From positions 1 to 36,983 of IMG/VR virus record IMGVR_UViG_3300049629_000825: DNA of 36,983 nucleotides, one strand, 5' to 3'. Positions within the stretch are counted from its first letter, which is position 1. The number at the start of each line of letters is the position of its first letter. The notes under the pieces are model-generated. The model was not told the origin of the DNA, did no database searches, and saw nothing but the letters and a program-made list of their open reading frames with translations. Positions 1 through 36,983 of this stretch are shown one piece after another. The stretch comes from a virus. The translations under genes and the position numbers were made by a program.

Positions 1-60
1 GTGGTCCCCGGCGCTACGCTGAACAACGGCGGGACCGTGCTGACGGTTCGAACCAAGTAA
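1..60 (+). CDS. Gp157-family protein, C-terminal end (partial)
   Basis: Frame 1 is open from the first base and ends in TAA, giving VVPGATLNNGGTVLTVRTK. Siphovirus Gp157 proteins typically end in an 'AGEEVPGA...L.VR' block, and the window's last gene is a Gp157 protein cut off before that block. I therefore read this as the missing C-terminus rather than a separate small gene. The last gene ends one base into a codon, so the bases missing between the two ends should number 2 modulo 3, and about 14 codons by family length. Confidence 0.7.
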   Translation: MVPGATLNNGGTVLTVRTK

Positions 61-67
61 CCGAACA

Positions 68-94
68 CCGTGAAGACCTTGCCCGACTTCACGG
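68..94. other. 8-bp perfect stem-loop between Gp157 and the next gene
   Basis: CCGTGAAG (68-75) and CTTCACGG (87-94) are perfect reverse complements separated by 11 nt, in the 52-base gap after the Gp157 stop. There is no T-run, so it is not a standard intrinsic terminator. It may be an mRNA processing or stability element. Confidence 0.4.
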
Positions 95-124
95 CTTCCC
101 AACGGGCAAAACATGGAGGCCATT

Positions 125-397
125 TTGGCTAAGACCCCGACCAATACCCCCGCCCCGATCAACCGCTCCAGCGCGGGCCTGCGGGATGCCATCTTCGACG
201 AAATCGACGCCATCCGCGACGGGACCGGCAACCCCACCAGGGCGAACGCTGTCGCCAAGCTGGCGGCTACCGTCGTCGAAACCGTCCGCATGGAACTGGA
301 GGTGCAGAAGTATGCCAACGCCTCCGCTGGCAAGGCGAAGGTCGCTGAACACATCAACGGCCTGCCGTCGCCGCTCGCGCTGGGCGTTGGTGCGTAA
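125..397 (+). CDS. Small hypothetical phage protein (rightward early operon)
   Basis: 90 aa, function unknown. An ATG lies at 113, but GGAGG at 115-119 sits 5 nt before an in-frame TTG at 125 and gives the natural N-terminus MAKTPTNTPAPINR, so I prefer TTG; the ATG has no clear ribosome-binding site. The C-terminal half is Ala/Lys/Val/Glu-rich and probably helical, with no Cys and no membrane segment. It lies between Gp157 and the Cys-rich gene that starts directly after its stop. From position alone it may serve the recombination module. Confidence 0.7.
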   Translation: MAKTPTNTPAPINRSSAGLRDAIFDEIDAIRDGTGNPTRANAVAKLAATVVETVRMELEVQKYANASAGKAKVAEHINGLPSPLALGVGA

Positions 398-1018
398 GTG
401 ATCCGGTTCCCCAACATGCGCCGCGAGTGGCAATCCCGCCGGGCGGTAGAGGATGCGCTGTTAGAGTGCGCCACCCTCGCGCATGTTGGGGAGGCCGATA
501 TTCGCGGCTTTTTGCCTACCCTAGAAGATTTAGACGCCGACTTGTTCAACAGGGGGCGCAAATACAACCACCACAACCCGCATCCGTTTGAATATCCGCG
601 CCGTATGCACATAATACGGTATTCCCGATACGCTAAAACAGAACATTCAAATGAGTTTAATCCTGGAATGTGTTACATTGCGGCGTGTTCACAATTCGGG
701 ACACTTTGTCAACTATGCTATAAGGTTCACTGGTCATTCCTAATGCGGTCAATGGATCACGTTAGCCGCTTAATGACGGAGAGGCGAATTGCTGCGGATT
801 GCGGAGGGGTCGTTCCTACCATCTGCATTGATTGCCAGCGCGCCTTCAGCCGCGTTGGGCGGAACCTTAAAACCGATGACGGAGTAAGCGAGGCGCTTTG
901 CGCGGTCTATCGGCAAAAAGGCTTCGTGGAGCGGGTCAAAGAAAACGCGCCCATCGCCGCGACTCTCAGGTTTCACCCGCGCAAGCCTCTTGGTCGAGAC
1001 GGAGACGTTTACGTATGA
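398..1018 (+). CDS. Cys-rich hypothetical protein with AT-rich central segment
   Basis: 206 aa, GTG start immediately after the preceding stop; family not recognised. Visible features are a His/Tyr/Arg-rich stretch (about residues 50-85) and clustered cysteines, including CQLC (about 106-109) and CIDC (about 143-146), which suggest a zinc-binding fold. Bases 580-800 are clearly richer in A/T than neighbouring genes and use codons such as ATA, TTA and AAA that are rare elsewhere in the window, a sign of recent acquisition. The stop overlaps the NinB start (ATGA). It could be a DNA-binding or nuclease-like protein; no catalytic motif is evident. Confidence 0.75.
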   Translation: MIRFPNMRREWQSRRAVEDALLECATLAHVGEADIRGFLPTLEDLDADLFNRGRKYNHHNPHPFEYPRRMHIIRYSRYAKTEHSNEFNPGMCYIAACSQFGTLCQLCYKVHWSFLMRSMDHVSRLMTERRIAADCGGVVPTICIDCQRAFSRVGRNLKTDDGVSEALCAVYRQKGFVERVKENAPIAATLRFHPRKPLGRDGDVYV

Positions 1019-1407
1019 GCCGCCCCCTAATCATTCTCAACACGCCCGCCAACCGTGAAGCCGCTGCGAAGTGGTGCAGGAACGCGCCTGACGGAACCCA
1101 GGTCGAGTTCCGGGAGAAGCGCCGGACGGACGATCAGAACCGCCTCATGTGGGCGGAACTGACGACGCTCGCTCGGCTTCGCCCCTACCACAACGGCGTC
1201 AGGATGAGCCCCGACACCTACAAGTGCATGTTCATGCACGTGCTAGGCCATGAGACGCGGTTTATCCCGACGATGGACGGTGACGGCGTGTTTCCGCTGG
1301 GGATGCGGTCCTCCCGCCTGACGATCCCGGAAATGTCGGATCTGATCGAACTGCTGCACTTGTTTGCGGCACGTGAGGGCGTGACGTTTGAGAAGGACGC
1401 GGCATGA
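1015..1407 (+). CDS. ninB: NinB-like recombination protein
   Basis: 130 aa, the usual NinB length (lambda NinB/Orf is 146). It has the family pattern: an N-terminal beta/alpha segment with PANREAAAKWCRNAPDGTQVEF, then the K/R-R-x-x-x-QN-x-LMWAELT motif (about residues 38-52). NinB assists phage recombination mediators on single-stranded DNA. Its place in one operon with the Erf annealase and Gp157 supports that role. The ATG at 1015 overlaps the preceding TGA; an upstream in-frame extension to 898 would overlap the Cys-rich gene and is not needed. Confidence 0.85.
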   Translation: MSRPLIILNTPANREAAAKWCRNAPDGTQVEFREKRRTDDQNRLMWAELTTLARLRPYHNGVRMSPDTYKCMFMHVLGHETRFIPTMDGDGVFPLGMRSSRLTIPEMSDLIELLHLFAAREGVTFEKDAA

Positions 1408-1613
1408 CCCCCCGCACTCTCACAGCCGAGAGCTACCGGTTCGCAGCCGCTGCTCATCGAAGCGAGGCAGAGAACCGCAGACGCTCGCCGCTCGCGTTTC
1501 AGCGGGCCTTTGCGGGCGTCCTCAATACCTGGGCCACCGCCGCTGACGCCAGAGCCGACAGCCTTGATGCAGCCGGGCAACCTGACCTGTTTTCTGAACT
1601 GGAGAAGAGATGA
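1404..1613 (+). CDS. Small hypothetical phage protein
   Basis: 69 aa, starting with an ATGA overlap on the NinB stop. Ala/Arg-rich and predicted helical (repeated AAAHRSEAENRRR and AFAGVLNTWATAADARAD segments), with no Cys and no membrane segment. It ends in LFSELEKR and overlaps the next start by 4 bases. Function unknown; such small helical proteins are common between recombination and integration genes of alphaproteobacterial phages. Confidence 0.65.
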   Translation: MTPRTLTAESYRFAAAAHRSEAENRRRSPLAFQRAFAGVLNTWATAADARADSLDAAGQPDLFSELEKR

Positions 1614-1873
1614 CCGACCTCCCCGAATACCTGGAAGCGCGCGAACGGTTGGCGAAAGACCTAGCCGATGACGAGCGCGCCTATCCGGGACGGTCCTTCA
1701 TGCTGATCTATCGGAACGACCTCCGCACCCTCCTCGCTGGCCCTCCTGTAAGCAGAGAGGATGTGGCGAGGGCTTGGATGGAGCGCCAGCTTGGCGAGGG
1801 ATGCCCGGTCATTCGGGAAGACCTCTTGAACGCTGATCGCGTCATCGCACTCTACCGAGGAGAGGCGAAGTGA
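1610..1873 (+). CDS. Small hypothetical phage protein
   Basis: 87 aa, ATGA overlap with the gene before and GTGA overlap with the gene after. Acidic N-terminal helix (LEARERLAKDLADDERAY), then a segment with SREDVARAWMERQLGEG. No family recognised, no membrane segment and no metal-binding cluster. The tight packing on both sides and good coding character support it as a real gene. Confidence 0.65.
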   Translation: MTDLPEYLEARERLAKDLADDERAYPGRSFMLIYRNDLRTLLAGPPVSREDVARAWMERQLGEGCPVIREDLLNADRVIALYRGEAK

Positions 1874-2289
1874 CTGGTTCAGATCAACCCCGGCCATCCG
1901 TGTCGGACGTCATCGCCAGGCTGGAAGCTGCGACGGGGGCGGATCGGGAACTGGAGAAACTGATCGCGCTCGCGTGTGGATGGTCAGCGCCCGACATTGA
2001 TGGCGTTTGCGGGCCGAACTACGACAAGCGCGATGCCTATAAATGGCGCACCCCCACCGGCGAGGCCTTCGGCTGGTTTCCGCCCGCCTACACCGCCTCC
2101 CTAGACGCCGCTCTCGCCCTTGTAGGAGAGAAGCTGCCGGAGTGGTGGCCGGAACTGATCCTGCGGCAGTCCGACGCGAGCGCCAAGGTTTGCGCTGAGG
2201 GGAACCGCGCCTTCTACGCCAAGGCCCCCACCCCAGCCCTCGCCGTTCTCCTCGCCCTCTTCCGTGCGCTCCCGAGGGAACATGACTAG
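1870..2289 (+). CDS. Phage ABA-sandwich domain-like protein
   Basis: 139 aa with a GTG start overlapping the preceding TGA. The order is an N-terminal helix (VSDVIARLEAATGADRELEKLIAL), aromatic central strands, the phrase YTASLDAALALVGEKLPEWW, and a C-terminal PTPALAVLLALFRALPREHD. This is the typical outline of phage ABA-sandwich (DUF2591-like) proteins, where an 'ASLDAAL.L' block and a final 'alA.a.lrAl' block recur. Their molecular function is unknown. Assignment is from motif recall, not a profile search. Confidence 0.6.
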   Translation: MTGSDQPRPSVSDVIARLEAATGADRELEKLIALACGWSAPDIDGVCGPNYDKRDAYKWRTPTGEAFGWFPPAYTASLDAALALVGEKLPEWWPELILRQSDASAKVCAEGNRAFYAKAPTPALAVLLALFRALPREHD

Positions 2290-2476
2290 GGCGGCGACAT
2301 TCAAGCAGGGCGACGTTTCCAAGGCCATCAAGGTTGTGGAAAGCGGGGGCAAGTGTGTCGTGGCTGTGGACTTCCCGAAGGAAGGCGGGTTTCGCCTATT
2401 GCTTGGCGAACCAGTTGAGGTTGCCCCTATCCGCCGGAGCGGCGTGAACGAATGGGATGAGGTTCTCGCCATATGA
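2282..2476 (+). CDS. Small hypothetical protein before the integrase
   Basis: 64 aa. I chose the ATG at 2282, which overlaps the end of the ABA-sandwich gene by 8 bases; a longer in-frame start at 2264 only extends into that gene. The sequence (MTRAATFKQGDVSKAIKVVESGGKC...) is short-strand-rich and resembles the small excisionase-neighbour or regulatory proteins often found directly before alphaproteobacterial phage integrases. No helix-turn-helix is obvious. Its stop overlaps the integrase start, so the two are probably translated together. An excisionase role would be a guess from position. Confidence 0.6.
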   Translation: MTRAATFKQGDVSKAIKVVESGGKCVVAVDFPKEGGFRLLLGEPVEVAPIRRSGVNEWDEVLAI

Positions 2477-3537
2477 AAGCCGTGGCGAAGATTGACCTTC
2501 CTTACGTTCAGGTCTTCCGGGATCGTCACGGGACGCTTCGCCACTACTACCGCCGCCGTGGTCACACGACGACCGCTCTACCGGGTCAGGCCGGGTCTGC
2601 CGAGTTCATGGAAGCCTATCGGGAGGCCGAGGCCAGAACCCGCCCGCCCGTCGCTCAGAAGGCCGTCCAGCCCCGATCAATCCACGCCCTGGTGTCCAAA
2701 TACTATCAGTCAGTTGATTATCTGGATTTGCGGGAAAGCACGAAGCGCGGCTATCGCAACATGCTAGACCGCTTCCGCGAAAAGCACGGGGACAAGGGCG
2801 CCGCCAGTATCGAGCCCAAACACTTAGAAGCCATATTCCTTTCAATGGCCGCTACGCCCGGCGCGACCGTCAATCTTCGCAAGAGGCTCCGCAAGGTGTT
2901 CCGCCTCGCCGTCAGGCTGGGCTGGCGGTCTGACAATCCTGTTGACGCAACGGAGTTCCGGCGCAAGCGGTCGGGAGGCTTTAAGCCGTGGACCGAGGAC
3001 GACATAGCGGCCTATCAGGCTAGATGGCCTACAGGGACGCGCGAGAGGCTTGCGCTGGCCCTGCTGCTATACACCGGCCAACGCCGTAGCGATGTGGTCG
3101 GGATGGGGCGTCAGCACGTCTCAGCGGGTCGCATTAGCGTTCGCCAGCTTAAGACCGACGCGCGGCTAAAGATCAGGCTGCACCCGGCGTTGCTGACCGA
3201 GATCGAAGCGCATTCGGGGATGACGTATCTGACGACGCACCAGGGCGCCGCGTTCACTGCCGCAGGGTTCGGGAATTGGTTCAGGGAAAAGGCGCTAGAG
3301 GCCGGGGTCAATAAGACCGCTCATGGCCTACGCAAAGCCGCCGGTCGGCGCATGGCCGAGGCGGGATGCACGGCGAAGGAAATCGCCGCCGTGCTGGGGC
3401 ATCGGACGCTATCCGAAGTCGCGCGATACACGAGCGATGCCGATCAGGTTTTGCTCGCTGATTCCGCCGCCGATAAACTGGAGGCGAACGAAACGGGACG
3501 GGCCGGTGTCAAACCTGCTGTGTCAAACCATTCCTAA
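2473..3537 (+). CDS. int: Phage tyrosine integrase
   Basis: 354 aa. The N-terminal part has an arm-binding-like region (PYVQVFRDRHGTLRHYYRRRG) and a SAM-like core-binding domain (about residues 70-155). The C-terminal catalytic domain shows the tyrosine-recombinase set: Arg in YTGQRRSD, Lys in QLKTDAR, HGLRK, LGHRTLSE and the nucleophile Tyr in ARYTSD. All expected catalytic residues are visible, so it should be active. It catalyses site-specific integration and excision. Its 3' end carries two of the four GTGTCAAACC repeats that flank the attP core just downstream, the usual int-attP arrangement. Confidence 0.95.
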   Translation: MKAVAKIDLPYVQVFRDRHGTLRHYYRRRGHTTTALPGQAGSAEFMEAYREAEARTRPPVAQKAVQPRSIHALVSKYYQSVDYLDLRESTKRGYRNMLDRFREKHGDKGAASIEPKHLEAIFLSMAATPGATVNLRKRLRKVFRLAVRLGWRSDNPVDATEFRRKRSGGFKPWTEDDIAAYQARWPTGTRERLALALLLYTGQRRSDVVGMGRQHVSAGRISVRQLKTDARLKIRLHPALLTEIEAHSGMTYLTTHQGAAFTAAGFGNWFREKALEAGVNKTAHGLRKAAGRRMAEAGCTAKEIAAVLGHRTLSEVARYTSDADQVLLADSAADKLEANETGRAGVKPAVSNHS

Positions 3538-3568
3538 GCCCAACGCCATAAGGGGTTTCGGGGGAGGG

Positions 3569-3587
3569 TGGTAGGCCCGGAGGGACT
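3569..3587 (-). other. attP core: 19-bp match to a tRNA 3' end
   Basis: TGGTAGGCCCGGAGGGACT, read on the minus strand, has the form of a tRNA 3' terminus: T-loop end AGT, T-stem CCCTC, acceptor strand CGGGCCT, discriminator A, then CCA. No remaining tRNA parts are present, and the match breaks after ACT (the next bases are GTCTGAA rather than CGAA). This is the expected attP core for a phage that integrates into a tRNA gene and rebuilds its 3' end. The tRNA's identity cannot be read from this piece. Confidence 0.7.
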
Positions 3588-3645
3588 GTCTGAATTGAGT
3601 GAAATCAACGCGGTGCGGTGTCAAACCCCGTCAGGCGACCCCAAC

Positions 3646-3667
3646 CCCCGCTTGGCGTTGCGCGGGG
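3646..3667. terminator. GC-rich stem-loop between convergent int and Rz1
   Basis: CCCCGC (3646-3651) pairs with GCGGGG (3662-3667) around a 10-nt loop, between two convergent transcription units. There is no T-run on either strand, so terminator function is tentative. Confidence 0.3.
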
Positions 3668-3679
3668 AGTGTCAAACCT

Positions 3680-3991
3680 CTAGCGCCCGAATTGCCACCA
3701 TTTGCGCGGCTTCACCGTAGCCGCATGAGCATCCACCAGCGCAACCACGCCAGCGCGCCGGGCATCGCACACGGCGACCGCCGCCTCTTGGCGAACGATG
3801 AGCCCGCCCAAGTCTCCAACCGTCTCCAGCGCCTTTAAATCGGCCCTAGCGCACGGCTCCCGAAAGGTCGGGGGAATGTTGATCGTCACCGGCTGGGGAT
3901 TGCTCGCGCATCCGCTCAAGCTCACCGCGAAGGCTAGAGGCAAAAGCAGGATCAAGGGGCGCGGCGGCGCCGGGTGCGGCCTGGACAACAT
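3680..3991 (-). CDS. Rz1-like outer-membrane spanin lipoprotein
   Basis: 103 aa with a lipoprotein signal peptide: a basic, Pro-rich start, a hydrophobic stretch LILLLPLAFAVSL, then the lipobox LSGC (Cys at about residue 28). The mature part begins with ASNPQPVTINIPP, Pro-containing as in Rz1 proteins. Its 5' part overlaps the 3' part of the upstream Rz gene by 146 bases in another frame, a hallmark of Rz/Rz1 pairs. With Rz it joins the inner and outer membranes and disrupts the outer membrane at the last step of lysis. It is longer than lambda Rz1 (60 aa). Confidence 0.85.
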   Translation of the reverse strand: MLSRPHPAPPRPLILLLPLAFAVSLSGCASNPQPVTINIPPTFREPCARADLKALETVGDLGGLIVRQEAAVAVCDARRAGVVALVDAHAATVKPRKWWQFGR

Positions 3992-4211
3992 CGACTGACC
4001 TTTCAGCCTGGGTGCGGATTGTGACTTCGCTGCGGATCACACGTTCCGCAATCTCGCCGGTCTGTTGATTGAGGGAGGCTTGTTGCTCGGCAGCGGTCAC
4101 GCGGGCGTTGGCATTGGCGAGCGCCTTGCGGGTCCACCAGACGTAGGCGCCGCCCGCGAGGATAGCCGCGACGACCAGCCCGGCGATGATTAGGCGGGCC
4201 TGCGTAATCAC
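3846..4211 (-). CDS. Rz-like inner-membrane spanin
   Basis: 121 aa, GTG start overlapping the endolysin stop (GTGA). One N-terminal membrane segment (LIIAGLVVAAILAGGAYVWW, residues 7-26) is followed by a long predicted coiled coil rich in Ala, Gln, Glu and Arg (residues 28-80), then a flexible Ala/Pro tail. This is the i-spanin architecture: anchored in the inner membrane and spanning the periplasm to the lipoprotein partner. The overlapping Rz1 reading frame and the adjacent endolysin confirm the assignment. Confidence 0.85.
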   Translation of the reverse strand: MITQARLIIAGLVVAAILAGGAYVWWTRKALANANARVTAAEQQASLNQQTGEIAERVIRSEVTIRTQAERSVDVVQAAPGAAAPLDPAFASSLRGELERMREQSPAGDDQHSPDLSGAVR

Positions 4212-4648
4212 GCGATGCCCGGCTTGTAGAAGGTCTTTCCGTTGACCTTGCGAGCGGTCAATTCCTGCCCGCGCTTGCCCGGCCCGAACCCGACGTGAAC
4301 CCAGCCGCCAAACTCTTCAATGATCTGGTCGAAGTCCGTCAGGTGCTTGGCGAGATGCGAGGCAACCTGGCTGGGCGTGCCGAAGCCGGGACAGGTGAAG
4401 TCTACCGCGTGGCCGGTCATGTGTGCGGAGTTTTTCGAGCCGCCCACGGCAGCGTTGACGGCGGGAGCGCGATAGCCCGACAGGATGGTGATCGGGTGGC
4501 CCAGCAAGTCGCGCACACCCTCCATGCGCTTGGCCGTGGCCGTCAGGGTGGCGAGGGCTTGCCCGGTCGGAACATTGGACAGGCCCTTGCGAAGAGCGGC
4601 ATTTGATACCGTCATTTCGGCAAGCGTGAAATGGTCGGACAGCTTCAT
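4208..4648 (-). CDS. Endolysin, peptidase M15 family (zinc peptidase)
   Basis: 146 aa, single-domain length for phage M15_3 endolysins. Zinc ligands are visible: H76 and D83 in SAHMTGHAVD and H118 in WVHVGF; the SGYR motif precedes them at 57-60. These enzymes cut peptide bonds in peptidoglycan (L-Ala-D-Glu or D-Ala-D-Ala type). There is no signal peptide, so release through the adjacent holin is expected. It lies between holin and spanins, all overlapping by 4 bases. Which bond it cuts cannot be told from sequence. Confidence 0.9.
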   Translation of the reverse strand: MKLSDHFTLAEMTVSNAALRKGLSNVPTGQALATLTATAKRMEGVRDLLGHPITILSGYRAPAVNAAVGGSKNSAHMTGHAVDFTCPGFGTPSQVASHLAKHLTDFDQIIEEFGGWVHVGFGPGKRGQELTARKVNGKTFYKPGIA

Positions 4649-4983
4649 GGTTTAACCTCAGTGGTCGTGGTCGTAGTGACGGTCGCCTTCGGGTCTTCAT
4701 CGTCCCGCTCAACGTCAGCCTTGAACCCGTCTTTGCCGCCGCTGATCCCCAGCTTCATGCCGGTGATGCAGACAAGCGCCACCAGGACCATGAGAGCCGC
4801 CGCGAGTTGGCCTTGCCCGAGCAGTTCAAGCTGCAACGGCGCCGCAGAGGCAGGCCACGGACCACGCCAGATCACGGCCCCGTAGGCCATGAACACCAGC
4901 GTCAGGGCCATGCCCGCGCCCGTCTGAGCCCAGAACCGGAGCGACCCGGCGAGGAGCATTGCAGTCCAGATACGCGCGATCAT
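4645..4983 (-). CDS. Putative holin
   Basis: 112 aa with two clear membrane segments (MALTLVFMAYGAVIW, about residues 25-39, and LAAALMVLVALVCITGMKLGI, about 60-80), a weaker hydrophobic N-terminus, and a charged, Thr-rich cytoplasmic tail (ERDDEDPKATVTTTTTTEVKP). The size, topology and position directly before the endolysin with an ATGA overlap fit a phage holin. The tail resembles those of alphaproteobacterial phage holins in recall only. It could be an antiholin if one of the small membrane proteins upstream is the pore former. Confidence 0.7.
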   Translation of the reverse strand: MIARIWTAMLLAGSLRFWAQTGAGMALTLVFMAYGAVIWRGPWPASAAPLQLELLGQGQLAAALMVLVALVCITGMKLGISGGKDGFKADVERDDEDPKATVTTTTTTEVKP

Positions 4984-5096
4984 CCCAGCGCCCTTTTCAT
5001 AAAAGCCCGACCCGCCATAAATGCAGCCGCCGCAAGGCCCGCCGCACCGAGCGGGAGGCCGACCGCAACACCCCAGGCAAACGCCAAAACATCCAC
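4980..5096 (-). CDS. 38-aa hydrophobic peptide, lysis cassette
   Basis: GTG start at 5096 with AGGGG about 10 nt upstream; the TGA overlaps the holin start (ATGA). The product, beginning MDVLAFAWGVAVGLPLGAAG and ending FMKRALG, is one hydrophobic span with a basic end. It shares its DNA with a second small ORF in another frame (4997-5149). The coupling to the holin and the clean hydrophobic pattern favour this frame as real. It might be a small holin, antiholin or lysis-timing peptide; no family is recognised. Confidence 0.45.
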   Translation of the reverse strand: MDVLAFAWGVAVGLPLGAAGLAAAAFMAGRAFMKRALG

Positions 5097-5149
5097 GACA
5101 CGGCCACCCCTATCAAAACGCCCTCAGCGAGAAACAGGAGCGGCATCAT
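4997..5149 (-). CDS. 50-aa membrane-anchored Arg-rich peptide (alternative frame)
   Basis: ATG at 5149 overlaps the preceding TGA (GGATGATG). The product has a hydrophobic N-terminus (PLLFLAEGVLIGVAVSWMFW) and a strongly Arg-rich second half. Most of it overlaps the 38-aa ORF in another frame, so one of the two may be chance. The start overlap with the upstream gene supports translation, but Arg-rich ends often arise from GC-rich shadow frames. Confidence 0.35.
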   Translation of the reverse strand: MMPLLFLAEGVLIGVAVSWMFWRLPGVLRSASRSVRRALRRLHLWRVGLL

Positions 5150-5346
5150 CCGGGGTCAGGCTCAACGTCCACCACGGCAGGCGCGGGATGTGATTTCTTG
5201 CCCAGCCGGGGGAGCTTCACCGCAAACCCGGCGGCGTTCATGCTGGCAATCCATTGTTTCCGGCGGCGATACCACTCAGCGTGACGGCGTTCCGCCCAGC
5301 CGGGGACGGCCATCTCTTCGGGTGTCGCGGGTTCGAGCCACGGCAT
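5146..5346 (-). CDS. Hypothetical protein, first gene of the lysis cassette
   Basis: 66 aa. GGAGG lies 4 nt before the ATG at 5346. Rich in Trp, Glu and Arg in the first half (MPWLEPATPEEMAVPGWAER, then a WYRRRKQWIASMNAAGF segment), Pro/Val-rich at the end; no membrane segment or known domain. It is the first leftward gene after the divergent promoter region with the CTAG palindromes, so it probably leads the lysis transcript. Function unknown. Confidence 0.65.
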   Translation of the reverse strand: MPWLEPATPEEMAVPGWAERRHAEWYRRRKQWIASMNAAGFAVKLPRLGKKSHPAPAVVDVEPDPG

Positions 5347-5369
5347 TGCGCCTCCAGCGAAAATAGTTG

Positions 5370-5410
5370 CGTAAGCTAGTTGACGGGGTGTGTGGGTATG
5401 CTAGTTTACG
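5370..5410. promoter_or_regulatory. Two CTAG-centred palindromes in a divergent promoter region
   Basis: CGTAAGCTAGTTGACG (5370-5385) and GGTATGCTAGTTTACG (5395-5410) are both imperfect palindromes centred on CTAG, share 13 of 15 aligned bases and are spaced 25 bp centre to centre. They lie between the leftward lysis genes and a rightward three-gene island. TTGACG (5380-5385) with TAGTTT 16 bp later is a possible rightward promoter. They look like paired operators; the ribbon-helix-helix protein encoded at the end of the rightward island is a plausible ligand (inference). Confidence 0.55.
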
Positions 5411-5449
5411 TCATCAGCCGGGCGGGAAGCCCAACCAGGAGCCAAGCAA

Positions 5450-5647
5450 ATGACCACCTTTGCCATCACCAACATCCAACGCCGCGACGTAAATGGCCGC
5501 TTTATCGGCCTTCACTCGGACATCGAGATTGACGCACCAGAAGCCGATTTCGAATTTCTGGCGGTCTTGGTCCGTGACCGCATTGGCGGGGCCGGATACC
5601 CGTCCTTTACCTTTGAGCGGGGACGGCTTGCCGACGCTTACAAATAG
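5450..5647 (+). CDS. Small hypothetical protein
   Basis: 65 aa, AGGAG 8 nt before the ATG. The sequence (MTTFAITNIQRRDVNGRFIG, then HSDIEIDAPEADFEFLAVLV) alternates hydrophobic and polar residues and looks like a small beta-rich fold. No known domain and no membrane segment. It is first in a rightward unit inserted between leftward lysis and tail genes, and a terminator-like hairpin follows it, so it may be expressed apart from the genes downstream, perhaps also during lysogeny. Confidence 0.65.
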   Translation: MTTFAITNIQRRDVNGRFIGLHSDIEIDAPEADFEFLAVLVRDRIGGAGYPSFTFERGRLADAYK

Positions 5648-5675
5648 GCCATTCCCATCGCGGATAACCCGCCCT

Positions 5676-5705
5676 AGCCCGGAGCCGAAAGGTGGCCGGG
5701 CTTTT
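5676..5705 (+). terminator. Rho-independent terminator
   Basis: AGCCCGG (5676-5682) and CCGGGCT (5696-5702) form a perfect 7-bp GC-rich stem with a 13-nt loop, followed directly by T residues (5702-5705). It sits between the 65-aa gene and the next rightward gene at 5732, so it would end the first message or attenuate the downstream pair. Confidence 0.6.
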
Positions 5706-5731
5706 GGGGTAGGAAAAGGAGACTTAAAACA

Positions 5732-6019
5732 ATGCCCCGAATTGAAATTGACTGGACCTATGGTCGCCCGCACACCGGCGCCGATCAGGACGAGGCCCGC
5801 GCCGCCGAAGCTGCCGAATCTTTCTTGACCGCCGCTGGCGCCAACTACGCCGAAGCCGAAGCCGAGTATCAGCGCCAGTGGTGCGAGCTTGAAGACGAAG
5901 CCCACATGACCGGCCTCGCGCTGGTTTGGATTAACGCCCGCCGGGCTGCCGACGCGGCCCTGACTAGCGGCTGGCACAACACAGACGGCGCCGCCTGCGA
6001 AATCAGGGCCACCCCATGA
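5732..6019 (+). CDS. Acidic small hypothetical protein
   Basis: 95 aa, with AAGGAGA upstream of the ATG. Very acidic and Ala-rich, with a long predicted helix (EAEAEYQRQWCELEDEAHM). The acidity and size recall small phage inhibitor or DNA-mimic proteins, but nothing identifies a target. Its TGA overlaps the start of the ribbon-helix-helix gene, so the two are likely translated together. It has no membrane segment or metal-binding cluster. Confidence 0.6.
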   Translation: MPRIEIDWTYGRPHTGADQDEARAAEAAESFLTAAGANYAEAEAEYQRQWCELEDEAHMTGLALVWINARRAADAALTSGWHNTDGAACEIRATP

Positions 6020-6183
6020 TCGCCCGCCAACTCGCCTACAGAGCCCGCCGGGTTGCCGGTGGGTTCCAACAAAAAAGCTTTTTCCTGTCACCGGAGGCCG
6101 TGGCAAAACTCGACCGGCTCGCCGTGGTCTACGGAAGCGCCACTAAGGCCGTGGAGGCTTTGATATTGGCCGCTCCTGATTAG
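6016..6183 (+). CDS. Ribbon-helix-helix DNA-binding protein
   Basis: 55 aa, ATGA overlap with the acidic gene. After a basic N-terminus comes a typical ribbon-helix-helix pattern: strand KSFFLS, helix PEAVAKLDRLAVVYG, then turn and helix SATKAVEALILAA. Such proteins dimerise and bind palindromic operators, often their own. The only evident paired palindromes nearby are at 5370-5410, upstream of this unit and of the divergent lysis genes. The stop overlaps the stop of the convergent metallophosphoesterase gene. Regulation of lysis or of its own unit is inferred. Confidence 0.7.
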   Translation: MIARQLAYRARRVAGGFQQKSFFLSPEAVAKLDRLAVVYGSATKAVEALILAAPD

Positions 6184-7349
6184 GCAGGCTCCAGCATCGC
6201 GGCAGAAACCGTGTAGCGTTCGACTTCGCCAAATTGAGAATGGTAGGCAGCGGCCCGCGTGTCTCTCAGCGAGCGGTAGCCCTTGAAAGAGTGATAGGGG
6301 TCTTTCGGGGCGAGGGTCCGCAGGCTTTCCACCCGAACCCCGCCGACCTCTTTTACAACGTCGTGGTGGATGTGGCCGGTGTCGATGTAGCGGAACACCG
6401 TTTGCCCCCAATGCTCTGAGCAATCGACGGCCATCAGCAGGGGGAGGGCGTCCATCTTCACCCGGTCGCCGTGGTGAGCCCCGAACAGGCATTTGCCGAA
6501 CCGGTGATAGCGAAACACGCTAGGCCCCAGGTCGATTTTGACGCGCGGGTCACTCTCGAAATAGAACGAAAGGGCCAGCGCCAAAGCAAAGGCGGAATCT
6601 GGGTCGTGGTTCCCGGCGAGCATCCACACGATAACTTCGCCGTGCTTCTCCAGCGCCCGCTCGATGACGTAGCGCCAAGCCCGAGCCGCGACTAACAGCG
6701 CGTGGTGGAAGCCCCGCTTATCCACGTCCAGCGGGTTCTTATGGCCCGGCGTGAGCGCGGAACTATCGTTCGCGTGCATCGCATCGCCGATGATTTCCAC
6801 GATGCAGGTGTGAGCGTTCGGCGTGACCGACACCAGGCGGTCAATCCCCGCCCGCGTGATCCTGTCCGCCTCGTCGGTGTCGAACTCATCGCCCCCGGCT
6901 TCAGGCCCCGACGCCATGCCGAAATGAGGATCTCCGAACTTGTATATGACCAGCAGGTCAGTCCGCAGGTGGACCGGTGCAACAGTGAGCGGCGCCCGGC
7001 CCCTTGCCTCTCGACAAAGCTCTTCGACGAACTCTCGCAGGATTTCCGTGCGGCGATCATCGTCAGCGGCAGACTTGACCCATTGCCCGCGAGGCTTGCC
7101 CTCCTGGTCGTAATAGGTCGAAACGCCCCGCACCCTGAACCCGTCAGGAACCGTGTGCGTCATGTCGTGTTCGGGACTATGGCCGGCCATCGCCGCCTTG
7201 GCCGCGACCGATTTTAGGGCGCGGGCGATGCAGCTATGATGGACGCCGAGCGCCGCCGCCGCAGCACGAAGAGAGCCGTGCTTTTCAACGGCTTCCAGAT
7301 ATTCCCATTGTCTGTCTGTAGCCCATTGCCGCAGCGCCGGGCCGGTCAC
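6180..7349 (-). CDS. HTH-metallophosphoesterase fusion protein
   Basis: 389 aa, GTG start overlapping the preceding stop by one base. The N-terminus (about residues 12-50) has a helix-turn-helix (WEYLEAVEKHGSLRAAAAALGV then HHSCIARALKSV). The C-terminal domain has the calcineurin-like metallophosphoesterase set: GDPH (139-142), GDAMHAND (188-195), GNHD (246-249), HHGD (292-295) and GHIHH (325-329), so all metal ligands seem present. Family members hydrolyse phosphomono- or diesters including nucleic acids. The HTH suggests a DNA-directed role. It ends the leftward late operon after the tail genes; its substrate is unknown. Confidence 0.85.
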   Translation of the reverse strand: MTGPALRQWATDRQWEYLEAVEKHGSLRAAAAALGVHHSCIARALKSVAAKAAMAGHSPEHDMTHTVPDGFRVRGVSTYYDQEGKPRGQWVKSAADDDRRTEILREFVEELCREARGRAPLTVAPVHLRTDLLVIYKFGDPHFGMASGPEAGGDEFDTDEADRITRAGIDRLVSVTPNAHTCIVEIIGDAMHANDSSALTPGHKNPLDVDKRGFHHALLVAARAWRYVIERALEKHGEVIVWMLAGNHDPDSAFALALALSFYFESDPRVKIDLGPSVFRYHRFGKCLFGAHHGDRVKMDALPLLMAVDCSEHWGQTVFRYIDTGHIHHDVVKEVGGVRVESLRTLAPKDPYHSFKGYRSLRDTRAAAYHSQFGEVERYTVSAAMLEPA

Positions 7350-7624
7350 TACGTGTCACCCTGCGTGCGGGTGCGGCGACTAGGATTGGCCGGGACAAAA
7401 TACCGCTCGATAAGGTCCGTCAGGTGCTTGATTTGCTCTTGCAGTCTCACGACCTCGATAGTGGTCGCGCTCTGCCCCTCGATAGCGGCCCGCAGAGCCG
7501 TCGCCTGCGTCTCCGACAGGGTGGTCAGGGCGTTGACCCTCCCCTCTAGTCGGACCAGCCACACGACCCCTCCGAGGGCTGCAATGGCCACAGTAATAAG
7601 CTCACCGGAAACAGGCATGGGCAT
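7349..7624 (-). CDS. Small membrane-anchored coiled-coil protein
   Basis: 91 aa. An N-terminal membrane segment (LITVAIAALGGVVWLV, residues 9-24) is followed by a predicted coiled coil (LEGRVNALTTLSETQATALR to LQEQIKHLTDLIERYF) and a basic, Pro-containing tail. The layout resembles phage accessory holin or spanin-like proteins (for example hemolysin XhlA-type: anchor plus coiled coil), but it sits between the tail adhesin and the metallophosphoesterase rather than in the lysis cassette. No firm family. Confidence 0.65.
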   Translation of the reverse strand: MPMPVSGELITVAIAALGGVVWLVRLEGRVNALTTLSETQATALRAAIEGQSATTIEVVRLQEQIKHLTDLIERYFVPANPSRRTRTQGDT

Positions 7625-7651
7625 CGTCCACTTTTTGCAGGTTCATGGCGT

Positions 7652-7667
7652 GCGGTTCCTAAACCGC
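7652..7667. other. 6-bp hairpin after the glycine-rich adhesin gene
   Basis: GCGGTT and AACCGC flank a CCTA loop, six bases beyond the adhesin stop in the leftward direction. No T-run follows, so it may be a weak or Rho-dependent stop, or an mRNA-stabilising element between the tail genes and the last two genes of the operon. Confidence 0.35.
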
Positions 7668-7672
7668 CGGGC

Positions 7673-9058
7673 CTAGTCAAAGTGCCAGCGGAGACGGACT
7701 TCGCCGCGTCCGCCTGCGCCGCCAGCGCCGCTGTTAGAGCCGTTGACGCTGGCCCCGCCGCCCCCGCCGCCCCCGCCCGGAGCGCCGCCCGCACCGCCCG
7801 CACCGCCCGCGCCGCCAGCGTTAGCGGCCCCGCCGCCACCGCCACCGCCGCCGAAATGAATGGCCGTGTCCGTGATGTCGGTGCCCGCCGACCCCACTCC
7901 CCCCGCCGTGCCTCCGGCGCCGCCGGTCCCGACTGAGCCGCTGACGATGACGGAGCCCTGCCCGCCCGTTGCGCCCGCTCGCGCGGAGTTGCTGGTATCG
8001 ATGCCGCCCCCGGCGCCGCCCGCCCCCATAACGCCCGGATTAGGCGCGCTGGGCGTGGCGCCGATTGAGCTGTTGCTCCCGGCGACAGCCACGCCGAAGA
8101 CCTGATAAACCGTCGCCGCCCCGCCGGTTCCGTTTGCCGCCGATCCACCATTGCCCTTGGTCGAAGCGGGAGCCCGGATAAGCGTCGTCGACCCCGTGCG
8201 GATTTCGCTTTGTCCGCCGTTCGTCCCACCGGAGCCCGACGTGTCGTCCGCTGTGATGGCGCTTTCACCCGCGCCGCCGGTCCCAACAATTGCCGAGATG
8301 GTCGAGGCGCCACTGATTGCCGAATAGGGCAGGCGCCCGAACAGGTAGGCGCCGTGTGCGCCACCCCCGCCGCCGTAGCGGGCGCTGCCCGCTGCCCCGC
8401 GCCGCCCGGCCCCGCCGCCCGCGCCGCCACCAATCACAACATACTCCACCGCCACGGTCAGCGGCGGGATGGTCTTCGCCGTCGTGCCGGTCGCCGTGAC
8501 GACCTCGCGGAAGGGCTTGATGCCCCAGCGTTCGATGACCCAGGCCGACGACCGCCAAACGGCCAGCGCCCAATCGCTCTGCATGTTTAGCCATGCCAGG
8601 TCGGTCCCGGCGCTGGTTTCAAGCGTGACCATGTTCGCCGTGGTGTCGGTCTTGCGGATGAAAACCCAGTCGCCCTCATTGCTCGCCGAGGCTGGCAAGC
8701 TCGCCACAATGGCCCCGCTGGTCGCGTCCGCCTGAATGTGCTTCGAGAACACCGCACTCGTCAGGCTTGCCGTCGCCGACAGGGCAGAAGCCGCCAGAGG
8801 CCCGGCGTCCCCGCCCGCCGCCGTGATGGTGATTGTGTCCGCCCCGTCGTTTGGGGTGATGGTGATGTTCGTCCCGGCGACCAGCGCCGTCCCGATTGTG
8901 TCGCGGATTTTCTCGGCATTTTCGGTGCTGTCCACAACGAGCGTCTTGATCTGGGTTCCCGTCACCTTGACGTTGGACCCGGCCTGAACGCCCCGAATAA
9001 GTTCGGTGCCGTCCAGTGCGGTCGCGGCGGTTTCGTCGGAGGTCTTTTTGTCGGCCAT
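7673..9058 (-). CDS. Glycine-rich tail adhesin / tail fibre protein
   Basis: 461 aa. The first 200 residues are beta-rich tail-fibre-like sequence (ADKKTSDETAATALDGTELI, the usual start of phage fibre modules). From about residue 205 on, the protein consists of Gly-rich tracts (GGGGG, AGGAGGAGG) separated by short variable loops, ending in RGEVRLRWHF. This matches the glycine-rich domain of phage receptor-binding tips, where polyglycine helices display specificity loops. It is expected at the tail tip contacting the host surface. Very GC-rich, repetitive DNA here may recombine or misassemble. Confidence 0.75.
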   Translation of the reverse strand: MADKKTSDETAATALDGTELIRGVQAGSNVKVTGTQIKTLVVDSTENAEKIRDTIGTALVAGTNITITPNDGADTITITAAGGDAGPLAASALSATASLTSAVFSKHIQADATSGAIVASLPASASNEGDWVFIRKTDTTANMVTLETSAGTDLAWLNMQSDWALAVWRSSAWVIERWGIKPFREVVTATGTTAKTIPPLTVAVEYVVIGGGAGGGAGRRGAAGSARYGGGGGAHGAYLFGRLPYSAISGASTISAIVGTGGAGESAITADDTSGSGGTNGGQSEIRTGSTTLIRAPASTKGNGGSAANGTGGAATVYQVFGVAVAGSNSSIGATPSAPNPGVMGAGGAGGGIDTSNSARAGATGGQGSVIVSGSVGTGGAGGTAGGVGSAGTDITDTAIHFGGGGGGGGAANAGGAGGAGGAGGAPGGGGGGGGASVNGSNSGAGGAGGRGEVRLRWHFD

Positions 9059-9060
9059 GA

Positions 9061-11385
9061 TCAGTCCCTGATTTCGTATCCGCCGTCTTCGCGGAGGGCG
9101 CGGCCCCCGTCTTCACGAAGGGCGTAAGAGATGGGGCGAGCCCCGAGGATGAGAGTTGCGGCCAGGTCAGCCCGGACAAGCTGCCCAAAGGGCTTGAGGT
9201 GGATGCCGTCCGTGCTGAAATACGAACTGGCCGTGGTCATGGCGCCGGTCGCTTCGGCGTAGTCGTCCAGCGGAGTCCCGGTGATGTCCGCCACGCCGTC
9301 GATGAGCGTTCCCACCCGCGCGAGGCGGTTGGCGTTCAGCGTCTGACGGAGCGGGTCGAACGTCGCATCGCCGCCGCGAGCGATGGTCATGTGTTCGAAA
9401 ATGTAGTCCGCCCCCGCCGCCCGAAGGCGAGCCCGCGAGACATCGTTCAGCAGCGTTTCGTAATCAGCAACGCCGCCCGACTTGATCTGGTTTTTGTTGT
9501 TCGTGCCGTCGGCGCGGAAGACAATCGACAGCGCCCCCATCTGCTTGCAGGCGGTGATCGCCGGGATGACCCGCAGCGTCTCAAAGTTGATGAAATCCTC
9601 GCTCGTGCCGTTTGAACTCTCATAGCCGTTGGCGTCAAGGTAGAGGTATCCGCTCCCGCCGTTCGCGGTGTTCACGATGATCAGGCGGGGGTCGAACAGC
9701 CCCGCAGCGTCCTCGAACAGCGGATAGGGCCATGATCCATAAGCGGCGGTGCGCCACGCCGTGAGGCTGTCCGCGTCGGCTGTAATCACCACGTCACTGA
9801 CCTGGCCGAGCGATATGCCGCGATAGTTGGCCTCGCCGCGCCAGTCGGCAATGCTCTGCGCGATCTCCGGCTCGCTGAGCGAGCGGTTCCAGAACCGCAG
9901 GGCATAGAGGCGGGACTTCAGGCTTGTCGTGGGGTCGTAGTGGAAGCTCCCGGTCGTGCCGTTGCACCAGAGGCCCTTGATCTGGATTCCCGACCAGGGC
10001 GCCGAGGTGTGGTCATAGAGAACGCAAAGCTCCTGTAGGAAAACCTTCCGCGCAACCTGCCCGTAAATCCTCACGGTGTGGGTGATGATCTGGGCGCCCA
10101 TGCCGAAGAGGTCGGAAATCCCGCTTTCCCAAGCGGTCGACTGGTCCGGACTGATAAACAGCTCATTGCTCTGGTAGGAGCCGAGGGCGAAGGTCGAACT
10201 TGCCACCGACCCGTATTCGTCGTCAGTGATGGGGGCGTAAAAATAGCGGGTGGCCGTCGTGCGCTCCATCTGCGCGACGATCATCTGGACCGTGACTTCG
10301 GTGTAGGTTCCCTCCACGCCGAGATAGCCGCGAGCCGTTCCCGCGTCGTTGTCCAGGTATTTCCCGCCGCCGCCGGTCGTGCAGGCGTTGGTGAACCCGT
10401 AGTTCGCAAACCAGTGACCGTCGCGGCTTTCGGTCGTGTAGTCGGGGAGAGCCGAGGCTGTCAGATCGGCGTCCCGGTAGAATTGCGGGTCCGTCAGGAT
10501 CAGGTCGAAGTCAGGGGGCAGGATGCAACTCACCGCCGCCGTGGTCGATGTCGAGCCGGAGGTAATCGTATGAAACTGATCGGTCAGTTCAACCGCCGAC
10601 GCATCCTTGACGGTGCATGTCAGCGTAAACTGCCCGAGAGCAAGCGCCGGGTTGCCGCTTACCGATGTGTTCGTGATCGAGATCGTGTGCGTGCCGGATG
10701 TGTAGCTACAATAGGCTACCCCGGACGTTCCGTTGCGGGTGTTCAGCGCAGCGTTGATCAAAATGACCAGTTGAGCGCCAATTTCCGCGATCAGGTTATC
10801 CGTGCCGGTCGCGGTGAACGACACATCAAACGCCGTGTCCGCCGCCTTGATCAGCGTCATGCGGAAAACGTAGGGGCCACCGGCCAGCGCGTTCCAATCC
10901 TTCGGGTTGCCTGCGTCCTTGATGTCGGTCGTATAGGCGCTGTTGTAGGTCCAGGATCCGACGACGTTGGCCGAACTTCCGAACGACGTAGCCGAGCAGG
11001 ACTGCGAGACGTATCCGGGCGTGGACTGCCCGATCTGCAACGACTTCGCCAGACCATCCGACGTGATCGCCTTCACGCCCAGCTTGACCGTCTTTCCGGT
11101 GTCGTTTGATGCGCCGGGAGCCGACGCCGGGATCAGCGCGATTTTCTGACCTGGGCCGAACCGCACGCGATCCCGGCCTGCCCCGTCCCAGCCTCGCTGA
11201 ATCGTCGCACCGGTTCCCGCCGTGTGGCGGATGTCCTTGTGAGTGATGATGTTTTTCGTCGGCGCTGACGCGGTGTTTTTCCCGCGAATGCGGCATCCGT
11301 CCGCCAGATCGGACGCCCAGACCTCAGCGACCAGGCCCTGATCGAGCGTCCTGATCGCGAACTGTGAAGCGACGCCCGTGCTCAT
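9061..11385 (-). CDS. Tailspike with LamG-like region and SGNH-type hydrolase domain
   Basis: 774 aa from the ATG at 11385, which overlaps the preceding stop (ATGA); a start 30 bases upstream is possible but unneeded. The middle (about residues 300-510) looks like a concanavalin/LamG-type beta-sandwich. The last third resembles an SGNH hydrolase: DADSLTAW (block I-like), NTANGGSG (block II-like), ADGTNN (block III-like) and DGIHLKPFG (block V, Asp-x-x-His). Such domains often deacetylate surface polysaccharide. It sits among the fibre genes and likely acts on host capsule or O-antigen. The C-terminus carries an ALREDGG repeat. Confidence 0.7.
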   Translation of the reverse strand: MSTGVASQFAIRTLDQGLVAEVWASDLADGCRIRGKNTASAPTKNIITHKDIRHTAGTGATIQRGWDGAGRDRVRFGPGQKIALIPASAPGASNDTGKTVKLGVKAITSDGLAKSLQIGQSTPGYVSQSCSATSFGSSANVVGSWTYNSAYTTDIKDAGNPKDWNALAGGPYVFRMTLIKAADTAFDVSFTATGTDNLIAEIGAQLVILINAALNTRNGTSGVAYCSYTSGTHTISITNTSVSGNPALALGQFTLTCTVKDASAVELTDQFHTITSGSTSTTAAVSCILPPDFDLILTDPQFYRDADLTASALPDYTTESRDGHWFANYGFTNACTTGGGGKYLDNDAGTARGYLGVEGTYTEVTVQMIVAQMERTTATRYFYAPITDDEYGSVASSTFALGSYQSNELFISPDQSTAWESGISDLFGMGAQIITHTVRIYGQVARKVFLQELCVLYDHTSAPWSGIQIKGLWCNGTTGSFHYDPTTSLKSRLYALRFWNRSLSEPEIAQSIADWRGEANYRGISLGQVSDVVITADADSLTAWRTAAYGSWPYPLFEDAAGLFDPRLIIVNTANGGSGYLYLDANGYESSNGTSEDFINFETLRVIPAITACKQMGALSIVFRADGTNNKNQIKSGGVADYETLLNDVSRARLRAAGADYIFEHMTIARGGDATFDPLRQTLNANRLARVGTLIDGVADITGTPLDDYAEATGAMTTASSYFSTDGIHLKPFGQLVRADLAATLILGARPISYALREDGGRALREDGGYEIRD
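9083..9124. repeat. Tandem 24-bp repeat at the tailspike 3' end
   Basis: CCGTCTTCGCGGAGGGCG (9083-9100) recurs as CCGTCTTCACGAAGGGCG (9107-9124), in phase, giving the protein end ALREDGGRALREDGGYEIRD. Similar 'LREDG/LLEDG' tails occur on many phage virion proteins (recall). Confidence 0.6.
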
Positions 11386-12119
11386 GCGTTGCGCTTCATG
11401 TTGTTCGAGAGCCACGCCTCGATATCGTCCGTTCCCCAGACGATGCAGGAAAGCGTATCGACGGCGCCCGGCGCGATGGACAACAGCGGGGGCGTTCCCC
11501 CGGCGAACTTGTAGGCGCTGCCAAATGTGCAGGCGCGCGAGCCGGTGCCGTCCTGCGTAATGCGAATAACGAACGTCGCGCCGTTCGATTGGTTCGTCGG
11601 GTTGGCCAGGGTAAAGCTGCCCGTCGCCGTGAGGGTAAACGCTTTGGCCGTGTTGAGGTTCGGCGTGACCGTCGCGCCGTAGGTCAGGGCAGAGGGCGCG
11701 GTCCAGCCGGGGCTTCCCGTCGCGCCCGTGCTTCCATCCGCGCCCCGAACGTCCACGCCATCAGCGATGAGCGCGACAAGGCCCGTCGCGCCAACATACA
11801 GCCCCGACGTTGGTTTGGTCCCGGCCCCGCCTGTCCAATCGGTAACTTGAAGCACACGCCGGGCGCCGTCCGTGACCACGGCGATAACGGGCGACCAGCC
11901 AAGGTCGCCCCCGTCAGTCCCAGCCGCTGCAAAAACAACCCAGCTAGCCGATGGCGGCGCATCGTTCGTATTGCTTACGAGAGCGTAGTAGGACGACCCC
12001 CCGTATTGGACGACATCAAACTGCGAATAGGTCGTGCCGCTGTTCCAATCTCCCGTGATGGTGAGATTAACGACAATGCCCACGCCATCGCGCGCCGGAA
12101 TGTTGATCGTGATGGACAT
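11382..12119 (-). CDS. Tail fibre protein with carbohydrate-binding and collagen-like segments
   Basis: 245 aa. Residues about 23-55 (GDWNSGTTYSQFDVVQYGGS followed by YYALVSNTNDAPP) match the carbohydrate-binding module 5/12-like pattern common in phage fibres. A short Gly-X-X stretch (GADGSTGATGSPG, about 127-139) follows, then a beta-rich C-terminal domain containing FTLANPTNQSNGATFVIRITQDGTG, a typical fibre tip motif. It probably forms trimers and contributes to host recognition. Starts shortly after the collar-domain fibre gene and overlaps the tailspike start. Confidence 0.75.
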   Translation of the reverse strand: MSITINIPARDGVGIVVNLTITGDWNSGTTYSQFDVVQYGGSSYYALVSNTNDAPPSASWVVFAAAGTDGGDLGWSPVIAVVTDGARRVLQVTDWTGGAGTKPTSGLYVGATGLVALIADGVDVRGADGSTGATGSPGWTAPSALTYGATVTPNLNTAKAFTLTATGSFTLANPTNQSNGATFVIRITQDGTGSRACTFGSAYKFAGGTPPLLSIAPGAVDTLSCIVWGTDDIEAWLSNNMKRNA

Positions 12120-12127
12120 GTGGAGCC

Positions 12128-13069
12128 CTAGAGCTTGATGCAGTAGAGAAGCGCGATGTTCCGGGGGCGGTTTTCGGAACTGTTGTCCGTCCCGCCTGTC
12201 GTCGATGTGTTTCGCGGCGTGCCAGTGCCGCCGGTATCCACCGAGACGTTCGTAGCGGGACCACCACCGCCAGCCCCCGCCGTGATGATGTGCAAGTGCG
12301 CGGCAAGCTGGCCCGCTTGCGCCGAACCGATGACGCGGGTGACGGCGGTATCAATGCCCCGGCTGTCGTCCAGGCCCCGGATGAACTCGGCGCGAAGGTC
12401 GGGAAGGGGAAGCCGCTTGTTCGCAGCGAAGTCCGCCGCTGCGCTTGCGCCCCTGCTGGATGCACCGCCCGCGCTGTCGGTAATCGGAAAGTTTGTCGCG
12501 TCCAGAGCCCAGAGCAGCGCAAACAGGTTCGCCGTGTCAGCGTTCGCCCGGTTCGTTGCGCCTGATGCGGCGCTGCCGATTGTGCTGCCGTTTGCCTTGA
12601 CCCACCCCGTAGGAGCCGCCGTGGTGATGAACGGGGCAACTTGGCCGGTCAGGGCCGTGGTGATGGCCTGGACAACGGTTAGGTCCGTCTCATCGGCTGG
12701 CGTGTAGCCTAGCGCGGCTTCCACGGCGCCCGGCGCGAACGCCGTTGCGGGGATGCTGTCAACGTCAATGTCCCCCCCGTCAATGCCGCCCGACGCGGAC
12801 GGCGTGTTGATCGGGTCAGCGTCGGAAATGGTGGCGTTTGCGCTTGTTTTGATGACGCAGCGATATTCAACGGTCGGCGTTAGATAGACCAGTTCCGGGA
12901 AGAACCCGGCGCTATCGGCCACGACCGGATTGGCAAGCGCAACCGTCAGGGCATCGTCTGCAAACACCGTTTGCAGCGTGGTCGTGCCGGTGACGTAGAA
13001 ATACGCCTTGCCGCCATTTAGCGGGAGGCCCGTGGTTGTGAAACGCTGGCCTAGATGGTGTGATTGCAT
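12128..13069 (-). CDS. Tail fibre protein with tail-collar-like C-terminus
   Basis: 313 aa. The N-terminal part (FTTTGLPLNGGKAYFYVTGTT, then ADSAGFFPELVY) is a common virion-attachment module of podovirus fibres. The C-terminal half has tail-collar features: an APTGWVKANGSTI segment, LPDLRAEFIRGLDDSRGID, and the ending ENRPRNIALLYCIKL, which is diagnostic. It is the first leftward fibre gene and probably anchors other fibres to the tail. The ATG at 13069 is preceded by GGGAGCC. Confidence 0.85.
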   Translation of the reverse strand: MQSHHLGQRFTTTGLPLNGGKAYFYVTGTTTLQTVFADDALTVALANPVVADSAGFFPELVYLTPTVEYRCVIKTSANATISDADPINTPSASGGIDGGDIDVDSIPATAFAPGAVEAALGYTPADETDLTVVQAITTALTGQVAPFITTAAPTGWVKANGSTIGSAASGATNRANADTANLFALLWALDATNFPITDSAGGASSRGASAAADFAANKRLPLPDLRAEFIRGLDDSRGIDTAVTRVIGSAQAGQLAAHLHIITAGAGGGGPATNVSVDTGGTGTPRNTSTTGGTDNSSENRPRNIALLYCIKL

Positions 13070-13110
13070 GGGGGCTCCCTCGGCGGGTTAAGCCGTGGTA
13101 AGGTGGTCGG

Positions 13111-13401
13111 ATGGAAAAACGAGACTTGTTCGACCGGCTGCCAATCTTGCCGGTTGTCTTCGTGGTCGTGGCCCTGACCGTCGCCTTCGGAAAAGAAGGC
13201 TGGGTGCTTACCGCGTCATGGGTTCTGGTTGGCGTTCTGGCGTGGATGGCCGACCGGAAGATGAGGAGGGCAGAAGCCCTAGCTCTTGCCCAATCTGATC
13301 AACAAGCGACCCTAGAGCCGGGTTCCGTGCTGCCTGCGCCTGAAGCTGTCCAAATGCTGCCCGCGCCGCCCCAGGCGTTGACGCGCGATAGATTGCATTG
13401 A
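13111..13401 (+). CDS. Rightward small membrane protein, antisense to the ejection-protein gene end
   Basis: 96 aa, AAGGTGG just upstream of the ATG. Two membrane segments (LPILPVVFVVVALTVAF, residues 9-25, and WVLTASWVLVGVLAWMA, about 31-47), then a basic stop-transfer RKMRR and a Pro/Ala-rich tail. The last 194 bases lie antisense to the 3' end of the leftward ejection gene. TTGTGA (13036-13041) with TGTGAT (13059-13064) 17 bp later is a possible promoter. The position between ejection and fibre genes matches that of P22 sieA. A lysogenic-conversion or superinfection-exclusion role is inferred only. Confidence 0.6.
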   Translation: MEKRDLFDRLPILPVVFVVVALTVAFGKEGWVLTASWVLVGVLAWMADRKMRRAEALALAQSDQQATLEPGSVLPAPEAVQMLPAPPQALTRDRLH

Positions 13402-15172
13402 TTGCGTTTTGAACCGGCCTTGAGTAAACGGCTGACCCGGCCAGAATGCCGCCAGTGATTGCGCCCACCGCCAGCGGGTCTGTTCCTATTTGCATTGCGC
13501 CACCCCCCAGCCCGCCCACTGTAAGCAGCGACCGAATTGGCGTTCCGCTATCGGGAACAGTTGGCGGCAAAACCGTCATGGCGGCGTCTGTAAGGTCTTG
13601 CATGAGAGCATTGCCCTCAGAATAGGCCCTGTTACTTGCCGAGGTGTCGGTCGCTTGCACGGCGCTGTTAAGCTGCGGCGCCGTAAACCGGCCATCGGTG
13701 CGGGCCGTGGCGGTCATCTGCGATGCTTTGCGGATGCGAACCAGATTGGCCGTGGCTTCGTCCGCAGCCCTCACGCCAGCAAATGCAGTCGGGTCGGTGC
13801 GTTGCATAAGGCCGCCGACCTCAGATCGGAGGTCGATAAGAGCATCTCGCAGGAACCGTTGGGCTGGAGCGTTGGCCGATCCGGCATCAGCGGCGCGGAT
13901 GGCCGCCCCAAGGTCTGCGTCTATGGCTTTCCACGCCTGCCCGTCGATTGGACCCGCCAGGCGGGTGGTTACATCATCCACAAACGACATAAGGTCGCCA
14001 CGCAAAGCGGGCGGAACCCGTGGGGACGCGGCGACCGATTGAACACCCGCCGCAAACTGCTGATCGGGTGCAACCATTACGCCCGTTAGGGCGCGGTCGT
14101 AGGCGTTGCCAATTGCCGCAGTTACATCGCGCACGCCTTCACGGCCTACGGTTTGCGCCCGCCCACCCTGAATAGGCGCAAGCCCGCGACTAAGGGCCGC
14201 CTCGTCAAATGTATCGATTCCTCTGATTTGAGCCGACCTGATAGAATCGCCGAGAATGGGGATAGACGTTAAGCTGTCCTCCAATCGCTGGGCGGCTCCA
14301 CCCATCATCTGCCCTGGCGTAAGCAGAACGCCCTCATCCGACAAACGGCGGGCGTTACTTCTCGGCGCCGCACGGCGGGTGGCGGCGCTACGCGCTAACG
14401 CATTTCCGCCAGCGGCCAACGTCGAGCCAAGACCAAACGCTAAGGCAGTCTCACGCGCGGCGCCGGGAATCCGCTCCGGGAACGAGCCCTCCTGACGACC
14501 AAGAGCAAAGGGGGCATTTTGCGCCGCCGCCGTAGCACCAACCGCGAGGGGATTGGTAAACCCTACCCCGCTTGGGCGACCAGCCAAAGCTATGCCCACG
14601 CCCGTAGCCAGAGCGTTAGCGACCGGCTTGCGGCGGGCGTAGGACGCCTGCTGTTCTTGCTCAAAATCCATGCGGGCCTGACCCGCGACACGGGCCGGAA
14701 CCTGCACCGGCTTACCCATTGCGCGCCGAACAAGGTTTCCCGCGCCTTGCAGCGCGAAGTCCACGCCGTAGCCCATCTCGTCAAAGACGCCCGTTGATCT
14801 GGCGGCCTGCGTGAAAAAGTCGTCAGACGGCGCGGATTGGCGAAGGCCGAACGGCAGGGGCGCTGGCGTGTCCAGCTTGGCGATGCGCTCGCGCGCCTTG
14901 CCATAAGCTTCCCGCTCATTCGCAGGAATAACGATGGGATTTCCTTGCGGCCTGCCATCGGGTTTCGTCAGGCCGTTGACATTCTGGCGGACGTTGCCGC
15001 GAGCGTCACGGTAGAACGCGTCTTTGGGGATGCTTACGCCTTTGTAGCCGCCCGACAGGTCAAACGGCTTTGCGCGGGTTCCCTCACCCTTGAGGCGCGA
15101 CGGCTGCGGGATCGGCGTGAAACCGCCGCTAGTGGGCGCTTGATCGCCCTGGGGGATCGGAGTGAAGGCCAT
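13208..15172 (-). CDS. Ejection (injection) protein, P22 gp16/gp20-like
   Basis: 654 aa, ATGA overlap with the gene before. The N-terminus repeats FTPIP (residues 3-7 and 18-22), common on podovirus internal virion proteins. Residues about 165-275 contain several Ala/Gly-rich hydrophobic stretches, and the rest is helical and Ala-rich, as expected for proteins expelled with DNA to form a conduit across the envelope. Position as third protein after the gp7-like gene matches the 7-20-16 cluster of P22. Assigned from context and composition; no enzymatic motif seen. Confidence 0.7.
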   Translation of the reverse strand: MAFTPIPQGDQAPTSGGFTPIPQPSRLKGEGTRAKPFDLSGGYKGVSIPKDAFYRDARGNVRQNVNGLTKPDGRPQGNPIVIPANEREAYGKARERIAKLDTPAPLPFGLRQSAPSDDFFTQAARSTGVFDEMGYGVDFALQGAGNLVRRAMGKPVQVPARVAGQARMDFEQEQQASYARRKPVANALATGVGIALAGRPSGVGFTNPLAVGATAAAQNAPFALGRQEGSFPERIPGAARETALAFGLGSTLAAGGNALARSAATRRAAPRSNARRLSDEGVLLTPGQMMGGAAQRLEDSLTSIPILGDSIRSAQIRGIDTFDEAALSRGLAPIQGGRAQTVGREGVRDVTAAIGNAYDRALTGVMVAPDQQFAAGVQSVAASPRVPPALRGDLMSFVDDVTTRLAGPIDGQAWKAIDADLGAAIRAADAGSANAPAQRFLRDALIDLRSEVGGLMQRTDPTAFAGVRAADEATANLVRIRKASQMTATARTDGRFTAPQLNSAVQATDTSASNRAYSEGNALMQDLTDAAMTVLPPTVPDSGTPIRSLLTVGGLGGGAMQIGTDPLAVGAITGGILAGSAVYSRPVQNAINAIYRASTPGAARAAFGQLQAQAARNPALGSLVDQIGQELGLLPSSSSGRPSTPERQPEPMTR

Positions 15173-16944
15173 CAGTTGAGCCGCCCATATTGACCGTCAG
15201 CGGTGATGACGTAAGAGCCGGGGCGGGCGCGCTCTAACGCCTTGAGCGTGGCCGCATCCTTGGCAATGAATGGGTTAGCTGCCGATCCGCGCGGCTTGCT
15301 GGTGTCGAGCTTGACGACGGAACCGTCCGGCAGCGTAAAACCGTCCGTTTTGCCGCGCTGCTGGGCCGTCATAGCCGCTTCTGACGCCTCACGCGGGCGG
15401 CCACCAACACCCCTTTGCGGCCCGGCAGGAATGCGGGCCTGGATGGTCGTATCGGGCAGGCCAAGCTCCGTCGCATAGCCCTGAAACTGGGCGACTTGCT
15501 GGTCGTAGCGACTTTTGCGGGATTGGTAGATGGTTCCCGCCGTAGTGACGAATTGCTGGCGCTGCGCGGGCGCCAGGCGCTGACCATTTAGCGCCTTGTT
15601 ATAGGCGTTGATGACCTGATCGGGCAGCCCGGCGCTGTTTTGCGCCGTGGCAAACTCACCTTCGCGGACCACTGAACCGGGGTCCAGCATCTTCATGTAG
15701 GCGAAGATCATGGACATATCATTTGCGGCGCTGGCCGGGGCGCTGGCGATGCTTGAAATGATGTCGTAGCTCGCCGCCACGTCATTGAACGCCTTCACGT
15801 CCGCGTTCTGCTCAAACTCTTTGCGAAGCGCCACGCGGTCTTTCGGCGTAGCCCCGGCACCGCCCAATACGTCGGGCTTGCCGTCCGCGCCAATCCACAC
15901 GGGCGAATCGCCAGGAATGCCAAGCTGCGCCCGCTCCTGCGGGCTCGCCATTCGGCCCGCTGGTTTTGGAGCGCCGCTGGCGACTAACTGCGGACCAGAG
16001 CCCCGCAAGCCACCACCCGGAGGCGACCAGTTCGGCCCCGGCTCAACATGGTATGAATCGTTTTCAGGGTGATAGATCACATCATAACCCGCCCCCATTC
16101 GAGCGCGCACCGATGCAATCACCGCTTCTGGTTGCTGGCCGGGGGCGGTGAAGTCAAGCGCCGCACCTTGGCGGTGATAGGTGTCTTTGGCCGATAGCGG
16201 GAGGCCCGCGATCTCAGCCTCCGAACGCGGGTTCGGACTTCCCAGCTTCAGACCGGGGATGCCCTGCAACTGCCCCATAATATACTGGCCGACTTCCGGC
16301 GAGCGTGGCGATACTCCCCCACCACCCGGCGATGGCTGACCGCCGCGCGGAATTGCATAAAGGTTTTCTCCGGGGCCGACTTGCTGGTAAACCGGGTCAG
16401 GCTCACGAAGGACGGTGAAATCCCCCGTGGATTCATTGCCACGGCCCACGCCGCCCGCGCCCAGATTCATGAACTGGTAGTCTATCTTTTTCGCCTCGGC
16501 GCCCATCGCCGTAAGCAACAGCCGCACATTCTCCCGCGTCTTGGGAGCCGCATCAACGCGGGCCATCATTTCGGGATCAAGCGTCTCAACGAGGTAGGGC
16601 CGCAGGACTGATTGATAGGCCCCATCAATCTGATCGTCTGGCAAATCGGCCATTCCGGTCAGGATTGCTATTCCCTTTTGCGCGCGTTCCCCGGCGGCTT
16701 TCTTCGCCGCTTCCGCTTGTGCCGCTTGCTGGCCCATTTCCCGGTCCTGCACGCCGAATTGACGCTGCTGGACGGCCATACCCTCATCGAGCATCCCGCG
16801 CCCGTAGAGCGCGTCCTGAGCGCCCTGGTAGTTGCCCCCGGCGAGCGCGTTGCCAGCCTGACGACGCGCGCCGTCCTGCGCTTGTCCTTCGAGGAGGTTG
16901 TAGGCGTCCCGATACCCGGCGAGCGGGTTGATAAGTTCAGGCAT
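15172..16944 (-). CDS. Ejection protein with an embedded M15-like peptidase fold
   Basis: 590 aa. The first 160 residues are helical and Gln/Ala-rich (QAAQAEAAKKAAGERAQKG), typical of internal virion proteins. A compact middle region (about 215-302) resembles M15/VanY-type peptidases: SEAEIAGLPLSAKDTYHRQG leads into AALDF, giving H257-x6-D264, then H299 in SYHVEP. Zinc ligands seem intact, so it could open peptidoglycan during DNA entry. Gly/Pro-rich linkers flank that region, and the C-terminal 250 residues are helical. It lies between the gp7-like and gp16-like genes. Confidence 0.7.
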   Translation of the reverse strand: MPELINPLAGYRDAYNLLEGQAQDGARRQAGNALAGGNYQGAQDALYGRGMLDEGMAVQQRQFGVQDREMGQQAAQAEAAKKAAGERAQKGIAILTGMADLPDDQIDGAYQSVLRPYLVETLDPEMMARVDAAPKTRENVRLLLTAMGAEAKKIDYQFMNLGAGGVGRGNESTGDFTVLREPDPVYQQVGPGENLYAIPRGGQPSPGGGGVSPRSPEVGQYIMGQLQGIPGLKLGSPNPRSEAEIAGLPLSAKDTYHRQGAALDFTAPGQQPEAVIASVRARMGAGYDVIYHPENDSYHVEPGPNWSPPGGGLRGSGPQLVASGAPKPAGRMASPQERAQLGIPGDSPVWIGADGKPDVLGGAGATPKDRVALRKEFEQNADVKAFNDVAASYDIISSIASAPASAANDMSMIFAYMKMLDPGSVVREGEFATAQNSAGLPDQVINAYNKALNGQRLAPAQRQQFVTTAGTIYQSRKSRYDQQVAQFQGYATELGLPDTTIQARIPAGPQRGVGGRPREASEAAMTAQQRGKTDGFTLPDGSVVKLDTSKPRGSAANPFIAKDAATLKALERARPGSYVITADGQYGRLN

Positions 16945-17657
16945 TAGATGCTGCTCCGCGCCCAGATATTCGGGATAGGCTGGGGGTATCCGCCGACGCC
17001 GGTATGGGCTCCGGGGTTAGACGCCCCGCCAAAACCCCCGAACCCGCCGTAGTTTTGCAGGCCCCAGCCGATAGCCCCGGCCAACTGTCCCGCGCCCTGC
17101 GCCCGAGCGTTGGCCTGATAATATGCCGAGTTGCCTTGCGCCTGTGCGTTGTTCATTAGCGCGTTGCTGGAATTGTTCGCGTAGTTGGACCCGGCCTGTT
17201 GATTGGCCGTGTTTGCCGCTTGACCCACACCGGCAAGGCCAGATTGGCGGTTCCACCAGTTGCCAAACTCGTTCGACGCCGTGTTTTGCGCGTAGTCGTT
17301 CAGGCCCCGCAAAGCCGAGCCGCTGTTCAGAAGGCCGTTGACCGCACGGTTTTGCGTCACACCTTCAAGCCCGGCATTCATGCGGAACTGATAGTCGGGC
17401 GATGCCTGGAAGTTGGCGTTCGGGTCGGCGAGTTGCCCCAGCGCATTGACCCCGGCGAGCCGCCACGGCTCCTGATCGGCGCGGGTCTGGTTGTATTGCT
17501 CGCGCTGAAGCTGGAGGGTCTGATTGGTGGCGCTCTGTTGGGCGCTCGCCGCCTTCTTTGCGGCTTTCGATTGTTGGCTTGCGCCATACAGGGCCGCACC
17601 GCCCGCAATGGCGCTAGAGGCGACAACCGCCGCAGCAATGCTGGAAAAAATAGCCAT
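16944..17657 (-). CDS. DNA ejection protein, P22 gp7-like
   Basis: 237 aa. A hydrophobic N-terminus (FSSIAAAVVASSAIAGGAALYGASQ) is followed by a Gln/Asn/Ala-rich helical body (QQSATNQTLQLQREQYNQTR; the phrase EPWRLAGVNALGQL) and a Gly-rich tail. This is characteristic of the small ejection proteins of P22-like phages, where 'P.r.aG..Al..L' repeats. It enters the host envelope with the DNA. Start and stop overlap neighbours closely. Confidence 0.75.
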   Translation of the reverse strand: MAIFSSIAAAVVASSAIAGGAALYGASQQSKAAKKAASAQQSATNQTLQLQREQYNQTRADQEPWRLAGVNALGQLADPNANFQASPDYQFRMNAGLEGVTQNRAVNGLLNSGSALRGLNDYAQNTASNEFGNWWNRQSGLAGVGQAANTANQQAGSNYANNSSNALMNNAQAQGNSAYYQANARAQGAGQLAGAIGWGLQNYGGFGGFGGASNPGAHTGVGGYPQPIPNIWARSSI

Positions 17658-18064
17658 TACAGCCTCTTCAAGAATGACATTTCGACCGGCTCATATCCGC
17701 CGCGTCGATAGATACGGGAAACCGCCGCAAGCCTTTCGTTGGCGAGCCCTGAGAACTGCACGGCTACCGCCCCGGCATCCTTGGCCCATGCCTCAAACGC
17801 CTGCCGAAGATCGGCCCCGCCGTTAGGCGCCCACCAGAAGAACTCCACCGCGACCACATGGGCCGGGTTGAAATACGTCGGGTTCAGAAGCCCGCCACAC
17901 ATCCCATCATCGGACAGAAACACCGCCCCGTGTTCGACCACATGAGAGACAAAAACGGCCACGGCTTCCGGGATGTATTCAACATCGGCAAACGGGGCCG
18001 TCGCGTGCAACAGCGCGCCAAGGCGGACAATCTCTGAAACGTCGTCCTGCGTTGCGCGCCTCAT
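17657..18064 (-). CDS. GNAT-family acetyltransferase
   Basis: 135 aa, GNAT length. It starts with RRATQDDVSEIVRLGALLHA (helix 1 of the fold), has VVAVEFFWWAPNGGADLRQA, where the acetyl-CoA-binding loop is expected, and ends with RLAAVSRIYRRGGYEPVEM, the usual 'yr..Gf...e' closing motif. It lies in the virion operon between the gp10-like gene and the ejection proteins, where GNAT genes often sit in alphaproteobacterial podoviruses (recall). Its target may be a virion or host protein; unknown. Confidence 0.75.
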   Translation of the reverse strand: MRRATQDDVSEIVRLGALLHATAPFADVEYIPEAVAVFVSHVVEHGAVFLSDDGMCGGLLNPTYFNPAHVVAVEFFWWAPNGGADLRQAFEAWAKDAGAVAVQFSGLANERLAAVSRIYRRGGYEPVEMSFLKRL

Positions 18065-18204
18065 GGCTCCAGCACCTCAATCCGGGTTTCGTGATCCGCC
18101 AGCAGCAACGCAATCTGCTCAAACCACGTCCGCCAAACGAGGGTCATTTGCCCCCGGTCATCGAACATCGGTTCAGACCAGGGCGGGAGCTTGGGGGCGG
18201 TCAT
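18061..18204 (-). CDS. 47-aa tail-associated small protein
   Basis: ATG at 18204 overlaps the gp10-like stop and its TGA overlaps the acetyltransferase start, so it fills the gap exactly. Sequence begins MTAPKLPPWSEPMFDDRGQM and ends with a helix (FEQIALLLADHETRIEVLEP). Short proteins with this 'P.LP.p...fd..G.mt..w..ff..i' form are common beside podovirus stabilisation genes. Probably a minor structural or assembly protein; specific role unknown. Confidence 0.65.
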   Translation of the reverse strand: MTAPKLPPWSEPMFDDRGQMTLVWRTWFEQIALLLADHETRIEVLEP

Positions 18205-19541
18205 CGCGCTTCGTTCACCGTCAGCCCATAGGGCGCAAACAGCACATCGCTCGAACAGCGGAACTCAAACACCCGGCCCGGCGGGTAGGTCATGCCCAAC
18301 TGCCACCAGCGAGCCCGTGGAAACACACCCACCGGCCCCAGATCAGCCGTGACCCAATCGGACCAATCCTGATTTTCGCGGTCAGTGTAGCGCATCTCCA
18401 CGACCGGCGTTCCGGCGTGGTCCTCGCCCCGTGAGGCGAACAATTCCGCGACGTTAATGCGCTGTCGGGCAATCGACGGCAGGAAGGCGCTGCAAATGCG
18501 CTCGATAGGGTCGCCGTCGTCCTTGTTTGCCGAGGCGTCAAACGTCCAGACCTGATTGGACGAACTGTCGCCGTAAACGCCCGCGTCCGCGCATTGAACC
18601 CGGAACACGTCCAGGCCAAACGATGACCATTCCGCCCAGGTCTTTTCCCGCACATCAAACGCCACGGTCGTGACGCCGGGGATGTTCAGGACGTAGAAGC
18701 TGCGGCCTACGGTCGGAACCTCCACAGAGGTCGCAAGGCTGATATCGGCGCACTGAGACAGGAACGCATCAATAGCCGGGGTGGACACCACTTCGGCAAC
18801 CGAACCCGTCCGATAGACCTTCAAGTCAGTCCGGTCGGCCCGTTGCGCCGTCCCCACCCAGAACAGGCCGTTATCAATCCGGCACGCGCTGTTTTGCGCC
18901 GCCGATCCAATGTCATACCGGCGACCGTTGTAGCGTTGGAACGGCGCCGCTGTATCGCCGGTCGGCCCCCACCATTCCGTCGAGCTTTCGCCGAAAAACA
19001 GCAGATCGTCGCCCAGCGTTTCCATACTGACGATGGCGTCAGGACTGCTTTCCGCCGTGGCGAAGTTCAGGTTGCCAATGTCGGTCGCGTCCCCGATTTC
19101 CGAGTAACGATACTTGCCCACATCCGCGATGGAATAGACAAACCGCCCCGCCGCAAACGCCACATCCGACACCAGATCGCTGTCGGGCATGGTGATGGTC
19201 GCTACAGTCGTTGTAACCAGATAGGCGACCCCATCGGCCACCATGACCAGTTCACTGTCGGACTGAGCAAACCGAATGCGCGACGTTCCCGCCAGAACCC
19301 CGATTTGCGTGCCGTCCCGAAACACCCGCGTCCCGCTGACGATGTAGCGCAAGCCCTGGTGTGTGGTGATGCAGCGGATCGGGCCAAACCCTATCGTGCT
19401 GCTTTCCACCAGCCCAGGTCGACTACGCCGCGCGCTATCGGTCGGACCTTCCGGGGTATTCTCCACATACATGTTGACGAGGCGAGCTTTTGCCAGCCCG
19501 GCCCGTCCGTAGGCTTGAGAGGAAAGCGGGAGAATTGGCAT
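18201..19541 (-). CDS. Packaged-DNA stabilisation protein, P22 gp10-like
   Basis: 446 aa (P22 gp10 is 472). The N-terminus has the family phrases AYGRAGLAKARLVNMYVENTP and SRPGLVE, and the body repeats beta-propeller-like strands, including AQSDSELVMVADGVAYLV and GDDLLFFGESSTEWWGPTGD, where a 'fF...t.e.w..tG' motif is diagnostic. In P22 this protein forms the lower ring of the tail machine and holds packaged DNA in the head. Order relative to the adaptor genes agrees. Confidence 0.85.
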   Translation of the reverse strand: MPILPLSSQAYGRAGLAKARLVNMYVENTPEGPTDSARRSRPGLVESSTIGFGPIRCITTHQGLRYIVSGTRVFRDGTQIGVLAGTSRIRFAQSDSELVMVADGVAYLVTTTVATITMPDSDLVSDVAFAAGRFVYSIADVGKYRYSEIGDATDIGNLNFATAESSPDAIVSMETLGDDLLFFGESSTEWWGPTGDTAAPFQRYNGRRYDIGSAAQNSACRIDNGLFWVGTAQRADRTDLKVYRTGSVAEVVSTPAIDAFLSQCADISLATSVEVPTVGRSFYVLNIPGVTTVAFDVREKTWAEWSSFGLDVFRVQCADAGVYGDSSSNQVWTFDASANKDDGDPIERICSAFLPSIARQRINVAELFASRGEDHAGTPVVEMRYTDRENQDWSDWVTADLGPVGVFPRARWWQLGMTYPPGRVFEFRCSSDVLFAPYGLTVNEAR

Positions 19542-19550
19542 GGGGGGCTA

Positions 19551-20198
19551 TTAGCCGCCCTTCGCGCGACTACGGGCCGCCATGGCGCGCGAGTTGTAGC
19601 GAGCCATGACCAGATCACGGCCACGTTGGGCGTTGGCGACCAGGGCGACCGGAGGCGTGTCGCTGTATTGCGGCGACAGAACGAGCGCCAGCATGTCGGC
19701 GAGCGCGGTGTGATAGGAAACGGGGAAGTAGGGCGTATCGGTCAGAGCCCAGTCCTGTTCGAGCGTCCAGCCCGCGTCCTCCCGGAAGAAGTAAACGCCC
19801 GCTGCGGAGTTGGTCGAAATCACCTGATTGGCGGACACATACGTTCCAACCGCCGTCGAAATCAGACGCCCGTTTGGCGCCAGCGTCAGGTTGTAAGTCG
19901 CAAGGTTGGCCTTCACGTCGGTGTAACCGATCCGCCAGCCGGGCTGCGGGTTGGCCGGAAAGGTCAGTGTGGCGGTGGCGCTCAGGGCGCACTGATAAGA
20001 CCCGCCATAAAGGCCCGTTGTCGAGGCCGTCAGGTTGAGCGCGTCAAGGCGGGGGCCGATTTCCTCGCCAAACATGCCCCGCTGAAGCCCGTTCAGGGCG
20101 TCCAGAGCGGCTTCCGATTGTTGGGGGGTAGGCTCGTGCCCGGCGTCCATAACGCCCGCAGAGCGCAGCGCCTGCTTGATGATCGCGCTAACCAGCAT
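19551..20198 (-). CDS. Head-tail adaptor, P22 gp4-like
   Basis: 215 aa. The first 45 residues (LVSAIIKQALRSAGVMDAGH, then EPTPQQSEAALDALNGLQRG) are the 'a...aLr..Gv...ge.ps..e..dAL..Ln' signature of podovirus adaptor proteins. A beta-rich insertion follows, and the C-terminal helix (SDTPPVALVANAQRGRDLVM) is also typical. It would dock below the portal and connect it to the tail. A second protein with a similar N-terminus is encoded just upstream, so the phage seems to have two related connector proteins. Confidence 0.75.
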   Translation of the reverse strand: MLVSAIIKQALRSAGVMDAGHEPTPQQSEAALDALNGLQRGMFGEEIGPRLDALNLTASTTGLYGGSYQCALSATATLTFPANPQPGWRIGYTDVKANLATYNLTLAPNGRLISTAVGTYVSANQVISTNSAAGVYFFREDAGWTLEQDWALTDTPYFPVSYHTALADMLALVLSPQYSDTPPVALVANAQRGRDLVMARYNSRAMAARSRAKGG

Positions 20199-20207
20199 GG
20201 CAGAGTC

Positions 20208-20789
20208 CTAGAAGTAGTTTGAGGGGGACGAGGCGCGTTCGGGCGCATCGAAGCGGTGAAGCAGGGCCAACGTCCCCTGCGCTTCCTGACGGCGAAGTTC
20301 AGGCGTAACCGCCATGCCGTTTTCATCACTCAGGCGAACGGCCAGCTTGGCTTCCAGACCCGAACGATACCGAACCGAGAGGGGGGCGAAGCTGCTAAGG
20401 GTCAGGCCCTCCAGCAGCGTCCAGGCTGCGTAGGCAGCGTCATAAATGTAGGTTGCCCGAGAGGTGGAGGCCACGTCCGTAACCATGACCACAGACCCGT
20501 CAAGCGGGGGGCGCTCTTCGCCGTCTTCCGGCGTGACTGTTTCCGGCAGGGTAACGGCTACAGCGTCTACCGTGGTGACGAGGATGCGGTCTTGCTCTTC
20601 CGCCTCGTAGTCACCGTCCACGGTTACGTCATTGAACCGCCCGAACGCGCCGCCCGCGACCAGTTCAAGGTAAACGTCTTGCAGAACCTGCAAGCCGCGA
20701 TCCATCTCGCGGGGGCGCACCTCGTCCAGATCGCGGGAAATCCCGGCCCGACGAAATGCGCCCTTTACGAGTTCGTCACAGGTCGCCAT
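20208..20789 (-). CDS. Second adaptor-like (gp4-type) connector protein
   Basis: 193 aa. The N-terminus (CDELVKGAFRRAGISRDLDE, then VRPREMDRGLQVLQDVYLEL) resembles that of the following adaptor gene, and the end (LSDENGMAVTPELRRQEAQG then TLALLHRF) matches the closing helices of connectors. The central segment is beta-rich (SVVMVTDVASTSRATYIYDA). Probably a paralogue or fast-evolving relative of gp4 that forms a second ring or the tail interface. Overlaps the preceding gene by 14 bases. Confidence 0.6.
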   Translation of the reverse strand: MATCDELVKGAFRRAGISRDLDEVRPREMDRGLQVLQDVYLELVAGGAFGRFNDVTVDGDYEAEEQDRILVTTVDAVAVTLPETVTPEDGEERPPLDGSVVMVTDVASTSRATYIYDAAYAAWTLLEGLTLSSFAPLSVRYRSGLEAKLAVRLSDENGMAVTPELRRQEAQGTLALLHRFDAPERASSPSNYF

Positions 20790-21042
20790 TGACCAGCGCC
20801 TTGAGTTTTTCCAGCCCGGCCTTGTGGTGATATTTCACGCCACGTTCGTCCAGGGTGGCCTTGATTTCTTCAATCGAGGCTTCCGGTTCACCGTCCCCGT
20901 CAGCATCCACCTCAAACGCCGGATTAGCGGCGAGTTTGGCGTTGCTGACCTCCACCCATTCCCCGAGAGGAAAGGATTGCTCGAACACGACGCAAACGGC
21001 GTCTTCGCCGTCCTCGCCGGAGCCGATGAACCGGACCCTCAT
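20776..21042 (-). CDS. Small protein with HeH/SAP-like C-terminus
   Basis: 88 aa. The first half is beta-rich (RVRFIGSGEDGEDAVCVVFE), and after an acidic linker (DADGDGEPEASIEE) the end (IKATLDERGVKYHHKAGLEK, then LKALV) resembles HeH/LEM/SAP-type helix-extended-helix motifs. Such small fusions occur after coat genes in many phages and may be head-completion or head-tail joining accessory proteins. The function is not known; HeH motifs often bind DNA. Confidence 0.6.
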   Translation of the reverse strand: MRVRFIGSGEDGEDAVCVVFEQSFPLGEWVEVSNAKLAANPAFEVDADGDGEPEASIEEIKATLDERGVKYHHKAGLEKLKALVNGDL

Positions 21043-21524
21043 CAGTTGAAAACGTAGAACACTTGGACGGTCAGAGCGCCCGTCCCGCCCGCGTTGGCCG
21101 CGACGTTGAACACGATCTGAATCGTGGTTTCAGCGTCAAACGACTTCGGCCCCGTGGCGAGCGTTCCATGCAGAGGGAGCAGAATGCCACCCTCCGGCAG
21201 GTAGTTCGTCACGGCGGTGCCGTTCAGGGCGCCGAAGTTGCCGAAGCCGTCCGGGTCCGCCGTAGCGCCAACGCCCGTTCCGCCGTTGGCCGCCCAGCCG
21301 ATATCGAAGTCCAGAACGCCCGTGCCGGTGTCGATGTCCTGACCGCGAACCCAACCGCCGATGACGGTAGCGCCCGCAGGAATCTTGCAGGCTTGCAGAA
21401 TGTCAGCCGCAGTGGGGTTGGTCGTTAGGGTATAGGTCCCATAGGCGACGTTGAGAACGCCCGCGCCAGCGAAACCGCTGACCGGGAAGTTAGCCGCCGC
21501 GCGGGCAGCCGTGAGAGTAGCCAT
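21042..21524 (-). CDS. Probable capsid decoration / minor structural protein
   Basis: 160 aa, beta-rich and Gly/Ala/Thr-rich (FAGAGVLNVAYGTYTLTTNP, then AGATVIGGWVRGQDIDTGTG and FDIGWAANGG), with no Cys pairs and no charge clusters. It directly follows the coat gene, and its C-terminus (ALTVQVFYVFN) looks like a packed strand. Proteins of this pattern follow N4-gp56-type coat genes and are usually structural. The decoration assignment is by position and composition. Confidence 0.6.
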   Translation of the reverse strand: MATLTAARAAANFPVSGFAGAGVLNVAYGTYTLTTNPTAADILQACKIPAGATVIGGWVRGQDIDTGTGVLDFDIGWAANGGTGVGATADPDGFGNFGALNGTAVTNYLPEGGILLPLHGTLATGPKSFDAETTIQIVFNVAANAGGTGALTVQVFYVFN

Positions 21525-21589
21525 GATGGCCTCCGATGCTCAGAAAAGGGAGGGCGAGCCGTCAGGCCCGCCCGTTAGGGGAAGACCGA

Positions 21590-22690
21590 TCAGGAATCGG
21601 CGGCGGCGCAGAAGAAGCCCGTGACCATGCCGTGCTGCTTGCCGTTAAAGGCCAGCTTCTTGACGGCCAGGAGTTCTTCCACGGCAACGCCCGGACGGAA
21701 GGAGTAGTCCTTCGTCAGGTCCGTCTTCATGGTCGGCTCTTGACCCCAGGCAATGCCCACGGCCTGTTGACCGCACAGGAACACCGGGCGAACGTCCGAC
21801 GTGGAGGCGCCGATGGCGTCCATGTCGTAGGTCCCGCCGCCAGCCACGTCGTCGATCTCCGGCACTTCGCGGTGAATAATGCCGTCATAGATCAGGTCGC
21901 CGTCCTGGAAGATCGGGTTTGCGCCCACATCACGCGCACGAGCCTCACGGTTCGCCTGCGTCATGGTGGTGTCCGCCTTCAGATCCCGGAACGTCCGCGC
22001 ACCGTGGAAGGCGACGAAATACTCGCGGCCATCTTCGGTGTTGAACGGACGGATATGCGGGTCGGCCTGCTTGGCGATGCGCTTCATCAGCGACATCGCC
22101 GCCACGGTGCATTTGTCGTCCGTGGTGTCGAGGTTGCCAACGGCGGTCGCCCAGGTCGCCGAATAGTTGCTCTTCAGCTTGCCGAACAGCAGACGGTCGG
22201 CGTTGCCCGCGCAATAGGCGTTGCGGGCCGTGGCGTCAGAGGCCGACATGGTAACGGTCGTGTCACCAGTGGTCACGAGCGACAGCATCGCGGTGATGAT
22301 ATCGTCCCGCAGCTTTTCGGCCTCCCAGACCTTCAGCATGGTCTTGGCGGCGCCGAACAGGTCGATTTCGGTCTTGTAGCTGGTGGACTTGGGGACGCGG
22401 ACAGCGTTCCGGCGCCAATCAACGGCGATGGCGCAGTTGTAGTTGCCGAGTTCCTCTTCGTTGCCGTCGAGGGTGGTCGAGCCGGTCACACCGTTAGAGG
22501 TCAGCTTCGTGATCAGCGGGATGTTGATCGTCTTGCCCGCTTCTTCCTGAAGCTCATACTTGGCGATGATGATCGAGCCGTCCGACCGGCCCATGTAGGG
22601 CTTGAAGCCCGAGGCGCGGACGTATTCGGCGAAATACTTTTGGGAAAAGACCTGCTTCTCAGAAGCAGAGGCGAGGGCGACTTCGGCCAT
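21590..22690 (-). CDS. Major capsid protein (N4-gp56 / DUF4043-like)
   Basis: 366 aa. The N-terminus (ASASEKQVFSQKYFAEYVRA, SGFKPYMGRSDGSIIIAKYE), the phrase GKTINIPLITKLTSNGVTGS and the C-terminal segment RPGVAVEELLAVKKLAFNGKQ closely resemble N4-gp56-family coat proteins, which have an HK97-like fold. Order portal, scaffold, coat supports it. It should be the most abundant virion protein. No maturation-protease gene is seen nearby, consistent with scaffold-driven assembly. Confidence 0.85.
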   Translation of the reverse strand: MAEVALASASEKQVFSQKYFAEYVRASGFKPYMGRSDGSIIIAKYELQEEAGKTINIPLITKLTSNGVTGSTTLDGNEEELGNYNCAIAVDWRRNAVRVPKSTSYKTEIDLFGAAKTMLKVWEAEKLRDDIITAMLSLVTTGDTTVTMSASDATARNAYCAGNADRLLFGKLKSNYSATWATAVGNLDTTDDKCTVAAMSLMKRIAKQADPHIRPFNTEDGREYFVAFHGARTFRDLKADTTMTQANREARARDVGANPIFQDGDLIYDGIIHREVPEIDDVAGGGTYDMDAIGASTSDVRPVFLCGQQAVGIAWGQEPTMKTDLTKDYSFRPGVAVEELLAVKKLAFNGKQHGMVTGFFCAAADS

Positions 22691-22700
22691 TGGTTAGGTC

Positions 22701-23471
22701 CTAAAATATGGAGTCGAACGCCACGCCCGGCCCGACAGGCTGCTCACCCGGTTTGGGGGAGCCAGCAGCGGGGGCAGAGGCCAGAGAGCGAGGCGGCGCG
22801 ACTTGAGGGGGAATGACCGCCACATGGGCAGCCGGTGCTTGCGGTTGCGCGGAGCCTTGTGCGGCTTTCCACGCTCGAAACTGGTCGAGGTCGTCACCCT
22901 GGAGGGAAGACAGGACTTGATCCCGCTTCCACTCGGAAACAACAAACTCGTAGGGGTCGTCACTGGTCCGGACGCGGTGATTGAACAGCGGATCAGCATC
23001 ACAGCGCGCTAGGCCCCATTCGTGGGCCTGGCTAACCGTGTCGCGTCCGTGGATCGTCTCTTGCAGGCGCTTGGAGAAGGCCAAGGCTTGCCCGAACATC
23101 CGTTGTTCGATGATCTGGTTGTGATGCGCCTGGTAGCCTTCCGGGTCCTCGTAAGGATCGGGGGCTTGCATGACGGGCCGCGCCGCTTCCATTTGCTGGA
23201 TGCGGGCTTCCAGAGCCTTGCGCTTGTCCCGCTCTTCCAACATGGCCGTGATGGGCACATGACCGGGCTGGACCGGTTCGGGAGCGGCCTGCACTGGCGC
23301 AGGGGCTACCGTGGCTTGAGGGGCCTCTACAGGGGCAGGAACCGGCGCGGGGGCCGTCTCTACCGTCTGGGAGGCAAACTTGCCGTCAGGACCCCTTGCA
23401 GGGCCTTCGGACTGTTCGACAGGCGTAGTGACTTCGCCGGGTTCACCGGCGTCCAGAAAATCGAGTTCCAT
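22701..23471 (-). CDS. Scaffolding protein
   Basis: 256 aa, acidic at the N-terminus with GPARGPDGKFAS, a phrase common in scaffold proteins, followed by a long Ala/Pro/Val-rich disordered linker, a helical centre (MLEERDKRKALEARIQQMEA, DPYEDPEGYQAHHNQIIEQR) and a second Pro-rich tail. Composition, length and place between portal and coat fit a phage scaffold that guides procapsid assembly. The low-complexity Pro-Ala region is probably disordered rather than a fold. Confidence 0.8.
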   Translation of the reverse strand: MELDFLDAGEPGEVTTPVEQSEGPARGPDGKFASQTVETAPAPVPAPVEAPQATVAPAPVQAAPEPVQPGHVPITAMLEERDKRKALEARIQQMEAARPVMQAPDPYEDPEGYQAHHNQIIEQRMFGQALAFSKRLQETIHGRDTVSQAHEWGLARCDADPLFNHRVRTSDDPYEFVVSEWKRDQVLSSLQGDDLDQFRAWKAAQGSAQPQAPAAHVAVIPPQVAPPRSLASAPAAGSPKPGEQPVGPGVAFDSIF

Positions 23472-23534
23472 TGATTATCCCTCGCCCATACGTCGGCGGC
23501 ACGGAACGCCCGAAGCCCGGCGGCGGCTGGCCTG

Positions 23535-25454
23535 TTACGCTAGGCCCTGCGGGACGCCCGTTGCCCCATAAGGGGACACCCCGGCGGCGGGTGATGCGAG
23601 CCCAATGAAAGCCTGATCGGCCTTGAACTGGGCGTCGAATAGCTCTGTCTCGGCCTTCGCGCTCTTGAGCGCCGTGTCGGCCTGGGTGTTCTCGATTTGC
23701 GCTTGTGCGCCAGCTTGCGCCAACTGCATCTGCATTTGCTGCTGCTGTTGCGCCATCTGCCCGGCCTGTTCCGCCCGCGCCTTGCGCTTGTCGATGATCG
23801 CCCGCTTGTCCGGCATGGCCGACACGGCGAGCATATCGTCGAACGGCACCTCTTGCGGGCCATACATTTTGGCCAGCTCAACAAGCATCTGGAATTGCTC
23901 TTGCTGCACATTTGCCGTGTCGGGCGTAGCGTCCAGCAGGATATCCACGTCCATTTCTGCCAGGGCGTTCTGATAGCCAAGGGCCATCGAGCCATCCGGC
24001 ATGATAAACGCCTGCTTCCCGTTCGGGTCCATCTGGCCTTGATCGTTGACCTTGAGCGGCTGACCGTCAGGACCGGCCATCGGCTGCCCCTGCTGGCCCT
24101 GCTCATCGGTCGGAGGCGTGTTGATCCCGACAAACTCCGGCGCCCCGTCGTCGTCCGTGATGCGGATGAACTGCGGAGCCGTCCAGAACTGCCGCGCCCG
24201 GTTCCACATCTGGCGATAGAGGCGGAACTCCCATTCCTCAACGCCGCCGTAAATAACCGCTTGCTCAGTGAGCCCGGCCTGTTGCCTGACCAGTTGCGCC
24301 CGGCCTGACGAGCTTTCGCCCTGGCGACCGAGTATGGCGGGGTTAGGCCCCATCCGCTCAATCTCGCCCTTGGCTTCGGCCAGCAGGTTGGATTGGCCCA
24401 TCGCCATATCCGACGTGTTGACCTTTTGCCAACCAAACGGGATCACCCCATCCGGGCGAGCCGCTTCCCGGCGTGCCGTGTTGCTGTCGACCTCGATTGC
24501 CGAGGGATCAACCGCCTGTATCTGGCTGGTCGAGAGAAGGTGCAGCAGCTTCGAGCGCCGCTTGTTAATCTCGTCCTGCGGCCCGCGCATGTCGCGCACG
24601 ATGCCGTAACGATTGTTCTCCCGATCCACGAAGCAGGATTGAGCCTCGATAGGGTTACAGGAGCGGCCCTTGTCGTCGTGGTAGGCGCTAGGCCCATACG
24701 CCAGCAGCCCGCCGCTGTGGAACACGCACCGCTGCCACTGTTGGCCCTCGCGGTGGTAAAGCTCCACGACCATGACGCGGCGCTTTTTCTTGTCCACCCA
24801 GGCGACAGTCGGCGCGGCATCGTTCGGGCGATCCTCGAACGTATCATCGCCCATCACCCCGCCACTCAGCGAAGCCTCTAGCGCCTTGTCAGCGTCCGGA
24901 TACAGCGCCGACACGTCGTCGGAGTATTGCCACTTGGCAATGCCCATGTAGCGGGCGTCCCGGAAGTCCTCACGGCGCGACCGGGGGTCGTAGAAAAACT
25001 CCTCCCACGCAATTTCCTGCACGACCACTTGCAGATCGGCGTCCACCTCAACGATAGCCGCGCAGGTCCCCTCGACGAGGTAATCCTTTGCGCCCCTGAT
25101 TTTGAGGTCATCGAAGCGGTTGAAGTCCGCAATGAACCGCAGGACCTTGGACGCAACGTCGGCGCTTTCCTCGTCCTTCGGCGTGCGGGGGTAGGCTCGC
25201 GGGTCTGTCGCGCCCTGTTTCAGAACGCCAAGCGTCCCGTTAACCGCCGGGCGCACCCGGTTAAACACGTTGTCAGGCTGGCCCCGCGCCTTGAGCGCGT
25301 CCCGTTCGGCCTTGGTCCACTGGTAGCCGTGGTAGTAGTCGCCATCCATCCGCGATTCCAGACGCGCGGTCTGGGTCAGGTTGGCGCTGTCCTCGAACAT
25401 GGACTTGAGCGAGGCCAGATCAGGGGCCTTCGGAGGCGTTACGCCGTCTTCCAC
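23535..25454 (-). CDS. Portal protein (P22-like)
   Basis: 639 aa from the GTG at 25454, which is preceded by GGAGG at 4 nt; an ATG 30 bases further upstream is possible. The core includes the P22-type features RMDGDYYHGYQWTKAERDAL, NRVRPAVNGTLGVLKQGATD and FYDPRSRREDFRDARYM. The C-terminal third is Gln-rich helix (QMAQQQQQMQMQLAQAGAQA), as in barrel-forming ends of P22-like portals. Dodecameric portals form the DNA entry and exit vertex. It overlaps the terminase large subunit gene end by 16 bases. Confidence 0.85.
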   Translation of the reverse strand: MEDGVTPPKAPDLASLKSMFEDSANLTQTARLESRMDGDYYHGYQWTKAERDALKARGQPDNVFNRVRPAVNGTLGVLKQGATDPRAYPRTPKDEESADVASKVLRFIADFNRFDDLKIRGAKDYLVEGTCAAIVEVDADLQVVVQEIAWEEFFYDPRSRREDFRDARYMGIAKWQYSDDVSALYPDADKALEASLSGGVMGDDTFEDRPNDAAPTVAWVDKKKRRVMVVELYHREGQQWQRCVFHSGGLLAYGPSAYHDDKGRSCNPIEAQSCFVDRENNRYGIVRDMRGPQDEINKRRSKLLHLLSTSQIQAVDPSAIEVDSNTARREAARPDGVIPFGWQKVNTSDMAMGQSNLLAEAKGEIERMGPNPAILGRQGESSSGRAQLVRQQAGLTEQAVIYGGVEEWEFRLYRQMWNRARQFWTAPQFIRITDDDGAPEFVGINTPPTDEQGQQGQPMAGPDGQPLKVNDQGQMDPNGKQAFIMPDGSMALGYQNALAEMDVDILLDATPDTANVQQEQFQMLVELAKMYGPQEVPFDDMLAVSAMPDKRAIIDKRKARAEQAGQMAQQQQQMQMQLAQAGAQAQIENTQADTALKSAKAETELFDAQFKADQAFIGLASPAAGVSPYGATGVPQGLA

Positions 25455-26686
25455 GATGCCTCCTCTCGTTTGGCCCGGCCCCATAGGTCCGGAGGGTTGT
25501 TAACGGATGGAACTGCCGTCAGCTTCGGAGCGCGCCTCAGGCCCTCGCAGGCGTAGCGCAGCGCGTCGATGACGTGGTTGTCTTTGTCTTCAAGCACCGG
25601 GAGGATTTCCCCGGTCTGCTTGTCTTCCTTAAACTTGTAGTGTGTAAGTTCGTGGATCGTCCGCTTGCAGCGGGGATGCACAACGATATCGTAGCTCTTC
25701 AGGAACTCGATACCGTCCTCGACAGAGCCCGGCCCCTTCACCGCAGGGATGATCTTGAACCCCTTGCGTTGCATGTAACTGACCGTCTCCGGCCTCGCGC
25801 TATCGGCCCGGATCGTCCATTTGCGAGCGCCGGGCACCGTATCGAACAGGGCTGGCGTGTTGTCGATTTCGCAGCCGACCGCGTAGGCTTCCTGGTCAAC
25901 GTAGAGCGTCCGCCCGGTGATGTAGGCGCGGACTAAAACTGTCGGATCTACCGAGAAACCCCAATCCGCCCCGAACCGGAACACCGCATCCGCTGGCGCC
26001 GTGAACTCTTCGGTCTTCCAGTTACGGAACACCGCAGCTTCGCCCATCCGCTGATAGGCGCCCTCCCAGACGTGCAGGAACTTGTCGTAGTCCCGGAGCT
26101 TGTCGCGCTCCATGTCGGCGCGTAGCTCGGCAGGGAACCACGGATTGTCCGACCAGTTGGCCGTGACCAGCACGAAGTCGGGATCGGCAGCGTTCTCGTT
26201 AAAGAACCGCTCGATTGGGTCCGCCTCGCTTACCGGGTTCCAGCTAAACCACATTTGCGAGCCGGGAGCGCGGAACGTCGGCCTTGCGATGTCCAGCGAC
26301 TTCTGACTGATCGTCTGGGCCTCTTCCACCCAGGCCCGGTTAAAGCCTTCCAGCGACTTGATGCTGGTTACGGTGTGGTTCTGGAGGCCCTGGAAGATAA
26401 ACAGGCTGTCATTTGGCCCGCGAATTTCCGTGTCGGTGATCTTGAACAAGGGCCGCACACCCAGCGCGTCAATCTTGTCCTCGATAAGCTGCTTCACGCT
26501 GTTCTTGATAGAGTTCTGAATCTCACGAAGGCAGGCGGCGCGGATGTGACCGGCAACAGCCTCTTCGACCAGCATCTCCGCAAAGAAATGAGACTTGCCG
26601 CTTCCCCGGCCACCCCGCCCACCCTTGTAGCGGTGAGCCTCTAGCAAGGGGACGAACGCTCTAGGCGTCGGGATTTCGAGGATCAA
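25439..26686 (-). CDS. Terminase large subunit (PBSX / Terminase_3 type)
   Basis: 415 aa, TTG start overlapping the small-subunit end by 26 bases. ATPase motifs: Walker A GGRGSGKS (about residues 25-32) and Walker B-like FNRAWVEEAQ (about 114-123), then MWFSWNPVSE. The nuclease domain shows acidic residues in FGADWGFSVDP, ADSARPETV and KDNHVIDALRYA. It pumps DNA into the procapsid and cuts it. Headful packaging would agree with the permuted ends, but this family includes other modes. Confidence 0.9.
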   Translation of the reverse strand: MILEIPTPRAFVPLLEAHRYKGGRGGRGSGKSHFFAEMLVEEAVAGHIRAACLREIQNSIKNSVKQLIEDKIDALGVRPLFKITDTEIRGPNDSLFIFQGLQNHTVTSIKSLEGFNRAWVEEAQTISQKSLDIARPTFRAPGSQMWFSWNPVSEADPIERFFNENAADPDFVLVTANWSDNPWFPAELRADMERDKLRDYDKFLHVWEGAYQRMGEAAVFRNWKTEEFTAPADAVFRFGADWGFSVDPTVLVRAYITGRTLYVDQEAYAVGCEIDNTPALFDTVPGARKWTIRADSARPETVSYMQRKGFKIIPAVKGPGSVEDGIEFLKSYDIVVHPRCKRTIHELTHYKFKEDKQTGEILPVLEDKDNHVIDALRYACEGLRRAPKLTAVPSVNNPPDLWGRAKREEASWKTA

Positions 26687-27062
26687 CGACCGTCCGCCTA
26701 ATACCCTTGACCGCCACGTTTAGCGTCTGGTCCGTCTTATCGACCACGAGGCCGTTTAGTTTGGCCGCGTCCATGACCGAAGCGCGCGACACCTGAAACC
26801 CGCTGGCGTCCTGTAGAGCCTCGCCTTTATCGGCCAATCGGATGAGGCGTTCCGTTAGCCCGGCGATGGTGATTTCCGTGCGGATGGCTGCACGCTCTTG
26901 GATTTCCGCCACGCGCTCGCAGACGTTGCCATTTGTTGACAGACGAGACGCCGCCGTTCGGTCGCCACGGTAGCCCGCCGCTTCATATGCTTCGGTCTGC
27001 GTTTTTCCTTTTGCCAGCTCTTGAGCGAACCGCTCGTGCTTTGGGTTACTCAGGACCGGCAT
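26661..27062 (-). CDS. Terminase small subunit
   Basis: 133 aa from the ATG at 27062, where the usual family start MPVLSNPKHERFAQELAKGK appears; an in-frame ATG at 27143 would add 27 residues of unlike composition. The HTH-like phrase KTQTEAYEAAGYRGDRTAAS (about residues 20-40) is characteristic of small terminases that recognise the packaging site. A central helix (ERVAEIQERAAIRTEITIAG) drives oligomerisation. The start overlaps the small leader ORF at 27046-27174. Confidence 0.85.
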   Translation of the reverse strand: MPVLSNPKHERFAQELAKGKTQTEAYEAAGYRGDRTAASRLSTNGNVCERVAEIQERAAIRTEITIAGLTERLIRLADKGEALQDASGFQVSRASVMDAAKLNGLVVDKTDQTLNVAVKGIRRTVVDPRNPDA

Positions 27063-27174
27063 TGCTCGCCATATCCGCAACAGCGCGGCCTTCCGCGTCC
27101 CTGCTGGGTTCGTTCCAGGCTGGCGCGTGTGTGTGGTCGTCATCGTGGGCAGGGGCGTGAATGTGTTCGTTCAT
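27046..27174 (-). CDS. 42-aa His/Asp-rich leader peptide before the terminase
   Basis: ATG at 27174 with GAGG 7 nt upstream, a better site than that of the terminase start it overlaps by 17 bases. The product begins MNEHIHAPAHDDDHTHAP and is His/Asp-rich, suggestive of metal binding, ending ADMASNAGPE. It may serve mainly to couple translation into the terminase gene. It shares DNA with an upstream in-frame extension of the terminase, so only one of these readings need be right. Confidence 0.4.
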   Translation of the reverse strand: MNEHIHAPAHDDDHTHAPAWNEPSRDAEGRAVADMASNAGPE

Positions 27175-27268
27175 CGTCCTGCCTCTAGGGGTTCGCCCCG
27201 CGATCAACGGTCGAATATGCACATGGCTGGGGTGAGGCCGTGTCGGGGGCGAATTGGAATTGGGGGCA

Positions 27269-27298
27269 AGCGCGGATTTGATCGCAAATCAACGCGCT
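27269..27298. promoter_or_regulatory. Inverted repeat in the gap between replication and packaging modules
   Basis: AGCGCG-GATTTG, loop ATCG, CAAATC-AA-CGCGCT forms a 12-bp stem with a 2-nt bulge, in the 156-base gap 27175-27330, the largest non-coding stretch of the leftward side. No T-run follows in either direction. It could be an operator for late genes, a terminator needing a factor, or part of a packaging site next to the terminase small subunit gene. Confidence 0.4.
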
Positions 27299-27330
27299 AA
27301 CAAATCATTGCTCTGTTTCGCCCGGTTTGT

Positions 27331-27906
27331 CTAGCCGTAGTGTGACGCGAGAAGGTCGAGCGCGATTAGTAGCGTTGCCTCGGCCCTTTCCGCACCCTCG
27401 CGCGTTCCCGCAAACTCCATCAGCGTCAGGCCCGAACCGCACACCGCCGCCGCGACGCCGATCATGCCAGCGTGTGACCGCAGGGCGATAACGTTCGCTT
27501 GCGTCACCCGATGTTGAGCCGCGACCATGCTTGGCGCTTCGCCGTCCGAACGCTGGCCGCCGTCTACTCGGCCCTCCATGTTCGCCATACAGGACTTCAC
27601 AGAGGCATCCATAGCCCGCTGATAGTCGGCGCCGTAGCGTTCCCCTGCATCGAGGCGCGTCAGGGCTTCCTGGGGGCTTCCGAGCCTTCCCTTGGCCATT
27701 AGCCATTCCAGACCCGACTTGCGCCGCAGCGGCTTGCGCTGCTCCCCGCGCTTGGCCTCTGCCCGTTCAATTCCGCCGCCCCTGATCTGGTCGAGAATTA
27801 ACGTCTCGGCCTGGGCGCGCTCGGACCATTCGTCGTCAACCTTAGCCCGGTGCTGGCGTTCGGCCTTCAGGTTCTGTTCGCGTTCGATGTGGGCTAGGCG
27901 GTTCAT
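27331..27906 (-). CDS. DUF6456-like protein (late regulator candidate)
   Basis: 191 aa. The N-terminal 60 residues are charged helix. From SGLEWLMAKGRLGSPQEALT and LDAGERYGADYQRAM through to VCGSGLTLMEFAGTREGAER and the ending ALDLLASHYG it follows the DUF6456 outline ('aGerlradye... l..vC..g..L...E... a...l..AL..La.HYG'). DUF6456 is found in alphaproteobacteria and their phages with uncertain DNA-linked function. As the last gene of the early leftward operon, just before the late genes, an antiterminator or late-activator role is a reasonable guess. Confidence 0.6.
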   Translation of the reverse strand: MNRLAHIEREQNLKAERQHRAKVDDEWSERAQAETLILDQIRGGGIERAEAKRGEQRKPLRRKSGLEWLMAKGRLGSPQEALTRLDAGERYGADYQRAMDASVKSCMANMEGRVDGGQRSDGEAPSMVAAQHRVTQANVIALRSHAGMIGVAAAVCGSGLTLMEFAGTREGAERAEATLLIALDLLASHYG

Positions 27907-28169
27907 GCGCGCTTCCTCGCAAACTTCTCGCGGTTGTGCGGCCTAAGCCGTGGCTTGCAGCCCTTGGGATAGACCGTGACGATGGCGCCGTCTTCGACGA
28001 CTACGCTGCAATTCCCGACGTAAACCATGCCGTCAGGCCCAATCGCGCCACCCGCCACGGCCCGCAGCATCTCCGCCCGCGTCTTTGCAACGTCGAGCCC
28101 GTGGACCCGCTCCAGCCAGCGCAAAACGGCGTGGTCAGAAACAAAGCCATTCGTTCGGACGGCGCTCAT
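27903..28169 (-). CDS. Small phage protein of the 'SDHA.LRWLERV.G' type
   Basis: 88 aa. It begins MSAVRTNGFVSDHAVLRWLE, with RVHGLDVAKTRAEM next and a C-terminal beta-rich GPDGMVYVGNCSVVVEDGAI followed by VTVYPKG and a very basic tail. The 'SDHAilRWLeRv.G.Dv' phrase recurs in uncharacterised alphaproteobacterial phage proteins (recall). Shape and size recall small RelE/ParE-like or nuclease folds, but no catalytic set is evident. ATGA overlaps on both sides. Confidence 0.65.
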   Translation of the reverse strand: MSAVRTNGFVSDHAVLRWLERVHGLDVAKTRAEMLRAVAGGAIGPDGMVYVGNCSVVVEDGAIVTVYPKGCKPRLRPHNREKFARKRA

Positions 28170-28360
28170 TCGTCGCCCTCAATCTCGACGTAGTAGCCCA
28201 AGGCGGTGACGAACAGCGTTGCAGGCAGAGCCATCGGCCAAAGCAAAATGACCCCGATATGGTGAAGCTCAATAGGCCCGTCCTCCAGGTGATGGACCCA
28301 GAGCGCCATGCTCACCGTGACGACCAGGCCGACGAGGTAAGTGATTAAAAGCGCGTTCAT
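28166..28360 (-). CDS. Small two-span membrane protein
   Basis: 64 aa with two membrane segments (LLITYLVGLVVTVSMALWVH, residues 4-23, and IGVILLWPMALPATLFVTAL, about 35-54), a short loop HLEDGPIELHH and an acidic end EIEGDE. Overlaps neighbours by 4 bases. Membrane proteins of this kind inside early operons may alter host envelope or exclude other phages; the target is unknown. Confidence 0.65.
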   Translation of the reverse strand: MNALLITYLVGLVVTVSMALWVHHLEDGPIELHHIGVILLWPMALPATLFVTALGYYVEIEGDE

Positions 28361-28992
28361 TGCATCGTCTCCGACGTTTCGCGGTCAGCGGATTGAAACC
28401 GGATCATCGCGGCCTCAATGCTCATCAGCATGGATTGGCGGGGGGATGCGTAGCGTTCGCACTCGGCGACAATCTCCCCCAGCGTCGGGAACCAGCTACA
28501 GCGCACCGCAAGCTCCTCGCAGGCCTTCAGGGCTACGTCGGCGGGGAACCGCCTCAGGGCGCCCGTGTAGAGCGCCAGCGTGAGCATTGCGGCCTCTTGC
28601 GACTTGCGCCCGCCCGCCGTAGCGGCCTGCAACATCGCCAGCCAGTTTTCCGCCTGTTCTGTCGTCGGCGGGGACATTGCCGCCTCAACCTTGCGGAACG
28701 CCGCCGGGAGGTTTGCGCCGATCCCTCCGACCTGACAGCCCTTGGCTACGCGGTAGGCGGGCTTGTCGGCGGGGTATCGCCATTCAAACACCGGCTCGAC
28801 CTCGACGCTCAGCGATGATTGAAGCGAAGTCCGAAGGGCCTTGTCGGTTGCCACCGGATCGCGCCCCACCAGCCACGCCCGCGCCTGATCTTCGGTTGCG
28901 ACACCAGTTCCGCCATGTTGCGGACCAGTCGGACTTGCGGCCTCCTGCACCCGGCTTAGCGCACCAGAAATCGCGGAACTTATCGGCTTCAA
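28357..28992 (-). CDS. Replication accessory protein (helicase-loader-like candidate)
   Basis: 211 aa. The C-terminal half (EQAENWLAMLQAATAGGRKS, LTLALYTGALRRFPADVALK, WFPTLGEIVAECERYASPRQ) matches a recurrent phage pattern of a helical protein downstream of initiator genes: 'y...L...p.dv...al........FPt..El.'. This position is that of lambda P or DnaC-like loaders, but no Walker motif is present, so the role is inferred. The first 70 codons overlap the initiator gene in another frame by 209 bases; the true start may be further in, for example near ATG 28677. Confidence 0.6.
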   Translation of the reverse strand: MKPISSAISGALSRVQEAASPTGPQHGGTGVATEDQARAWLVGRDPVATDKALRTSLQSSLSVEVEPVFEWRYPADKPAYRVAKGCQVGGIGANLPAAFRKVEAAMSPPTTEQAENWLAMLQAATAGGRKSQEAAMLTLALYTGALRRFPADVALKACEELAVRCSWFPTLGEIVAECERYASPRQSMLMSIEAAMIRFQSADRETSETMQ

Positions 28993-29530
28993 GGCTAATC
29001 TCCTCCAGGGTCATGCCCTGTTGCTTGGCAAACGCGACTTCGGAAAGTTGGGGGGACCATTCGTCAGGAAGGCGGGTTCCCTTTGGATCGGGTTTCGCCT
29101 GGGGCTGCGCTTGCGCGGCCTCTAATGGTTCTACTGACGGTTCTACTGACGGTTCTAACGTAGTGGGATAGGACACTGTGTCCGGTAAGATCGGCTCCAA
29201 ATGTCCGGTAAGATTGTCCTCAAATGTCCGGTAAGGTTTTCCCTTAGCGGACACAGTGTCCTCAAAGATTGTCAGCGTGATCAGGTCACTCGCGCGGTAT
29301 CCGTCGCGCCTGCGGCGATGCTCTTTCGTCATCAATCCCGCATCGATAAGCGATACAAAAACCCGGCGGATTTGGCGGTCTGTTAGGCCGGTATCGAGCG
29401 CCAATCGGGCTTGCGACGGCCAGCACCGGCCCTCAGCATCGGCAAAGTTTGCCAACGCCAAGAGAACCAGCTTCTCAGAGGGGGACACCCCCTGAACAGC
29501 AAAGGCAGCGGTGATAGCCTGAACGCTCAT
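28784..29530 (-). CDS. Phage replication initiator (lambda O-like organisation)
   Basis: 248 aa. The N-terminal 90 residues are a winged helix of the HTH_36 type (GVSPSEKLVLLALANFADAE, CWPSQARLALDTGLTDRQIR). A low-complexity linker (about 105-145) holds the EPSVEPSVEPL repeat, and its DNA carries the 23-bp iterons. The C-terminal part has WSATWRNWCRNRR, a common ending of such initiators. An origin inside the initiator's own linker is the lambda O arrangement. It should bind the iterons and recruit the host replicative helicase. Confidence 0.8.
   Translation of the reverse strand: MSVQAITAAFAVQGVSPSEKLVLLALANFADAEGRCWPSQARLALDTGLTDRQIRRVFVSLIDAGLMTKEHRRRRDGYRASDLITLTIFEDTVSAKGKPYRTFEDNLTGHLEPILPDTVSYPTTLEPSVEPSVEPLEAAQAQPQAKPDPKGTRLPDEWSPQLSEVAFAKQQGMTLEEISLEADKFRDFWCAKPGAGGRKSDWSATWRNWCRNRRSGAGVAGGARSGGNRQGPSDFASIIAERRGRAGV
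29127..29158. repeat. 12-bp tandem repeat in the initiator linker
   Basis: GGTTCTACTGAC occurs at 29127-29138 and 29139-29150, followed by a partial GGTTCTAACG. It is in phase with the initiator frame and encodes EPSV repeats, so it may be a protein-level linker expansion; it directly adjoins the iteron array. Confidence 0.7.
29171..29261. other. Candidate replication origin: 23-bp iterons between two palindromes
   Basis: TGTCCGGTAAG occurs at 29179, 29202 and 29225, exactly 23 bp apart, with extended similarity (GAT....TCC...AAA); a fourth, diverged TGTCC follows at 29257. The array is bounded by GGACACTGTGTCC (29171-29183) and GGACACAGTGTCC (29249-29261), perfect 13-bp palindromes. A 23-bp period is not a multiple of three, so the repeats encode different residues each time, which points to a DNA-level role. 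Location inside the initiator gene matches lambda-type origins. Confidence 0.75.
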
Positions 29531-29718
29531 CGTTCACCCATCGTCGCCAGAGCGTCCGCGTGACGGTAGCAAAGCTCTGTGGCGGTCTGACGGCCCACCA
29601 GGGCGCAGAGAGAGCCTAGCGAAGCTTGCAACAGCCCCGTGGCTATCTCGATACGCTCGCCGGGAGTTTCGGCGGCTGCGATCATGCGTTCGGCTTCACA
29701 GACGGACGGGGGGATCAT
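29527..29718 (-). CDS. Small hypothetical protein before the initiator
   Basis: 63 aa. ATG at 29718 overlaps the DnaA-like stop; longer in-frame extensions would run into that gene. Predicted helical: PSVCEAERMIAAAETPGERI, EIATGLLQASLGSLCALVGR and YRHADALATM. No known domain. ATGA overlap with the initiator suggests co-translation and a replication-linked or regulatory role. Confidence 0.6.
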   Translation of the reverse strand: MIPPSVCEAERMIAAAETPGERIEIATGLLQASLGSLCALVGRQTATELCYRHADALATMGER

Positions 29719-30008
29719 GCGGCCCTCGCCAGTTCCCGGCGGGCTTTCGCGCGCCTCACAGCAAAGATGACGGTCGAATGGTCCCGGTCGAAAAACCGCC
29801 CGACCTGGGGAAGCGTCCATTGCCCGGTTTCGACCATCCGGAGCATCGCTTCCTGACGCGGGATGACGGCATCCGGGAACCGGTGACGGCTCCTGATTAG
29901 ATCGGGCTCAACGTCGTAATCAGCGCACACGGCGGCGAAGATTTGCGCCATGGTTGGCTTGATAGGGATACGGCCACGCCAGAGGCTTAGGAGGTAAAGC
30001 TCGCTCAT
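29715..30008 (-). CDS. DnaA domain IV-like DNA-binding protein
   Basis: 97 aa from the ATG at 30008, overlapping the preceding stop. The whole length follows DnaA's C-terminal DNA-binding domain: IFAAVCADYDVEPDLIRSRH (helices 1-2), PRQEAMLRMVET, LPQVGRFFDRDHSTVIFAVR (the 'iGr.fggRDHtTV.hAv' signature that contacts DnaA boxes). No AAA+ ATPase part is encoded here, so it could bind DnaA boxes without acting as an initiator. A competitor of, or helper to, host DnaA is inferred. Confidence 0.8.
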   Translation of the reverse strand: MSELYLLSLWRGRIPIKPTMAQIFAAVCADYDVEPDLIRSRHRFPDAVIPRQEAMLRMVETGQWTLPQVGRFFDRDHSTVIFAVRRAKARRELARAA

Positions 30009-30376
30009 GGCTGCACCCACGCCCTGCCGCGATGGCCGAAAATCAACCGGCCATCATTCAACTGCACCGACGAGGCAAACCCGCCCATGCGGAGGCAAAC
30101 GGCAATGTAAAGCTCATCGCCCGCGCCAAGATCGAACGGCGCGCACCCGTCGCGGGATTGGCCGTCGCTGACGTGACGTTGCGTCACGAGGCCGGGGCCG
30201 GTCGAAACCAAGCCCTCTACATACATTTTCGCGTGGACGGCTTTTTCCGACCGTCCGATGGACTTTGCTACGTCTGCGCAGACAGTCTTACGGTGGCCGC
30301 CCTGGTGGACGCGGGCGCGCAAAACGCCGAGTTCCTCTGACGACCACGGGCCAACGCTGGAGGGCTCAAACCTCAT
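30005..30376 (-). CDS. HTH-containing hypothetical protein
   Basis: 123 aa from the ATG at 30376. The N-terminus (GPWSSEELGVLRARVHQGGH, RKTVCADVAKSIGRSEKAVH, AKMYVEGL) looks like a SANT/GcrA-type helix-turn-helix: charged 'W..eEl..L', then 'vA..lgRs..av..k....gl'. The C-terminal part is beta-rich (GDELYIAVCLRMGGFASSVQ). It may be a small DNA-binding regulator, possibly related to the GcrA-like gene just upstream; function unknown. Confidence 0.6.
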   Translation of the reverse strand: MRFEPSSVGPWSSEELGVLRARVHQGGHRKTVCADVAKSIGRSEKAVHAKMYVEGLVSTGPGLVTQRHVSDGQSRDGCAPFDLGAGDELYIAVCLRMGGFASSVQLNDGRLIFGHRGRAWVQP

Positions 30377-30960
30377 CACGCCACCTTCCGTGCAAAGTTA
30401 GGTTGCGAGAACCCGGCCCAGCTTTTCGGCATGTCGCCGCGCATGACACGGGAATGAGTTTTGCAGTAGGTCGCGCCCTTGGTCGGGTTGCAGCAGGAGC
30501 GCGTATCAGCGCCCTCGCCATCCACCGGGAACGCGCATTCGCCAAACTTGCGAGAGGTCCACACACGGGGCGCTATTGCCACAGAGGCGTCTACCTCACG
30601 GCCATAGGCGCGGGGCTCATGAACAGGGGGAGGGATGACCAGAAGGGCGCCGTTGCCAGCCACGACCAGTTTGAGCTTGGGGCGCTTGAACCCCCGCGCA
30701 TAGGACGGGGCGAGAATAGGCTTTTTGGGTCTGGGAACCGGAAACACCTTAACCGCGTTGTTAGTCTTAGGCGGTGTCGCCTTGCGGCGTGTGGCGTCGG
30801 GCTTCATGGCCCCAATGCGGTGCAGCTTGCCCAGCACGGCGGAACGGGTGACGGTCGGGCCACGAAGGCTCAACAGGTCGGCAATGTCGGTTCCCGACTT
30901 GCCTTCAATCCACCACTGGACGCTCTCGCGCACAATGTCGTCGGTCCATTCAAATGCCAT
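30376..30960 (-). CDS. GcrA-like cell-cycle transcription regulator
   Basis: 194 aa from the ATG at 30960, preceded by AGGTGGGA and overlapping the HNH stop. The N-terminus FEWTDDIVRESVQWWIEGKS and TDIADLLSLRGPTVTRSAVL, GKLHRIG is GcrA's HTH ('WTde.v..l..lW.eG.Sa..IA..lg..TrnaViGKvHRlGL'). The C-terminus FGECAFPVDGEGADTRSCCN and PTKGATYCKTHSRV matches its sigma70-binding Cys/His part. GcrA binds sigma70-RNA polymerase and works at CcrM-methylated GANTC promoters. A phage copy may redirect that system; the linker is longer and Pro-rich. Confidence 0.85.
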   Translation of the reverse strand: MAFEWTDDIVRESVQWWIEGKSGTDIADLLSLRGPTVTRSAVLGKLHRIGAMKPDATRRKATPPKTNNAVKVFPVPRPKKPILAPSYARGFKRPKLKLVVAGNGALLVIPPPVHEPRAYGREVDASVAIAPRVWTSRKFGECAFPVDGEGADTRSCCNPTKGATYCKTHSRVMRGDMPKSWAGFSQPNFARKVA

Positions 30961-31313
30961 CAGGATTCCCACCTTTTCTGAAAGCCCCGGCTTTGCAGTT
31001 TGCGCGTCGGCGCTGGCGCAATGCCGAGGTGTTTTTTACGGGTTCGGTCGGCCTTCGCCCGTTGGGCAACGTCAGCCGCCGTCTTCTCGCGGTGCTTGTC
31101 ACGAAGGGCCGGAAACAGGTTGCTTTCAGCGTGGGCGCCGCCGTTGCAGAGGGCTTGGCGGTGATCCAGGTCCCACTGGTCCCCGGCCATGATCTTGCGG
31201 CCCGTGAGGTGACAGCGGCCCCCTTCACGTTCCCAAATGCGAAGGCGAACCCGAGCGGGGACTTTCGCGTCTGGAGTAGAGCCGATCCACTCAGCGACGG
31301 TGCGTCCGGTCAT
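30960..31313 (-). CDS. HNH endonuclease
   Basis: 117 aa from the ATG at 31313, overlapping the IbrA stop; a GTG two codons upstream is possible. HNH core: CHLTGRKI (about 34-41) in place of a CxxC pair, DLDH (48-51), CNGGAHAESNLFPAL with N65, and KHREKT with H74. Such free-standing small HNH proteins nick or cut DNA, in packaging or mobile-element roles. Here it sits between the IbrA-like and GcrA-like genes rather than near the terminase, so a function tied to the IbrA/B cassette or to replication seems more likely (inference). Confidence 0.8.
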   Translation of the reverse strand: MTGRTVAEWIGSTPDAKVPARVRLRIWEREGGRCHLTGRKIMAGDQWDLDHRQALCNGGAHAESNLFPALRDKHREKTAADVAQRAKADRTRKKHLGIAPAPTRKLQSRGFQKRWES

Positions 31314-32560
31314 GAACACGCCTCCAAGCCTAATGAAAGCTGGTATTCACCAACTCCCCATTCAGCTTTCCGGCGCTTCATAAGGTTAAGATATTTCTTG
31401 TAACCTTCCGACTTGTGCTGCGAAAACCCCATCCCCTTTCCCCAATAGTCATTGCGGAGAAGAGATTTACACACACGGCGCCAAGATGGAGCGCGCCGCG
31501 CCGCTTCCATTTCGTAGTGTGCTTCGTCGGGGATGCCCTCAGGATAACCCCTCGCCATCCACCACTTTTGAAATAGAACGATCTTGTTCTGGTAATGCTC
31601 TTGCGTCTTTGGCGGCATGGAATTGACCAGCAGCGCAGCAAACGTCTGCCACGTGTGGCCAGCGGGTTTGGTAATCCCGCGATAACCATTGATGTTGCCC
31701 CACTCTTGAACGTAGAGCGCACCGCCGTTCGCGCCGTTGACCCTGGCGACGACACGCGCCCACGTCTCCGGCTCGACCAGGTGGAACAGCCACAGTCCCC
31801 GCCGCTGATCGTCGCCGTAGGGCTGACAAATCCGCATGTGCCCCATCGGCACACCGGCCTTGTGCATTAATTCATAGAGGCGGTTATACGGCTTGGCGGG
31901 ATTGGCGGCGTGGTAGGTCCACAGGTCCGCACCCTTCCAGTCATAGATTGGATACGAGTTGTAGACATGTTCCGTGACCTTCGACGTATCGCGCCGACCC
32001 TTCCATGTTTCCTTGCGGGACTGGGCAATGGTCCGAAAGCGGTTCAGGCTTTCATCGCAGCGAATCCCGACAAAGCAGGCCGTCCGCTCGCCTTGCGAAT
32101 ACCATTCGCCAAACAGCGGAACGAACTCCTCAAACTCCATGCCGTCGTGGAAAAACGGATAGAAGGACGGGTCGCTAATGCCTTGTTCCGGTAGCTCCCT
32201 GATCCAGCCATCACGGGCGACGGGATCCCAGCACTTCCAGAACGGCTCATAGACCGAGACGGCGTTGCGAAGGTGGATCGGCAAGCAAACCCAATGCAGA
32301 TCAATCAGGTCTGCATACATGTCGATGCAAACTTGCGCGTGATCCATCGTCAGCTTGTATTGGCCTTCCAGATCGACCAGAAGCAGGCCGAACTTGCGAC
32401 CCCTCTTGCGCGCCTCATCCGCAACAAGGTGCAGCATGACGGTGCTATCCTTGCCCGCCGAAAACGAAAGATAGACGCGCGGGAACTCGTCAAAGGTCCA
32501 GGCGATACGCTGGCGCGCGGCCTCTAGAACGTTAATGCCAATGGGGTTCTTAAGCGCCAT
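31310..32560 (-). CDS. IbrA-like PAPS-reductase-family protein
   Basis: 416 aa, family length. The PP-loop SAGKDS is at residues 34-39 in PRVYLSFSAGKDSTVMLHLV; GLLLVDLEGQYKLTMDHAQV and the C-terminal DUF3440-like part (CFVGIRCDESLNRFRTIAQS, YPIYDWKGADLWTYHAANPA, PSWRRVCKSLLRNDYWGKG) match IbrA. Members share the ATP-pyrophosphatase fold used in sulfate reduction and in DndC-type DNA phosphorothioation. In E. coli IbrA acts with IbrB as a co-activator; the chemistry is unknown. An IbrB-type gene lies two genes upstream. Confidence 0.85.
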   Translation of the reverse strand: MALKNPIGINVLEAARQRIAWTFDEFPRVYLSFSAGKDSTVMLHLVADEARKRGRKFGLLLVDLEGQYKLTMDHAQVCIDMYADLIDLHWVCLPIHLRNAVSVYEPFWKCWDPVARDGWIRELPEQGISDPSFYPFFHDGMEFEEFVPLFGEWYSQGERTACFVGIRCDESLNRFRTIAQSRKETWKGRRDTSKVTEHVYNSYPIYDWKGADLWTYHAANPAKPYNRLYELMHKAGVPMGHMRICQPYGDDQRRGLWLFHLVEPETWARVVARVNGANGGALYVQEWGNINGYRGITKPAGHTWQTFAALLVNSMPPKTQEHYQNKIVLFQKWWMARGYPEGIPDEAHYEMEAARRAPSWRRVCKSLLRNDYWGKGMGFSQHKSEGYKKYLNLMKRRKAEWGVGEYQLSLGLEACS

Positions 32561-32948
32561 GTTGCACCCGCGAAAACAGGTCGGGCGTGCGGGCTTCGTC
32601 CCACTGTTTCAGAACGTCAGCAGCGACCCTGTTGGCCTCGTCTTGCTCGTCTCGGTTTAGGGTATGCCAACCAAGGCGCGTGCATTCTTCAGGAGACGAA
32701 ACGCCGATGCAGCAACCCGCATGACCGAGCCACGCAATCCGGTTAACGTTTTCCGCCGTCAGATTGTGTTCGCAGGACAGGGGCCATTGTTCCAGGGCGA
32801 GCATCATGGCCGAATGAAAAGCCGCCGGGTCGCGCATGAGGTTCGCTGACGCTTGGACAAAGCCCTTGCGCTTCTCACCCCTGACAATGCGCCACATGCC
32901 GTCTTGGAACTCTTCAAGACGCTCATAGTGATGAAACACGCGGGTCAA
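32550..32948 (-). CDS. Uncharacterised protein of the IbrA/IbrB cassette
   Basis: 132 aa between the IbrB- and IbrA-like genes, overlapping both. The TTG at 32948 (overlapping TGA, GGAG 8 nt upstream) is preferred; a GTG at 32939 is possible. Motifs: RLEEFQDGMWRIVRGEKRKG, LMRDPAAFHSAMMLALEQWP, LSCEHNLTAENVNRIAWLGH, AGCCIG, then DEQDEANRVAADVLKQWDEA. Several conserved-looking His, Cys and Trp residues could bind metal or cofactor. I recall similar proteins next to IbrA genes in other phages, but no function is known. Confidence 0.7.
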   Translation of the reverse strand: MTRVFHHYERLEEFQDGMWRIVRGEKRKGFVQASANLMRDPAAFHSAMMLALEQWPLSCEHNLTAENVNRIAWLGHAGCCIGVSSPEECTRLGWHTLNRDEQDEANRVAADVLKQWDEARTPDLFSRVQHGA

Positions 32949-33631
32949 GTGAGCATCTCCAGTTCGGCGCGAATGTCATCGTCCATCAAATTATCGTCTT
33001 CATTGATGGCATCCGGCTCCCAGGCCTCGCTGAACTCCCTATCGGCAAACATTTCCGCAAGCCCAGAGATTTGCGTCAGGCGCAAAACCTCATCTGGGTC
33101 CATGCCCAGGTTCTTGCCGATCTTGTCATCTGACCAATTGCGGCGTTTCAATTCGAGAACGATGTCGCTCATCGCCTCGACTTTGTGCTTACCGCGCGCC
33201 CGGTTGTGGCGAATTGTTGCGGCCATCCGGTCGCCACGATCTGATTGCTCTACACGGATGCAAACGACCGGCAGGTATCCCTGAACGCGCTCTTGAACGT
33301 CTTTGCACTCTTTGCCGACGCGCGTTCTGTGAAACCCGTCAACAACTATGGTTTGATTATCGTCAGTATGCGCGACAATCGGCTGCGTATATCCGTCAGC
33401 CATGATTGAAAGGCGCAACAATTCCATTTCTGGCGGCGCAACGCTATTCGGGTTGTAGTCGTTGGCCTCTACCGTTTCAGACAGTTTCCACAGCACGCAA
33501 TCGACCGGCTCGCTACGGAACGGCGAAACCTCGTGGATTGCTTGGCGAATGTCGTTGATAGCCTCCACACGATCCGCCAAGGGAAGATCGGCTACGCTCT
33601 TTAGAAGCTGCTGCAAGGCTTTCTTGTTCAT
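32945..33631 (-). CDS. IbrB-like ParB-domain protein
   Basis: 228 aa. The N-terminal ParB/Srx-like nuclease domain has NSVAPPEMELLRLSIMADGY (a 'L..SI...G..qPi' segment), VVDGFHRTRVG (98-106, equivalent to the ParB 'GEHRyrA' box) and RHNRARGKHK (141-150), typical of IbrB. A helix-turn-helix (about 157-185, ELKRRNWSDDKIGKNLGMDP) and an acidic tail follow. ParB-type domains bind and hydrolyse CTP or act as nucleases. With IbrA it is probably a two-component functional pair. ATGA overlap with the preceding gene. Confidence 0.85.
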   Translation of the reverse strand: MNKKALQQLLKSVADLPLADRVEAINDIRQAIHEVSPFRSEPVDCVLWKLSETVEANDYNPNSVAPPEMELLRLSIMADGYTQPIVAHTDDNQTIVVDGFHRTRVGKECKDVQERVQGYLPVVCIRVEQSDRGDRMAATIRHNRARGKHKVEAMSDIVLELKRRNWSDDKIGKNLGMDPDEVLRLTQISGLAEMFADREFSEAWEPDAINEDDNLMDDDIRAELEMLT

Positions 33632-33798
33632 CGCCCAAGCTCCAACCGCAGCTTGGCGTTAGTCGCCGCTACCAGGGCCGACCGTGTTTCGTGCTGGCGT
33701 CGGGTGTCGCCTGATTGCAGCGCCCGTTGATGGGCATCCCAAGCGGCTTTGCGGAGCTTGGCGGCTTTAGCGGCGCGGATTTTGCGGAGGAAATTCAT
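33628..33798 (-). CDS. Small basic hypothetical protein
   Basis: 56 aa from the ATG at 33798, with GGAGG-free but tight packing: its stop overlaps the IbrB-like start. Very basic N-terminus (MNFLRKIRAAKAAKLRKAAW), then ALQSGDTRRQHETRSALVAA. Small proteins with a 'GDTR..HE.r.aL..At' phrase are frequent in early operons of alphaproteobacterial phages. Longer in-frame starts would run through the 28-bp hairpin region and are unlikely. Function unknown. Confidence 0.6.
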   Translation of the reverse strand: MNFLRKIRAAKAAKLRKAAWDAHQRALQSGDTRRQHETRSALVAATNAKLRLELGR

Positions 33799-33800
33799 GG

Positions 33801-34007
33801 TTAGCGGCCCTGTCCAAAAAAGGGGCCGCTCGCCTGCTCGACAGAACGAACGGCCCAGTTGGGGGGAGGAAGCCCGCAAGGGCTGGTGGTCGCCTGTGAG
33901 GCGAATGGGTTTGCCGATTGCGCGGCAATCATGGAATCATCACGAGGACGCCACTTGGCGCAGCCCTTGGAGGGCTCAACGTGGAATGTGTGAACGACCC
34001 CCGGCAT
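33801..34007 (-). CDS. Doubtful 68-aa ORF after the Cro-like gene
   Basis: ATG at 34007 is 3 bases after the Cro-like stop, and the TAA ends 2 bases before the next ATG, so it fits the operon spacing. The translation (start MPGVVHTFHVEPSKGCAKWR) is unlike a folded protein in its second half, which includes both arms of a hairpin. This 212-base stretch could instead be an untranslated leader with structure. I list it as possible only. Confidence 0.3.
   Translation of the reverse strand: MPGVVHTFHVEPSKGCAKWRPRDDSMIAAQSANPFASQATTSPCGLPPPNWAVRSVEQASGPFFGQGR
33803..33830. other. 8-bp hairpin before the 56-aa gene
   Basis: AGCGGCCC (33803-33810) and GGGCCGCT (33823-33830) are perfect reverse complements around a 12-nt loop holding an A6 run on the plus strand (T6 on the coding strand). 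On the leftward transcript the stem ends 4 nt before the ATG at 33798, so it could hide that start or act as an early attenuator. Confidence 0.45.
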
Positions 34008-34010
34008 GGC

Positions 34011-34241
34011 TCAGGCGGCCTCACCAGATGCACGGACCAGCGCGACGTCGGCGTTAAGTTCCGAAGCGACAAGAGCGCCCTGCGAAATCCGCTCAAGCTC
34101 CAGCGCAACGCGAACGGAACATTTAGCCTTCCCCTGTTCAATGTCAGAGGCGTGGCCCTTGCTCGACAGGCCAAGCTCCTTGGCAAGTTCTTCAAGGGAC
34201 CAGCCACGGCTGGCGCGAAGTTCTGAAATGGTCATAACCAT
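34011..34241 (-). CDS. Cro-like XRE-family regulator
   Basis: 76 aa from ATG 34241 (or 74 aa from 34235); the longer start at 34262 would lie inside the operator. HTH: TISELRASRGWSLEELAKEL, GLSSKGHASDIEQGKAKCSV. The end RVALELERISQGALVASELN is typical of YdaS/Cro-type proteins. It is the first gene of the leftward early operon and divergent from the repressor, as Cro is in lambdoid phages. No clear ribosome-binding site precedes it, so translation may be leaderless or weak. Confidence 0.75.
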   Translation of the reverse strand: MVMTISELRASRGWSLEELAKELGLSSKGHASDIEQGKAKCSVRVALELERISQGALVASELNADVALVRASGEAA

Positions 34242-34243
34242 TA

Positions 34244-34270
34244 GTTCGGATAATCCGAACACAATGTCAA
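34244..34270. promoter_or_regulatory. Operator O1 and divergent early promoter region
   Basis: GTTCGGATAATCCGAAC (34244-34260) is a perfect 17-bp palindrome apart from its centre, in the 22-base gap between the divergent repressor and Cro-like genes. A consensus -35 TTGACA reads leftward at 34270-34265. In the rightward direction GATAAT (34249-34254) lies 9 bp before the repressor ATG, fitting a leaderless message. Binding here would control both genes. Confidence 0.7.
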
Positions 34271-34659
34271 GCGCGGGCGTTCGCCTTTACCCTGCCGACA
34301 AGCTCCCTTGGAAAGCGCACACTAGAGCCGTGGTTAAAGCGGCTCAAAAAACGCAACGCGACTTTCGGCATACCTGGTTCCTGCGGGAGTGGGCGGAACA
34401 GGCGCGCCTGACGCAAGCCGATCTGCAACGCGCCGCCGGATGGTCAAAAGCCAAAGCGTCCGACGTTTGGAACGGCCAGCAATATAATCAATCAATCATC
34501 GACGAGCTGGCGCCGATCTTGATGATCCGTCCGTTTGAAATACTCTTACACCCCGACGAGGCGTTTTTGATCCGGCGAATGCGAGACGCTTCGCCCCGCG
34601 CGGTCACGTCGGAAATTGCGCCTCAAACGCCGCGCATAAAGGCTACCAGGGCAACCTAA
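34264..34659 (+). CDS. XRE-family repressor (probable CI equivalent)
   Basis: 131 aa from the ATG at 34264 next to O1; upstream in-frame sequence would run through the Cro-like gene antisense. After an N-terminal extension comes WFLREWAEQARLTQADLQRA, AGWSKAKASDVWNGQQYNQS, IIDELAPILMIRPFEILLHP, the form of small XRE repressors in alphaproteobacterial phages ('.yl.eWre..gltQ..LA...g.sk...S...nG...y....l..lA.al...p..LL..P'). No RecA-cleavable peptidase domain is present, so induction must differ from lambda CI. It probably maintains lysogeny. Confidence 0.75.
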   Translation: MSSAGVRLYPADKLPWKAHTRAVVKAAQKTQRDFRHTWFLREWAEQARLTQADLQRAAGWSKAKASDVWNGQQYNQSIIDELAPILMIRPFEILLHPDEAFLIRRMRDASPRAVTSEIAPQTPRIKATRAT

Positions 34660-34713
34660 AATTCCCTCAGGTTTACGCTTGCACTTTTGACGTTTCCGCC
34701 CCGTTCTGGGGCC

Positions 34714-34765
34714 GTTCGGATAATCCGAGCGATTATTGTTGACGGTCAGTTCGGATAATGCGAAC
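34714..34765 (+). promoter_or_regulatory. Operators O2 and O3 before the rightward early operon
   Basis: GTTCGGATAATCCGAGC (34714-34730) and GTTCGGATAATGCGAAC (34749-34765) are near-copies of O1, 35 bp apart, in the 132-base gap before the first rightward early gene. Each contains GATAAT, a plausible -10, so repressor binding would block it. TTGACG occurs at 34687 and 34739 but not at an ideal distance from either. The gap holds nothing else recognisable. Confidence 0.75.
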
Positions 34766-34791
34766 TTCTCTCCAGACACGGAGAGCAACAC

Positions 34792-35055
34792 ATGGCTTGC
34801 ATCGACCCCACCACCCCCGACGGCCTCGCCTACATCGCCGACCACCTGGGCGCGACGTATGACGCTGACGACCTCGCGGCGTTTCTCGAAGACGACCTGA
34901 TCAAGTGCGAGGATTGCGGACGGCTCTACAGCCACCGTCACGACTTCGACCTCGACCTGATCGACGACCACGGGACTTGGATTTGCGCCGATTGCGCGAC
35001 CGATCCCGACAACGCGCCTTACGACCTCGCTCGCCATGAGGGGACGTATCAATGA
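34792..35055 (+). CDS. Zinc-ribbon-like small protein
   Basis: 87 aa, first gene of the rightward early operon, with GGAGAGCA before the ATG. Two Cys pairs, CEDC (about 39-42) and CADC (about 66-69), with HRHDFDLDLIDDHGTWI between, form a treble-clef or zinc-ribbon pattern. Strongly acidic overall (many Asp), so DNA binding is not obvious; it could mimic DNA or bind a host protein. First-transcribed position suggests an early host-takeover or regulatory role. Confidence 0.65.
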   Translation: MACIDPTTPDGLAYIADHLGATYDADDLAAFLEDDLIKCEDCGRLYSHRHDFDLDLIDDHGTWICADCATDPDNAPYDLARHEGTYQ

Positions 35056-35405
35056 GCGCCCCCCACACCTTCACCGCGACCAGTCCTGCTAACCGGACAG
35101 GCTGTAGCGCGGCTGAAACGGCCCCAGCCCGTGCCCCCGTGGCTGGGGCCACCCAATTTCGCGTGTTCTGGCATTGCGCTGGCGAACCCGTCTTCCGCGA
35201 CCACACCGGCAAGGTTCACCCGATCAGCCTGACCACCCTGCGCGACCTTCGCCGGGCGCTCTGGACGATGGCCCGCGAAACCACCGGACACCAGCGGGAC
35301 CGGCTCTGCACCTTGTGGGCCGAGGCCGACGAGGCGCTGACCGACACGGTGAGATGGCGTCAGGCCGCGTGTGGAATCTACCTGCTGCGGGAGCAAGTCG
35401 CATGA
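35052..35405 (+). CDS. Hypothetical early protein
   Basis: 117 aa, ATGA overlap with the zinc-ribbon gene. Low-complexity Ala/Thr/Pro-rich N-terminus, then a compact part (QFRVFWHCAGEPVFRDHTGK, HPISLTTLRDLRRALWTMAR, LCTLWAEADEALTDTVRW). No known domain, no membrane segment; two Trp-containing helices dominate. Function unknown. Confidence 0.6.
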   Translation: MSAPHTFTATSPANRTGCSAAETAPARAPVAGATQFRVFWHCAGEPVFRDHTGKVHPISLTTLRDLRRALWTMARETTGHQRDRLCTLWAEADEALTDTVRWRQAACGIYLLREQVA

Positions 35406-35485
35406 GAGCCGCCCGCTACGCGCTGGCCGCTGCCCTGTGGCTCATCGTCCTGCCCGTTTCCCTGATCTTCGTAACCGGAGGCTAA
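35402..35485 (+). CDS. 27-aa single-span membrane peptide
   Basis: ATGA overlap with the preceding gene, and the next gene starts 3 bases after its TAA. MRAARYALAAALWLIVLPVS plus LIFVTGG is one membrane span with a basic start. Short and unassigned; the exact fit into the operon is the main support. Confidence 0.5.
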   Translation: MRAARYALAAALWLIVLPVSLIFVTGG

Positions 35486-35488
35486 CCA

Positions 35489-35815
35489 ATGACCGACCGC
35501 CACGCCATCCCCGCCGAAGACAAGCGCCTTGCGTTTGAGGTCATTACCGAGGCCGGACGGATCAACCTCGCCTTGGCAGGTGATACCGCGACCATCGCAG
35601 CCATCGAGCAAGGCCTTCGCGCGTCTATCCGCCTTCGCCGCCTCGCTCAGACGATGGAGACGGCCCTACGGCGCCAGAAGGCCGCAGCGGTTCAGGCCGA
35701 GCGTGACGCCCTGAGAGCCGCTGAACGGGCCGAACGCCGGAACGACGACATCCGCCGGGCGCGGGGCCTTCCTACGGGATCTAGCGATCTGGGTATCCCC
35801 GGAGCCCCCGCATGA
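35489..35815 (+). CDS. Hypothetical early protein with charged helix
   Basis: 108 aa, preceded by GGAGG. The first part is a mixed fold (AFEVITEAGRINLALAGDTA), and from residue 45 on it is a long Arg/Ala/Glu-rich helix (METALRRQKAAAVQAERDAL, RAAERAERRNDD), likely a coiled coil, then a Gly/Pro tail. No known domain. It overlaps the next small gene by 4 bases. Confidence 0.6.
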   Translation: MTDRHAIPAEDKRLAFEVITEAGRINLALAGDTATIAAIEQGLRASIRLRRLAQTMETALRRQKAAAVQAERDALRAAERAERRNDDIRRARGLPTGSSDLGIPGAPA

Positions 35816-35925
35816 CCCCCGACACTGACACCATCATCGGCCTGATGATCACCGTTGGTCTGCTGGTCGGACTTATCGCCCTTCGGTCTTTGGCCGAACG
35901 GCACTTCAAGGATGACGCGAAATGA
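35812..35925 (+). CDS. 37-aa single-span membrane peptide
   Basis: ATGA overlaps on both sides, the downstream one with the Erf gene. MTPDTDTIIGLMITVGLLVG then LIALRSLAERHFKDDAK gives one membrane span and a charged cytoplasmic end. It is too short for family assignment; second small membrane peptide of this operon. Confidence 0.55.
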   Translation: MTPDTDTIIGLMITVGLLVGLIALRSLAERHFKDDAK

Positions 35926-36569
35926 CCGATCTGATTTGGGAAGGCGAACGCGCGCCGCTGGCAAAGGCCCTGGTGGCCGCTCAGAAGGCGACCGAGGCCG
36001 TTAAGAAGGCCAGCACTAACCCGGCTTTCAAGTCCAAGTATGCCGACCTGTCTGTAGTGGTGGAGGCCGTCGTTCCGGCCCTCAATGCCGCTGGCGTCAG
36101 CGTCCTGCAATTCCCGGCGTTCAACGGCGAGCTTGTCAGCGTGGCGACGACGCTGTTGCACGAAAGCGGCTCATCGGTCACGGCGACCCTGCACCTTCGC
36201 CCGTCCAAGCTGGACCCGCAGGGCGTGGGTTCGGCCATCACCTACGCCCGGCGCTATGCGCTCATGGCGATGACAGGAGCCGCGCCCGAAGATGACGACG
36301 GCGCTGCAGCTAGTGGCCCGCGTGACGCCGCCCCAGCCCGTCCGGTTCAGCCTCCCGCCGCGCCAACATTGGCCGAGCGCGCTAACCGGCTGGAATCCGC
36401 CATGCGTGCGAAGGCCGGTCAACCGGAGGCGGTGCAGAAGGTGTTTGACCAGGGCGCATCGCTTTGCGCGGAGCTTGACCAGAAGTCGCCCGAACGTCTC
36501 GCCGAACTTGAGACGCTGTTGAAGATGCTGCTGGCCGTGCCGGAAGCCGTCCCAATGGCCGCAGAATGA
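35922..36569 (+). CDS. erf: Erf-family single-strand DNA annealing protein
   Basis: 215 aa. The N-terminal half has the ERF pattern: PLAKALVAAQKATEAVKKAS, NPAFKSKYADLSVVVEAVVP, LLHESGSSVTATLHLRPSKL and GSAITYARRYALMAMTGAAP, where 'G.aiTYarRYaL....gi..' is diagnostic. The C-terminal half is a Pro/Ala linker plus helices. Erf (P22) anneals complementary single strands in phage recombination and circularisation. Gp157 follows and NinB lies just beyond the window junction, forming a recombination module. Confidence 0.9.
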   Translation: MTDLIWEGERAPLAKALVAAQKATEAVKKASTNPAFKSKYADLSVVVEAVVPALNAAGVSVLQFPAFNGELVSVATTLLHESGSSVTATLHLRPSKLDPQGVGSAITYARRYALMAMTGAAPEDDDGAAASGPRDAAPARPVQPPAAPTLAERANRLESAMRAKAGQPEAVQKVFDQGASLCAELDQKSPERLAELETLLKMLLAVPEAVPMAAE

Positions 36570-36983
36570 GCGCCCCATCCTACAGCCTGGAACGGGCTAC
36601 AGCCGCCGCCAAGGCCCTTGCCGACGCCATCCGAACAGCCGACGCCACGGCAGAGGATGACCTGATCGCGGACATGATCGAGGGCGAAGGGGACGCAATG
36701 GCGGGCGTCTCCCGCCTGCTGCGCTGGATGGCCGAGCGCAATGCCTACATTGCCGCGCTTAAGGAAGCCGCGTCCGATATGGCAGAGCGCCGCAAGCGGT
36801 TTGAAGAGGGTGTGGATACAGCCCGCGCTGCACTGGCGACGTTCATGGACACGGTAGGGCTGACCAAGCTGGAACGCCCGGAGGCGACCCTATCGCTTCG
36901 CCCGGCTGGTCCGTCTGTCGTCTACGGCGCCGACTTTAACGCGGAGGCTCTGCCCGAGGAATTGCGCCGCTGGAAATGTGAAG
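36566..36983 (+). CDS. Gp157-family protein, N-terminal part (runs off the window)
   Basis: 139 codons, ATG overlapping the Erf stop. The order is a helical start (LERATAAAKALADAIRTADA), DDLIADMIEGEGDAMAGVSR, LLRWMAERNAYIAALKEAAS, MAERRKRFEEGV, then ALATFMDTVGLTKLERPEAT and LSLRPAGPSVVYG, with LPEELRRWKCE at the edge. These match Siphovirus Gp157 proteins, which accompany Erf/RecT-type annealases and whose role is not established. Its C-terminal end is at bases 1-60. Confidence 0.85.
   Translation, partial: MSAPSYSLERATAAAKALADAIRTADATAEDDLIADMIEGEGDAMAGVSRLLRWMAERNAYIAALKEAASDMAERRKRFEEGVDTARAALATFMDTVGLTKLERPEATLSLRPAGPSVVYGADFNAEALPEELRRWKCE

Follow-up and report, generated by a model that had tools for sequence, protein, structure and literature searches.

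We analyzed a stretch of viral DNA of 36,983 bp (IMG/VR record IMGVR_UViG_3300049629_000825), hereafter called the window, in which a tyrosine integrase gene (int) and a pair of overlapping lysis genes converge. Four copies of a 10 bp repeat lie at this junction on either side of a short sequence that reads as the end of a tRNA gene. The features of the locus, named here according to the interpretation developed below, are the following:

2473-3537, plus strand: tyrosine integrase gene, 354 aa (Pfam PF00589, E 1.7e-15; PHROG 1 integrase, E 6.5e-39)
3506-3515, plus strand: left arm-type site L1, exact repeat GTGTCAAACC, within the int coding sequence
3520-3529, plus strand: left arm-type site L2, GTGTCAAACC, within the int coding sequence, direct repeat 14 bp from L1
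3569-3587, minus strand: attP core, TGGTAGGCCCGGAGGGACT, 19 bp that match the 3' terminus of a tRNA-CAT gene, single occurrence in the window
3573-3587, no strand assigned: imperfect inverted repeat AGGCCC-GGA-GGGACT in the core, read from the sequence
3603-3615, plus strand: IHF-like site, AATCAACGCGGTG, matching 8 of 9 consensus positions
3618-3627, plus strand: right arm-type site R1, exact repeat GTGTCAAACC
3669-3678, plus strand: right arm-type site R2, GTGTCAAACC, 51 bp beyond R1
3680-3991 and 3846-4211, minus strand: overlapping spanin-like lysis genes (PHROG 456 and 214, Rz-like spanins)

The four repeats reported by the first-pass annotation at 3506, 3520, 3618 and 3669 were exact and in the same orientation, and no further copy, exact or with one mismatch, was found across the 36,983 bases. 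About 0.05 exact copies would be expected in the entire window from its base composition, against the four observed; GTGTCAAACC was also the sole 10-mer of the window with four occurrences inside 200 bp, and an equally dense 10-mer repeat arose in 2 of 200 first-order Markov simulations. Both left repeats fall within the int gene, in its last codons as had been described, and the converging lysis gene has its stop codon next to the end of R2. The gaps between the core and the inner repeats measured 39 bp (left) and 30 bp (right), and the spacings within the pairs 14 bp (left) and 51 bp (right), all in one orientation; the earlier placement of the core "midway" was thus loose and the near-symmetry wrong.

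The core spans one T-stem strand, one acceptor strand, the discriminator and the CCA of a tRNA, read on the minus strand, as the same annotation had proposed. An exact scan found it in 63 IMG/VR stretches, in more than half of which ARAGORN recognizes it as the 3' terminus of a tRNA-CAT gene, CCA included. The search of alphaproteobacterial tRNA genes (the class of Ponticaulis) recovered the exact 19-mer in 5 of 385 sampled genomes, each time as the end of a tRNA-CAT gene. Although ARAGORN labels these tRNAs Met(cat), for most of those compared the identity to Escherichia coli ileX was slightly above that to metT (56/76 versus 53/77 for the tRNA of genomes G359 and G066; 54 each for that of the relative L318). 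The target gene has a CAU anticodon and is tentatively assigned to tRNA-Ile2 rather than elongator tRNA-Met. Within the core, AGGCCC-GGA-GGGACT is the probable pair of core-type integrase sites around the predicted crossover region. A like arrangement, AGTCCC-TAG-GGGACG, occurs in the relative L297, and similar ones in three others (L266, L330 and L347). The identical 19 bp core was also present, with arms TGTAAACC, in a contig from a sibling sample (3300046001_006174, L015), which suggests two phages that compete for one tRNA gene.

The integrase showed an arm-binding N-domain, a SAM-like core-binding domain and a catalytic domain. Its catalytic set was R204, K227, H284, R287 and Y319, with the GH motif present; in an alignment of 15 relatives all were invariant except R287, which was nearly so. 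The AlphaFold model (pLDDT 86, pTM 0.61) presented a three-strand-plus-helix N-domain (strands 12-16, 22-26 and 34-36, helix 43-56), a helical core-binding domain and the catalytic domain, and its top PDB matches were full-length lambda integrase (1z1b the best, 338 columns). On the basis of the model this is a lambda Int-like enzyme with predicted arm binding, of the arm-binding-domain group described in PMC8138268. No excisionase-like gene was recognized beside int; a 70-aa ORF just upstream had no family match.

The integrase has roughly 500 relatives, and the arrangement of the right half proved common among those compared. Nineteen right halves, from attPs or from far ends of integrated elements, were aligned on R1: the R1-R2 spacing was 50-53 bp in all of them, and the core started about 50 bp before R1. 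In the window, TGTCAAACC of R1 begins 50 bp past the core start, compared with 50-52 bp in integrated relatives. Most of the 19 also had an IHF-like match at about -22 from the ACC of R1, with a summed IHF score of 137 versus 105 ± 3.2 (s.d.) in simple base shuffles; a second IHF-like site in the R1-R2 spacer, present in some relatives, was absent from the window. The free attPs of relatives had the layout of the window, and a counterpart of L1 was present both in these attPs and, in integrated relatives, at the end that carries int. Altogether the geometry was shared, almost base for base, by about 20 relatives.

Phage genes lie on both sides of this locus; the spanin-like genes at 3680-4211 indicate that phage DNA continues to the right of it. 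A P22-type capsid gene (21590-22690, minus strand; PF13252 type) was 51% identical to that of Pseudanabaena phage Pam1. In relatives with a 99% identical integrase, DNA matching window positions 36297-36978 runs into DNA matching the window start, and the junction shows that the window lacks 41 bp between its ends; it is therefore an almost complete circular map that is cut within a gene and has the attP in its interior. Together with the phage genes on both sides this agrees with the statement that the molecule is not an integrated prophage, and by its gene content and joined ends the window represents a free, almost complete phage genome. Direct terminal repeats of at least 10 bp were not found in it, and a megablast search of its first 24 kb against phage records gave no match. 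Elsewhere the genome carries a PAPS reductase/DUF3440 gene (31310-32560, minus strand; PF01507 and PF11922) and, at 29179-29235, three tandem copies of a 23 bp unit with TGTCCGGTAAG.

Integrated relatives indicated how such a site is used. Around 19 of 32 loci encoding related integrases (~27-50% identity) in alphaproteobacterial genomes lay 1-102 bp from the 3' end of an opposite-strand tRNA gene, and a dozen tRNA species were concerned, with Ser, Glu, Phe, Leu, Lys, Arg, Gly, Gln, Thr, Cys and CAT among them. Five genomic elements could be read at both ends: G283 and G343 (tRNA-CAT), G334 (tRNA-Phe, repeat TGTCCCACC), G281 (tRNA-Ser) and G002 (tRNA-Cys, a 42 kb element of Sphingopyxis panaciterrae). 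All five had TGTCWAACC-type repeats (in G334, TGTCCCACC) on both the int side and the far side; in a motif scan four presented a full pair at each end and G334 a single site per end. In the four (G343, G283, G281 and G002) the core was present at both ends, with one repeat pair at each. Among ten relatives' contigs inspected for the right arm most prophage records were trimmed at int, and the informative one (L053/L374) held a 12.6 kb element bounded by TGGTAGGCCCGGAGGGA at 1433 and 14048. Its right pair is at 1433 and its left pair, followed by a whole tRNA, at 14048; its core is the window's own 17 bp core, in a tRNA-CAT gene. The repeats flanking the core thus part to attL and attR upon integration in G343, G283, G281, G002 and L053. 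The relative L318, with an integrase 68% identical to that of the window, showed CTGTCTAACCGTCTTTGTCTAACC, a direct pair spaced by 14 bp like the left pair of the window, then the core and then a complete tRNA-CAT gene; in L318 and L053 alike the tRNA remained complete beside int. These layouts lend support to the claim of an intact attP and of integration into a tRNA gene. Prophages of the kind that had been envisaged, bounded by two copies of the core and a repeat pair on either side, were found among relatives, but a prophage of the window phage itself (int above 95%) was not found in the sampled genomes, nor were its attL, its attR or a host.

This last result, together with the assembly of the phage as a free genome, would fit a phage turned virulent that retains its attP by descent as a dead, unused relic. 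We consider this very unlikely: the catalytic residues of the integrase are intact, each of the four arms is a perfect copy, and relatives with a 99% identical integrase preserve both arms and core although their neighboring DNA is different. A role of the repeats as operators or iterons bound by a regulator or replication protein, with the tRNA-like piece as coincidence or relic, would account for their form, given that such sites are typically short direct repeats, and for the TTGACA contained in GTGTCAAACC (on the minus strand, GGTTTGACAC). However, a tRNA-end core lies between the pairs at fixed distances, a search of 3300-3900 gave no promoter-like site, and TGTCTAACC, the arm word of some relatives, lacks TTGACA; since the pairs split between attL and attR, at opposite ends of the integrated relatives, this role is refuted there and for the window it is extremely improbable. 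The idea of a transcription terminator that separates the int operon from the lysis operon converging on it deserves practically no credence: the position between converging genes, the inverted left arms of some relatives and the GC-rich inverted repeats in their R1-R2 spacer recall one, but no terminator-like site was found in the region, its folding energy was no better than that of shuffles (z 0.3 to 1.1) and direct left arms occur in many attPs of the family.

We conclude with high confidence that positions 3506-3678 are an intact attP and that the phage, which is temperate and has a P22-type capsid gene, would form a lambda-like intasome and insert at a tRNA-CAU 3' end by means of the integrase encoded just upstream. 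Six elements of this conclusion are directly supported: the sequence, the tRNA identity of the core, the integrase class, the conserved geometry, the layout of integrated relatives and the free state. That the attP and integrase of the window phage are active is what we infer from them. In the proposed mechanism the integrase would contact the four GTGTCAAACC sites through its N-terminal domain, and the inverted half-sites of the tRNA-derived core through its core-binding and catalytic domains. IHF would bend the DNA at 3603-3615, bringing arms and core together as in the lambda intasome, and strand exchange would take place around AGGCCC-GGA-GGGACT. By recombining with the matching 3' end in a tRNA-CAU gene of the host (probably tRNA-Ile2), the phage would become inserted while the tRNA stays whole, with int and L1/L2 beside the restored tRNA and R1/R2 at the far end.

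Lambda offers a close comparison, with a three-domain integrase (the full-length best PDB match), paired arm sites on either side of the core, and an IHF-like site between the core and the first right arm. The window differs in that its core derives from a tRNA 3' end, whereas the lambda attB is intergenic, and in its two left and two right arms, its 51 bp right spacing and its arm word GTGTCAAACC; Xis and Fis sites, known from lambda, were not identified in the window attP. Sinorhizobium phage phi2LM21 (MF614627) has a related integrase (34.5%) and an att site in the 3' end of an opposite-strand tRNA gene just past int; unlike the window it uses tRNA-Phe(GAA), for which a 17 bp repeat was reported (PMC5537653), and the passages of that source covered here do not mention arm sites. 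The IntS system of the Mesorhizobium element ICEMlSymR7A, in which int and attP suffice for integration, is likewise alphaproteobacterial, with several arm-type sites and a phe-tRNA gene as target, but belongs to a conjugative element and has five arms of consensus TGKTGGTATC in a 283 bp attP (PMC11963761). Besides the capsid of Pam1 (51%), the window resembles the Pseudanabaena phages in the integrase of Pan3 (43%; ON968454.1), after whose int gene TTTGGCTA repeats stand 52 bp apart with a TGG-starting core-like sequence, TGGTGTGCCCGAGAGGGGT (an encoded CCA). The arm word and core of Pan3 are different and its reported host is a cyanobacterium; this core might reveal the true lysogenic host, although it had no match in 58 alphaproteobacterial genomes.

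Arm words varied among the phages (TGTCAAACC, TGTCTAACC, TGTAAACC, CGTCAAACC and TGTCTCACC) and were uniform inside each, with a mean distance of 0.17 within a phage versus 1.83 between phages (12 attPs, mostly tabulated by hand); an automatic repeat search gave no clear repeat set for several of 80 integrase relatives. When pairs of TGTCTAACC were scanned at spacings from 35 to 65 bp, a peak appeared at 52 bp (20 of 65 pairs), and a related integrase was near 11 of the 28 pairs spaced by 50-53 bp versus 3 of the remaining 37. A scan of IMG/VR for TGTCAAACC pairs gave no clear spacing peak and few integrases close by, and was uninformative perhaps because the word is common. The left pair was direct in the window, L318, L015, L320-L325, L266, L309 and L347 (at 14 bp in L318 and L015) and inverted in G343, G281, G002, L297, L277 and L264, inverted pairs accounting for about half of the relatives overall. 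In one close relative (L003, 7097-7257; also L056 and L317) the 51 bp R1-R2 unit was copied in tandem, giving five arms, three of them right. In L309 and L323-L325 the int stop codon lies within the outermost left arm (GTC-TAA-CC, GGG-TAA-ACC), so that the end of int and the attP are fused.

The attP described here is well preserved and of an ordinary, lambda-like kind, as the integrated relatives confirm; it marks an uncultivated phage as temperate and names its target gene. There is about an even chance that it is also one of a large and previously undescribed family of attPs, from phages and elements alike, whose arm word varies with the integrase while the frame is fixed over many tRNA targets. 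That frame would comprise a core starting about 50 bp before R1, an IHF-like site, an R1-R2 spacing of 50-53 bp and a left pair either inverted or direct. Because the geometry is so regular among relatives, integration sites are predictable by pattern alone. If the family is real, it would provide ready-made data on how tyrosine integrases select their arm sites, and arm-word changes between relatives could reveal which residues of the arm domain choose the arm sequence.

What the first reader, a model, noticed from the sequence alone, without database searches (positions are those of the whole stretch)
29171..29261. Intragenic iteron array: candidate replication origin inside the initiator gene
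Seen: TGTCCGGTAAG at exact 23-bp steps (29179, 29202, 29225), bordered by the 13-bp palindromes GGACACTGTGTCC and GGACACAGTGTCC. The period is out of phase with codons, so protein repetition does not explain it. Known: lambda and relatives place iterons in the O gene linker. Inferred: the initiator's N-terminal winged helix binds these sites; the palindromes mark the array edges and may be binding sites for a second protein or a dimer.
Basis: partly seen in the sequence, partly recalled or inferred. Interest (0 to 1): 0.75.

Follow-up and report, generated by a model that had tools for sequence, protein, structure and literature searches.

The report
Phage replication origin inside initiator gene
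A phage gene for a DNA-replication starter protein also seems to carry, written inside its own coding sequence, the DNA sites that the protein would bind to start copying, followed by a second repeated DNA signal that many related phages of Gram-negative bacteria share.

Summary
TGTCCGGTAAG lies three times at exact 23-bp steps inside a 248-codon HTH_36 replication-initiator gene. The three copies fall in the three codon frames, a fourth is inverted, and GGACA-N3-TGTCC palindromes flank the array. No synonymous shuffle of the gene (0 of 2000) gives three copies of an 11-mer.
Homologues keep the repeats while C-termini are swapped; one with a replaced N-terminus has none. In a sample chosen by protein only, 35 of 85 such genes carry out-of-frame linker repeats (0 of 42 control stretches), mostly 22-24 bp apart, with lineage-specific cores. 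Repeat similarity tracks the recognition helix, not the rest of the domain. Best reading: a lambda-O-like intragenic origin bound by the gene's own winged helix. Nothing was tested at the bench.
Scanned alone, 91 of 120 viral hits lie inside initiator genes, against 1 of 112 for a permuted control. I found no description of it in the searches listed. I read it as an unwinding or loading site.

The parts
28784..29530 (-). Initiator gene, 248 aa, HTH_36 / phrog_1032 'replication initiation protein'
   Evidence: PF13730 E 3.4e-14, 52.8 bits against cut-off 25; phrog_1032 E 1.2e-28
29333..29485 (-). winged helix-turn-helix domain (residues 16-66)
   Evidence: model (pLDDT about 84-92 for residues 11-70)
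29357..29383 (-). recognition helix TDRQIRRVF (residues 50-58), with the RR pair typical of GGACA-type iterons
   Evidence: position in the model helix 51-63
29249..29261 (.). palindrome GGACA-CAG-TGTCC, gene-proximal edge of the array
29243..29253 (-). fourth iteron copy, inverted relative to the other three (TGTCCGCTAAG on the minus strand, one mismatch)
29225..29235 (+). iteron copy TGTCCGGTAAG (CTTACCGGACA in the gene, frame giving PYRT)
29202..29212 (+). iteron copy TGTCCGGTAAG (frame giving LTGH)
29179..29189 (+). iteron copy TGTCCGGTAAG (frame giving LPDT)
29171..29183 (.). palindrome GGACA-CTG-TGTCC, distal edge of the array
29122..29155 (-). AACC element: GAACCGTCAG, GAACCGTCAG, GAACCATTAG at 12-bp steps; presumed unwinding/loading side of the origin
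   Evidence: (family D3); general element
28880..29074 (-). C-terminal DnaT-like domain (residues 153-217), presumed helicase-loading part; weak match
   Evidence: PF17948 E 0.0061, 16.7 bits, below cut-off 25; primosomal-protein PHROGs over residues 126-217

Best explanation
The array is the phage's replication origin, placed in the linker of the initiator gene. The initiator's N-terminal winged helix (HTH_36) binds the GGACA cores: the palindromes as dimer sites, the inner copies as phased sites two helical turns apart. It assembles an O-some-like complex. Opening starts next to it, on the side of the strand-specific AACC(A/G)TCA repeats, and the C-terminal domain helps to load the helicase. 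The linker has to code for peptide and origin at once, so the DNA motif is read in all three codon frames. Shown here: motif, frames, conservation, modular exchange with the N-terminus, co-variation with the recognition helix, and association of the AACC element with such genes. Inferred: binding, opening, helicase loading.
For: Three copies in three frames; homologues keep 23-bp spacing, and in L004 and L019 the third base of the iterons changed T to C in every copy, changing amino acids in two frames. Array travels with the N-terminus: C-terminus differs in L003, L004, L019; L005 (DUF1376 N-terminus, same DnaT-like C-terminus) has no repeats. Protein-only sample: 35 of 85 genes with significant out-of-frame linker repeats against 0 of 42 control stretches; 23 of 25 thinned arrays have a 22-24 bp step. 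Iteron similarity follows the wHTH (r 0.42, p 0.0005; thinned r 0.23, p 0.004), not the C-terminus (r -0.03, p 0.68); in 47 thinned genes of another sample it follows the recognition helix (r 0.27, p 0.0005), not the rest of the domain (r 0.05, p 0.21). Lambda O, a known origin, is picked up by the same test. Precedent: plasmid pPR9, whose HTH_36 N-terminus plus origin region replaces that of pSK41 and replicates (PMC5703833, section 14 read). AACC element.
Against: No binding or replication data. 50 of 85 genes of the protein-only sample show no significant array. Conservation of core bases over the rest of the gene is only marginal (p 0.036-0.06 in three comparisons, none in the near-identical L002). 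No exact TTWTNCACA DnaA box in the window, no GC-skew turn at 29.2 kb. AT-richness in the window is modest (array 50.5% GC against 62.6%; 45% in its poorest 60 bp), and in only 11 of 35 arrays is the gene's lowest-GC stretch just after the array. In the window itself the AACC copies are in frame (EPSVEPSVEP), so there alone a peptide repeat would explain them.
Confidence: 0.78

Rival explanations
1. Operator or copy-control sites: the initiator binds the array to repress its own gene or to handcuff origins, while the real origin lies elsewhere.
For: In 5 of 32 distinct wHTH genes of the GGACA pattern set the array lies before the wHTH, where it could be an operator; plasmid HTH_36 Reps have iterons upstream (PMC3832669, passages).
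Against: Most arrays lie in the linker behind the wHTH, far from a promoter; the same layout is the origin in lambda O (annotated iterons) and pSK41; the AACC element follows the array in the same order in many lineages.
Confidence: 0.12
2. Partition site (parS-like) for the ParB-like protein coded at 32945-33631.
For: A ParB-like protein is present (phrog_2159 E 5.7e-71); palindromes resemble centromere sites in form.
Against: Repeat sequence follows the recognition helix of the initiator in which it lies; the array is absent where the initiator's N-terminus is replaced, in L005.
Confidence: 0.03
3. Peptide repeat or neutral tandem duplication without DNA function.
For: The AACC copies in the window are in frame and code EPSVEPSVEP; viral contigs hold many coding repeats, as the control scan shows.
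Against: Iterons use three frames; 0 of 2000 synonymous shuffles; 19 of 23 in-gene GGACA arrays and 68 of 74 AACCATCA clusters use more than one frame; control clusters are 103 of 112 in frame and 1 of 112 in a wHTH gene.
Confidence: 0.03
4. The AACC element is an RNA signal in the initiator mRNA (translation, decay or transcription control), not a DNA origin element.
For: It is strand-specific: 0 clusters on the opposite strand in 71 linkers and 0 of 120 antisense hits, as expected of RNA as well as of single-stranded DNA. It was not seen next to GGACA arrays that lie outside the gene.
Against: It mostly sits directly behind the iterons, on the AT-richer side, and its spacing of 10-13 bp is about one helical turn. 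No Rfam family matches 28000-31000.
Confidence: 0.25

Closest known systems
Lambda O / ori-lambda (Phage_rep_O, PF04492)
   Same: Iterons inside the linker of the initiator gene behind an N-terminal DNA-binding domain; steps 20, 24, 23 bp in the record; initiator in the O slot, with CII-like or Cro genes before it or helicase, loader or primase genes after it in several named phages.
   Different: Domain family is HTH_36, not Phage_rep_O; core sequence differs; C-terminus is DnaT-like; the AACC element is not evident in the stretch of lambda O printed.
RepA_N plasmid initiators (pSK41) and the pPR9 hybrid
   Same: Four Rep boxes centrally within rep, N-terminal wHTH binds them, linker dispensable as protein; pPR9 carries a pfam13730 (HTH_36) N-terminus with its own origin region and replicates (PMC5703833, section 14). 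The best PDB matches of the model include 4pql and 5kbj (that these are RepA_N N-termini is recalled).
   Different: Firmicute plasmids; structural match weak (E 3.9e-3, TM 0.2-0.4); no RepA_N Pfam match.
repABC RepC (RP-C, PF03428)
   Same: Alphaproteobacterial replicons with oriV inside the repC gene (PMC3155836, abstract); weak RP-C match (E 9.2e-5, below cut-off).
DnaA-trio / DNA-unwinding elements of bacterial oriC (recalled, not searched)
   Same: A strand-specific short repeat next to initiator boxes at the opening side.
   Different: AACC(A/G)TCA repeats every 10-13 bp instead of trinucleotides; sits in a coding linker; factor unknown.

Membership tests
HTH_36 / phrog_1032 phage replication initiators | N-terminal HTH_36 domain over the curated score | tested here: met
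   52.8 bits, cut-off 25; phrog_1032 E 1.2e-28
Lambda-type Phage_rep_O initiators | PF04492 domain | tested here: not met
   lambda O hits PF04492, the window protein hits HTH_36 but not PF04492
Lambda-type intragenic iteron origin (works like) | iterons inside the initiator gene, phased by about two helical turns | tested here: met
Lambda-type intragenic iteron origin (works like) | AT-rich unwinding tract next to the iterons | tested here: inconclusive
   window: modest; family: 60 bp behind the array 52% GC against 59% for the gene, p 2.4e-4, not before the array; lowest-GC stretch just behind the array in 11 of 35 only
Lambda-type intragenic iteron origin (works like) | initiator binds the iterons and fires the origin | not testable with these tools
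   no bench data; co-variation only
RepA_N plasmid initiators | RepA_N domain | tested here: not met
   no RepA_N match at E 0.1; weak structural match only
repABC RepC | RP-C domain over cut-off | tested here: not met
   22.8 bits, cut-off 24.4 (its relative L019 reaches 24.8)

The most novel reading that the evidence does not exclude
Phages and plasmids of Pseudomonadota share a two-part origin written inside their wHTH initiator genes: lineage-specific iterons read by the recognition helix through a decipherable code (for example QY with GGTGCA, RR with GGACA), and a constant strand-specific AACC(A/G)TCA repeat, one helical turn apart, that serves as a sequence-specific opening or helicase-loading signal for a conserved host factor, comparable in role to the DnaA-trio.
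Probability: 0.4. Interest if true: 0.85.

Novelty: new variant of a known kind. Interest (0 to 1): 0.7.

Why it matters
An origin inside the initiator gene is known from lambda and a few plasmids. Here the layout appears as a common rule of a large, mostly uncharacterised initiator family, and it can be read from sequence: origins become predictable to the base in many uncultured phages, and replicon compatibility might be predicted from the recognition helix. The constant AACC element points to an unknown, probably host-linked factor in phage origin opening; clusters of it are absent from the 14 Clostridia-class linkers and present in 22 of 57 others, which makes the question directly testable.

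Tried and rejected
GC skew: no turn at 29.2 kb. DnaA boxes: no exact TTWTNCACA in the window. RNA structure: no Rfam match in 28000-31000. PDB by sequence: nothing relevant. 'GGACA is a universal core of the family': rejected; the protein-only sample shows many cores. 'RR in the recognition helix means GGACA': 27 of 34 GGACA-class genes have RR against 3 of 34 other arrays, but RR is not sufficient: the three RR genes with arrays in the protein-only sample (L100, L101, L155) have other cores, and in the AACC-selected set 2 of 5 RR genes have GGACA repeats (L302, L350), none of 69 others. Counting scan hits alone: rejected as evidence for the AACC element, because a permuted pattern gave 112 hits too; context and frames separate the two. 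For the palindrome arrays the permuted control gave 0 against 59.

Known weaknesses: the wHTH profile was seeded with nine domains, eight from loci of the GGACA pattern scan, so the 41 of 59 is partly by construction (expected 8.1 by position); the 91 of 120 and the control do not share that bias. 18 of 59 GGACA stretches and 29 of 120 AACC stretches had no such gene; some of these are contig ends, other winged helices or simple repeats, by eye only. Related genes are not independent; thinning was crude. Literature: ten searches of the open-access library; only search listings with starts of abstracts, one abstract with outline, passages and section 14 of PMC5703833 were seen. 'Not described' means not found there.

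Full report
What is there. The window is a 36,983-base virus record. The array lies in gene 28784-29530 on the minus strand, 248 aa. Its N-terminus is an HTH_36 winged helix (PF13730, E 3.4e-14) and the whole protein matches phrog_1032, replication initiation protein (E 1.2e-28); the C-terminus resembles DnaT below cut-off. CTTACCGGACA occurs three times at exact 23-bp steps on the gene strand (29179, 29202, 29225 in + coordinates), a fourth copy with one mismatch is inverted, and GGACA-N3-TGTCC palindromes close both ends. Because 23 is 2 mod 3, the copies occupy all three codon frames (PYRT, LTGH, LPDT). 0 of 2000 synonymous shuffles of the gene give three copies of any 11-mer.

Close relatives. 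Viral contigs L002, L003, L004 and L019 keep the array. In L004 and L019 the iteron is CTCACCGGACA instead of CTTACCGGACA in all copies (one copy of L004 has a further change), which means Tyr to His in one frame, Leu to Ser in another and a silent change in the third: the copies change together as DNA. The second palindrome keeps both arms GGACA-N3-TGTCC although Val became Met. L003, L004 and L019 have C-termini unlike the window's. L005 has the window's type of C-terminus behind a DUF1376 N-terminus, and no repeats. So iterons go with the N-terminus. Base conservation in the core over the rest of the gene is only marginal (Fisher p 0.060, 0.058, 0.036; none for L002, which is nearly identical).

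A sample chosen by protein only. I collected 148 loci by protein similarity or family (L083-L230). 137 had a wHTH match, 124 were distinct, 85 had at least 80 aa behind the domain. In 35 of 85 the linker holds out-of-frame 8-mer repeats beyond all 200 synonymous shuffles; 50 do not; of 42 control stretches at 3' ends none does. Cores differ by lineage (GGGTGACA, GGGTGCA, CCCCCGCA, ACCGGCA, GGGGTCA and others). After thinning to 25, 23 have a 22-24 bp step. The 60 bp behind the array are AT-richer than the gene (52% against 59% GC, p 2.4e-4), those before it are not. Lambda O behaves as a positive control: 18 pairs in its iteron stretch, 0 of 200 shuffles, none in the two other stretches. Of 17 named phage or plasmid genes tested whole, 9 exceed all 300 shuffles: Pam5, a Massilia plasmid, Pavtok, PseuP_222, VSN-002, PhiR63_1, Tonitrus, Yavru, ST64B; 8 do not: Sansa (11 of 300), Vibrio 1.036.O, LASTA, D328, DelaGarza, SI5, AP22, BUCT708. 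In PhiR63_1 and ST64B the leading repeat is the AACC element described below.

Who reads the iterons. Iteron similarity correlates with wHTH similarity (Mantel r 0.42, p 0.0005, 35 arrays; 0.23, p 0.004 after thinning to 25) and not with the C-terminus (r -0.03, p 0.68). In an independent set chosen by the AACC element it correlates with the nine recognition-helix positions (r 0.27, p 0.0005, 47 thinned genes) but not with the rest of the domain (r 0.05, p 0.21); before thinning (74 genes) both correlate (0.50 and 0.42). In that set all seven genes with QY at two helix positions have GCACCC among their two leading repeats, six of them with GGTGCA. GGACA-type genes have RR in 27 of 34 (3 of 34 among other arrays), but RR alone does not predict GGACA.

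The GGACA core elsewhere. A scan of viral contigs for two CGGACA-N4-TGTCCG palindromes gave 59 stretches; a permuted control gave 0. 41 of 59 lie within 300 bp of a wHTH gene (8.1 expected by position; the profile was seeded in part from this set). Of 32 distinct genes, 23 hold the array behind the wHTH in the same frame, 5 have it before the domain and 4 behind the gene; 19 of the 23 use more than one codon frame.

A second element. Behind the iterons many linkers carry AACC repeats one helical turn apart. Among 252 four-letter words AACC ranks first for pairs 10-13 bp apart in 71 thinned linkers (62 against 21.4 in synonymous shuffles, maximum 30; out of frame only, 35 against 11.4, maximum 19); such pairs are absent from 61 kb of the other gene parts and upstream flanks; clusters of three or more occur in 22 of 71 linkers (shuffles 4.7, maximum 9) and never on the opposite strand; clustered copies lie behind the array (32) or within its span (23), rarely before it (2). 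The longer form is AACC(A/G)TCA (21 copies in 85 linkers, shuffles 6.0, maximum 12). A permuted word gave 112 stretches, but 103 of these are plain in-frame repeats and 1 lies in a wHTH gene, against 17 of 120 and 91 of 120. In 53 of the 74 genes iteron-like repeats lie between domain and element, with 42 different leading 8-mers and 22 bp as commonest step. L350 combines the window's core (CCGGACA/TGTCCGG, the last four copies at 22-bp steps in three frames), RR in the helix and four AACCATCA. None of 14 Clostridia-class linkers has a cluster, 22 of 57 others do. In the window the element is GAACCGTCAG, GAACCGTCAG, GAACCATTAG at 29155-29122, in frame there; in L004 the copies are 11 and 13 bp apart, out of frame.

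Mechanism. I conclude that the linker is a bipartite origin in the manner of lambda: iterons bound by the gene's own winged helix, then an opening side with AACC repeats, with the C-terminal domain acting in helicase loading. The first half is well supported by sequence evidence; the role of the AACC element is inferred from its place, strand and spacing, and an RNA role is not excluded. The model of the protein (mean pLDDT 62, good for the N-terminal domain, linker 90-155 below 50) fits a wHTH - flexible linker - helical C-terminus; the best PDB matches include plasmid Rep N-termini and DnaD-N, all weak.

Known and new. Origins inside initiator genes are known for lambdoid O (PMC7466680, passages), pSK41 rep and, with an HTH_36 N-terminus, pPR9 (PMC5703833, section 14), and for repC without iterons (PMC3155836, abstract). 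Plasmid HTH_36 Reps with predicted iteron oriVs are known (PMC3832669, passages), and HTH_36 proteins in Stx phage replication regions have been noted, the word iteron not occurring in that paper (PMC8951638, passages). New, as far as the ten searches of the held library show, are the breadth of the intragenic layout in this family, its link to the recognition helix, and the AACC element.

Noticed in passing
window 29715-30020 (-): Stand-alone DnaA domain IV protein (Bac_DnaA_C, E 6.8e-15, 101 aa) just upstream of the initiator; L004 has an ORF that looks alike just before its initiator (by eye). It could compete with host DnaA.
   Followed up: no
window 30376-30972 (-): GcrA-like cell-cycle regulator (PF07750, E 4.5e-13); Pseudanabaena phage Pam5 also has an annotated GcrA gene near its initiator.
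   Followed up: no
window 32945-33631 (-) and 31310-32560 (-): ParB-like protein (phrog_2159) and a PAPS-reductase/DUF3440 protein (phrog_2302); ST64B likewise carries a PAPS reductase gene shortly behind its initiator.
   Followed up: no
window 35089-35099 (-): Single iteron-like site TGTCCGGTTAG, one mismatch, outside the initiator gene.
   Followed up: no
L042 2902-2948, L031, L060, L061, L078: GGACA-palindrome arrays placed before the wHTH instead of behind it, as in plasmid Reps.
   Followed up: partly
L244 (Arthrobacter phage Yavru), initiator gene: Linker holds CCGGACACCATGTCCGG, the same palindrome as in L004 and L019, in a phage of Actinobacteria.
   Followed up: no
L254, L275, L339, L365: AACCATCA clusters (QPSxNHQ) in ORFs that look like other winged-helix replication proteins not detected by my profile (by eye); the element may reach beyond HTH_36.
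   Followed up: no
window 25439-26686 (-): Terminase large subunit about 60% identical to that of Xanthomonas phage PBR31; Aminobacter and Rhizobium phages follow, in line with a Pseudomonadota host.
   Followed up: partly

Follow-up and report, generated by a model that had tools for sequence, protein, structure and literature searches.

Why would the early operon of a small temperate phage encode relatives of two cell-cycle regulators? The GcrA and DnaA families are cell-cycle regulators in alphaproteobacteria (PMC3667746), and members of both are encoded close together in IMG/VR record IMGVR_UViG_3300049629_000825, all 36,983 bases of which were analyzed here and are hereafter called the window. 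Besides portal, terminase, and capsid proteins, the window encodes an integrase and an Erf annealing protein (Table 1), and we assign it to a temperate phage whose host is probably an alphaproteobacterium. Its two ends almost meet in the relative L002 (window 50-4 plus 36981 map to L002 3037-3083 plus 3130), so the phage genome is probably almost complete.

The minus-strand early operon runs in the order ParB-like protein, orf132, PAPS-reductase-like protein, HNH nuclease, GcrA, orf124, the lone DnaA domain IV (DnaA-IV), orf97, O-type replication protein (RepO), and terminase. Its genes are tightly packed on one strand, and stop codons overlap the start codons of neighboring genes, a layout that resembles translational coupling; the ATG of DnaA-IV, for example, overlaps the stop of orf124. 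The initial annotation had placed both regulators in a shared phage operon with DnaA-IV two genes after GcrA, and this organization is confirmed, with orf124 alone between them. The orf124 product is 91% identical to its L002 copy and weakly matches the transcriptional regulator family phrog_323 (E 0.0044). On the other side of DnaA-IV, orf97 is conserved in relatives (97% identity in L003, 44% in L002) and may begin at an ATG close to the DnaA-IV stop, as an alternative to the longest-ORF start. Small HTH proteins are encoded on both sides of the putative early promoter. Upstream of the HNH and GcrA genes, window 31310-33631 encodes DUF3440/PAPS-reductase-like, 132-aa, and ParB-like proteins, which we take to resemble an IbrA/IbrB-type pair; the same slot in L003 (2583-4888) holds different genes, including an ORF with a methylase motif.

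Table 1. Positions of the phage features discussed in the text (window coordinates).
Feature	Position	Strand	Match or remark
Integrase	2473-3537		
O-type replication initiator/helicase-loader-like protein (RepO)	28784..29530	-	HTH_36 match
Iteron cluster within replication gene	29170..29270		Repeats of ATCTTACCGGACATTTG on minus strand; flanked by GGACAC-TGTCC inverted repeats
orf97, conserved small protein between DnaA-IV and RepO	29527..29820	-	Longest ORF
DnaA-IV CDS, 97 aa, without AAA+ ATPase	29715..30008	-	Pfam PF08299
orf124, small HTH-like protein between GcrA and DnaA-IV	30005..30379	-	N-terminus WSSEELGVLRARVHQGG
GcrA-like CDS, 194 aa from ATG	30376..30960	-	Pfam PF07750
HNH endonuclease, directly upstream of GcrA	30960..31313	-	phrog_333, E 7.2e-18
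Putative early leftward promoter (TTGACA)	34220..34280	-	Read from sequence
Inverted repeat GTTCGGATTATCCGAAC overlapping early promoter	34220-34280		Putative repressor operator, predicted from sequence
Erf annealing protein	35922-36569		

The GcrA-like protein matches PF07750 at profile positions 2-145 of 155 (E 4.5e-13; 50.3 bits against a cut-off of 26.9). Both motifs by which it was first recognized, TRSAVLGKLHRIG and CNPTKGATYCKTH, are present, and the original description of a full-length GcrA-like gene was exact to the base. The protein is laid out as an N-terminal HTH (aa 1-50), a low-confidence linker, and a C-terminal C/C/C/H domain (~aa 131-172), and its nearest solved structures are those of Caulobacter crescentus GcrA (5yiu, 7ye1). 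Its DNA-binding signature is retained, comprising W5 and the recognition-helix residues R39, V42, G44, K45, H47, and R48 (pattern R..V.GK.HR), which are the same as in chromosomal GcrA. Given that the viral GcrA set was gathered by the recognition-helix pattern, helix conservation across that set is partly built in; the window helix is unaffected. The C/C/C/H cluster is likewise retained (C142, C156, C166, H169). None of the eight C-terminal residues (W/G/P/F/F/G/A/Y) that are near-invariant in 30 chromosomal GcrAs occurs in the window protein; on average, chromosomal GcrAs keep 7.9 of the eight and viral GcrAs 2.9.

An AlphaFold model of the protein reached a pLDDT of ~95 in the HTH and ~91 in the C-terminal domain. 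The best PDB match retrieved by Foldseek was 7ye1_G, C. crescentus GcrA in its activation complex, at a weak E of 0.017, and the C-terminal model weakly matched the sigma-interacting domain 5yix_B (TM 0.64 by target length, probability 0.75, E 1.1). We infer that the C-terminal domain has kept its fold and had its surface rewritten to a viral type; judged by the residues replaced, it may have lost sigma70 binding. Both genes of interest are under purifying selection between the window and L003, with dN 0.038, dS 0.34, and dN/dS 0.11 for GcrA and dN 0.009, dS 0.23, and dN/dS 0.04 for DnaA-IV.

A tree built from 72 viral and 30 chromosomal GcrAs placed the window protein inside viral-only clades (supports of 98/89 for 24 rows and 95/90 for 17 rows, with the bootstrap not fully settled) and apart from chromosomal GcrA. 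Such a phylogeny had been proposed as a check in the initial annotation; the viral-only clades indicate an old phage lineage and no recent capture from a host. A scan of viral contigs yielded 170 stretches with GcrA relatives (80 loci were retained), so phage GcrA is common. One locus, L087, is binned as Acidobacteriaceae, and its phage GcrA is very near those of L004 and an Aestuariivirga MAG; the binning is probably wrong.

DnaA-IV matches Bac_DnaA_C (PF08299) at positions 2-68 of 69 (E 6.8e-15; 55.3 bits against a cut-off of 31.5) and contains the motif DRDHSTVIFAVR. No AAA+ ATPase (domain III) is encoded in this gene, which at 97 aa is too short for one and matched domain IV alone, exactly as the stand-alone domain had been delimited at the outset. 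Neither the GcrA nor the DnaA-IV family match is due to chance. The nearest solved structures to DnaA-IV are 1j1v and 3pvp. Positions aligned with Escherichia coli R399, D433, and H434 are unchanged, with Ser in place of T435; we take these four to be base-contact positions, as in the 1j1v structure. A lone DnaA domain IV without the ATPase can bind DnaA boxes but cannot unwind DNA, and the phage protein could possibly block host DnaA boxes.

Stand-alone DnaA-IV is no phage-only invention, since a chromosomal survey of 114 genomes of the presumed host class recovered a chromosomal family of the DRTT type. These loci (L229-L236, in several genomes of the class) have open frames of 120-194 aa with DRTT replacing DHTT. 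A DnaA-IV tree of 72 columns had too weak a resolution to place the origin. Ahead of the domain, an N-terminal SLW(R/H)G motif, possibly a protein-contact motif, is shared by the DnaA-IV proteins of the window (29715-30008), L122 (858-1172), and L124 (6259-6603). Multiple copies also occur: L077 (12208-14073) carries up to four tandem stand-alone DnaA-IV genes on a contig that also encodes GcrA, DnaB, and a DUF1376 protein, and L035 (9697-10284) encodes a protein of 195 aa whose DnaA-IV-like domains, two in number, span aa 11-66 and 116-184; its gene immediately precedes a replication gene. Small HTH proteins related to phrog_323, like orf124, adjoin DnaA-IV in L124 (5789-6262) and L044 (6592-7002), the latter being also weakly GcrA-related.

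The pairing of GcrA with DnaA-IV is more than a one-off. Of the 67 distinct phage contigs with GcrA, 21 encoded a stand-alone DnaA-IV, compared with 2 of 31 terminase relatives that lack GcrA (p 0.009); matches over the family cut-off were found in 16 of the 67, and on these alone the co-occurrence has p 0.049. The two genes lie less than 3 kb apart on the same strand in 10 of 19 lineages, where random placement predicts 1.8. Terminase relatives served as controls because the DUF2460 tail marker, considered as an alphaproteobacterial control, was absent from all 33 phage records searched. With hosts unmatched, duplicates removed by hand, and both genes residing in early regions anyway, the controls are imperfect, so the link is probably real but short of proven. 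The pair is also not obligate, as L002 keeps GcrA without DnaA-IV.

Gene neighborhoods connect DnaA-IV to replication. RepO matches phrog_1032 (E 1.2e-28) and the O-like phrog_391 (E 2.2e-18), and the iteron cluster within its gene, judged by its repeats, is the probable phage origin; the same arrangement is found inside the divergent RepO of L122. L003 retains GcrA, orf124, DnaA-IV, orf97, and RepO. Homology to L002 ends at window 29999, where DnaA-IV starts; there, DnaA-IV is gone, a DnaB helicase replaces RepO, and GcrA stays. L119 similarly combines GcrA and DnaB without DnaA-IV. DnaA-IV stands before the replication gene in the window, L003, L122, and L124 (in the last two, an O-type or DUF1376-like gene follows directly), and a similar order with DnaD-like, DUF1376, or primosomal proteins recurs in L050, L035, L030, and L138; in L075 and L084, it is a few genes from the replication gene. 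Its loss together with RepO in L002 and its frequent place before O, DnaD, or DUF1376 genes make DnaA-IV look like part of the replication module. Across 97 loci, loader genes accompanied DnaA-IV in 12 of 20 cases, against 19 of 77 (p 0.006), with loader profiles partly seeded from the positive loci; the association lacks significance when the GcrA loci are taken by themselves (p 0.24). DnaB and DnaA-IV occur together in L077 and L076, and no recognized loader lies near DnaA-IV in L044, L036, or L063. Overall, the gene neighborhood of DnaA-IV is at least as compatible with a role in phage replication as with one in blocking host DnaA boxes.

A count of GANTC and DnaA-box sites in the phage had been proposed in the initial annotation. 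The window contains 26 GANTC sites, where 78 (third-order model) or 145 (dinucleotide model) are expected. The resulting density of 0.70 per kb is near the random background of 0.58 per kb quoted for C. crescentus (PMC3667746), and the depletion fits a CcrM-type host; together with GcrA itself, it upholds the alphaproteobacterial setting that had been assumed. A phage regulon would have few such sites to draw on. The putative early promoter contains none, and we read only one as having the YGAKTCG form (position 15905, within a structural gene). The sequence gives no support to a redirection of methylation-dependent transcription of the phage itself. One GANTC coincides with the ribosome-binding site of gcrA (30964) and was considered as a point of self-control, but it was dropped because the adjoining codons indicate that it is not conserved in L002. 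No match to N6_N4_Mtase (PF01555), sought as a CcrM-type methylase, was found in the phage; an ORF with a DPPY-like methylase motif lies within 5 kb of ~20 of 73 GcrA loci, a motif count that includes some spurious matches.

The phage has no exact DnaA box (TTATNCACA), and one-mismatch boxes are at chance level in the window (10, with 9.9 expected). Exact boxes were likewise absent from 14 related early regions, and box-like sites over 14 phage replication regions were slightly few (6, where ~15 are expected). The proposal that the phage borrows DnaA boxes is not supported by these counts. A search for an own-genome regulon by GANTC and DnaA-box counts produced no candidate and was rejected, and no binding site for GcrA or DnaA-IV could be named.

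Taken together, gene neighborhoods and sequences speak at least as strongly for roles in phage gene control and phage DNA replication as for a hijack of the host cell cycle. Our preferred, still tentative reading (probability of roughly 0.4) is that the pair belongs to a delayed-early cassette for regulation and replication in a temperate alphaproteobacterial phage, with GcrA as a cofactor of host RNA polymerase and DnaA-IV as a replication accessory. Viral GcrA would bind DNA through its HTH, reading GANTC and its m6A mark. Because phage GANTC sites are few and none lies at the early promoter, its main target would be the methylated host chromosome, where it would compete with host GcrA at S-phase genes or supplement it. 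DnaA-IV would chiefly bind DNA to assist or regulate the replication module of the phage itself, working beside the iteron-binding O-type initiator and not as a copy of host DnaA.

A fairly unlikely alternative is that both proteins are plain HTH regulators of phage early or late genes that happen to have GcrA- and DnaA-type folds, with no link to the host cell cycle or to replication initiation. The deep clades formed by viral GcrAs would agree with this, as would the phrog_323-type small HTH proteins that recur as orf124, as the gene before DnaA-IV in L124, and as the gene after it in L044. However, the strict GcrA recognition helix and the DnaA base-contact positions suggest retained specificity, and DnaA-IV is repeatedly placed beside replication genes. 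Unlikely, in our estimate, is the reading offered by the initial annotation, in which the two proteins tie the phage program to the host cell-cycle phase through m6A- and sigma70-dependent transcription and through blocking of DnaA boxes at oriC and DnaA-regulated promoters. The family identities, the operon, the host setting, and the recurrence of the pair (close and co-directional) all stood, the retained DnaA-IV residues accord with it, and a GcrA of phage phiCbK has been proposed to alter the host replicative state (PMC3556154). Control of the phage's own genes by methylation and the borrowing of boxes found no support in the sequence, and against the remainder are the rewritten host-type sigma-contact half of GcrA and the L002 genome, in which DnaA-IV is lost with RepO while GcrA stays. 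We consider it quite unlikely that a recurrent two-regulator cassette couples phage replication to host S phase, with GcrA reading hemi- or full methylation of the chromosome and DnaA-IV controlling initiation at host or phage origins. Least probable is a dominant-negative inhibitor, whereby DnaA-IV sits on host DnaA boxes and shuts down chromosome initiation, which frees the replisome for the phage, while GcrA raises expression of host replication enzymes: box binding without unwinding is textbook behavior for a lone domain IV, box-like sites are slightly scarce in the phage replication regions, and the prophage protein YfdR blocks DnaA by another route (PMC4776307), but boxes are not avoided over the whole window, and DnaA-IV is lost where the phage has its own helicase, though silencing host initiation would still pay.

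The repeated partnership of GcrA with a stand-alone DnaA DNA-binding domain, in small temperate phages whose early operons are simple, offers a tractable system for two questions: do phages read CcrM methylation, and does a lone DnaA domain act in the replication of the phage or of the host? Most viral GcrAs, with their rewritten C-terminal halves, amount to a set of natural mutants of the sigma-binding surface. Among open-license papers, we found no description of the GcrA/DnaA-IV pairing or its recurrence, of stand-alone DnaA-IV at phage replication modules, or of GcrAs in which the DNA-binding half is conserved and the C-terminal half rewritten; nor did we find a paper testing phage GcrA function in that literature.

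Phage GcrA itself has been known since 2012, when the homolog gp222 was reported in Caulobacter phage phiCbK and its relatives (PMC3556154). It has since been noted in Agrobacterium phage Atu_ph08 (PMC6630229) and in coral-associated phages (PMC11309003). An inventory of phiLM21-like Sinorhizobium meliloti prophages lists GcrA (5) and DnaA COG0593 (1) among accessory genes (PMC12429752); we found no discussion there of their pairing, stand-alone domain structure, or function. Like phiCbK, Atu_ph08, and Caulobacter phage DMCA (PQ480021.1), the window phage, whose host is probably an alphaproteobacterium, encodes a GcrA-family protein. In contrast to the large phiCbK-like phages (205 kb and up), it is a 37-kb temperate phage, and its GcrA, ~30% identical to that of DMCA, belongs to a separate viral clade and is paired with DnaA-IV. 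With C. crescentus GcrA (5yiu, 5yix, 7ye1), it shares the HTH (WTD...TRxAVxGKxHRxG), the C/C/C/H C-terminal domain, and the overall fold; it differs in the chromosomal C-terminal residues, all eight of which are replaced, and in a longer linker. DnaA-IV has the fold family, minor-groove arginine position, and DH(S/T) recognition motif of DnaA domain IV (1j1v, 3pvp), whereas the missing domains I-III leave it without ATP binding, DNA unwinding, or DnaA-style helicase loading. Finally, the replication module resembles the Lambda-type O module in its O-like protein and in the iterons within the replication gene, and differs from it in the DnaA-IV gene that precedes.

Follow-up and report, generated by a model that had tools for sequence, protein, structure and literature searches.

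Three overlapping genes on the minus strand of a virus record, whose whole stretch of 36,983 bases is referred to here as the window, encode a ParB/Srx-type protein (IbrB), a small orphan protein (mid) and a PAPS reductase-like protein (IbrA) (Table 1). The pair of IbrA and IbrB, present in many phages and in Escherichia coli K-12, has lacked an explanation for two decades. The initial annotation had described the locus as a PAPS-reductase-type protein with an intact PP-loop, a ParB-type protein and a 132-aa protein between them, all overlapping, and this description agrees with the sequence throughout: the SAGKDS motif lies at S34-S39 of IbrA, VDGFHRTRVG and RHNRARGKHK are both present in IbrB, the TTG start of mid overlaps the stop codon of ibrB by 4 nt (TTGA) and mid overlaps ibrA by 11 nt. 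The transcription order on the minus strand is Cro-like HTH gene, short ORF, ibrB, mid, ibrA, HNH gene and GcrA-like gene, followed on the same strand by a DnaA domain IV-like gene and then by a replication initiation gene. With a Cro-like gene upstream and replication genes downstream, the proposed location of the cassette in an early operon after Cro is plausible from the gene order. A sequence search found no σ70-type promoter for the cassette. The right-hand half of the window has no nucleotide-level match among phage records, and the portal protein encoded in the window is closest to that of Pseudanabaena phage Pam1 (48% identity).

Table 1. Features of the ibrB-mid-ibrA locus and its neighbours in the window.
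Feature	Positions	Strand	Basis or location
Cro-like HTH gene	34011-34262	-	upstream of ibrB
Short ORF	33628-33879	-	between Cro-like gene and ibrB
ibrB, ParB/Srx-type protein with C-terminal HTH-like part	32945-33631	-	ORF, 228 aa; PHROG 2159 6e-71
IbrB DGFHR, GxxR phosphate-binding P motif, residues 98-102	33326-33340	-	motif count in relatives
IbrB TIRHNRARGKH, box III-like, residues 139-149	33185-33217	-	323/324 relatives
mid, 132-aa orphan helical protein	32550-32948	-	ORF, TTG start; dN/dS; linkage; AF2
ibrA, PP-loop (PAPS reductase-like) + DUF3440 protein	31310-32560	-	ORF, 416 aa; Pfam/PHROG; AF2
IbrA PP-loop SFSAGKDS, residues 32-39	32444-32467	-	invariance in relatives
IbrA C-terminal helical domain, about residues 317-400	31361-31612	-	a' homology
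HNH gene	30960-31319	-	after ibrA
GcrA-like gene	30376-30972	-	after HNH gene

The association of the three genes extends well beyond the window. Inspection of four annotated phages showed mid together with a PAPS-reductase-like gene and ParB-like genes. Of the 142 loci seeded with mid that have at least 3 kb of flank on each side, none lacks ibrA or ibrB, and among all mid-seeded loci both are found in 244 of 251 and at least one in 250. The gene that follows mid is ibrA (220 copies) or a' (99 copies) in 319 of 319 cases. The a' gene is short, stands alone and shows homology to the C-terminal ~75 residues of IbrA (profile positions 320-395); its ORF also matches the end of DUF3440 (PF11922 C-terminus), so that mid always precedes an IbrA C-terminal domain. 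Moreover, ibrB and mid form one fused ORF in 80 loci, in which mid is the C-terminal domain. Mutual identity among the first 15 of these fusions is 50-74%, one identical pair excepted, which indicates that the fusion is old and has been maintained. The IMG/VR contigs are partly redundant and these locus counts are thus not counts of independent events.

Gene order within the cassette is less constant than its content, four kinds being found (B-mid-A, mid-A-B, A-B-mid-a' and mid-a'-A-B). On a quick tree of 99 IbrA sequences at least 22 changes of arrangement are required, as compared with 7 for the presence of mid, and the linkage has therefore outlived repeated rearrangement. Clustering of the other ORFs in 126 nonredundant loci revealed no further recurrent partner beyond the cassette, the next commonest neighbour family (helicase-like by sequence) occurring in 19 of them. 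The third gene is not universal among IbrAB systems: of the 80 IbrA-seeded viral loci closest to the window 68 have mid and 12 do not, and a profile search at maximum sensitivity found no mid with the IbrA/IbrB pairs of E. coli, Streptococcus, Flavobacterium and Fusobacterium phages. These mid-less pairs imply that mid is dispensable for some versions of IbrAB and that the three-gene cassette is a variant of it; mid is an optional but exclusive third component of IbrAB. The initial annotation had proposed a three-part system, and named as grounds for abandoning it either a middle gene not conserved with the pair or degraded PP-loop and ParB residues in close relatives. The proposal withstood both, since mid accompanies the pair in 142/142 loci and is fused in 80, and the motif residues are intact in relatives. 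Genes that are naturally fused and invariably adjacent usually encode subunits of one complex. Given the neighbourhood kept in hundreds of related phages and the fusions to IbrB, the three proteins IbrB, mid and IbrA very probably work as one machine. Inter-protein scores of a mean-field DCA (302 triples, effective number about 136) were not clearly above background.

The distribution of mid is predominantly viral. Searches with tblastn identified six phage records from four host groups, namely Pseudomonas phage Amjad_SA, Pseudoalteromonas phage XCL1123, Microcystis phage Mwe-JY13 and the Mycobacterium phages Gaia (two records) and Nebkiss; no mid was found in plasmids. In viral contigs, pattern and tblastn searches produced 159, 525 and 279 mid relatives for three sub-alignments, sets that may overlap. 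The pattern that yielded 159 viral contigs gave one match in 84,980 species genomes, in a Planctomycetota MAG (L020) with the order A-B-mid-a'; this genome scan relied on a single narrow pattern, and the rarity of mid in cells applies to that pattern only.

The middle protein is without a match in Pfam, PHROGs, NCBIfam or PADLOC, its profile has no match in the PDB, and library searches with its relatives gave no convincing family match and no Pfam entry. It is a genuine gene under purifying selection, with a dN/dS of 0.05 relative to the closest relative (L001), as compared with 0.04 for ibrA and 0.075 for ibrB. The possibility that mid is a chance ORF or a hitchhiker is ruled out by this value together with the complete linkage at the 142 flanked loci. 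Its best-kept positions are E12, W55, N69, G75, A105 and A109. The richness in His, Cys and Trp noticed in the initial annotation is real in the window copy but does not extend to the family, in which most of the His and Cys residues vary (C59 is kept in 81% and C79 in 79% of relatives, and H76 is Q in 43%). A metal or Fe-S protein is unsupported, given these variable columns and an all-helical model. The AlphaFold2 model of mid (119 relatives; the input alignments were built without rows from phage records) has a pLDDT of 94.9 and consists of seven helices without strands. Compared with the PDB, its best Foldseek probability is 0.14, and Z scores of 3.8 or less in VIA, chiefly to 14-3-3-like helices, were taken as noise. 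In BFVD there is one certain relative, the 116-aa viral protein A0A649V0K8 (probability 1.0). Judged from the model, the fold of mid is possibly new.

In IbrA, a PAPS_reduct domain (PF01507, 1.7e-12) is combined with DUF3440 (PF11922, 7e-32), and the protein belongs to PHROG 2302. Of the three proteins only IbrA has any match in PADLOC 2.0, a library of defence rather than counter-defence systems, and this match is weak (DndC/BrxP). The AF2 model (78 sequences; pLDDT 85) places a PP-loop core at residues 5-263, for which the best structural match is human FAD synthase (Z 15.0, rmsd 3.7 over 177 residues), tied within error with APS/PAPS reductases (Z 13-14); the C-terminal helical part lies outside these matches. 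G36, K37, D38 and S39 are invariant in 78 nonredundant relatives, as are D63, E65, G165/R167, E170-S171-L172, R174, Y203-P204, Y206-D207, D212 and W214, and SxS[AGS]GKDS occurs in 297 of 319 relatives. IbrA thus has both the motif and the fold (Z 13-15) of a PP-loop ATP pyrophosphatase. The catalytic ECGxH motif at the C-terminus of CysH is present in none of the 319 relatives. Among the 78 nonredundant sequences there is no invariant cysteine and no conserved counterpart of the 4Fe-4S or dyad cysteines of DndC, and at the sole column with 90% Cys the window protein has Gly. The lack of ECGxH and of an invariant cysteine disfavours sulfur chemistry, and the sulfur-installing activity of PP-loop relatives cited in the initial annotation does not carry over to IbrA. 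On these sequences, neither CysH-type PAPS reduction nor a DndC-like cysteine relay is supported. FAD synthase is an adenylyltransferase in which the same fold adenylylates without the reductase cysteine. By analogy, the reaction of IbrA may be an adenylylation, this being one choice among PP-loop reactions since FAD synthase and the APS/PAPS reductases are structurally tied.

IbrB is assigned to the 'ParB-like' PHROG 2159, and the window copy has no Pfam match; Pfam ParB_N reaches the cut-off solely for a fused IbrB relative. Profile comparison with the PDB retrieved ParB (4umk, E 0.0019) and, weakly, SbnI (5uje, E 0.09). All 324 relatives contain DG[aromatic/aliphatic]HR, which corresponds to the GxxR phosphate motif (box II) of the ParB/Srx superfamily, and all but one of them contain TIRHNRARGxH. 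The GERR form of box II, typical of partition ParB and its CTPase clamp, was found in 0 of 324. Judging by these motifs, IbrB is placed with the ParB/Srx NTP binders, apart from the partition ParBs. According to the assays described in PMC12704722, ParB-type domains bind ATP, CTP or GTP in a manner unpredictable from sequence. The HTH-like part of IbrB belongs to the regions best conserved among unrelated phages and hosts.

The reading that we favour, with a probability of about 0.55, is a phage complex of three subunits that is driven by nucleotides, has mid as its adaptor and acts on nucleic acid or the transcription machinery. In such a complex, IbrA would be a PP-loop ATP pyrophosphatase that activates its substrate by adenylylation, in a FAD-synthase-like manner and without a cysteine sulfur relay; IbrB would be the NTP-binding subunit of ParB/Srx fold, whose HTH-like part would recruit the complex to nucleic acid; and mid would be a small helical adaptor located on the C-terminal end of IbrB and docking the C-terminal helical domain of IbrA or a'. 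The complex would act early in infection or lysogeny, either on the nucleic acid of phage or host or on the transcription machinery. Action on these targets at such a stage would explain the co-activation of prophage eib genes by E. coli IbrAB (Sandt 2002, as cited in PMC6008420). The putative three-subunit complex itself is well supported by gene neighbourhood and fusion, while the chemistry and the target are inferred. Two other proteins of the ParB superfamily, DndB and DpdB, are partners of enzymes that modify nucleic acid (PMC10853773, PMC12839542), a precedent that makes nucleic acid the leading candidate target. A more specific version, which we advance tentatively, casts IbrA as a cysteine-free PP-loop adenylyltransferase and IbrB as a ParB-fold NTPase, which together with mid would install a modification on nucleic acid or nucleotides; some viral cysH genes would then encode the catalytic subunit.

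The possible role in nucleic acid modification or anti-defence suggested in the initial annotation is reasonable for the cassette, and modification, plain co-activation and anti-defence are all live options for its function. The complex could be a pure regulator, i.e., a nucleotide-gated co-activator or antirepressor that acts on phage and prophage genes without modifying nucleic acid, as would fit the eib co-activation, the sole phenotype reported, the HTH-like region of IbrB, the regulation to which the homologous ybdNM operon of K-12 is itself subject (PMC9068703), and the presence of a Cro-like gene in the window and of antirepressors near the pair in PhiR5_2. However, plain regulation does not need a strictly kept PP-loop enzyme core, and the strong conservation of the HTH-like part across unrelated phages and hosts is unlike that of phage operator readers, which leaves this explanation somewhat unlikely. 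Comparably unlikely as an account of its own is anti-defence or superinfection exclusion, in which the complex would modify or mask phage DNA or block a host nuclease. The early-operon position, the near confinement of mid to viruses (159 viral contigs against one cellular match with the same pattern), its faster evolution relative to IbrA and the anti-defence role suggested for phage ParB-fold fusions in PMC12704722 are consistent with it, whereas the missing PADLOC matches of mid and IbrB count against it to the extent that a library of defence rather than counter-defence can. This account overlaps with the three-subunit model and could be its purpose.

Explanations based on sulfur fare worse. 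DNA phosphorothioation or another sulfur insertion by a DndC-like IbrA and a DndB-like IbrB would account for the weak DndC matches of IbrA (TIGR03183 7e-5, PADLOC DndC 7e-7) and for the shared ParB-superfamily partner (PMC10853773), but it is very unlikely in view of the cysteine columns described above and of the neighbourhoods: clustering of the ORFs in the 126 nonredundant loci, where families outside the cassette reach 19 loci at most, gave no recurrent candidate for DndD, DndE or a desulfurase. Automatic annotation, in which PHROG 2302/424 and Pfam name IbrA a PAPS reductase, would make it a viral CysH of auxiliary sulfur metabolism, and viral 'cysH/PAPS reductase' has been counted as a widespread, globally conserved sulfur auxiliary gene (PMC9301287). 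This has next to no probability for IbrA, in which ECGxH is missing in every relative, DUF3440 is appended, and neither of the fixed partners, IbrB and mid, is known to take part in sulfate assimilation. Part of the viral sulfur-cycling claims may accordingly be misannotation, the IbrA class lacking the reductase motif and being part of a nucleotide-driven cassette.

The IbrAB pair is already known. The third subunit mid, the IbrB-mid fusion, a' and the rule on which gene follows mid are undescribed in the family libraries and literature searched. A subunit that is fused to IbrB and adjoins the IbrA C-terminal domain offers a handle for reconstitution and structure work.

The fold of IbrA residues 5-263 is shared with CysH PAPS reductase and with the PP-loop domain of yeast and human FAD synthase (Z 13-15), but IbrA differs from CysH in lacking ECGxH and in carrying an additional helical C-terminal domain. 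With DndC/DndB of phosphorothioation the pair has in common the combination of a PP-loop enzyme and a ParB-superfamily partner (PMC10853773), while IbrA differs in having a DUF3440 C-terminus and a mid partner and no conserved Cys relay. IbrB shares the GxxR motif with SerK, SbnI and Srx, orphan ParB-fold NTP binders, and has a weak SbnI profile match; unlike them, it has a further, HTH-like region and a fixed association with IbrA and mid. The IbrB-mid fusion resembles phage ParB-fold fusions in which this fold is joined to a phage-specific domain, and does not appear among those listed in the available text of PMC12704722. The closest counterparts are IbrA and IbrB of E. coli, including YbdN/YbdM of K-12, which are the same two proteins, likewise adjacent and co-directional; the window IbrA and IbrB are 45% and 53% identical, respectively, to the copies of the E. 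coli phage PhiR5_2. The E. coli pair has the order A-B and no mid, whereas the window has mid between B and A, and relatives have it fused to IbrB.

Next to ibrA, the PP-loop gene of the cassette, lies an HNH endonuclease gene that is common to the window and its closest relative (74% identity); among the relatives' loci, it does not recur as a cassette neighbour. Immediately downstream of it, the phage operon carries a gene for a GcrA-like protein, GcrA being a family of alphaproteobacterial cell-cycle regulators, and its presence there suggests an alphaproteobacterial host. The early region also contains a stand-alone DnaA domain IV-like gene, in which the ATPase part of DnaA is missing.

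Features of the window and of related loci
Feature	Position	Strand	Remark
DnaA domain IV-like protein, stand-alone	29715-30020	-	Bac_DnaA_C 7e-15
GcrA-like protein	30376-30972	-	PF07750 4.5e-13
HNH endonuclease gene	30960-31319	-	10-nt overlap with ibrA
mid, unfused	L018:4001-4426		Microcystis phage Mwe-JY13; annotated 'ParB/sulfiredoxin'
a'	L084:6281-6592; L076:6389-6658; L019:4263-4577; and others		homology to IbrA C-terminal domain

In one lineage, the short stand-alone gene a' is always located immediately 3' of mid, the gene of the helical orphan protein, even though the complete IbrA encoded alongside it in the locus has retained its own C-terminal domain. The label of the Mwe-JY13 mid was probably transferred from IbrB-mid fusion proteins. 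In Microbacterium phage Rasputia (L184), a distant IbrA-like protein is encoded at the genome end, downstream of glycosyltransferase, acetyltransferase and methyltransferase genes, with which it possibly forms a modification gene cluster.
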